From: Actinobacteria bacterium HGW-Actinobacteria-7
GTDB lineage: Bacteria > Actinomycetota > Coriobacteriia > Anaerosomatales > PHET01
Direction of reading: 5' to 3'
Assembly (NCBI GenBank): GCA_002841275.1
Contig: PHET01000024.1
Span: 1-32,414 of the forward strand
Length of the DNA: 32,414 nt
Positions within the stretch are counted from its first letter, which is position 1; each line of letters starts with the position of its first letter. The position numbers and the translations under genes are program-made. Positions 1 through 32,414 of this stretch are shown here, in pieces. Under the pieces are notes generated by a model, which saw nothing but the letters and a program-made list of their open reading frames with translations, was not told the DNA's origin and ran no database searches.

Positions 1-627
1 AATCTGGGCGCCGCCATACCCCGGCGGGACAACGACAGGGCGCTCTGAGACAGCCGCACCCGCGCTCGTTGCGACGGACTGGAGGGGAACCGGAGCGTCG
101 TCCCGCATGGACGGGCCGCCCGCAGCCGCGCCCGCGGGCATCTGGCCTGGGGGGCGAGGAACGGCAGCCGGTTGAGTCGAAGGTGCCTGAGCCGGACGGG
201 CAGTCGCAGGACTGGACGGTACCGCTGACTGGCCGGATGTTCCAGAAGCGTCTGACGCTGCAAGAGCGGCGATCTTGCTCACCACCGGCTCGACCGAGCC
301 TGATGCCGACAGGTGCGCAGACGCGCCGGCCTGGCGGGCCTTCAGGGCAGTGGATTCATTGGGCGACAGACTAAGGATGACTATCGGGACAGCGCTCGTC
401 TTGATATCCGCCTTGAGCTGCTGCGTAAGCGAGTAGCCGTCAACGCCCACCAGCTCCGCGTCGACCACAATGACGCTGGGCGTCACCTGGGCGACGATAC
501 CAAGAGCACGGGGCGCAGACAGCGCGCTCATCACCTCAACGCCGGGAAGGGCTGTCTCGAGGGCCTGTTTGAGCTGGTCGACATAGCTCGAATCGTCGTG
601 GACGATCAGCACACGCGTGTCAGCCAC
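1..627 (-). CDS. Response-regulator receiver-domain protein, 3' end outside window
   Basis: The first 209 codons are visible without a stop; the rest lies beyond the window edge. The GTG start at 625-627 follows a strong AAGGAGG ribosome site. Residues 1-120 read as a CheY-like receiver domain: acidic pair D11/D12, candidate phospho-acceptor D56 at the end of a hydrophobic strand (VIVVD), and S86 at the Ser/Thr switch position. The conserved lysine of the domain appears to be replaced (A108 in the stretch GASAHLSAS), so phosphorylation-dependent switching may be altered. After about residue 125 the protein becomes a low-complexity linker rich in Ala, Pro, Ser and Gln, suggesting that another domain follows outside the window. 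The output domain is unknown. It faces away from the methyltransferase gene. Confidence 0.75.
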   Translation of the reverse strand, partial: MADTRVLIVHDDSSYVDQLKQALETALPGVEVMSALSAPRALGIVAQVTPSVIVVDAELVGVDGYSLTQQLKADIKTSAVPIVILSLSPNESTALKARQAGASAHLSASGSVEPVVSKIAALAASDASGTSGQSAVPSSPATARPAQAPSTQPAAVPRPPGQMPAGAAAGGPSMRDDAPVPLQSVATSAGAAVSERPVVVPPGYGGAQI

Positions 628-720
628 CGAGAAACCTCCTTGTGCAGGACACAACGCCCCGCCTCGTAGCACTTCGAATGTGTACCCGCCCACTCGTATC
701 GGCTTCGACTCTATTCAACT

Positions 721-741
721 GTACCCACTCCTGTCGGGTAC
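721..741. promoter_or_regulatory. Inverted repeat GTACCC-N9-GGGTAC, candidate operator
   Basis: A perfect 6-bp inverted repeat with a 9-bp spacer lies in the intergenic region between the divergent receiver-domain gene and the methyltransferase, about 43 bp upstream of the latter's TTG start. Its position suits an operator or a promoter-overlapping site, but no regulator can be named. Confidence 0.25.
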
Positions 742-783
742 CATGAGTCTCTATCCGATGAGCACAGCGGCAGGAGCCAGGGA

Positions 784-2094
784 TTGTTTGAGCTCACTAT
801 CGAAAGACTAGCATACGGAGGCGACGCCATCGGGCACCTCGAGGATGGCCGAGTGGCCTTCATCTCGGGCGGCTGCCCCGGCGACCGAGTGGCCGCCGAA
901 GTGGTTGAAGAGAAGGACCGTTTCGTCCGTGTCCGTATCGCTGAGGTCCTTGAAGCCTCGGCCGATCGCGTGACCGCGCCCTGCCCCTACTTCGGAGCGT
1001 GCGGCGGTTGCACGTGGCAGCACGTCGCGTATGCAGCGCAGCTGGAAGCCAAACGCCAGTCCGTAGTTGACGCCCTGCTTCGGATTGGCGGATTCCCTGA
1101 TTCGGAGCGCCTCGTGAACGCGTCCGTGCCTAGCCCGGCCGAGTACGGATATCGCAACAAGATCGAACTCGTAGCCAACCCTGCATCGACCCGACCGCGC
1201 CTTGGTTTTCACCGTGCGGGCAGCGAGGAGGTCGTTGAGATCGACGAGTGCCTGCTTCTGCCTAAGAGGGCACGGAAGGCGCCAAAGGCTTTGGGGGGCG
1301 CCCTGCGCTATCTGGCCGGCGAGACGGACTTGGGACTCTCGCGCGTCGGCATACGGTGTGCAGCCCACACCAAGGACCTCGAGGTTGCTTTGTGGACGGT
1401 TCCGGGCCCCTTTCAACGAGGAGCAGCTGCCAAGATGCTTTCACAAGCGTTGCCCTTGAGCAGCCTTGTCCGAGTTCTCAGCAGAGGACCTCTGAAGCGA
1501 CGCGCCATCGCAGGGGTCGAGGTACTCAGCGGCAAGGGATTCTGGAGGGAGCGGCTCGCCGGCATCCCCTATTCGATCTCAGCCCCTTCGTTCTTTCAGG
1601 TCAACTCCACGGTGGCCGAGGAACTCGTCAAGGTCGTACTCGGGATACTCGAACCGGACGGTAGCGACCGCGTGCTTGACCTGTACGCCGGGGCAGGCAC
1701 CTTCACACTCCCTCTGGCTCAAGTGGGCGGCGAGGTAGTCGCGGTCGAATCAGCCGGCAGTTCAATCCGCGATCTGCGACGGAACCTCGAACAGAACGGA
1801 CTGTGGGCCGAGGTCATCGGCGGCGACGCTGCACGTGAGATCGCCAGCCTCGGCCATTTCGATATCGTGGTGGTCGACCCTCCGCGCAGCGGTCTCGCAC
1901 CCGAAGTTGTCTCCGCGCTCGGCGGCTGCAAGCCCCGGGCGCTTGCGTATGTGTCCTGCGACCCGGCAACGCTCGCTCGCGATGCGCGCGCACTTGCCGA
2001 GGCGGGCTTGGAGTTGGCGTCTGCGACACCCATCGACCTGTTCCCGCAGACCTACCATGTCGAGACCGTCGCCCACTTCATTCCGTCTGCGTAG
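784..2094 (+). CDS. rlmD: 23S rRNA (uracil-C5)-methyltransferase, TrmA/RumA family
   Basis: SAM-dependent enzyme that methylates C5 of a uridine in RNA. The family includes RlmD (23S U1939), RlmC, RlmCD and TrmA; Fe-S-containing members usually act on 23S rRNA, so that is the likeliest target, but the exact uridine cannot be told. The protein has 436 residues. An N-terminal TRAM-like beta domain (1-60) is followed by iron-sulfur cysteines C67, C73, C76 and C156 ([4Fe-4S]), then a Rossmann methyltransferase domain with LDLYAGAGTF for SAM binding, DPPRSGL, the nucleophile C392 in SCDP, and the general base E427 near the C-terminus. The TTG start is chosen because GCAGGAG sits just upstream and the homologous region begins there. 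It is monocistronic, with a hairpin following the stop. Confidence 0.9.
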   Translation: MFELTIERLAYGGDAIGHLEDGRVAFISGGCPGDRVAAEVVEEKDRFVRVRIAEVLEASADRVTAPCPYFGACGGCTWQHVAYAAQLEAKRQSVVDALLRIGGFPDSERLVNASVPSPAEYGYRNKIELVANPASTRPRLGFHRAGSEEVVEIDECLLLPKRARKAPKALGGALRYLAGETDLGLSRVGIRCAAHTKDLEVALWTVPGPFQRGAAAKMLSQALPLSSLVRVLSRGPLKRRAIAGVEVLSGKGFWRERLAGIPYSISAPSFFQVNSTVAEELVKVVLGILEPDGSDRVLDLYAGAGTFTLPLAQVGGEVVAVESAGSSIRDLRRNLEQNGLWAEVIGGDAAREIASLGHFDIVVVDPPRSGLAPEVVSALGGCKPRALAYVSCDPATLARDARALAEAGLELASATPIDLFPQTYHVETVAHFIPSA

Positions 2095-2124
2095 AGCCGA
2101 ACATGGTCCGTCGTTCACACAACC

Positions 2125-2157
2125 AAGCGCCCCCGGACGAGACGTCCGAGGGCGCTT
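2125..2157. terminator. Hairpin between convergent rlmD and cytochrome-b5-fold gene
   Basis: A long GC-rich stem (AAGCGCCC...GGGCGCTT with CGGACG/CGTCCG inside and a short loop) lies between two convergent genes. There is no clear T-run on either side, so it may act bidirectionally or be assisted by Rho. Confidence 0.55.
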
Positions 2158-2179
2158 CACGTCGTGCTCCTCGCGGCAA

Positions 2180-2407
2180 CTAGACCAAACGACCGACTTC
2201 CGGGAAGTCCGTCACATAGATGTCGTGTGGCGCATCTTCATGCTCAGCGGTCAGGTCGGCACCCGCCTGATGCATCCCCTCGTGGTCGCCGGCGCCCCAC
2301 ATCGCGCTTTCGGTGACCTCGTACACGACCCCCTTGAACGCAACATAAGCCGGCTTGCCGTCGGTACCGTCATACCCCTTCAGATCCTCCAGCGTGAAGT
2401 CTTTCAT
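2180..2407 (-). CDS. Small cytochrome-b5-like heme-binding domain protein
   Basis: A 75-residue single-domain protein starting MKDFTLEDLKGYDG and containing PAYVAFKGVVYEVT, the N-terminal beta core of the cytochrome b5 fold. Candidate heme-ligand histidines are H42/H46 and H61, as in the predicted heme/steroid-binding subgroup of small prokaryotic cytochrome-b5-domain proteins. It has no signal peptide or membrane segment, so it should be cytoplasmic. The start has a GGGAG site 6-7 bases upstream. The neighbouring CRP/FNR regulator gene is on the same strand upstream but is separated by its own terminator, so this gene probably has its own promoter; an AGGTACAT element lies at 2442-2449. Its electron partner and role are unknown. 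Confidence 0.8.
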   Translation of the reverse strand: MKDFTLEDLKGYDGTDGKPAYVAFKGVVYEVTESAMWGAGDHEGMHQAGADLTAEHEDAPHDIYVTDFPEVGRLV

Positions 2408-2477
2408 CGGGTCTCCCGTCTCGTGGCCAGATACAACAGTTATGTACCTGAAACGAGGTCACCTTCAACACCGCAAA

Positions 2478-2504
2478 CGAAAAACGCCGCCAAGTGGCGG
2501 CGTT
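2478..2504 (-). terminator. Intrinsic terminator of the CRP/FNR gene
   Basis: Read on the minus strand, AACGCCGCC pairs with GGCGGCGTT around a 4-base loop and is followed by TTTTTCGTTT. It lies 27 bases beyond the regulator's stop codon. Confidence 0.85.
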
Positions 2505-2530
2505 GTGTTCGTCCAAACGGCAATCGAGAC

Positions 2531-3229
2531 TCAGTCCCTGCCGATCCGATCGCTCAGTTCCTCGAGGTTGACCATGATACGGCGCCCCTTCGTGGTCACT
2601 ATTCCTTCGCGAGCGAGCTGCGACACAACTCGGCTGGCGGTCTCACGCGAAGTGCCTGCCAGCGTGGCGATATCGTAGTGGGTCATCCCCTGAATGACCG
2701 GCACACCACGAGTCTCGAACCCTGCCGTCGCGATATTGAGGACGACTCGCATCACCCGGTGAGTTGCGTCGTGGAACGCCATATCCTCCAAACGCGTGAT
2801 GGTCTGGCGAAGACGGCGCGACAGAGTGGCGATGAGGGATAGGGCGAGCTTGGGCTGCACCTGTATCGCAGCTGAGAGATCCTTGCCATCCAAGGAGAAC
2901 AGCTCCACCTCAGTGACGGCGATGGCATCCGAAGAGCGTGGTTGACCATCCACCAGCGACATCTCGCCGAAGTGTCCGGGCGCCTCGATGTAGTTCAAGA
3001 CCAGCTCTTTGCCCTCAGGGTTGGCAAGCGAGATCTTCACTCGGCCAGACACCAACAGATACATCGAGGTGCCTACCTCGTTCTGGCCCACAATGAAAGC
3101 GCCCTTCGGGTATCGGCGCAGTTCGACCATCTCGCCCAAGGTCTCAAGGCTCTCGGCCGTGAGTTCCGAGAACATGGGTATTGCTGCAAGTCTTGAGAGG
3201 ACTTGCTCTCTTGTGGCTGTTGTCTTCAT
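2531..3229 (-). CDS. CRP/FNR-family transcriptional regulator
   Basis: A 232-residue regulator. Residues 15-130 form a cyclic-nucleotide-binding beta barrel whose cassette GHFGEMSLVDGQPRSS (85-100) resembles the ligand pocket of CRP, including the Arg-Ser pair that contacts the cyclic phosphate. Residues 150-228 hold the dimerisation helix and a winged HTH, with HYDIATLAGTSRETASRVV (184-202) as helix-turn-helix. There is no N-terminal cysteine cluster, so it is not an Fe-S FNR. The ATG at 3227-3229 is preferred over upstream in-frame starts because the domain begins there, although the ribosome site is weak (AGGT). Two ATGTACC repeats spaced 16 bp overlap and flank the start codon and could be an autoregulatory site. 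Ligand and regulon are not deducible. Confidence 0.9.
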   Translation of the reverse strand: MKTTATREQVLSRLAAIPMFSELTAESLETLGEMVELRRYPKGAFIVGQNEVGTSMYLLVSGRVKISLANPEGKELVLNYIEAPGHFGEMSLVDGQPRSSDAIAVTEVELFSLDGKDLSAAIQVQPKLALSLIATLSRRLRQTITRLEDMAFHDATHRVMRVVLNIATAGFETRGVPVIQGMTHYDIATLAGTSRETASRVVSQLAREGIVTTKGRRIMVNLEELSDRIGRD

Positions 3230-3250
3230 GTACCTAACATCGGATGTACC
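3228..3250. promoter_or_regulatory. Tandem ATGTACC repeats at the regulator start
   Basis: ATGTACC occurs at 3228-3234 and 3244-3250, 16 bp apart, overlapping the start of the CRP/FNR-type gene. A third copy (2442-2449) sits upstream of the neighbouring cytochrome-b5-fold gene. Binding by the regulator itself is only an inference. Confidence 0.25.
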
Positions 3251-3293
3251 CAGCTGTGACTTGAGACACACTTTGGGTTCGGCTGCACAACAA

Positions 3294-3328
3294 GCGTGGG
3301 GCGGAGCCCAGAAGGCCCCGCCCCACGC
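3294..3328 (-). terminator. Terminator of the FAD/Fe-S oxidoreductase gene
   Basis: GCGTGGGGCGG pairs with CCGCCCCACGC around a 13-base loop. On the minus strand it is followed by TTGTTGT, and it lies about 20 bases after the oxidoreductase stop. Confidence 0.8.
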
Positions 3329-3348
3329 CGTCGATACTTCCGTCAATG

Positions 3349-6300
3349 CTACGCGGCAGTCACCTTCGGGTCATCAATCGTGCGGACATAGTCGATGAAC
3401 AGCGGGACCAAGAATGGAATCAGCTGCGGCAGATAGGTCGGCATCAGCGAATCCATGGTCTTGGGAAGAAGATCGGGCATGAGCTCCGCCATATCGGGCG
3501 GCATCTCACCCATCATCTGCTCAACCTCGTGCACCATGTCCGGCATGACCTTGCCCAGAATCCCAGGCGCCATGGCCGGGAACATGAGGGGCATCATCTT
3601 CTCCATCATGGCCAGCCCACCCGGCACGTGCCGCATGCCGAGCATCATAGGCTTCATGCCTGCGGGCATCGCGTCCATCATCTGAGGGAATATCCGGGTC
3701 ATGAACTTCGCCATGTTCTCCGGCTCCATCAGGATGATGAACTTCTCGAAGTAACTCCACATGTACAGCGAGTAATCTGTTGAGACTGGGATGTCATATC
3801 CGGCTGCCTGCGCCACAACCCGGGACAGGTCGTCGATCTTGAGACCCAAGTCGTTCTTGTCGTTGGCGTCGCGCAGCTGAACCTGGCAGCACGGACAGAG
3901 CGCTACCACCGTGTCCGCACCGATATCGACCGCCTCTTGGAGACGGTGCTTGCCCAGAATCGGCGCAATCGGGTTCTCGCCGATGAGCGTGAGCACAGAA
4001 CCGCAGCACAGACCCTCTTCACGGTTGTGCTCCATCTCAACGAACTCCGCTCCCGGAATCGCCTTGATCATCTCGCGCGGCGGCTCGTAGTTACCTTGAG
4101 CTCGTCCCATATGGCACGAGTCATGGAACGTTACCTTGCCCTCGAACGGGTTGTCCTTCAGCTCAAGCTTCCCGTCGGCGATCGCGTCCGCCACGAGCTC
4201 TGAATAGTGCTTGACCTCGAACTCGTAGGCCTCGCCGCGCTCGGCGGCGAGCTTCGCGTAGAGCTCCTTCCAGACCAAGCCGCACGCAGGGCACGACGTG
4301 ACGATCGTCTTCGCGCCGCGCTTGCGAGCCTCGGTCACGTTGTGCTCGTAGATCTCCTCGAAGACATCCCACTTCCCTGAGACCTTCATGGGGATTCCAC
4401 AGCAGGCCTCGTCCTTGCCCATGTAGCCCACGCTGTAGCCGGAATCCTGTAGCAGGCGAATGGACGCCTCCGCAATGTCAGTCTCGACGTAGCTGGCAGT
4501 ACATCCCGCGAAGTACAGGATGTCGGACTTCTCGGGAATCTTCTCGGCGACGTCGGCAGGTACCCAGGCGTCGCGGTTCTCGCGCTTACCCGCCCAGATA
4601 TCGAGTTCGCCTCGCAGTGATGAGGCAATCATCTCGAACGCCGGGAATGTGCCGCGCTTCTGCTCGTTGACCAGCTTGCCGCGCATCTCCATCCAGTTGT
4701 GCTCGATGGGAAGCTGCAGCTGGCAGCGGGTGTTGCAGACCTCACAGGTGGTACACACCAAGAACGTGTCGATCGCTTTGCGATCCCACTTCTCACGACC
4801 AGCGATGACCTCTCGCAGATACGCGTACTTGCCACGTGGCGAATGGCTCTCCCATCCACGGCCGGTGTACTGCTCGCACGTGGGAACACAGTAGCCGCAC
4901 CGAGAACAGGCGTACGCCATGAATGCGACATCACCGGGGATGCCGTTTACGTCCTTGGACAGGTCTCCGTGCGTCGCCGGCGGCGTGGCTGCGTTGGCCA
5001 GGGGGCGCACGATGCCCTCGAACGCCGCTGCCGTGCCCATCAGCAGGTCGAGCATGCCTCCGGCGCCGTATACCTTCCCGGGGTTCATGATTTCCTGGGG
5101 GTCAATCTTCGCCTTGAAGGCCTGCAGCTTCGCCAGCTTGTCCTTGCCCAGTACACCAGGGGCCTCTCGGCGGAAATACAGACCGGTCGAGTAAGCCGAA
5201 CCGTTGTGGGCCTTCGCGATCTTGATGACCGAAAGGGACAGTGCGAACGCGAGGTTGAAGTTGAAAGAGCGCTCATCATGCGGGATGAACCCGAGAAGCA
5301 CGACTCGGTCGCCTTTGGCGACCATGCCCTCGAGAATGAACGGCTGCTTGATCTTGGCATCGATCTCGCCGAGAACCGCCGGCATCTCTGCAAGCGGTAC
5401 AACGACCTCCGTGGGCACGATCGACGGTCCGATGCGCTTGAGGCGCATGGGCGCGAAACGCTGCTCCCACTCATGCTCGGCCGTCTCTTTGTCGAGCTCG
5501 ACACCCTTGTTCGCACCGATGATGGCGTCAAACCCGGCCTCAATTGATCCGCGGCGCGACGCAGGGTACGCGACAACTGCCAGATAGCTCTCAGGAATCA
5601 CGGGCTCGTAGTGCTCATGGGCCTCCTCGTACGGGTGCCCATGACGGTGAGGAAGCTTCTTCTTCAGCCGGGTCGACTCGGGATTCAAGAAGGTGATCGA
5701 CCACATGGGAAGCTTCTGGGTGGAGATGGCATTGAGCGCCGCGCCGATAGCAGAGGCTGACGGGAACGCGACCAGCCGATGAACTTCCTCCTCCAGCGGG
5801 CGTACCCTGAACTCGACCTCGACGATGAAACCGGTGGTGCCCTCAGCGTCAGCGACCAGGTTCTGCAGATCGTCTCCCGAGAACTCGCGCACTTCCCCAC
5901 TGGGCATAACGACGGTCGCCGACACAACGTTCTCTTTGAATGTCCCATACTCGAAGCTTCCGAAGCCGCTTCCGCCCTGGGCCAACCAGCCTCCAACAGA
6001 GGAACTGGGATACGACGACGGATACAGACGCAGGGTCACGCCCTGCTTCATGATCTGCCGATCGATCTGCTCCCAGATCGCACCGGCCTGAGCGCGGACG
6101 GTCAGTTCCTCGGTGTCCACCGAGATGACCTTCTGCCATCCGGAGAGGTCGACCACCACGGCGCCGTTGGGCGGAAGAACTCCGCCATAGCCGCTGGTCG
6201 CACCGGCACGAGGCACCAGTTTGACGCCCTCGCGCTTGGCGAGAGCCACCAGCGTGACGAGCTCGTCTTGCGTACGAGGACGAACAACCGCGCCAGCGAC

Positions 6301-6447
6301 GCCAGCCGGAACAAACGGCTTGATCAGTGCTGGCATCGCCCCGATGTCGAACGAATACATCTTCCGTTCCACCCGGTTGGTGCTGACCCGATCCTCCCCG
6401 CAGATCTCAATGAGCTTACGCTCGAAAGCTTCAGATACCGCTGCCAT
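3349..6447 (-). CDS. FAD-linked oxidase fused to GlpC/LutA-like Fe-S protein, Met-rich tail
   Basis: A 1032-residue fusion resembling D-lactate/glycolate dehydrogenases (GlcD plus GlcF/GlpC type). Residues 45-220 are the FAD-binding PCMH domain (RAGATSGYGG, SSSVGGWLAQGGSGFGS). Residues 220-460 are the FAD-oxidase C-terminal domain, ending PGKVYG. Two [4Fe-4S] sites follow: C514/C517/C520/C524 and C565/C568/C571/C575. Two CCG domains carry C649, C682-C683, C719/C722 and C778, C814-C815, C851/C853/C854. It probably oxidises a 2-hydroxy acid such as lactate and passes electrons on, but the substrate is not determinable. Residues 892-1032 form an extra tail with 26 methionines, rich in proline and hydrophobics; it may attach to the membrane or a partner. 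No signal peptide is visible. The start has AAAGGAAAG upstream, and the gene is divergent from the HAD gene. Confidence 0.9.
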   Translation of the reverse strand: MAAVSEAFERKLIEICGEDRVSTNRVERKMYSFDIGAMPALIKPFVPAGVAGAVVRPRTQDELVTLVALAKREGVKLVPRAGATSGYGGVLPPNGAVVVDLSGWQKVISVDTEELTVRAQAGAIWEQIDRQIMKQGVTLRLYPSSYPSSSVGGWLAQGGSGFGSFEYGTFKENVVSATVVMPSGEVREFSGDDLQNLVADAEGTTGFIVEVEFRVRPLEEEVHRLVAFPSASAIGAALNAISTQKLPMWSITFLNPESTRLKKKLPHRHGHPYEEAHEHYEPVIPESYLAVVAYPASRRGSIEAGFDAIIGANKGVELDKETAEHEWEQRFAPMRLKRIGPSIVPTEVVVPLAEMPAVLGEIDAKIKQPFILEGMVAKGDRVVLLGFIPHDERSFNFNLAFALSLSVIKIAKAHNGSAYSTGLYFRREAPGVLGKDKLAKLQAFKAKIDPQEIMNPGKVYGAGGMLDLLMGTAAAFEGIVRPLANAATPPATHGDLSKDVNGIPGDVAFMAYACSRCGYCVPTCEQYTGRGWESHSPRGKYAYLREVIAGREKWDRKAIDTFLVCTTCEVCNTRCQLQLPIEHNWMEMRGKLVNEQKRGTFPAFEMIASSLRGELDIWAGKRENRDAWVPADVAEKIPEKSDILYFAGCTASYVETDIAEASIRLLQDSGYSVGYMGKDEACCGIPMKVSGKWDVFEEIYEHNVTEARKRGAKTIVTSCPACGLVWKELYAKLAAERGEAYEFEVKHYSELVADAIADGKLELKDNPFEGKVTFHDSCHMGRAQGNYEPPREMIKAIPGAEFVEMEHNREEGLCCGSVLTLIGENPIAPILGKHRLQEAVDIGADTVVALCPCCQVQLRDANDKNDLGLKIDDLSRVVAQAAGYDIPVSTDYSLYMWSYFEKFIILMEPENMAKFMTRIFPQMMDAMPAGMKPMMLGMRHVPGGLAMMEKMMPLMFPAMAPGILGKVMPDMVHEVEQMMGEMPPDMAELMPDLLPKTMDSLMPTYLPQLIPFLVPLFIDYVRTIDDPKVTAA

Positions 6448-6518
6448 GGATACGACTTTCCTTTCGCTGGAAACACCTCTGATAACCTCTCGTACATACC
6501 CGCAAAGAGTTCAGTTCG

Positions 6519-6568
6519 ATACTTGCAAGGGTATTGTCAAAGCATGCAGATTATACCCCCGCAGGTAT
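6519..6568. promoter_or_regulatory. Paired ATAC-N8-GTAT operators
   Basis: Two 16-bp sites, 6519-6534 and 6553-6568, share ATAC-N8-GTAT. Aligned on opposite strands they read ATACCC-YY-GCA-R-GTAT. Their starts are 34 bp apart, about three helical turns, which suits cooperative binding. A degenerate third copy (ATACCCGCAAAG) begins at 6496. They lie in the divergent region between the lactate-dehydrogenase-like gene and the HAD gene, closer to the former's promoter side. The regulator is unknown. Confidence 0.5.
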
Positions 6569-6656
6569 CTTGGATGTCAATACTATTTCAGAATCAACGG
6601 CCCGAAGCGCCTTCGTGCCATGCTAGGCTGCTCGCGTTCACGGCGAAAGGGCATGC

Positions 6657-7370
6657 ATGTTTCAGGCGGTGTTGTTCGATCTGGACGGTACGCTGCTCGA
6701 CATCGAACTCGAATCGTTCCTTCACGCCTACTTCGCTGCGTTGGGACCCGTACTCGCGACGGTGACAGGCCCCGAAGTCTCGCAGCGCGAGGCGCTGGCA
6801 GCGGTACTCTCGGGCACCCAGGCTATGTCAGACACTCACCCGACACGTACCAACCGCGAGGTGTTCACCGAACGTTTCTGCCAGCTCACCGGCGGCGACC
6901 TCGACGAACCTGGCGCCATCGCCGCGATCGAGCGCTTCTACGCACAGAAGTTTCCCGAGCTCAGAGGGTCACACGGACCCCGGGCCGGCGGTGCGGCAGC
7001 TGTACTCACCGCCCGCGCATCAGGTCTTGCAACGGTACTCGCGACCAACCCGATCTTCCCTCTCAGTGCCATTCGCGAACGCATGCGTTGGGCCGAACTT
7101 GACGCCTCTTGGTTCGAATTCATCACGAGCTACGAGACATCCACGGCCTGCAAGCCCAACTCCGCCTACTATCTCCAGATCGCCGAACGACTTGGTATTG
7201 ACCCGACCGCCTGCCTGATGGTCGGCGACGACGCGGCGCTCGACATGCCCGCAGCCGATATCGGCATGAAGACATTCTATGTAGGCGCTGACCCGGCGGC
7301 GAGGGCCGACTGGTACGGCGACTTGAGTGAGCTGCAGTTTCTTCTTTTGTCAGTCGCTCCCAAGGGGTAG
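6657..7370 (+). CDS. HAD-superfamily hydrolase
   Basis: A 237-residue phosphatase-like protein with all four HAD motifs: VLFDLDGTLLD with nucleophile D8 and acid D10, LATNP (motif II), the lysine in ACKPNSAYY (motif III), and MVGDDAALDMPAA (motif IV). A helical cap domain lies between motifs I and II (residues 15-110), as in the phosphoglycolate-phosphatase-like subfamily. The substrate cannot be assigned. The ATG at 6657 follows AAAGGG by six bases; another ATG at 6653 is out of frame. It is divergent from the FAD/Fe-S oxidoreductase, and the hydrogenase leader begins right after its stop. Confidence 0.85.
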   Translation: MFQAVLFDLDGTLLDIELESFLHAYFAALGPVLATVTGPEVSQREALAAVLSGTQAMSDTHPTRTNREVFTERFCQLTGGDLDEPGAIAAIERFYAQKFPELRGSHGPRAGGAAAVLTARASGLATVLATNPIFPLSAIRERMRWAELDASWFEFITSYETSTACKPNSAYYLQIAERLGIDPTACLMVGDDAALDMPAADIGMKTFYVGADPAARADWYGDLSELQFLLLSVAPKG

Positions 7371-7775
7371 AATCAGTCGAGAGTGCGAACCGTGCCGGCG
7401 GAGAAGCTCCGCCTTGCCGTGTGCACTTGTGCCCGTTGGCCACGACTGAGGAGGGGCTCATCTTGAAGCGCGGTCCGCGCCGCTGAGTCAGGGACACACC
7501 GACCGGTCGCGTCGGCACACAGAGCCCAACCCTTCCCCAACATCTTCATCTCACCCAACCCCTCCAAAGCCATTCTCGGCGGTGTTTCGGCGCGTGCGCC
7601 AACACAGCCGGTGGTTCTTCATTCATGGACACCGTGAATCGAGCCGTCTGGAAGGGAGGCGTCGCCTGACAGGAGTGCTCGTCTGGGCCGCGGGTTCGAT
7701 GAGATCCTGAGACGTCCAGACGAGAAGCTGGAAGAGGAAGAAGAAACGGACGGAACCCCCAAGGAGGTGTATGGC
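7371..7775 (+). other. Structured 405-base leader upstream of the hydrogenase
   Basis: There is no convincing gene here. Several nested helices are visible: TCAGTCG (7373-7379) with CGACTGA (7443-7449), enclosing the hairpin GGCGGAG-AAG-CTCCGCC (7397-7413); then GGGCTC (7454-7459) with GAGCCC (7522-7527), enclosing CCGAC/GTCGG (7499-7515). A third element is the 9-bp repeat CTCGTCTGG/CCAGACGAG (7678-7686 and 7716-7724) just upstream of the hydrogenase ribosome site. The first hairpin may also end the HAD transcript. No known riboswitch class is recognised. Confidence 0.45.
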
Positions 7776-8951
7776 ATGGCATATGAGGATCGAGCGTTCG
7801 CAGAGCAACTCGCGGCGCGCGGCGTCACCCGTCGCGACTTCGTGAAGTTCTGCGGCTCAGTCGCCGCGATGCTCGGTCTGTCCGAGTCGATGGTTCCCAC
7901 CATCGCTTCGGCAGTCGAGAGCGCAGCTGGCTCGAAACTCTACCCGGCAGTCTGGGTCAATGGCGGTGCGTGTACGGGCTGCACCGAATCGATGGCTCAG
8001 GCAACCTATCCGGATGTCGCAACGGTCGTGCTCGACATCCTCTCCATGAACTACATGGAGACGGTGATGATGGCCATGGGCGCAGATGCCGAGAAGGCAC
8101 TCTACGACACGGTCAACAACAATGAGGGCAAAGCGATCATGATCTACGAGGGTTCGGTCATGAAGGGCTGGGACGGCAACGCTCTACGCGTCGCCGGCGA
8201 ACCCAGTCTGAAGATCCTCGACGACCTTGCGCCCAAGGTCGCTGCGATCATCGCTGTAGGCTCGTGCGCCGTCGATGGCGGATGGGTCAAAGCCGGTCCA
8301 AACACCGCGGACGCCACGGGCGTCTCGATGTACCTGGCCGAGAAGGGCATCAAGACACCGGTCATCAACCTACCGACCTGCCCGGTGAATCCCGAATGGA
8401 TCGTGGCGATGGTTGTCGACGTTCTGCTTCTGGGCGAACTCGAGAGCGGCGCGATTCTGGGAAAGCTCGATGCCCAGGGGCGTCCCAAGCTCATCTTTGG
8501 CCAGACCATCCACGACAACTGCCCGCGCCGCGGTCATTTCGAGAACGGTGAGTTTGTCTACCAGTTCGGCTCTCCCGAAGAGGCCAAGGGCTACTGCCTG
8601 TACGCGATGGGCTGCAAGGGTCCTCAGACTCAGACCAACTGCCCGATCGTGCGCTGGAACAACCAGACGAGCTGGTGTGTTGAGTCCGGGTCACCGTGTA
8701 TCGGCTGCGGCAACTTCAACTGGGTGGACAATGGCGCGCCCTTCCTTGGTCGCATGCGCAAGGTCGCAATCGGCTCAGGATCCCACAACGGCGGATTCGC
8801 GCCTGGCGTGGCTGGTGCGGCTGTGGGCGGCGTTGTCGCCGCAGCTTTGGGCGTCCACGCAATCGGCATGGCGGCTACCGGCCGTCTAGGCAACATGCCG
8901 GACACCGAGGATGTCAAAGAGCACGATCGCAAGAAAGGGGGCGATAAGTAG
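7776..8951 (+). CDS. hyaA: [NiFeSe] hydrogenase small subunit, TAT-exported
   Basis: Electron-transfer subunit of a group-1 uptake hydrogenase, 391 residues. A twin-arginine signal (TRRDFVKF, R19-R20) directs the folded complex across the membrane. Proximal [4Fe-4S] ligands are C66, C69, C164 and C202; distal cluster ligands are H246, C249, C274 and C280. Medial cluster ligands are C289, C308 and C311, with C301 at the place where ordinary [NiFe] enzymes have proline, which predicts a [4Fe-4S] rather than a [3Fe-4S] cluster, as in known [NiFeSe] hydrogenases. The proximal site lacks the extra cysteines of O2-tolerant enzymes. A glycine/alanine-rich hydrophobic segment (340-367) is the C-terminal membrane anchor. 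The ATG at 7776 follows AAGGAGG by eight bases. The stop overlaps the large-subunit GTG by one base. Confidence 0.96.
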   Translation: MAYEDRAFAEQLAARGVTRRDFVKFCGSVAAMLGLSESMVPTIASAVESAAGSKLYPAVWVNGGACTGCTESMAQATYPDVATVVLDILSMNYMETVMMAMGADAEKALYDTVNNNEGKAIMIYEGSVMKGWDGNALRVAGEPSLKILDDLAPKVAAIIAVGSCAVDGGWVKAGPNTADATGVSMYLAEKGIKTPVINLPTCPVNPEWIVAMVVDVLLLGELESGAILGKLDAQGRPKLIFGQTIHDNCPRRGHFENGEFVYQFGSPEEAKGYCLYAMGCKGPQTQTNCPIVRWNNQTSWCVESGSPCIGCGNFNWVDNGAPFLGRMRKVAIGSGSHNGGFAPGVAGAAVGGVVAAALGVHAIGMAATGRLGNMPDTEDVKEHDRKKGGDK

Positions 8952-10609
8952 TGGCACGTTCAGTAATCGACCCCGTGACCCGAATCGAGGGTCATCTCCG
9001 CGTCGAATGTGAAGTTGAAAACGGCGTCATCACCGATGCTTGGGTCTCTGGCGGCCTGTTCCGTGGCATGGAAGCCGTCATGCAGGGACGCCAGCCGTCT
9101 GATGCGTTCTATATCGCCCAGCGTATCTGTGGCGTATGTCCCATCTCCCACGGCCACGCTTCGACGATGGCTGCGGAAGACGCACTGGGTATCACGATCC
9201 CCAACGGTGCCCGCATCGTCCGCAACATCATCGAAGCGGCGCAGTTCCTGCACAGCCACATTCTCTGGTTCTACACGCTGGCTGCGCTCGACTACGTGAA
9301 CCCCGCCAAGGCGCTTGAGGCGAACATCGCCGACACATACGCGCTCGCCGAGGCCGCTGGAACCTCAACCGCCAACTTCGCGGTCGTCCAGAACAAGGTC
9401 AAGACGCTCGTTGAGGGTGGCGATCTTTCGATCTTCACCGGCGCTTGGTTGGATCATCCTGGCTTTGCCGCCGACATGCCCGCCGAGCTTCACCTGATCG
9501 CGGTCGCCCACTATCTCGAGGCACTCGAGATCCAGGCCGAAGCATCTCGTGTAATTGCGATCATGGGTGGCAAGTTCCCGCACTTCATGACTTCGATCCC
9601 AGGCGGCACTTCCTGGATGCCCACTGAGGAGAAGCTCGACGACGTACTGTTCCGTCTGATGCGTGTTCGCGACTGGGTTATGAACACCATGATTCCCGAC
9701 ACGCTCGCAATCGCCCCGTTCTACTCAGACGCTCTGTCCTACGGTGGCGGTACCGGCAACTTCCTGGCTTGGGGTGTCTTCAACCGTGAGTCCCTCGAGA
9801 TGAAGGACCGCTACCTGCCAAACGGTGCCGTGTTCGTGCCCACCAGCGGCCTGACTGTTCAGGACGCCGATCCAGGCAAGATCGCTGAGTACGTCGAGCA
9901 TTCCTGGCTCAGCGAGGGCGAAAGCGGACTCAACCCCGCAGACGGTGTGACCGTCCCGCCCAAGGAGTTCCCAGGCTACGACACCGGCGACAAGTACAGC
10001 TGGGCCAAGGCCCCCCGCTACGACGGCAAGTCCACCGAAGTCGGCCCACTGGCGCGCATGATCGTCGCGTACCTCCGCGGCGTCGAGCCGGTCAAGGCTC
10101 TCATCGACTCCACTCTGGAGAAGCTGGGTGCTGCCGGCAAGCCCGAGGTGCTCGTGTCTTTGCTCGGTCGCGTCGCTGCTCGTAACCTCGAGACCGCAGT
10201 CGTTGCCGACTGGTCACTCGAGTGGGCCAACGAACTCATCGCTGCCGTGAAGGGTGGCGGCGTGGAGTTCTTCAAGCCTCTGGAGAATGACAACGGCAAG
10301 GGCCGGGGCATGTGGGAGGCACCGAGAGGCGCGCTCGGCCACTGGATGAACGTCCAAGGTGGACTCATCGCCAACTATCAGGTCGTCACTCCATCCACGT
10401 GGGACATCAGCCCCCGTGACAAGGATGGCGTTCGTGGCCCGATGGAAGAAGCGCTTGTCGGTGCACCGGTGCTCGATCCCGAGCGCCCGATCGAGGCGGG
10501 CCGTATCGCCCGAAGTTTCGATCCTTGAATCGGATGCGGCGTTCACGTGATTGAACGCAAAACGGGTAAGCAGGGCACGGTCTACACGCGCAAGTGGGGG
10601 GTGAAGTAG
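8951..10609 (+). CDS. hyaB: [NiFeSe] hydrogenase large subunit with selenocysteine at TGA
   Basis: Catalytic subunit that oxidises H2 at a nickel-iron site. Read normally it stops at TGA 10526-10528 after 525 residues ending RSFDP, with no C-terminal nickel ligands. Read through, it has 552 residues and ends at TAG 10607-10609. The N-terminal motif RICGVCPISH supplies C60 and C63. The C-terminal motif becomes D-P-U526-I-G-C529-G-V-H532, the [NiFe] consensus DPCxxCxxH with Sec replacing the first Cys. The 20 residues after H532 fit the tail removed by the maturation protease. A SECIS-like hairpin follows the TGA (10539-10558). The GTG start overlaps the small-subunit stop, and the cytochrome b ATG directly follows the TAG. 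The sequence shows the motif; Sec insertion itself is inferred from it. Closest named relatives are HysA-type enzymes, but here cytochrome b is attached. Confidence 0.95.
10526..10558 (+). promoter_or_regulatory. Sec codon TGA and bacterial SECIS hairpin
   Basis: TGA at 10526-10528 is followed by a hairpin: GCGTTCA (10539-10545), loop CGTGAT (10546-10551), TGAACGC (10552-10558), all seven pairs Watson-Crick. Counting the U of UGA as 1, the loop G and U fall at 22 and 23, close to the conserved GU of the E. coli fdhF SECIS that SelB recognises. The hairpin lies inside the coding sequence, as bacterial SECIS elements do. Confidence 0.85.
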
Positions 10610-11278
10610 ATGTCTCACGCCTACACGCGGGAGATGCATCCGCTGGCGTTCGTCGTGAGCCATTGGACGAACCTCTGCGCCATGGTCTTCCTCACTCTGT
10701 CGGGGCTCTACATCCACTATCCGATCTTCCCGGGCTTCATGGGAGCGGCGCGCGGCACGCACAACTTCTGGATGTTCGTACTGCTCATCAACCTCGTGGT
10801 TCGGCTGGTCATGGGATTCACTCTCAAGACCTCCAAGCTCGCGGGTGGTCGTGAGAAGGAACTCGACATCAAGAACTTCTTGCCGCAGGCCGAGAACCGG
10901 CACCAGTTGTGGCCCACGATCAAGTACTACCTGTTCCTGAAGAAGGAACATCCGTTGGGCGGCAAGTACAACTCGCTGCAGAAGTTCGCCTACGTACTGA
11001 CGGTCCCCCTCATTCTGCTCGCTGCCTACACGGGCTTCGCGCTGTGGGGACCCACGAGTCAGTGGTCGTTCTTCCTTGCGGGAACCACCATGGTCGCCAA
11101 CTGGTTCAACGGCGGCGTGGGCGGTGCTGCGTTGATGCCGATGCGCATCGTGCACTACTGGACGATGTGGGCGATTCTCTCGTTCACCTTCATCCACGTC
11201 TACCTCGCGAACATCTACGGCTTCGATGCCGACAGGATCATGTTCGCCTGGAAGGAGACCGGCACCGATCACGCCTAG
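10610..11278 (+). CDS. hyaC: Hydrogenase b-type cytochrome subunit
   Basis: A 222-residue membrane protein of the Ni/Fe-hydrogenase cytochrome b family. It anchors the hydrogenase dimer and passes electrons from the small-subunit clusters through two b hemes to quinone. Four membrane segments are visible at about 12-35, 51-71, 125-146 and 180-203. Candidate heme histidines lie in or near them: H18, H51, H182 and H196. The ATG immediately follows the TAG of the large subunit with no gap, implying translational coupling; this tight junction also supports the read-through end of the large subunit. The gene is followed by a strong terminator. Confidence 0.92.
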   Translation: MSHAYTREMHPLAFVVSHWTNLCAMVFLTLSGLYIHYPIFPGFMGAARGTHNFWMFVLLINLVVRLVMGFTLKTSKLAGGREKELDIKNFLPQAENRHQLWPTIKYYLFLKKEHPLGGKYNSLQKFAYVLTVPLILLAAYTGFALWGPTSQWSFFLAGTTMVANWFNGGVGGAALMPMRIVHYWTMWAILSFTFIHVYLANIYGFDADRIMFAWKETGTDHA

Positions 11279-11311
11279 GGGTGCTCGGCGGCGTGCTTCC
11301 ACTGCACTGAG

Positions 11312-11340
11312 AAGGGCCCCGGGAAACCGGGGCCCTTTCT
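11312..11340 (+). terminator. Strong terminator after hyaC
   Basis: AAGGGCCCCGG (11312-11322), loop GAAA, CCGGGGCCCTT (11327-11337), then TCT. It separates the three structural genes from the protease gene, which lies 77 bases further on. Confidence 0.85.
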
Positions 11341-11416
11341 ACCAAGGGGCAAGACCGCAAGGTGGCTTTGTGTACACTTGCTCGGTGTCCGCCACCAGGT
11401 GAACCGAAGGAGCTCA

Positions 11417-12001
11417 ATGAACAGTCCGGAACGAATCCTTGTGATGGGTGTCGGCAATCCGATGATGCGCGACGAAGGTGCAGGACCGCGTACCGTCGAG
11501 ATAATCATGAGGTCTTTTGACTTCCCGGACAACGTTGAGGTCGTCGATTGCGGCACCATGGGCTACACGATTCTCGATGTGTTGCGTGATGTGGATCAGC
11601 TGATCGTCATAGACGCGCTGAGAGACCCGGATCTCGAACCCGGCACCGTGGTTCGACTCGAGCCTTCCGACTTCGCCTCCAGCCAAGTGATGCATTCATT
11701 GCATGACATTCGTCTGCCGGAGGTCCTTCAGGCCGCCGCGCTCATCGGCAGGGCGCCAAACACCGTCGCCATCGGAATCCAGATAGAGTCGATCGAGGAA
11801 TGGGTGCTTGAACTGTCAAAGCCGGTGGAGGAGGCCCTGCCCGTTGCCGTCGCCGCGGTTCTCGAAGAGCTCAGCGCTCTGGGGGTGGTCCCAACGACGC
11901 GTACGGACAGCGAGGTCGACTCCCGCATCATCGAAGCCGTGCGCAGCTACGCCCCCATTCCGCCGGAGGCCCTCAGGCCGCACGATGAAAGCTGTTCCTA
12001 G
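11417..12001 (+). CDS. hyaD: Hydrogenase maturation protease, HyaD/HybD family
   Basis: A 194-residue endopeptidase that clips the C-terminal tail of the large subunit after the last nickel-motif histidine once the NiFe site is complete. The family signature is present: VMGVGNPMMRDEGAG near the N-terminus (the acidic residue is a nickel-sensing ligand), VVDCGTMG, LIVIDALRD and the histidine region HSLHDIRLPEVL. The ATG at 11417 has GAAGGAG five bases upstream. The expected substrate is the neighbouring selenoprotein, whose 20-residue tail is intact. A terminator precedes the gene, so it depends on read-through or its own promoter (a TACACT -10-like element is at 11373-11378). Its stop overlaps the convergent transketolase stop. 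Confidence 0.93.
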   Translation: MNSPERILVMGVGNPMMRDEGAGPRTVEIIMRSFDFPDNVEVVDCGTMGYTILDVLRDVDQLIVIDALRDPDLEPGTVVRLEPSDFASSQVMHSLHDIRLPEVLQAAALIGRAPNTVAIGIQIESIEEWVLELSKPVEEALPVAVAAVLEELSALGVVPTTRTDSEVDSRIIEAVRSYAPIPPEALRPHDESCS

Positions 12002-13911
12002 CGCAACTGGCTCGAGATGCGCGTAGCGATTCCTACCGCGTCCAGCCCGATTCGAGCATAGAGTTCCGTTGCGGCCCCAGAAGGTTGGTATCCCTCCACG
12101 CCCAAACGGTCGAAACGGACCCCTTCGCCACGTAGCGCCAGCCACTCGGCCACCGAGGCGCCCAGTCCGGTACCGACAGCGTGGTCTTCGACGGTTAGAA
12201 GCAGCGGCGCGGCGGCAGCCTTCGACATCGCCTCGTCGTCGAGTCCAAGTGGGCAGGCCACCAACCCCACAGCCGCATGAATTCCCTGTTCCCGCAGCAG
12301 GTCGCTAGCTGCGACCGCGACGCCCGAGAGAGTGCCCATCGCCAACACACAGGCATCGGCTCCTTCGCGCGCCCAGGCTACCGACCCGTACTCGAAGTGA
12401 TAGCCCTCGCCAAAAAGGAGCTCACCCTCGGCGGTGAGAATCATGGGCAGCTTGCTTCGCCCCATCGCAACGGCGACATTTCCTTGCATCATTGCGGCTG
12501 CAGCGATAGCGTGTGCCGTCTGGTTGGCATCAGAGGGCACTATCACCTTCCATCCATAGAACCCCCGGAACGCTCCAACATAGTCGAGGCACTGGTGCGT
12601 CTTGCCGTCCTCCCCCACATCCAGACCACAGTGAGTCACGACCAGCTTGAGTGCGGCGCCGTTGATGTCGTTCAAGCGCTGCTGGTTGTACGCCTCATCG
12701 ATCCCGAACACACCGAAGTCCGACCAGAAGGCGACGACGCCGGGGACTGTGGAGAGCGCCCCTCCCACCGTGGCGGCGTTGTGTTCACCCACTCCACACT
12801 GGATGAAGCCTTCGGGGCGAACTGCTCGGAAACCATCGGTCTTGACCGAGACAGCCAGATCGCAGTCGAGTACGGCGATTGGCAAGTCGCTGTTGTCCGA
12901 CGCGAGGTCAACCAGAGCCGCTCCCCACGCAGACCGGTTGTCGACTTTGGCGTCAGCGGCATAGACGCGGGGTGCAGGGCTGCTCATATCGACTGCGGCG
13001 GTCCGGAACTCAAGATGCGGCACTGCGCATGGTAGTGCCCGCCGAACTACGGCTGCGGCCAGTGCGGCATCATCCAGACCCAGCTCGGCCATGGCTCGGA
13101 CATACTCGGTACGATCGAGCGCCCTCCCGTGGAACTCCGGCTCGTCCTCCATGAACGACACGCCCTTGCCGATTATCGTATGTGCGAGTACGACACTGGG
13201 CACTCCGTCATCGACCGCTTCGATCATCGCCCGATGCAGGGCCTCAAGGTCATGTCCGTCGCACTCGTACACCGTCCAGCCGTCTGCGCGCCAGTCCTCC
13301 GCGAGAGGAACAGGCATGACCTCGTGGGTGTGGCCGGAGATCTGAACACGGTTCCAGTCCACAGCCACCGTCAAAGAGCCCAGCTGCTCCTTCACAGCCA
13401 AACGACGTGCCTCGGCGACCTGACCCTTGTGCTGCTCGCCGTCGGACATGACGACGATCGTATGCCAATCGGCCCCCGTCATCCGAGCACCGAGAGCCAG
13501 ACCTACCCCCGCTGACAGGCCTTGCCCCAGGTTGCCGGTCGACCATTCGACTCCCGGCACCGATCTTTCGACGTGTCCTTCGAAGACGCTCCCTGTCTGC
13601 CTGAAGTGCGCGGCGACTTCTTCGGCCGAGAAGAATCCCACACCGGCCAGAGCCGCGTAGACGCCGGGCGATGTGTGCCCGTGCGAGATGACCACGCGAT
13701 CGCGTTCGCTCCAGCGCGGCTCCTTGGGACGTACGCGCGCAGTACCATAGACGAGCGTGTAGAGCTCCATGGAGGAGAAGCTGCCCCCCGGGTGGCCTGA
13801 CGCCGCAACGGTGGTGGCGGTCAGCACGACTCCTCGTGCGCTGTTCGCTCTCTGTCGCAGCACGTCGAAGTCGTCGGATGACAGTGGAGCGGCACTACCT
13901 GAGTTGAGCAT
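11998..13911 (-). CDS. tkt: Transketolase
   Basis: A 637-residue thiamine-diphosphate enzyme carrying both halves in one chain. It transfers two-carbon ketol units between sugar phosphates in the non-oxidative pentose phosphate pathway. Visible motifs are ASGHPGGSFS (38-47), SHGHTSPGVYAA (76-87), the ThDP/metal motif SDGEQHKGQ (156-164; S replaces the usual first G), DWNRVQISG (185-193), and the catalytic glutamate E376 in GVGEHNAA. It could be a transketolase-like enzyme with another sugar substrate, since some substrate-loop residues differ from the E. coli type. The ATG is preceded by CAGGAGA. It is convergent with hyaD (the stop codons share CTAG) and divergent from the phosphatase gene. 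Confidence 0.88.
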   Translation of the reverse strand: MLNSGSAAPLSSDDFDVLRQRANSARGVVLTATTVAASGHPGGSFSSMELYTLVYGTARVRPKEPRWSERDRVVISHGHTSPGVYAALAGVGFFSAEEVAAHFRQTGSVFEGHVERSVPGVEWSTGNLGQGLSAGVGLALGARMTGADWHTIVVMSDGEQHKGQVAEARRLAVKEQLGSLTVAVDWNRVQISGHTHEVMPVPLAEDWRADGWTVYECDGHDLEALHRAMIEAVDDGVPSVVLAHTIIGKGVSFMEDEPEFHGRALDRTEYVRAMAELGLDDAALAAAVVRRALPCAVPHLEFRTAAVDMSSPAPRVYAADAKVDNRSAWGAALVDLASDNSDLPIAVLDCDLAVSVKTDGFRAVRPEGFIQCGVGEHNAATVGGALSTVPGVVAFWSDFGVFGIDEAYNQQRLNDINGAALKLVVTHCGLDVGEDGKTHQCLDYVGAFRGFYGWKVIVPSDANQTAHAIAAAAMMQGNVAVAMGRSKLPMILTAEGELLFGEGYHFEYGSVAWAREGADACVLAMGTLSGVAVAASDLLREQGIHAAVGLVACPLGLDDEAMSKAAAAPLLLTVEDHAVGTGLGASVAEWLALRGEGVRFDRLGVEGYQPSGAATELYARIGLDAVGIATRISSQLR

Positions 13912-14012
13912 GGGTTCTCCTGTGTTTCGACCGAGCCATTCGCGCGGTGCGGGGGCGATGAGACGGGTACACTCAGCAGGTCATTACTGTTCATGCCCCT
14001 TGGAGGCACGCT

Positions 14013-14819
14013 GTGCACACCGCTCTGGACATCGCCAGATCATCCGCCACCGCTGGAGCTACGATCCTTGATTCGATGCGCGAGAACATGGGCGACGTCC
14101 GTTCGAAGGACAGTGCCACCGACTTCGTCACGGAGGCCGACGTCGCCTCGGGCCTCGCTATCGTTCGCGAGATACTGAGACTCGACCCGAATGCTCGCGT
14201 GTTGGTCGAGGAGCCTGAGGTATGTGAACAGCTGAGTCTGGAACCGGGTGCCTTGGATGATCACGAAGTCTGGGTGATCGACCCGCTCGATGGAACGACG
14301 TCATTCCTGCACGGCTTCCCCTGCTTCTCGGTCTCTGTCGCCTTGGTACGTGATGGGCAGGCGATCGCCGGCGCCGTGTACAACGTCGCCTTGGGGGAGC
14401 TCTTCTCGGCAGCACGCGGACTCGGTGCCTTCAAGGACGGCAGGCCTATCCGCTGCAGCACCGCTTCAAGCGTGCGTGACGCGCTGCTCGTGACCGGGTT
14501 TCCCTATGACCGCGGAGCACCGCTCGATCGGCAGCTCGCGGTCCTGGCCGCCTTCTTGCGCACGCCGGTTCACGGGATCCGTCGTGACGGTTCCGCCGCC
14601 AACGACTGCTGCCACGTCGCGATGGGTCGCGCAGACGGCTTCTGGGAGTACACCCTCAAACCGTGGGACATGGCCGCAGGCGCTGTGATATGCGCCGAGG
14701 CCGGGGCCATTGTGACTGCGGCCGACGGTGCACCCTGGAGCGCTTCGAGCACCAGCATCTGCGTCGCCAACCCCGCGGTTCACCGAGACATGCTCGCCGT
14801 CATCGACAGTGCTGACTAG
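14013..14819 (+). CDS. Inositol-monophosphatase-family phosphatase
   Basis: A 268-residue Mg2+/Li+-dependent phosphatase. Metal ligands are seen in VEEPE (E66-E67), in WVIDPLDGTTSF (D90, D93) and in LKPWDMAAG (D219). The family acts on inositol phosphates, fructose-1,6-bisphosphate, PAP or histidinol phosphate. The closeness to SuhB-like enzymes fits inositol monophosphatase, but the substrate is not fixed by sequence. The GTG start is preceded by TTGGAGG. It is divergent from transketolase and convergent with the second cgoX, with which it shares CTAG at the stops. Confidence 0.88.
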   Translation: MHTALDIARSSATAGATILDSMRENMGDVRSKDSATDFVTEADVASGLAIVREILRLDPNARVLVEEPEVCEQLSLEPGALDDHEVWVIDPLDGTTSFLHGFPCFSVSVALVRDGQAIAGAVYNVALGELFSAARGLGAFKDGRPIRCSTASSVRDALLVTGFPYDRGAPLDRQLAVLAAFLRTPVHGIRRDGSAANDCCHVAMGRADGFWEYTLKPWDMAAGAVICAEAGAIVTAADGAPWSASSTSICVANPAVHRDMLAVIDSAD

Positions 14820-16309
14820 AAGGCGCGCTTCTCCTCTACTCGGTCCTCTTCAAGTTCGATGCCCCACTCGGTCAGTACTTTGGTTGCAGCCCGTTCGCCG
14901 CTTTCGATGCAGTTAGGGACGCCCACACCGCGATATGAGCCGCCTGCAAGCGCAAGACCGGGAGTGGCCTCGCAACGCTCCTCGATCTGCGCAACACGAT
15001 CGAGGTGCCCGAGGGTGTACTGCGGCATGCCACGATGCCAGCGGAACAGGCGCTTGAACAGCGGTTTAGCGTCGGCGCGAATCCCCAGAATCGAACGCAT
15101 TTCCGATAGGACAATCTCGAAGAGTTCCTCGTCGGACTTCTCCATGATCTCCTGATTCTGCGGCCCACCCACAAAACCGCGGAACATGACCTTGCCCTTG
15201 GGCGCGCGGCCCGGCCATTTGGTCGAGGAGTAGGTCGCGGCCATGAGCGCGCGATTCTCAACCAGCGGGCACAGCACTCCGAATGCATTCATGTCGATGC
15301 CGACCTCGGACTCCTCGAACGCGATCGACACGGTCGCAGATGAGCTGGTGGGGATGCCTGCGAGCGCGTTGGCGATGTCGTTGTCGACTCCACGCAGCAG
15401 TGGTTCCGCAGCGAATGTCTCAGTGGCCACGATCACGGCGTCGCTCGTCTCAACAGAACCATCGGACAGCGTGACAGTCCAGCGTCCGTCCTCTGTGCGT
15501 TCGAGCTTCTCGGCTGATACGCCGGTCTTGATGTTCTCGGCGCCTATGGCACCCGCCATACCGTCCGTAAGGCGCTGCATCCCGCCAATCATAGTGGTGA
15601 AGAAGGTCTTCGGCTTTGCGCCGGGCTTAGGCGGATACTTCTTGCGCATCTGCTCGACCTTCTTACGCGATGCCAAGAAGGCACGCATGAGCGAGCCGTA
15701 GTTCTGCTCCATCTCGAGCAGACGGGGGAACGTCGCAGCCAGTGACATCATTGTGGGGTCGGAGGCGTGGACACCGCCTACGAGCGGCTCTGCAAGACGG
15801 TCAAGGCACTCGCGCCCCATCCGCCGGACCACGAAGTCCTCGAGGGTCTCGTCGTTGAGCGTACCTTCCGCGACGGTCTTGGGGGGGATGAACAGATCCA
15901 TCGCCATCCGGAACTTGCCGGGCCACGAGAAGAGTCCCGTGGTTGCGAAGGGCACGAACTTCGTGGGGGCGAACATCATGATGCCGTCAGGCATCTCGTA
16001 GAGACGTCCGCGAGAGAGGATCAGCGTCTTCTTGCGTGAATCGTCGGTGGGCAGCTCATCGTCGAAGATCCCCAGTGACTGTGCGATGCGGTGCACCGCG
16101 GGCTTCTCGGTGAGAAAACAATCCGGGCCGCCGTCGACGGTGAACTGCTCGCCATCGTGGTCGACCATCTCGGTGGCAACCTTGCCTCCGATGCGGCTCT
16201 TCTCAACGAGCAGGATCTCCACTTCGTGGCCTTCCTGTGATGCCCGCTTGAGCTTGTATGCCGCGCCGAGTCCAGCTGCCCCGCCGCCAATCACGATGAT
16301 CCTCTTCAC
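14816..16309 (-). CDS. cgoX: Coproporphyrinogen III/protoporphyrinogen oxidase, copy 2
   Basis: A 497-residue FAD-dependent HemY/HemG-type oxidase. The dinucleotide motif IIVIGGGAAGLGAAY is at the N-terminus and the FAD-contacting GGSYRGVGVPNCIESG near the C-terminus. In the Gram-positive route such enzymes (CgoX) oxidise coproporphyrinogen III to coproporphyrin III. It is the last gene of the minus-strand heme cluster and is a tandem paralog of the upstream gene; long shared stretches (for example PDGIMMFAPTK, RRMGRE, LAEPLVGGVHASDP) show a duplication. The GTG at 16307-16309 follows GAGGGAG; an upstream extension is rejected because it runs into the neighbouring gene. The two copies may differ in substrate or oxygen requirement. 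Confidence 0.9.
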   Translation of the reverse strand: MKRIIVIGGGAAGLGAAYKLKRASQEGHEVEILLVEKSRIGGKVATEMVDHDGEQFTVDGGPDCFLTEKPAVHRIAQSLGIFDDELPTDDSRKKTLILSRGRLYEMPDGIMMFAPTKFVPFATTGLFSWPGKFRMAMDLFIPPKTVAEGTLNDETLEDFVVRRMGRECLDRLAEPLVGGVHASDPTMMSLAATFPRLLEMEQNYGSLMRAFLASRKKVEQMRKKYPPKPGAKPKTFFTTMIGGMQRLTDGMAGAIGAENIKTGVSAEKLERTEDGRWTVTLSDGSVETSDAVIVATETFAAEPLLRGVDNDIANALAGIPTSSSATVSIAFEESEVGIDMNAFGVLCPLVENRALMAATYSSTKWPGRAPKGKVMFRGFVGGPQNQEIMEKSDEELFEIVLSEMRSILGIRADAKPLFKRLFRWHRGMPQYTLGHLDRVAQIEERCEATPGLALAGGSYRGVGVPNCIESGERAATKVLTEWGIELEEDRVEEKRAF

Positions 16310-16346
16310 GTTGCTCCCTCGCACTGTCGCTTCGAGTCGTACCCGA

Positions 16347-17861
16347 CTAGTAGATTCGCTGTTCCTGAGCTGAGTCCTCTTCAAGCACCATGCCGAACTC
16401 CCCAAGCACCTTGCTGACTGCGCGCTCGCCGCTCTCGAGGCAGTTGGGGATTCCCACGCCGCGGTAGCTCCCGCCCGCCAGCGCCAGTCCGGGGATCGCA
16501 GCAGTCCGTGCCTCGACCTCGTCGATACGATCAAGGTGGCCCATCGTGTACTGCGGCATGCCATCGGTCCAGCGGAAGACCCGCGCGAACAGCGGTTTGG
16601 CCTCAGCCTTCACGCCCAGGATCTCGACGAGCTGCTGTCGGACGATCTCGATCAGCTCATCGTCAGACTTCTCCATCACTTCTTGATTACGAGGCCCGCC
16701 CACAAACCCACGTAGCAACACACGCCCCGCAGGCGCACGGTCCGGCCACTTGGACGACGACATGGTGACCGCCATGACCGGACGACCCTCAACGAGCGGA
16801 CAGAGAATCCCAAAGAATCGCGTGTCGAACGGACAGTCCTCGGCCCGAAACGCCATGGGTACCGTCGCTGACGACGAGAACGGAATCTGGCCGAGCAGCT
16901 CGGCGATCCCCGGTTCCACCTGCGCGACGAGGTTGGCAGCTGCCCAACCTTCAGTCGCAACGATCACGGCATCGCCGGAAAGAACCTCTCCGTTATCGAG
17001 CTCTACTTCCCAACCGCCGTCGTCGGTCCGGCGAAGGGGAGCCGCCGAAACGCCCGTGCGAATCTGATCGCGTCCAGCTGCATCCGCAATGCGATCTGTG
17101 AAGAACTGCATCCCTTTGAGAAATGAGGTGAAGAACGTCCGGCGCTTGGCGCCCGGTTTGAGCGGGTACCTCTTCTTGATAGCCTCGACCTTCTTGCGCT
17201 GAGCAAGAAACCCTCGGACCAGCGACCCGTACTGCTGCTCCATCTCGAGTAGCGACGGGAAGGTGGCAGCGAGTGACATCAGTGCCGGGTCAGAAGCGTG
17301 TACTCCACCGACCAGCGGCTCCGCGAGGCGATCGAGTGACTCCCGGCCCATCCGGCGAACCACGAAGCTCTCGAGTGACTCGTCGTGTTGTTGCGCCGTC
17401 TCGCCCTCCGCCCAACGCTCTTTGCGCGGCAGAAACAGGTCGAGCGCCATACGGAACTTCGCGGGCCACGAGTACAGCGACGTGGTCGCCATGGGCAGGA
17501 TCTTGGTGGGCGCGAACATCATGATGCCGTCAGGCAGTTCGATCAGCTTGCGCTTCTTGACGATGAGCGTCTTCTTGTTCTCATCACAGGTGGGGGTCTC
17601 GTCTTCGAAGATACCGAGCAACTTCGCGATCCGGTGAACGCCGGGCTTCTCGGTGATGAAGGCGTCGGACCCGCCATCGACCACGAACTGACCGCCGGTT
17701 TCGGGGTCCTCCACCACCTCGGTGACGAGCTTGCCACCCAGTCGGGAGTCCTTCTCGACGAGTACGAACTCTACCTCGTGCCCAGCCTGCGCGGCCCTGC
17801 GTATCTTAAATGCGGCACCGAGTCCGGTAACTCCGCCGCCAATGATGATGACTCGCTTCAA
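16347..17861 (-). CDS. cgoX: Coproporphyrinogen III/protoporphyrinogen oxidase, copy 1
   Basis: A 504-residue FAD flavoprotein of the same family as its downstream neighbour. It has RVIIIGGGVTGLGAAF at the N-terminus, VDGGSDAFITEKP in the FAD/substrate region and GGSYRGVGIPNCLESG at the C-terminus. It carries a small insertion (EDPETGGQ, about residue 55; and near 150, GETAQQHDES) relative to copy 2. The TTG start is chosen because ACAGGAG lies just upstream and the dinucleotide motif must begin within a few residues. It lies 72 bases after hemH and 37 bases before copy 2, so co-transcription is likely. Position beside hemH matches its expected role in making coproporphyrin for the ferrochelatase. 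Confidence 0.92.
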   Translation of the reverse strand: MKRVIIIGGGVTGLGAAFKIRRAAQAGHEVEFVLVEKDSRLGGKLVTEVVEDPETGGQFVVDGGSDAFITEKPGVHRIAKLLGIFEDETPTCDENKKTLIVKKRKLIELPDGIMMFAPTKILPMATTSLYSWPAKFRMALDLFLPRKERWAEGETAQQHDESLESFVVRRMGRESLDRLAEPLVGGVHASDPALMSLAATFPSLLEMEQQYGSLVRGFLAQRKKVEAIKKRYPLKPGAKRRTFFTSFLKGMQFFTDRIADAAGRDQIRTGVSAAPLRRTDDGGWEVELDNGEVLSGDAVIVATEGWAAANLVAQVEPGIAELLGQIPFSSSATVPMAFRAEDCPFDTRFFGILCPLVEGRPVMAVTMSSSKWPDRAPAGRVLLRGFVGGPRNQEVMEKSDDELIEIVRQQLVEILGVKAEAKPLFARVFRWTDGMPQYTMGHLDRIDEVEARTAAIPGLALAGGSYRGVGIPNCLESGERAVSKVLGEFGMVLEEDSAQEQRIY

Positions 17862-17933
17862 AGTATCTCCTGTCAACTTGCAAGCTTGTTGTGGACGAGA
17901 CACCGCGAGTACCGGCTCGGCGGCGTCGGATGC

Positions 17934-18905
17934 TCAGGCCAGATCGGCCACCATCTTGGCGACGGACTCCATGAGAATCATGTGTTGATTCGGAACAGGT
18001 ACCCGAATGAATTCGAGATCTGCCTCCAGAGCCTTGTCGGCCGCAACGATATCGAGGTCGTACAGCGTCTCCATATGGTCGGTCATGAAGCCGATCGGAC
18101 AGACCACAAGCGCTTTGACTCCCGAAGCGGCAGCCACGTCGATGAGTTCGTCGAGATCCGGGCCAAGCCACGGGCCCGGTCGGTTCCCTTTCGACTGATA
18201 GACGAGGAACCATGCGCGCGGCTGCTCATCGCACCCAAAGGCCGAGAACCCCGGCAAGACAGCCTGCTTGACGCCCTTCTTGCCCGCGCCCATGCCCATG
18301 GTCTCCGCGATTGAGTTCGCGGTGTGTATCAGCCCGGTGACGTACGGATCATCCGGGTCGAGGTCCGACTCAGGAAGACTGTGGGCGGTGAAGACGACGA
18401 TAGCCCCTTCATTGGGCTCGATATCTGTGAGGGCGACCGAGATCGCGCCAGCGAAGTAGTCCGCGAATGCGTTCAGGGAGGAAACGAGGGGCGCCTCGAC
18501 GACCTCGAGTCCGCCGATCTCGGCAGTGGCTGCCGCGATCGCTTCGCGGTACGCGCCGTGCGCCACCTTGCTCTCAAAAGGCGACAGCGAGACGGTGACC
18601 ACGCGATCGCAGCCATGGGCCTTGAGTTGGACTAGGCCGTCCCGGATGTACGGGTCCCAATAGCGCATGCCCACAGCGACCGGAATGTCCTTGCCCAGCT
18701 TGGTCAACTGCTCATGTAGCTCGGATGCGATCTCGCCGGCGATCTCGGTCAACGGCGAGGAGCCGCCAATAGCCAGATAGCGACGGCACACCCGCTGGAC
18801 AAGTTCCTCAGACGGTTCCTTGCCCATGAGATTGCACATGAAGGGTGCAACGGACGCGATGGAGTCGGGACCGCCAAAGCCGGTGAGGAGTACGCCTGTG
18901 GTCAT
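17934..18905 (-). CDS. hemH: Ferrochelatase (coproporphyrin type)
   Basis: A 323-residue enzyme that inserts Fe2+ into a porphyrin. The catalytic histidine is H175 in VVFTAHSLP and the metal-site acid is E279 in DHMETLYDLD. In Actinobacteria and Firmicutes the substrate is coproporphyrin III (CpfC), and the adjacent CgoX genes support that assignment. The C-terminal [2Fe-2S] cysteines of some actinobacterial homologs are not evident. It starts 5 bases after the hemE stop, with AGGGGTG as ribosome site. HemQ, the final enzyme of this route, is not in the window. Confidence 0.94.
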   Translation of the reverse strand: MTTGVLLTGFGGPDSIASVAPFMCNLMGKEPSEELVQRVCRRYLAIGGSSPLTEIAGEIASELHEQLTKLGKDIPVAVGMRYWDPYIRDGLVQLKAHGCDRVVTVSLSPFESKVAHGAYREAIAAATAEIGGLEVVEAPLVSSLNAFADYFAGAISVALTDIEPNEGAIVVFTAHSLPESDLDPDDPYVTGLIHTANSIAETMGMGAGKKGVKQAVLPGFSAFGCDEQPRAWFLVYQSKGNRPGPWLGPDLDELIDVAAASGVKALVVCPIGFMTDHMETLYDLDIVAADKALEADLEFIRVPVPNQHMILMESVAKMVADLA

Positions 18906-18910
18906 GTCTG

Positions 18911-19984
18911 TTACACCCCTGCCCGGATGCGCTCCGAGTGCTCATGCACGAGACGTATCATCGTGCGAGCCTTCTCGGGATCGCTTGTCTTGTGGATACC
19001 GTGACCGAGGTTGAAGATATGGCCCGGGCGGGTTCCGACAGCCTCGAGGATCTCGACGACCATCTCTTCGAGCGCGGCGTCCGGGGCGAAGAGCGCAACC
19101 GGATCGATGTTGCCCTGGATACCGAACTTCGGATCGATCAGCTCGACGGCCTTCTTCATGTCGAGGCGCCAGTCGACGCCAACGATATCGCCGCCCGCCT
19201 TCTGCACCAGATCGAGCATCGACGTGGCGCCGTTCGCGAAGTGGATGACCGGTACACCGCCGTCGGGAACGACCTTGTCGCCGTGCGCCTTCACTGCAGC
19301 GAGAACCCGCTGGCTGTACGGAAGGACGAAGCGCTCGTAGTCTCTCGGGGCCACGTATCCGACCCAACTGTCGAACATCTGGACCACCTGCGCGCCGGCA
19401 TCGATCTGGGCACACAGGTAGGCGATCACAGTCTCGGTGAACTTGTTCATCAGGCTGTCCCAGGCTACAGGATCGCCCCACATCAGCGCCTTGCAGTTCT
19501 CATAGTCCCGAGTGCCGCGACCTTCGACCGCGTAGCTCGCCAGAGTGAAAGGGGCGCCGGCGAAGCCGATGAGCGGAACCTTGTTCTCCAGCTCGTGACG
19601 AAGGATCTTGATGGTCTCCATCACGTAGCCGGTGTCGTCAATCGGGTCAGAGAGACCCAACTTCTGAATGTCAGCCATGGTGCGAACAGGATTGTTGATG
19701 ATGGGACCGACGCCGCTCTTGAATTCGAGGTCGAGACCCATGCCAGGAAACACCACAAGGATATCGCTGAACATGATCGCGGCATCTACACCCACTAGAT
19801 CCACCGGCTGCATGCTGACCTCAACGGCCAGCTCAGGGTTGTAACACATCTCAAGGAAGCCGTGCTTCTCGCGAATCGCACGGTACTCGGACATGTAGCG
19901 ACCAGCCTGACGCATCATCCACACGGGAGTGCGCTCGATCGACTCAAGCCGAGCAGCGCGAAGGAAGAGGTCGTTGAAGGCCAT
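18911..19984 (-). CDS. hemE: Uroporphyrinogen III decarboxylase
   Basis: A 357-residue enzyme that converts uroporphyrinogen III to coproporphyrinogen III. The signature RTPVWMMRQAGRYMSEYR (R25, R29) is at the N-terminus. MFSDILVVFPGMGL follows, then GFAGAPFTLASY, DSWVGYV and the C-terminal NLGHGIHKTSDPEK histidine region. The ATG at 19984 follows AAAGGAAA; ten further upstream codons lack a better site. It is the first gene of the heme cluster hemE-hemH-cgoX-cgoX, separated from acs by a terminator. Confidence 0.95.
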   Translation of the reverse strand: MAFNDLFLRAARLESIERTPVWMMRQAGRYMSEYRAIREKHGFLEMCYNPELAVEVSMQPVDLVGVDAAIMFSDILVVFPGMGLDLEFKSGVGPIINNPVRTMADIQKLGLSDPIDDTGYVMETIKILRHELENKVPLIGFAGAPFTLASYAVEGRGTRDYENCKALMWGDPVAWDSLMNKFTETVIAYLCAQIDAGAQVVQMFDSWVGYVAPRDYERFVLPYSQRVLAAVKAHGDKVVPDGGVPVIHFANGATSMLDLVQKAGGDIVGVDWRLDMKKAVELIDPKFGIQGNIDPVALFAPDAALEEMVVEILEAVGTRPGHIFNLGHGIHKTSDPEKARTMIRLVHEHSERIRAGV

Positions 19985-20095
19985 GGAGTAGTTTCCTTTC
20001 GGGTGTGAGAACAAGCAGGGGCGCGCACCGCACGCCGACTCGCGATTCTACCATGCCCTCCATCCGGTGGCACGAGACAGCTCCTGTGATACGAA

Positions 20096-20133
20096 GAAGG
20101 GTCCCGCCGTCCATGCGGACGGCGGGACCCTTC
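20096..20133 (-). terminator. Terminator of acs
   Basis: A perfect 17-bp stem (GAAGGGTCCCGCCGTCC with its complement) and an ATGC loop. On the minus strand it is followed by TTCTTCG. It lies just beyond the acs stop and upstream of hemE. Confidence 0.85.
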
Positions 20134-20154
20134 GCTTCAGTTGATACGTATCTG

Positions 20155-22146
20155 TCAGGCGTCGGGTGCCGTATCCAGAATCGTCTGAACGATAGAAGGA
20201 TCCGCGAGCGTTGAGATGTCTCCGAAAGCGTCCATGTCGCGCTCTCCGGCTGCGACCTTGCGCAAGATACGGCGCATGATCTTTCCCGAGCGGGTCTTGG
20301 GCAGCTCCGGAACGAAGTGCAGCTGGTCGGGTGCAGCAATTGGGCCGATCTCATTGCGGACGTGCCCAATCAGGATCTTCCGAAGGTCCGCACCGGCTTC
20401 GATGTGTCCCTTGAGGATGACGTACGCGTAGATGCCTTCGCCTTTGATGTCATGAGGGAATCCCACAACGGCTGCCTCGGCGACCATCGGGTGGCTGACC
20501 AATGCCGATTCAACCTCAGCAGTGCCCATCCGGTGTCCGGAGACGTTGATGACATCATCGACTCGGCCCAGCAACCAGTAGTTGCCGTCCTCATCCATCC
20601 GACAACCGTCTCCGGTGAAGTACTTACCGGGAAACGTCGAGAAGTAGACCGACTTGACCAGAGCGTTGTCCGGGTCGCCCCACGTCCCACGCAACATGCC
20701 AGGCCACGGGTACTTGATGCACAGTCGTCCACCCGAGCCCTGAGGCGTCTCTGACTGGTCTTCATTGAGGATGATCGGCTGTACTCCGAAGAACGGCTTG
20801 GTGGCCGAGCCCGGTTTCATGGGAGTACACCCTGGCAGGTTCGTGATCATGTGGCCGCCGGTCTCGGTCTGCCACCACGTGTCGACGATCGGGATCTCGG
20901 AGCGTCCGATGTTCTTCCAGTACCACAGCCATGCCTCAGGATTGATGGGCTCTCCCACTGTTCCAAGAACACGGAGGCTGGAAAGGTCGTACTTGGCGGG
21001 CCATTCCTCGCCAGACTTCATGAGCGCACGAATGGCGGTTGGCGCGGTGTAGAACTGATTCACACCGTGCTTCTCGATAATCTGCCAGAACCGTCCGGCG
21101 TCAGGATAGGTGGGAACACCCTCGAACATCAGCGAGGTGGCTCCGAACGACAGTGCACCGTAGACCACGTAGCTGTGACCGGTCACCCAGCCGATGTCGG
21201 CAGTACAGAAGAAGACATCTTCATCGTGGTAATCGAACGTGTACTTGAACGTCATAGTGGCATACAGCAGATAGCCGGCGGTGGTGTGCAAGACACCTTT
21301 GGGCTTGCCGGTCGAGCCGGAGGTGTAGAGGATGAACAAGGGGTCCTCTGAGTCCATCCATTCGATCTCACAGTGGTTCTGGATATCGGCTGCCCGAGTC
21401 TCCTCGTGATACCAGAAGTCGCGGCCGGGCTCCATATCCACACGGTTCTGTGTACGCGATACAACGATACAGCTCTCGATGGTCGGGCACTCGTTGAGCG
21501 ACTCATCGGCCATTGCCTTGAGGGGAACCACGCGACCTCCGCGCACACCCTCATCGGCCGTGATAAGCATCTTCGCGCCACAGTCCTGAATGCGATCACG
21601 AAGAGACTGCGACGAGAAACCTCCAAAGACGATCGAGTGGATTGCTCCGATGCGGGCACATGCGAGCATGACGATGGGCAGCTCCGGGATCATAGGCAGG
21701 TAGATCGCAACCCGGTCGCCCTTCTTGATCCCGTGCTTCTTGAGCACGTTGGCGAATCGACAGACTTTGTAGTACAGCGACTGGTACGTGTAGACCTTGC
21801 TTCGCCCTTCATCGCTCTCCCAGATCAGAGCGGCCTTGTTCCTGCGCCACGTGGTCAGATGCCGGTCGATGCAGTTGTAGGCGACATTCGTCTTGCCGCC
21901 CTTGAACCACTCGACGCGCGGAGTCTCGAACTCATAGTCGAGAACGGTATCCCACTTCCGCTCCCAGTGGAGATACTCCTCGGCCGCTTCGGCCCAAAAG
22001 CCCTCCGGGTCGTTCACCGAGCGGTCGTACATCTCCTGATACTCGTCCATGTTCTTGATCCATGCGCGCTCTGATACCCACGCCGGAGGCTGGATCACTT
22101 TCGAGATCCCTGCAAGCGATTCGATCGCAACTGAGTCGTCAGTCAT
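20155..22146 (-). CDS. acs: Acetyl-CoA synthetase, AMP-forming
   Basis: A 663-residue adenylate-forming enzyme that activates acetate with ATP and CoA to acetyl-CoA. The P-loop-like motif LYTSGSTGKPKGVLHT, the region VDTWWQTETGGHM, the hinge/ATP region YFTGDGCRMDEDGNYWLLGRVDD and the C-terminal PKTRSGKIMRRILRK, containing the regulatory lysine often acetylated, are all present. Length is typical of full Acs. The ATG is preceded by GAGGAGA. It is monocistronic, with a terminator after it. Assignment to acetate rather than propionate is the usual reading of WWQTETG but is not proven. Confidence 0.93.
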   Translation of the reverse strand: MTDDSVAIESLAGISKVIQPPAWVSERAWIKNMDEYQEMYDRSVNDPEGFWAEAAEEYLHWERKWDTVLDYEFETPRVEWFKGGKTNVAYNCIDRHLTTWRRNKAALIWESDEGRSKVYTYQSLYYKVCRFANVLKKHGIKKGDRVAIYLPMIPELPIVMLACARIGAIHSIVFGGFSSQSLRDRIQDCGAKMLITADEGVRGGRVVPLKAMADESLNECPTIESCIVVSRTQNRVDMEPGRDFWYHEETRAADIQNHCEIEWMDSEDPLFILYTSGSTGKPKGVLHTTAGYLLYATMTFKYTFDYHDEDVFFCTADIGWVTGHSYVVYGALSFGATSLMFEGVPTYPDAGRFWQIIEKHGVNQFYTAPTAIRALMKSGEEWPAKYDLSSLRVLGTVGEPINPEAWLWYWKNIGRSEIPIVDTWWQTETGGHMITNLPGCTPMKPGSATKPFFGVQPIILNEDQSETPQGSGGRLCIKYPWPGMLRGTWGDPDNALVKSVYFSTFPGKYFTGDGCRMDEDGNYWLLGRVDDVINVSGHRMGTAEVESALVSHPMVAEAAVVGFPHDIKGEGIYAYVILKGHIEAGADLRKILIGHVRNEIGPIAAPDQLHFVPELPKTRSGKIMRRILRKVAAGERDMDAFGDISTLADPSIVQTILDTAPDA

Positions 22147-22438
22147 ACGTGGTCTCCTCGTCTCTCGATTGAGTCACGAGATCCGCTGCACCGCCGCGGT
22201 CCCTCGCAATCCCCCTACCCATGCCACCTAGCCCGCTCCCGATACCGGGTGCGTCCGCCTATCGTAAGGGGGGGCGTACCGTATCCGTGCCCATGAAACG
22301 GGTAGGCGGCGTTTCGCGGTCGGTGGACGGCACCTACTACGTGGCCGCAGCTCACCAGCGGCGCGAGCCTCCCGAGTAGTCGACTTAGACAAATGTTCAA
22401 CAACAAAGAATGCTTAAGAAACCTGCTTGTAACAAATG

Positions 22439-22467
22439 TTGCACACGCCAATCCCATACGGTATGTT
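22439..22467 (+). promoter_or_regulatory. Promoter of the putative ncRNA
   Basis: TTGCAC at 22439-22444 and TATGTT at 22462-22467 with an ideal 17-base spacer, in the most AT-rich block of the region. Initiation near 22474 is predicted. Confidence 0.45.
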
Positions 22468-22473
22468 CGTTTT

Positions 22474-22656
22474 GTTGACAGGTTTCCCTTCCCTCACAAA
22501 CGCCGTCACGGAGAATCCGGACGGCACCGGCAAGGGCGAATTGAGCGACCGGCATCGCTCTTGACAGCTGATCCCAAGGGATCGCTCGCCCGAAAGAAGC
22601 TCAGGGGTAAAAGCAGGGAAGGATTAAGAAAGCCTCGGCCCGAAGGCCGAGGCTTT
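22474..22656 (+). ncRNA. Putative structured non-coding RNA, about 180 nt
   Basis: This is a compact, multi-branched fold with no ORF. A closing helix pairs CCTTCCCT (22487-22494) with AGGGAAGG (22615-22622). Inside it are a bulged hairpin GCCGTC-A-CGGA/TCCG-GACGGC (22502-22525) and a second helix GGGCGA/TCGCCC (22534-22539 with 22586-22591). That helix encloses GAGCGA/TCGCTC (22543-22560) and GATCC/GGATC (22570-22583). A second TCGCTC copy (22582-22587) can compete for GAGCGA, giving an alternative fold. A promoter-like sequence precedes it and a strong hairpin terminator ends it. No + strand gene follows, so it looks free-standing. It may be a class I do not recognise. Confidence 0.5.
22629..22656. 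terminator. Bidirectional terminator
   Basis: AAAGCCTCGGCC, loop CGAA, GGCCGAGGCTTT: a perfect 12-bp stem with A/T ends on both sides. It lies 21 bases after the stop of the minus-strand RACo-like gene and would also end the + strand RNA. Confidence 0.85.
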
Positions 22657-22677
22657 CGGCTTTCCTAAAGCAGAAGT

Positions 22678-24237
22678 TCACCGAGCGTGGAACGGTTCCA
22701 ATTCGACGCCCTCGATCAACAGCGTGTTGAACTCCGGGTCCACAGCCAGATCGACATGCAAGGCGCTGGCGGCCAACGAGCGGGCTTCACTCCACAGAGT
22801 GTCGTCGAGCGCGAGCACGGCCGCTCCGCGCAGCGAGGTGTTGCCCACGAACTCGACCACGTCGCCGGATTGCTCAGGAACAACGCCCAGCTCAACCAGA
22901 TCTCCGACCTCAAGCGCGCCGCCGAAGGCGCCAGCGATGTAGAGGACACTCAGCTTGCGGGCCCTCACCCCTGCTCGACTCAGCACCAGCTGAACCGCGG
23001 CTCGAACCGCGGCCTTCGCCAGTTGGATTGTGCGAACATCAAGTTGCGTGACGCGTAGCTGGCACGTGTCGTCGCCCAGATCAACGCCGAGCACGCCCTC
23101 ACCATCTTGTGTGAATCGGTCACGCAGCGGCCCCTTCTCGTCCAGCAAGCCGGAACTGTCCAGATGGCCGACTCTCCTCAGCGCAGCGACCGCCGAAACC
23201 AGGCCCGCTCCCGAGAACCACTTCGGACCGGCGTCGCCAATCGTCTCAAGGTGCACTCCACCGTCCTCGTGAATCCGAACCGATGACACGGCCCCCTCGA
23301 TCGCCGGGCCGCCAGAAGACACGCCTCCTCCCTCGAAGGCCGGCCCTGCGGCCGCGGATGCAACGAACAACTCCTTCTTTGTGGCGAGAACGACTTCGGC
23401 ATTTGTGCCCACGTCGACCAGCATGACCGGGTGACCACCTGGGGCAATTCCCATCGCAACAAGGCCAGCCAGAACATCGCCACCGACGAAGCTCGCCATC
23501 GGCGGAACCACTTCGATGCGCACACCGTCCCTCAGTCGCGGCCATAACGACGAGTCGCCGCTGAGAGCATCTCTCGAGCGCGGTATCACGAACGGGTAGG
23601 TCGCCAGCGATGACACGTCTGCACCAGCGAGCAGCGCCTCCATGGCGGTGTTGCCCGCTATCACCAATCGGCTGATGTCCAAGAGAAGCTCAGGCGCAGC
23701 AGCCTCGAGCGCGGCCACGATCGAACGTTCCGCGCTCTCACGCAGGGCAGTGTCTTCCCCTGAGACTGAGGCACTGAGCCTAGACAACACATCCGCACCC
23801 CACACGCTCTGCTGGTTCGCCACGGTCGAACGGCCGATCTCCCTGCCGCTCTTGCGGTCGATGACCACCGCACCCACCATAGTGGTGCCTAGGTCGATAG
23901 CCGCCACCAGCTCTGCTCCAGCAACAGGGTCGAACTGCTCGGCCTGAACGCCAAGCGAGATCAGCGGTTGCACCGTCACGTGACCTGATACGCGAGCCTG
24001 ACAGGCTAACCGCACCCCATCTGGGGCGCGAGTCAACCCGCGCTTCTCGACGGCATCAGCTTCCTGGAGCACGCCGCTGACCAGCCGAACACCGCATTCA
24101 CCACACGTTCCTCGGCCTGCGCAGGAAGCGGCGATGGGCACGCCGGCGTTTCGCGCGGCAGCGAGTATCGTTTCACCCTCAGAAACCCACGCCGTCACAC
24201 CTGAGGGCATGAAGGTGACTGCAACGGGAACAGACAC
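22678..24237 (-). CDS. RACo-like [2Fe-2S]/ASKHA ATPase (DUF4445 family)
   Basis: A 519-residue protein. Residues 5-95 form a plant-type ferredoxin domain with C39, C44, C47 and C79. A linker leads to an ASKHA (actin/hexokinase-type) ATPase domain with AAIDLGTTMVGAVVID (about 113), LVIAGNTAMEALLAG, MLVDVGTNAEVVL and IAGAFGGALEVGDLVELGVVP. The family includes RACo, the reductive activator of corrinoid proteins in methyl transfer, which uses ATP to return Co(II) to Co(I). No corrinoid protein or methyltransferase gene is in the window, so the partner is unknown. The GTG start follows CGGGAG and lies one base after the HIT gene stop, so the two are coupled. Confidence 0.85.
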   Translation of the reverse strand: MSVPVAVTFMPSGVTAWVSEGETILAAARNAGVPIAASCAGRGTCGECGVRLVSGVLQEADAVEKRGLTRAPDGVRLACQARVSGHVTVQPLISLGVQAEQFDPVAGAELVAAIDLGTTMVGAVVIDRKSGREIGRSTVANQQSVWGADVLSRLSASVSGEDTALRESAERSIVAALEAAAPELLLDISRLVIAGNTAMEALLAGADVSSLATYPFVIPRSRDALSGDSSLWPRLRDGVRIEVVPPMASFVGGDVLAGLVAMGIAPGGHPVMLVDVGTNAEVVLATKKELFVASAAAGPAFEGGGVSSGGPAIEGAVSSVRIHEDGGVHLETIGDAGPKWFSGAGLVSAVAALRRVGHLDSSGLLDEKGPLRDRFTQDGEGVLGVDLGDDTCQLRVTQLDVRTIQLAKAAVRAAVQLVLSRAGVRARKLSVLYIAGAFGGALEVGDLVELGVVPEQSGDVVEFVGNTSLRGAAVLALDDTLWSEARSLAASALHVDLAVDPEFNTLLIEGVELEPFHAR

Positions 24238-24238
24238 G

Positions 24239-24592
24239 CTAATCTCCCGAGAAGACGACCATGCCGTGCGCCATCTTCCGTCCACCCATGACGTGAACAT
24301 GAAGATGCTCCACGGTCTGCATGGAGTCCGGGCCCGAGTTCACGATGGTGCGGTATCCGCTCTGGTCGATTCCCTTGAGCACTGCGACGGCCCGTACCGC
24401 AGTGAACACCGCGCCGAGAGTCGCCGTGTCAACGTCATCGGCCAGTGAACTGAAATGTGCCTTGGGGATCACCAGCGTATGCACCGGCGCCTGCGGCGAA
24501 AGATCATCGAACGCGAGTACCTGATCGTCCTCATAGACGACAGTCGCAGGGATCTCGCCCGAGACTATGTTGCAGAATATACAGTCGCTCAT
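24239..24592 (-). CDS. HIT-family (HINT-type) nucleotide hydrolase
   Basis: A 117-residue histidine-triad protein with H96, H98 and H100 in the motif EHLHVHVMGG. A zinc site typical of the HINT branch is suggested by C4, C7 and H46. HINT proteins hydrolyse purine nucleoside phosphoramidates and aminoacyl-adenylates; the physiological substrate is unclear. The ATG at 24592 is preferred over the GTG three bases earlier because GGAAGG is spaced correctly. It is part of the coupled run xseA-xseB-HIT-RACo-like. Confidence 0.9.
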   Translation of the reverse strand: MSDCIFCNIVSGEIPATVVYEDDQVLAFDDLSPQAPVHTLVIPKAHFSSLADDVDTATLGAVFTAVRAVAVLKGIDQSGYRTIVNSGPDSMQTVEHLHVHVMGGRKMAHGMVVFSGD

Positions 24593-24604
24593 CACGCGCC
24601 CTTC

Positions 24605-24841
24605 CTACTCGGGAGTATCCCCTTCGGGCTCCAACTCGCCGATCAGCACGGTAACCTTCTGCTGGGCGTCGGTAAGCTTGGCTTGGAGCGCGCCGAGAAG
24701 TGCAACGCCCCGCTCGTAGCGAGCGATGCTGTCCTCTAGTTCGAGCTGACCGCTCTCCAGCTGTCCCACAATGCCCTCTAGCTCACCGAGAGCCTCGCCG
24801 AATGCCAACGAGCGTACGTCTACCTGGTCCTGCTCACCCAT
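24605..24841 (-). CDS. xseB: Exodeoxyribonuclease VII small subunit
   Basis: A 78-residue helical protein; LAFGEALGELEGIVGQLESG followed by LELEDSIARYERGVALL is the conserved XseB helix pair. It binds XseA to form the ssDNA-specific exonuclease VII. The ATG at 24841 sits four bases after the xseA stop and follows AAGGA, so it is translationally coupled. Normal length for the family. Confidence 0.95.
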   Translation of the reverse strand: MGEQDQVDVRSLAFGEALGELEGIVGQLESGQLELEDSIARYERGVALLGALQAKLTDAQQKVTVLIGELEPEGDTPE

Positions 24842-24845
24842 GCGC

Positions 24846-26111
24846 TCATCCTTCCTTCGTGTCGGTGACCGTGCAACCAATCCGTCCGTCGCTCACTCGC
24901 ACGAACAGCCTATCGCCCGCCGTGACTTGGCTGACGCTCCTGATCACCGTGCAGCCGTCCGAGCCGAAACTCGCCGAGTACCCGCGCGCAAGAATCGCGA
25001 GTGGTGAGAGATCCTCAAGACGCGCCGCAGCGAGCCCAAGCTTGGACCTCGCACGCTCGGTGATTCTCGGCCCAGCCGACGTAAGGCGTTCGCGAGCGAA
25101 CTGAACCCGCTGCTGTTCGCGCTTGAGACGTTCGGGCAGTGCACGGTCAAGCCGGGCACGTGCCGAGTCGATTCGCTGTGAGGCCGGACCCAGAATCGCG
25201 TAGGGATCAGAGAACACCGGCCGCTCTGCCAAGCGAGCCATGCGATGCTCGAGACGCTGCACACGGCTCTGGAGCGCCCGACCTATCGCGCGACGCTCCC
25301 GCATAAGCACAGCACCGAGCTCTTCGATCGAAGGTGCCGCAGCCTCCGCTGCACCGGTTGGTGTGGAAGCGCGGACGTCCGCGACCATGTCGGCGATCGA
25401 TGTGTCAGGCTCGTGCCCAATGCCGGTAACCACCGGAACGGGGCACTCGGCAACGGCGCGAGCGACCTCCTCTGAGTTGAACGGCATCAGGTCCTCGTAG
25501 GAGCCTCCACCTCGAACCAGCAGAATCACATCGGGAGCGGCCGCTTGAGCCGCGTGCAGTCCTTCTGCGAGGGCAGTCGGCGCTCCCTCTCCTTCCACCT
25601 GCACTCCGGCGACCAGAAGCTCCGCAAGCGGGTAGCGGCGTCGCAATGTACGAATCACATCGTGAATCGCCTTGCCTCGAGGAGAGGTGACCACCGCGAT
25701 GCGCTCGGGATACCGGGGCAACGGCTTCTTGCGATCAGGACGCATCAGGCCCTCAGCCTCGAGCTTGCGGGCGAGCTCAGAGACCTGCATCCGCAAACGT
25801 CCCTCCCCTGCAAGAGAGAGCGTCCTTACCGTGAACTGCATCCGTCCTTTCGGCACGTACGCCGAGAACTGCCCACTGAGCTCGACCAACATCCCGCAGC
25901 GAAGTGAAATGCCACCGGCATCGTACACATCACGCCACATGAGACACGGCATCGCCGCACCCGCGTCGCAGACCGTGAAATACGCGGCCTTGTAGCCCGG
26001 TTTGTCATTGAACTCCGAGACCTCGCCGACCACTCGCACGCGCACGCCTTCAAGCGCACGTTTCGCCTGTGTCATCGCTTCAGTGACGGAGAGTGCTCTT
26101 TCCTCGGACAC
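24846..26111 (-). CDS. xseA: Exodeoxyribonuclease VII large subunit
   Basis: A 421-residue nuclease subunit. An N-terminal OB fold (1-100, VRVVGEVSEFNDKPGYKAAYFTVCD) binds ssDNA. The catalytic domain follows with VVTSPRGKAIHDV, VEGEGAPTALAEGL, LLVRGGGSYEDLMPFNSEEVARA and TGIGHEPDTSIAD. A long coiled region (about 265-350) binds XseB. The C-terminal segment has LSPLAILARGYS. The GTG start has a GGGGGG-type site. First gene of the coupled run. Confidence 0.95.
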   Translation of the reverse strand: MSEERALSVTEAMTQAKRALEGVRVRVVGEVSEFNDKPGYKAAYFTVCDAGAAMPCLMWRDVYDAGGISLRCGMLVELSGQFSAYVPKGRMQFTVRTLSLAGEGRLRMQVSELARKLEAEGLMRPDRKKPLPRYPERIAVVTSPRGKAIHDVIRTLRRRYPLAELLVAGVQVEGEGAPTALAEGLHAAQAAAPDVILLVRGGGSYEDLMPFNSEEVARAVAECPVPVVTGIGHEPDTSIADMVADVRASTPTGAAEAAAPSIEELGAVLMRERRAIGRALQSRVQRLEHRMARLAERPVFSDPYAILGPASQRIDSARARLDRALPERLKREQQRVQFARERLTSAGPRITERARSKLGLAAARLEDLSPLAILARGYSASFGSDGCTVIRSVSQVTAGDRLFVRVSDGRIGCTVTDTKEG

Positions 26112-26163
26112 GAACCCCCCTTCGACGGTGCACCGATTCTAGCAGCAGGCAACCACATCAAAC

Positions 26164-26186
26164 GGGCCGGCGCACGTGGCCGGCCC
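26164..26186 (-). terminator. Terminator of the Zn peptidase gene
   Basis: GGGCCGGC pairs with GCCGGCCC around a 7-base loop. On the minus strand GTTTGATG follows. It lies just beyond the membrane peptidase stop. Confidence 0.7.
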
Positions 26187-26212
26187 TCTCTGACTCACAC
26201 GGCCTAGTCGCA

Positions 26213-26896
26213 CTAGTTGCGGCGGACCGCACCGATCCAGTACATGAGTTGCATGACCGAGATCAACGTAGCGGCGATGTAGGTCAGCGCCGCTGCGGTC
26301 AGCACGTTGCGCGCTCCAGCGACCTGCTCTGTCGGCAGCATCCCTGTGGTGGAGAGTGAGGCGAGTGCGCGGCGGGACGCGTCAAACTCGACCGGCAGCG
26401 TCACCACCTGGAAGAGAACGGCGGCGGCGAACGCTATGACGCCGAGCCAAGCGATACCCAGGACCCGGGTCCAGATGCCGATCATGATCAGAATCCATGC
26501 GGCTTGTGAGCCCAGATTGGCGACCGGAACAAGCGCCATCCGAATCCGCGCGGCGACAAAGCCGCGTGCATGCTGAACCGCATGACCAGCCTCATGGGCC
26601 GCGACGCCTGCCGCGGCCACTGTAGCCTGCGAGTACACGTCCGGAGACAGGCGCAGAACACCGGCCTTCGGATCGAAGTGGTCGCTCAGGCGTCCTTGCA
26701 CCAACTCGATCTGGACGTTATGCAGCCCTTCTGAGTCCAGCATTGCCCGAGCCACTTGCGCTCCGGTGCGCTGTGTTGCCAAAGGCACGCGGCTCCAACG
26801 CCTGAAGGCCGAGTTGACGTACCCCTGCGTGACGAAACCCAACACCATCGCCACGAGCATGATCAACAGGTACTGCGAATTGAAACCGTATATCAC
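26213..26896 (-). CDS. Membrane zinc metallopeptidase, YugP family
   Basis: A 227-residue integral membrane protein. The zinc motif HEAGH is at residues 101-105 (H101, E102, H105). Membrane segments are at about 8-25, 120-140, 147-167 and 200-222. This matches the neutral zinc metallopeptidase_2 (YugP) family, whose substrates are largely unknown. The GTG start follows GGGAGGGG. It lies upstream of xseA on the same strand but is separated from it by a terminator. Confidence 0.9.
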   Translation of the reverse strand: MIYGFNSQYLLIMLVAMVLGFVTQGYVNSAFRRWSRVPLATQRTGAQVARAMLDSEGLHNVQIELVQGRLSDHFDPKAGVLRLSPDVYSQATVAAAGVAAHEAGHAVQHARGFVAARIRMALVPVANLGSQAAWILIMIGIWTRVLGIAWLGVIAFAAAVLFQVVTLPVEFDASRRALASLSTTGMLPTEQVAGARNVLTAAALTYIAATLISVMQLMYWIGAVRRN

Positions 26897-26955
26897 GTCG
26901 TACCCCTCCCTGGATCACTCCACTGTCTGCGTGATCGAGCAAGCTGCGGACCACC

Positions 26956-28122
26956 TCAGGAGTCTGTGTCGGCGCTCCGCGGATTCCTCACAACCTGCAG
27001 CTGTGCGTTCTCAAGACTCAAGGTGACGTCGCCATCCAAGAGCTCGACAAGTTCGCTTCCCACCATTGCCCTGCGCCAACCCTCAAGCAGCGCACTGTTC
27101 TCGCGTTCACCGGCCGCAAGACGCTCAAGATCGTCTCGGGAGGCCAGAAGCGGCATAGCGACCCCGTGCTCGTGCGCTCGGAGCCTGACCAGTGCCACCA
27201 TGAGATCGACCGCACCGTCGATATCCCCCGCGGGCCGACGACGCTTCTTAAGCGATGGTAGATCGGCCTCCGGAACCGCAGCCCCTCGAGCAACCGACTC
27301 GAGCAGCGAACGAACGCCGGACTGGCCAAGCTTCTCGGGCACACCGCGTATTTCCGAGAGTTGCTCCGGTGTCGCCGGAGCCCGACGTGCGACCTCGACG
27401 ATGCCCTCATCTCCTATCACCCAGCGCTTGGGCATGTCGCGGCGCATGGCCTCTCTTTCCCGCCACGCTGCCACCTCGCGCGCCACAGCCAACTGGCGGC
27501 GATTGAGCGACGAGATGCGTTTGACCCGACGCCATTGTTCCTCAGGAACGACCTCATAGGTCGCGGGGTCGGCCATACGATCGAAGTCCGCCTGCAGCCA
27601 GGTGATACGGCCTGTCTGTTCAAGCCGAGACTTCAACTCCCGGTACATCGATGGCAGATAGCGCACATCGTTAAGGGCGTACTCGACTTGGGTGTCACTC
27701 AGGGGCCGCCTGGACCAGTCGGTGTAGGAATCGCCCTTGTCGAGCTTCACTCCGGCGATCTCCTGGACCAGAGGACCGTATCCGATCTGCTGTTGATATC
27801 CAGTGAGCGTCGCGGCCGTCTGTGTGTCAAAGACGGGATTCATCGCCAAGCCGCATTCTCGGAAGAATATCTCGAGATCCTGACCGCCCGCGTGGAGAAC
27901 CTTGACCACGGACGTATCGGTGAACAGCTCACAGAGTGGCGACAGGTCCTTGCAGGCCAGCGGGTCAACGATGGCTGCGATATCATCGGTCCCGAGCTGG
28001 ATCAGACAGAGTCGCGCATAGTAGGTTCGCTCGCGCATGAATTCGGTATCGATTCCCACCGCCGGCGCACGGCGTAGCTCCTCGACGAGCTTCTTGAGGG
28101 ACTCACTATCAGTGACGTACAA
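26956..28122 (-). CDS. rnd: Ribonuclease D
   Basis: A 388-residue 3'-5' exoribonuclease for tRNA and structured RNA processing. The DEDDy exonuclease motifs are visible: VGIDTEFMRERTYYARL (D25, E27), HAGGQDLEIFF, and YALNDVRYLP with the Tyr-x3-Asp arrangement. Helical HRDC domains follow (residues about 205-290 and beyond). The TTG start is chosen because AAAAGGAG lies eight bases upstream; the extra in-frame codons upstream have no homology-like pattern. Divergent from the lipid kinase gene. Confidence 0.92.
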   Translation of the reverse strand: MYVTDSESLKKLVEELRRAPAVGIDTEFMRERTYYARLCLIQLGTDDIAAIVDPLACKDLSPLCELFTDTSVVKVLHAGGQDLEIFFRECGLAMNPVFDTQTAATLTGYQQQIGYGPLVQEIAGVKLDKGDSYTDWSRRPLSDTQVEYALNDVRYLPSMYRELKSRLEQTGRITWLQADFDRMADPATYEVVPEEQWRRVKRISSLNRRQLAVAREVAAWREREAMRRDMPKRWVIGDEGIVEVARRAPATPEQLSEIRGVPEKLGQSGVRSLLESVARGAAVPEADLPSLKKRRRPAGDIDGAVDLMVALVRLRAHEHGVAMPLLASRDDLERLAAGERENSALLEGWRRAMVGSELVELLDGDVTLSLENAQLQVVRNPRSADTDS

Positions 28123-28237
28123 CCTGGGAGCTCCTTTTGTATCCGAAGGTCCCGCGGAGTTTCGGGAATCCTCATCAATGTGAAGAGTAGTCGACCGTGA
28201 CACTGCTGGCGAGGCGAACCGCCATCGAGGAGCACTT

Positions 28238-29161
28238 GTGAGAGTACTAGCCATCGTGAACTCGCGGGCCGGAGGCAGTGACGAAGGCCTCTACGACCTG
28301 ATCAGGATCGCCGGTGCGCGCGGCGTGGAGTTCGTTCTGCGCTTCGTGGCCGACGGAGTCCGCATCGAGGACCTTCTTGCCGACGTGACCGACTTCGACC
28401 GCGTGGTGGCAGCAGGAGGAGACGGAACGGTGTCGGCCGTTGCGTACACCGTGCGCAACACCAAGGTACCCGTGCTTGTCTACCCGGCAGGAACGGCCAA
28501 CCTGTTGGCCCTGAATCTCGGGATTCCCCTTGACAGCGCAGATCTCGCCAACCTCCTGATCGACGGTTGCGCCGCCCAATTCGACCTAGGCGAAATCGAG
28601 ATGGCATACCCGGACGGAACTTCAACCAAGTCCGGCTTCACCGTGATGGCCGGCGCAGGATACGACGCGCAGATCATGGACGCGGCCCAGCCGATGAAAC
28701 CCACGTTCGGTGCGGCAGCCTATCTCATGGCCGCCATCGGCAACATCGCACCAACATCCGCACGATTCGAACTCGTCTTGGACGGCAAGCACGTCAGCAC
28801 AGAAGGAATCGCGGTACTTCTTGTGAACTTTGGCCGTATCCAGTTCGAACTCGATGTCACCCGCGACTGGAATCCGCAGGACGGGTTCCTCGCAGTCACC
28901 GTCGTGCGCACCAAGACCGCAGCCGGGCTTCTACCGGTGCTCTTCGGAGCGATGATGGATCGGCTTGGGGACACCCCTGATCGCAACAGCGGCATCGATA
29001 CCTACCGTGTCAAGCGGGCCGAGATCAGCGCCTATCCGCCACTGAAGATACAGTACGACGGGGAGGCAATGGACCTACTCACACCGTTTGCCGCTCAAGT
29101 TCTACCCGGTGCGGCCACCCTTCTCGTACCGCGAGGCTCCGAGTACGCCGAACCGCGCTGA
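28238..29161 (+). CDS. Diacylglycerol-kinase-family lipid kinase
   Basis: A 307-residue soluble lipid kinase (DagK/YegS/BmrU fold). The nucleotide motif VVAAGGDGTVSAV lies near residue 55, with VLVYPAGTANLLALNLGIP next. The C-terminal beta domain contains a conserved KIQYDGE motif. It phosphorylates diacylglycerol or another lipid alcohol; the exact substrate is not visible. The GTG start is preceded by GAGGAG. Divergent from rnd; it ends 3 bases before the convergent lipoprotein stop. Confidence 0.9.
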   Translation: MRVLAIVNSRAGGSDEGLYDLIRIAGARGVEFVLRFVADGVRIEDLLADVTDFDRVVAAGGDGTVSAVAYTVRNTKVPVLVYPAGTANLLALNLGIPLDSADLANLLIDGCAAQFDLGEIEMAYPDGTSTKSGFTVMAGAGYDAQIMDAAQPMKPTFGAAAYLMAAIGNIAPTSARFELVLDGKHVSTEGIAVLLVNFGRIQFELDVTRDWNPQDGFLAVTVVRTKTAAGLLPVLFGAMMDRLGDTPDRNSGIDTYRVKRAEISAYPPLKIQYDGEAMDLLTPFAAQVLPGAATLLVPRGSEYAEPR

Positions 29162-29164
29162 GGA

Positions 29165-29464
29165 CTACTGTGCCGCAAGGAATTCGATGATGCGTGACTT
29201 CTCGGCGTCGGTGACTACGAGACCGTTCTGCTGCATGCGCGTCACAGTCTCCGTCCACTTCGCAGCATCATAGGATGCCGCAGCCACTCTGTCGTAGGAA
29301 TGGCACAGGGTGCACTTGGTCTGGACGAACTGAGCGTCGTCCGCGCCAGAGCCGCTTTGGGTTCCTGTCGCCGCACCCGACCCCTGAGCTCCGCAGCCGA
29401 CTAGGACAAGAAGCACTACCAGCGACCCGGTTGCCTTGAGCCACGCGACTCTGCCATGAACCAT
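29165..29464 (-). CDS. Lipoprotein with c-type heme site
   Basis: About 99 residues. A signal peptide with hydrophobic core LVVLLVLVGC ends in a lipobox cysteine, so the mature protein should be anchored on the outer face of the membrane. After a Gly/Ser/Ala linker, CTLCH is the heme c attachment site and a later Met (in TRMQQNG) is a plausible axial ligand. Small monoheme cytochromes of this type carry electrons outside the cell. The start is uncertain between ATG 29464 and GTG 29473. Nearby genes are not obviously partners. Confidence 0.8.
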   Translation of the reverse strand: MVHGRVAWLKATGSLVVLLVLVGCGAQGSGAATGTQSGSGADDAQFVQTKCTLCHSYDRVAAASYDAAKWTETVTRMQQNGLVVTDAEKSRIIEFLAAQ

Positions 29465-29535
29465 TTCCGCCACCCCGGTCCTTGTGATTGGCTATGCTTG
29501 TACTCCTACGTACCCGTTCGAGGAGCTCGACCTAC

Positions 29536-30294
29536 ATGAAACTCAAGTCACGGCTCTGGCAGATTCAACTGGCCGCCCTTCTGCTGCTTGCGACGGTCGC
29601 CTTCTATCTGTTGCGCTGGCAGCTCTTCCCCACGGCAGTCGAGCACCGGGAGATGCTTCGCTACATCGTGGGTGACGTCGCCTTCCTGTTTCTGCAAGTG
29701 CTTCTCGTGACCGTGGTGATCGACGGAGTCACCCAGCACCGGCAGAAGGAAGACATGAAACGGAAGCTCAACATGGTAGTCGGTGCCTTCTTCTCGCAGG
29801 CCGGTACCGAACTTCTGGGCCAGATTGCATCGACAGACGCCACCCTGGGCGAAATCCGTGAGCTGCTCGTCGCTCGCGCAAGCTGGAAGCCCGAAGACTA
29901 CCGATACGCGAGGTTGGCGTTCGCCTCACATGAGGGAAGGATCGATCTTGGCTCATGTGATCTGGTAGCTCTGCGCAACATCCTCGGCGAGCAGAAGCCC
30001 TACATCCTAGGGCTGCTGGGTAATCAGAGTCTGCTCGAGCACGAGCAGTTCACTGACCTGTTGTGGGCTGTTACACACCTCGCCGAGGAGCTTGTGGTTC
30101 GGCCGGAACTGACCGGGCTGCCTGCCTCCGACCTGGCCCACCTCACGGGCGACACGAAGCGCGCCTATCTGTTGCTGGGAACCCAGTGGCTGGACTATCT
30201 GGCGCACCTTCAAACCAACTACCCGTATCTGTTCTCGCTTGCTCTGCGCACGAACCCGCTCGACCCGGAAGCCACCGTGGTGGTCTCGGCCTGA
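29536..30294 (+). CDS. Two-TM membrane protein of unknown function
   Basis: A 252-residue protein not recognised as a named family. The N-terminus has two hydrophobic segments (about residues 8-28 and 43-65, LFLQVLLVTVVIDGV), followed by a basic stretch (HRQKEDMKRKLN). The remaining ~170 residues form a soluble, helix-rich domain with leucine-rich repeats of LL and acidic residues. The ATG at 29536 is preferred since the hydrophobic region starts soon after it and GGAG lies ten bases upstream; a longer start would add an odd basic leader. Divergent from the cytochrome lipoprotein gene and convergent with the Rieske gene. Confidence 0.65.
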   Translation: MKLKSRLWQIQLAALLLLATVAFYLLRWQLFPTAVEHREMLRYIVGDVAFLFLQVLLVTVVIDGVTQHRQKEDMKRKLNMVVGAFFSQAGTELLGQIASTDATLGEIRELLVARASWKPEDYRYARLAFASHEGRIDLGSCDLVALRNILGEQKPYILGLLGNQSLLEHEQFTDLLWAVTHLAEELVVRPELTGLPASDLAHLTGDTKRAYLLLGTQWLDYLAHLQTNYPYLFSLALRTNPLDPEATVVVSA

Positions 30295-30313
30295 GCGAAA
30301 CCCGAACTCCCGG

Positions 30314-30700
30314 CTAGTACGGCAACTCGGCCTCAGCGACCGGGAGCTGTTCGGGTCCGACGAAGACGAATCCGTCCTCGACTCTGACCTGGTACGTCCT
30401 AAGCGGCCGCGGGTGTCGCGCCAACTCAGCTACGGTCAGGACGGGGCCCGTCCAATCGGTCCACCGGACGACACGTCCATCCCTGAGATCGAACATGGAA
30501 TGGTGCAAGTGGCAGGTGACCACCGTGCCGTCAAGTTCGCCCTTGGACAGCCGACCTCCCAGGTGCGGGCAACGGTTATCTGCGATGAAGAACTCCCCGT
30601 CCGCCCGTGCGACCAAGAGCTCGTGGCCGTCCACATCGACTTGGCGCATCGTGCCATCCATGAACTCAGCCTCGACAGCCACTTGGATGAAGTCGCCCAT
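30314..30700 (-). CDS. Rieske-type [2Fe-2S] protein
   Basis: A 128-residue single-domain Rieske protein. Cluster ligands are C44-x-H46 (in CPHLGG) and C63-x2-H66 (in CHLHHSMF). It is the soluble ferredoxin type (as in NirD or biphenyl-dioxygenase ferredoxins), with no membrane helix or signal peptide. Its electron partner is unknown. The ATG at 30700 follows GGAGGAA; a start 11 codons upstream lacks a ribosome site. Confidence 0.88.
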   Translation of the reverse strand: MGDFIQVAVEAEFMDGTMRQVDVDGHELLVARADGEFFIADNRCPHLGGRLSKGELDGTVVTCHLHHSMFDLRDGRVVRWTDWTGPVLTVAELARHPRPLRTYQVRVEDGFVFVGPEQLPVAEAELPY

Positions 30701-30814
30701 CTGTTCCTCCCATGAAGCCGCGTGACGGATCATGATTACTTCATTCCCCCCGCGACCACGGACGTACGCAGGTCGATCAGAATGCCGCAGTTCAGGCGAG
30801 TCCGCTGCTGGTGG

Positions 30815-31096
30815 CTACTTATCGCCGTTTGGGCGGGCGAGCTTCTTCTCCACACGCTCCAGGACCTCGCCGAGGGGATGTTGGCGAAGGAGCCACAGGG
30901 GCAGTCCGACCGAACGACTACCGCCCGCCCGCTTGACCCACACAGTGTGGGTGGCGTCGCACTCGACTTCGAACTCAGGTTCGGCGAAGCGGAATCTGCA
31001 CGCGTCGAAAAGGCCGCTTCCGCCATCATCGGTCAAGACGACGGCGGTCTCAGCATCTGGCGCGACTGGAAGTGGCTGGCTTGGAGATTGGCGCAT
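30815..31096 (-). CDS. Small hypothetical protein
   Basis: 93 residues; not recognised. It has a high-GC codon pattern like the neighbouring genes and a plausible mixed alpha/beta layout: a strand-rich middle (FEVECDATHTVWV) and a C-terminal amphipathic helix (PLGEVLERVEKKLA). Two cysteines (in FDACRF and VECDAT) might bind metal, but there is no clear pattern. No strong ribosome site precedes the ATG, and an in-frame stop lies shortly upstream, so it is either a weakly translated gene or spurious. The opposite-strand ORF here runs into a tRNA and is less likely. Confidence 0.5.
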   Translation of the reverse strand: MRQSPSQPLPVAPDAETAVVLTDDGGSGLFDACRFRFAEPEFEVECDATHTVWVKRAGGSRSVGLPLWLLRQHPLGEVLERVEKKLARPNGDK

Positions 31097-31288
31097 GGTG
31101 AAACATCACATCCTTGGACTGCGGTGGCGCAGTGGAGTACTCGTGAGGGATCGGCGTCGTCTGGCTGGTCGAGCAGCACGCCCCAAGAAACACAGGCGAC
31201 GACTGAAGAGTCACGGGAGAACCTCTATTCTCTCACGATTCCCACAATCATGCCGATTGATGCACAACCAGTTGACGTGCTCGGTGAA

Positions 31289-31327
31289 CAAAAAACCCGT
31301 CTCCCTGCGTTTGCGCAGGTGACGGGT
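31289..31327 (-). terminator. Terminator of the tRNA-Val transcript
   Basis: On the minus strand ACCCGTC-A-CCTGCG, loop CAAA, CGCAGG-GA-GACGGGT, then TTTTTTG. It lies 12 bases beyond the tRNA CCA end. Confidence 0.9.
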
Positions 31328-31338
31328 CTTGTATGTGA

Positions 31339-31413
31339 TGGTGGGCGATGCAGGATTTGAACCTGCGACCCCTTCCGTGTCAAGGAAGTGCTCTCCCCCT
31401 GAGCTAATCGCCC
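31339..31413 (-). tRNA. tRNA-Val(GAC)
   Basis: A 75-nt cloverleaf with encoded CCA. Acceptor GGGCGAT pairs with ATCGCCC and the discriminator base is A. The D-arm has TAGCTCAG. The anticodon loop TTGACAC sits on a CTTCC/GGAAG stem, with anticodon GAC. The T-loop is TTCAAAT. Its own promoter and terminator make it monocistronic. Confidence 0.97.
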
Positions 31414-31451
31414 ATCTTCGTGCGAAGCCGCCCCGTAAAGCAGCGAACGAT

Positions 31452-31479
31452 AGTGTAGCAAAGCACACGCGCCTGCCAA
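31452..31479 (-). promoter_or_regulatory. Promoter of tRNA-Val
   Basis: On the minus strand TTGGCA (31479-31474) and TACACT (31457-31452) are separated by 16 bases, about 40 bases upstream of the tRNA 5' end. Confidence 0.6.
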
Positions 31480-31521
31480 GACCCCAAAAGATGAGCGGTA
31501 GAAACTCGTTCAAAATGCTCC

Positions 31522-31550
31522 TTGCACCACTCCAACCCAATCGCTAGACT
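31522..31550 (+). promoter_or_regulatory. Promoter of tRNA-Gly and tRNA-Cys
   Basis: TTGCAC at 31522-31527 and TAGACT at 31545-31550 with a 17-base spacer, ending 9 bases before the tRNA-Gly 5' end. It probably also drives tRNA-Cys. Confidence 0.6.
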
Positions 31551-31559
31551 AGCCTCTGC

Positions 31560-31635
31560 GCGGACGTGGCTCAGTTGGTAGAGCACAACCTTGCCAAGGT
31601 TGGGGTCGCCGGTTCGAATCCGGTCGTCCGCTCCA
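31560..31635 (+). tRNA. tRNA-Gly(GCC)
   Basis: A 76-nt cloverleaf with encoded CCA. Acceptor GCGGACG pairs with CGTCCGC and the discriminator base is T. The D-arm has TGGCTCAG. The anticodon loop contains TTGCCAA on an AACC/GGTT stem, with anticodon GCC. The T-loop is TTCGAAT. Confidence 0.97.
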
Positions 31636-31649
31636 TCTGATCTCTGAAG

Positions 31650-31694
31650 AAGGTCGGTCCTGAAGGCCCGAATGGCCCTGGGGCCGATCTTCTT
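31650..31694 (+). other. Long hairpin between tRNA-Gly and tRNA-Cys
   Basis: AAGAAGGTCGG and CCGATCTTCTT form an 11-bp helix with one G-U pair, enclosing an inner GGCC/GGCC element. Just downstream, GGCGCAT-C-ATGCGCC is a second palindrome. They may guide nuclease processing of the tRNA precursor or partly terminate transcription; the sequence does not decide. Edges are approximate. Confidence 0.5.
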
Positions 31695-31725
31695 GGTTTG
31701 ACTCGGCGCATCATGCGCCCCATAG

Positions 31726-31799
31726 GGCGACGTGGCCAAGTGGTAAGGCAGAGGCCTGCAAAGCCTTTATCCCCGGTTCGAATCCGGGCGTCGCCTCCA
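31726..31799 (+). tRNA. tRNA-Cys(GCA)
   Basis: A 74-nt cloverleaf with encoded CCA. Acceptor GGCGACG pairs with CGTCGCC and the discriminator base is T, the usual base for tRNA-Cys. The anticodon loop CTGCAAA sits on an AGGC/GCCT stem, with anticodon GCA. The T-loop is TTCGAAT. It is not a tRNA-Sec: the arms are of normal length and the anticodon is not TCA. Confidence 0.97.
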
Positions 31800-31810
31800 A
31801 CGCATCATGA

Positions 31811-31840
31811 CGGTCAGCTGCAATCCGGCTGGCCGTTGCG
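31811..31840 (+). terminator. Hairpin after tRNA-Cys
   Basis: ACGGTCAGC pairs with GCTGGCCGT (one G-U pair) around a 9-base loop, followed by the short T-containing stretch GCGCTTTCC. A plausible but weak end for the tRNA-Gly/tRNA-Cys transcript. Confidence 0.4.
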
Positions 31841-31855
31841 CTTTCCGGTCGCAGA

Positions 31856-31884
31856 TTTGTGTACGCGTCCCCAGTTGCTACACT
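31856..31884 (+). promoter_or_regulatory. Promoter of the glycosyltransferase gene
   Basis: TTTGTG at 31856-31861 and TACACT at 31879-31884 with a 17-base spacer, 53 bases upstream of the ATG. Confidence 0.5.
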
Positions 31885-31937
31885 TCTCCGGGCGCACAGT
31901 GAGTCCTCACACGCACCAGACCGGAGGCAGTAGATAG

Positions 31938-32414
31938 ATGCGCATTGGCTTCTTCACCGACACCTACACTCCGCAGATCAACGGCGTAGTGACCTCGATC
32001 TGTCTGTTCAAGGCCGCACTTGAGGCGCGAGGGCACGAAGTGTACGTGTTCGCCCCCACTCCGGAGCACGAAGACGATGGCGACTTCACCGTCCGCTTCC
32101 GTTCCATGCCTTTCGTGTTCCAGCCAGAGATGCGACTGGCTTCCCCTATCTCGATTGAAGCCCTTCGCCTCATCGACGAGGTCGATCTCGACGTTGTGCA
32201 CTCGCACGACCCGTTCGCGATTGGGTTGTTCGGCCTGACCGTGGCCAGGCGGCGCAAGATACCCTACGTGCACACGTATCACACGCTCTACCCCGACTAC
32301 GTACACTACGTGTGGGAGACCCGGCTGACCAAGAAGCTCGCCGAGAGGCTCTCTCGTGAGTTCTGCGAGCAGTGTTCGTCGATTGTCGCCCCATCCACCA
32401 AAGTCGAGCAGTAT
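31938..32414 (+). CDS. GT4-family glycosyltransferase, 3' end outside window
   Basis: The first 159 residues of a GT-B glycosyltransferase; the gene runs off the window. The N-terminal acceptor domain is typical: MRIGFFTDTYTPQINGVVTSI, where the glycine loop contacts the donor phosphate, then ALEARGHEVYVFAPTP, VHSHDPFAIGLFG and YVHTYHTLYPDYVHY. This pattern is common in glycolipid-making enzymes such as PimB/MgdA-like mannosyl- or glucosyltransferases that act on diacylglycerol or phosphatidylinositol. The donor-binding half is not visible, so donor and acceptor are unassigned. The ATG is preceded by CGGAGG at a slightly long spacing. Confidence 0.88.
   Translation, partial: MRIGFFTDTYTPQINGVVTSICLFKAALEARGHEVYVFAPTPEHEDDGDFTVRFRSMPFVFQPEMRLASPISIEALRLIDEVDLDVVHSHDPFAIGLFGLTVARRRKIPYVHTYHTLYPDYVHYVWETRLTKKLAERLSREFCEQCSSIVAPSTKVEQY

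Follow-up and report, generated by a model that had tools for sequence, protein, structure and literature searches.

The VhuU/VhuA and FruA hydrogenases of methanogens, which have the Cys isozymes Vhc and Frc, are group 3 cytoplasmic enzymes with an archaeal selenocysteine (Sec) system and archaeal SECIS, and they carry Sec at the same UxxC motif as the enzyme described here. The HysAB enzymes of Desulfovibrio and Desulfomicrobium resemble it in that Sec replaces the same nickel ligand and is followed, two residues later, by Gly (PDB 5jsh). According to a 2026 review, [NiFeSe] hydrogenases are exclusive to sulphate-reducing and methanogenic microorganisms (PMC13188914). Group 1i of the [NiFe] hydrogenases is listed in HydDB as the Coriobacteria-type, with its role undetermined (PMC5037454), and the description of the Anaerosomatales reports a group 1i [NiFe] hydrogenase together with H2-dependent growth on thiosulphate, sulphur or Fe(III) (PMC9686372). 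Both papers present group 1i as plain [NiFe], and selenium is absent from their main texts (PMC5037454, PMC9686372).

Here we analyse a gene for the large subunit of a group 1 [NiFe] hydrogenase, with an in-frame TGA where the C-terminal nickel motif has its first cysteine. No earlier description of Sec hydrogenases in this actinobacterial group was found in the open-licence literature. What appears to be new, judging from the sequences, is the lineage and its extent, namely an order-wide Sec hydrogenase in Actinomycetota, the chemistry being ordinary. Sec hydrogenases would thereby be extended to a large actinobacterial group, with relatives in subsurface, sediment and termite-gut genomes, in which they have seemingly not been described.

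Hydrogenase operon and in-frame TGA

The window, that is, the whole 32,414-nucleotide stretch analysed (contig PHET01000024.1 of Actinobacteria bacterium HGW-Actinobacteria-7), contains a cluster of four hydrogenase genes, all on the plus strand, with the following features:

7767..8951, plus strand: hydrogenase small subunit with a twin-arginine signal (TIGR00391, 303 bits; TAT signal TIGR01409; PF14720/PF01058; PDB matches)
8951..10609, plus strand: hydrogenase large subunit (PF00374, 530 bits over residues 38-532; translation)
10520..10546, plus strand: C-terminal nickel motif DPUIGCGVH (sequence; conserved in homologues)
10526..10528, plus strand: in-frame TGA, predicted Sec codon (TGA in about 60 distinct homologues)
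10539..10558, plus strand: bSECIS-type hairpin (fold; conservation; paired changes)
10547..10606, plus strand: 20-residue C-terminal tail (translation)
10610..11278, plus strand: b-type cytochrome subunit (HyaC-like), the putative membrane quinone link (PF01292, 79 bits)
11420..12001, plus strand: hydrogenase maturation endopeptidase, HyaD/HupD-like (PF01750, 88 bits; TIGR00072, 129 bits)

The small subunit contains the proximal-cluster motif CTGCTES, and the cytochrome subunit scores 87 bits against TIGR02125, below the cut-off of that model. Under the standard code the large-subunit gene gives an open reading frame of 525 amino acids ending in ...RSFDP; the initial annotation, too, had placed the conventional end right after Phe-Asp-Pro. 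Its further reading of the C-terminus also agrees with the sequence: the codons GAT CCT TGA ATC GGA TGC GGC GTT CAC give D-P-U-I-G-C-G-V-H when TGA is read as Sec, and the read-through C-terminus continues from this motif with VIERKTGKQGTVYTRKWGVK (20 residues, VIERK to KWGVK) up to a TAG at 10607-10609, directly followed at 10610 by the start codon (ATG) of the next gene. The full-length translation comprises 552 amino acids and has all four ligand positions of PF00374, the N-terminal pair C60/C63 (RICGVC) and the C-terminal pair U526/C529, with the first position of the UxxC being the in-frame TGA. The PF00374 search of the whole genome returned one match with TGA. Because standard translation cuts such proteins before two of the nickel ligands, surveys may call the enzymes truncated or plain [NiFe].

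Some 60 distinct homologues, taken from independent genomes, have the same TGA within the same motif, which excludes chance or a sequencing error. Decay of the nickel motif downstream of the TGA, which would have spoken against a functional read-through, was not observed; the TGA homologues preserve both the motif and the tail.

We propose that the product is the large subunit of an H2-uptake hydrogenase, exported by the Tat route and anchored in the membrane, in which Sec at the first position of the C-terminal CxxC would serve as one of the four ligands of the nickel. At the UGA, the downstream hairpin (nucleotides 14-33 counted from the U) would recruit SelB with Sec-tRNA(UCA), so that Sec would be inserted and synthesis would run on to the TAG. 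Nickel insertion would come first, after which the adjacent HyaD-type protease is expected to cut the 20-residue tail off after His532, a site predicted from PDB entries whose processed chains terminate in the same His. In the mature enzyme, electrons would pass from H2 through the small subunit and cytochrome b to quinone and be used in anaerobic respiration, and selenium may benefit catalysis or O2 tolerance.

Elsewhere in the window, two adjacent, similar protoporphyrinogen-oxidase-like genes (14816-16564 and 16347-17903, minus strand) adjoin ferrochelatase-like and uroporphyrinogen-decarboxylase-like genes (17934-20014); all these names were assigned by eye from the translations.

SECIS hairpin

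Bacterial SECIS elements are hairpins a short way past the UGA, whose small apical loop has G as its first or second base. The hairpin in the window is of this form: a 7-bp stem, GCGUUCA/UGAACGC, closes a 6-nt loop, CGUGAU (10546-10551), which starts at nucleotide 21 and has G as its second base. Counting stems of at least 5 bp with a loop of 5-6 nt at a fixed place after the TGA, we found the hairpin stem in 61 of 62 Sec homologues (the exception being L038) versus 2 of 38 Cys homologues, and synonymous recoding of the same proteins yields a qualifying stem in 5.6% of draws. The stem also covaries: one position is GC, CG or TA and another is TA or CG, the loop being one base shorter in 13 sequences at the latter position. 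The folding energy of the SECIS stretch of the window taken alone is unremarkable (z -0.45), and across the family it is significant relative to synonymous recodings in some members only; the case for a SECIS therefore rests on conservation of the stem at a fixed place. An Rfam scan gave no family above threshold at the hairpin and no SECIS match, only sub-threshold noise.

Two Sec homologues, L035 and L038 (7539 onwards; copy in L134), have the motif DPUVGCGVQ, in which Gln replaces the conserved His of the tail cut; their processing or function may differ.

Sec machinery

The source genome (2.53 Mb, scored 100% complete) contains all four components of the Sec machinery for which the initial annotation had suggested a search. 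The selA gene scores 596 bits and is adjoined by selB, which is split by a contig end that shares 79 nt with the end of contig C2, and selD lies upstream of selA and has an in-frame TGA of its own in GUAAK. The tRNA-Sec (93 nt, 69 bits) has the anticodon TCA (UCA in RNA). With the tRNA-Sec model RF01852, tRNA-Ser-like matches of 40-51 bits are misleading in genomes without selA, and we trusted matches only near or at least 68 bits. Two further genes of this genome would be mis-annotated under the standard code, namely selD itself (L098, in-frame TGA upstream of 5987) and the formate-dehydrogenase-like gene L161, in which an in-frame TGA precedes His (RIUHSS).

Among the matches listed for 298 Coriobacteriia genomes, selA is present in 59 of the 71 genomes with the TGA (12 without) versus 83 of the 227 others (144 without), an association with a Fisher p of about 4e-12 when kinship is ignored. 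Outside Coriobacteriia, selA was found in 20 of 20 TGA genomes tested versus 9 of 15 Cys genomes. The 12 TGA genomes without selA are drafts, two of which have a strong tRNA-Sec and one selB; in the rest, the selA cluster may be missing from the assembly or truly absent. Since selA and selB are frequently located at contig ends (the ends of L098 and L099; G055, G067, G099, G109, G141), failure to see the Sec machinery in a metagenome-assembled genome (MAG) is weak evidence. In G022, a 99% complete genome of the same order whose only listed copy is Cys, we detected no selA, no selB above the cut-off and no convincing tRNA-Sec.

Decoding of the TGA and class of the enzyme

The presence of the Sec machinery and of the SECIS, along with conservation of the motif and the tail, supports the Sec decoding put forward in the initial annotation, and it is very probable, as judged from these sequence data, that the TGA codon is read as Sec. 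The standard code does end the open reading frame at this codon, as expected of a genuine stop in a broken pseudogene, but that interpretation is highly improbable and refuted as far as sequence can do so: the downstream frame is open and conserved in the about 60 distinct homologues, the hairpin covaries, the Sec machinery is complete and the operon is intact. Furthermore, among near relatives the tail codons after the TGA differ mostly synonymously, which indicates that the tail is under selection. Genome-wide reassignment of UGA to another amino acid is favoured by no observation and is contradicted by the use of TGA as a stop: 8 of the window's 24 main genes end in it, and nine Sec hydrogenase genes have it as their natural stop codon. 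Because these Sec genes themselves end at TGA, the codon must be read by context, and its service as a plain stop, together with the SECIS, rules out a changed code, an extremely improbable reading.

Selenocysteine decoding being accepted, the enzyme could in principle be a HysA-type [NiFeSe] hydrogenase transferred from sulphate reducers, given that the motif position is the same and that HysA also has U-x-G-C. This origin is very unlikely. The HysA model (NCBIfam NF045518), whose cut-off is 780 bits, scores the protein at 434, compared with 404-426 bits for the Cys relatives, and in the PDB the highest scores go to standard [NiFe] enzymes (451 bits; HysA reaches at most 359); in addition, the Sec clade nests within a Coriobacteriia clade that includes Cys relatives, in a tree computed without full-length HysA. 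On the evidence of these model and structure scores, the enzyme would work like a [NiFeSe] hydrogenase and yet lie outside the HysA family. Its functional class, [NiFeSe] hydrogenase, is strongly supported by the four ligand positions and the Sec decoding set. The enzyme is neither HysA- nor VhuU-type; it forms a separate Sec lineage in the membrane-bound uptake hydrogenases of Coriobacteriia. It differs from HysAB also in that its operon includes a membrane cytochrome b.

A Cys beside the medial cluster of the small subunit is a trait of HysB. As a marker of Sec it was rejected: it occurs in 82 of 82 small subunits, Sec and Cys alike, and is not tied to Sec because the Cys forms here have it too.

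Among whole-length NCBI models, the best match is NF033181 (NiFeSe_hydrog), which gives 529 bits; its cut-off is 600, and the gene would accordingly go unnamed by it. Assignment to group 1i, the Coriobacteria-type, follows from clustering apart from other group 1 enzymes (100/100) and from an operon comprising small and large subunits, cytochrome b and maturation protease. The locus shares with group 1i the clade, the operon plan (as in PMC9686372) and the proposed role in H2 uptake, whereas published group 1i enzymes are described as plain [NiFe] and the gut Eggerthellales members have Cys. The lineage is a phylogenetically separate representative of a known kind of enzyme, widespread and easily missed in annotation.

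Sec and Cys homologues in Coriobacteriia

We compared eighty homologues from named genomes, in addition to the 298 genomes of Coriobacteriia. In the window's own order almost every member carries the TGA, as do some termite-gut Coriobacteriia, and Eggerthellales-type gut members have TGC or TGT at the Sec position. L028, from the window's order, belongs to an Anaerosomatales MAG, and L123 and L125, also of this order, group with it. In a tree of 50 sequences, the Coriobacteriia clade (100/100), into which the Eggerthella-type sequences also fall, comprises a Cys clade (99/97) and a Sec clade (98/95). One Cys sequence, L154 (G038:C106), lies on a long branch inside the Sec clade; its tail is still of the Sec type and its Gly is kept, and the hairpin is gone, as a recent Sec-to-Cys reversion, its likely origin, would lead one to expect. 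Several Coriobacteriia genomes hold Sec and Cys paralogues, like the Vhu/Vhc-type pairs of methanogens; in single MAGs, the two large subunits are located on different contigs (L039/L060, L063/L053, L065/L055). These Sec and Cys clades, paired copies and the recent reversion constitute a natural series for the role of selenium in a membrane-bound uptake hydrogenase.

Within the Coriobacteriia clade, the residue two positions after Sec is Gly in 49 of 49 distinct Sec stretches, and Ala is found in 32 of 32 Cys sequences. Gly as a general companion of Sec was rejected, seven Sec enzymes of other actinobacterial lineages having Ala.

Transcripts of a NiFe hydrogenase rank in the top 10% in strain EMTCatB1 (PMC7943316). 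The genome of this strain (G003) has a single full-length PF00374 gene, whose coordinates match L045 and which carries the TGA, so that the highly expressed transcript is probably that of the Sec gene.

Sec hydrogenases in other Actinomycetota and direction of change

Scanning 396 genomes from across the phylum revealed further TGA homologues at 42-49% identity. Of the twelve retrieved, 11 (L169-L179) are group 1 hydrogenases of other Actinomycetota classes; they read DPUxxCxxH and share a nearly identical SECIS, and the remaining one, L180, has Cys. The hairpin is at the same place in 10 of these 11 sequences from outside Coriobacteriia, and in L179 (G343:C6) it lies further downstream, with 9 bp, closing near nucleotide 29, and the loop GUC. 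Genome G330 carries both Sec and Cys copies (L173, L187). L175 and L177, which represent one Sec lineage outside Coriobacteriia, pass the NF033181 cut-off, and this lineage is accordingly closer to what NCBI already models.

The wider tree contains at least two more Sec clades beyond Coriobacteriia and requires at least four changes between Sec and Cys. One explanation is that the actinobacterial group 1 hydrogenases originally had Sec, with the Cys forms arising later by reversion, as opposed to several gains of Sec. The near-identity of the SECIS hairpins across separate Sec clades and the one clear reversion, L154, speak for ancestral Sec, but the outgroups have Cys, as does L181 at the base of the sister group, and the tree, with its four or more changes, leaves their direction unfixed; an ancestral Sec thus seems doubtful, its chances being appreciably short of even. 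A broader scenario, in which actinobacterial group 1 hydrogenases gained or lost Sec at least four times, most Anaerosomatales would need selenium for H2-driven respiration, and genomes holding both Sec and Cys forms would switch between them according to selenium supply, as with methanogen Vhu/Vhc, is offered tentatively, as one we rate slightly below an even chance. The H2 respiration of this actinobacterial group might in this way be tied to selenium.
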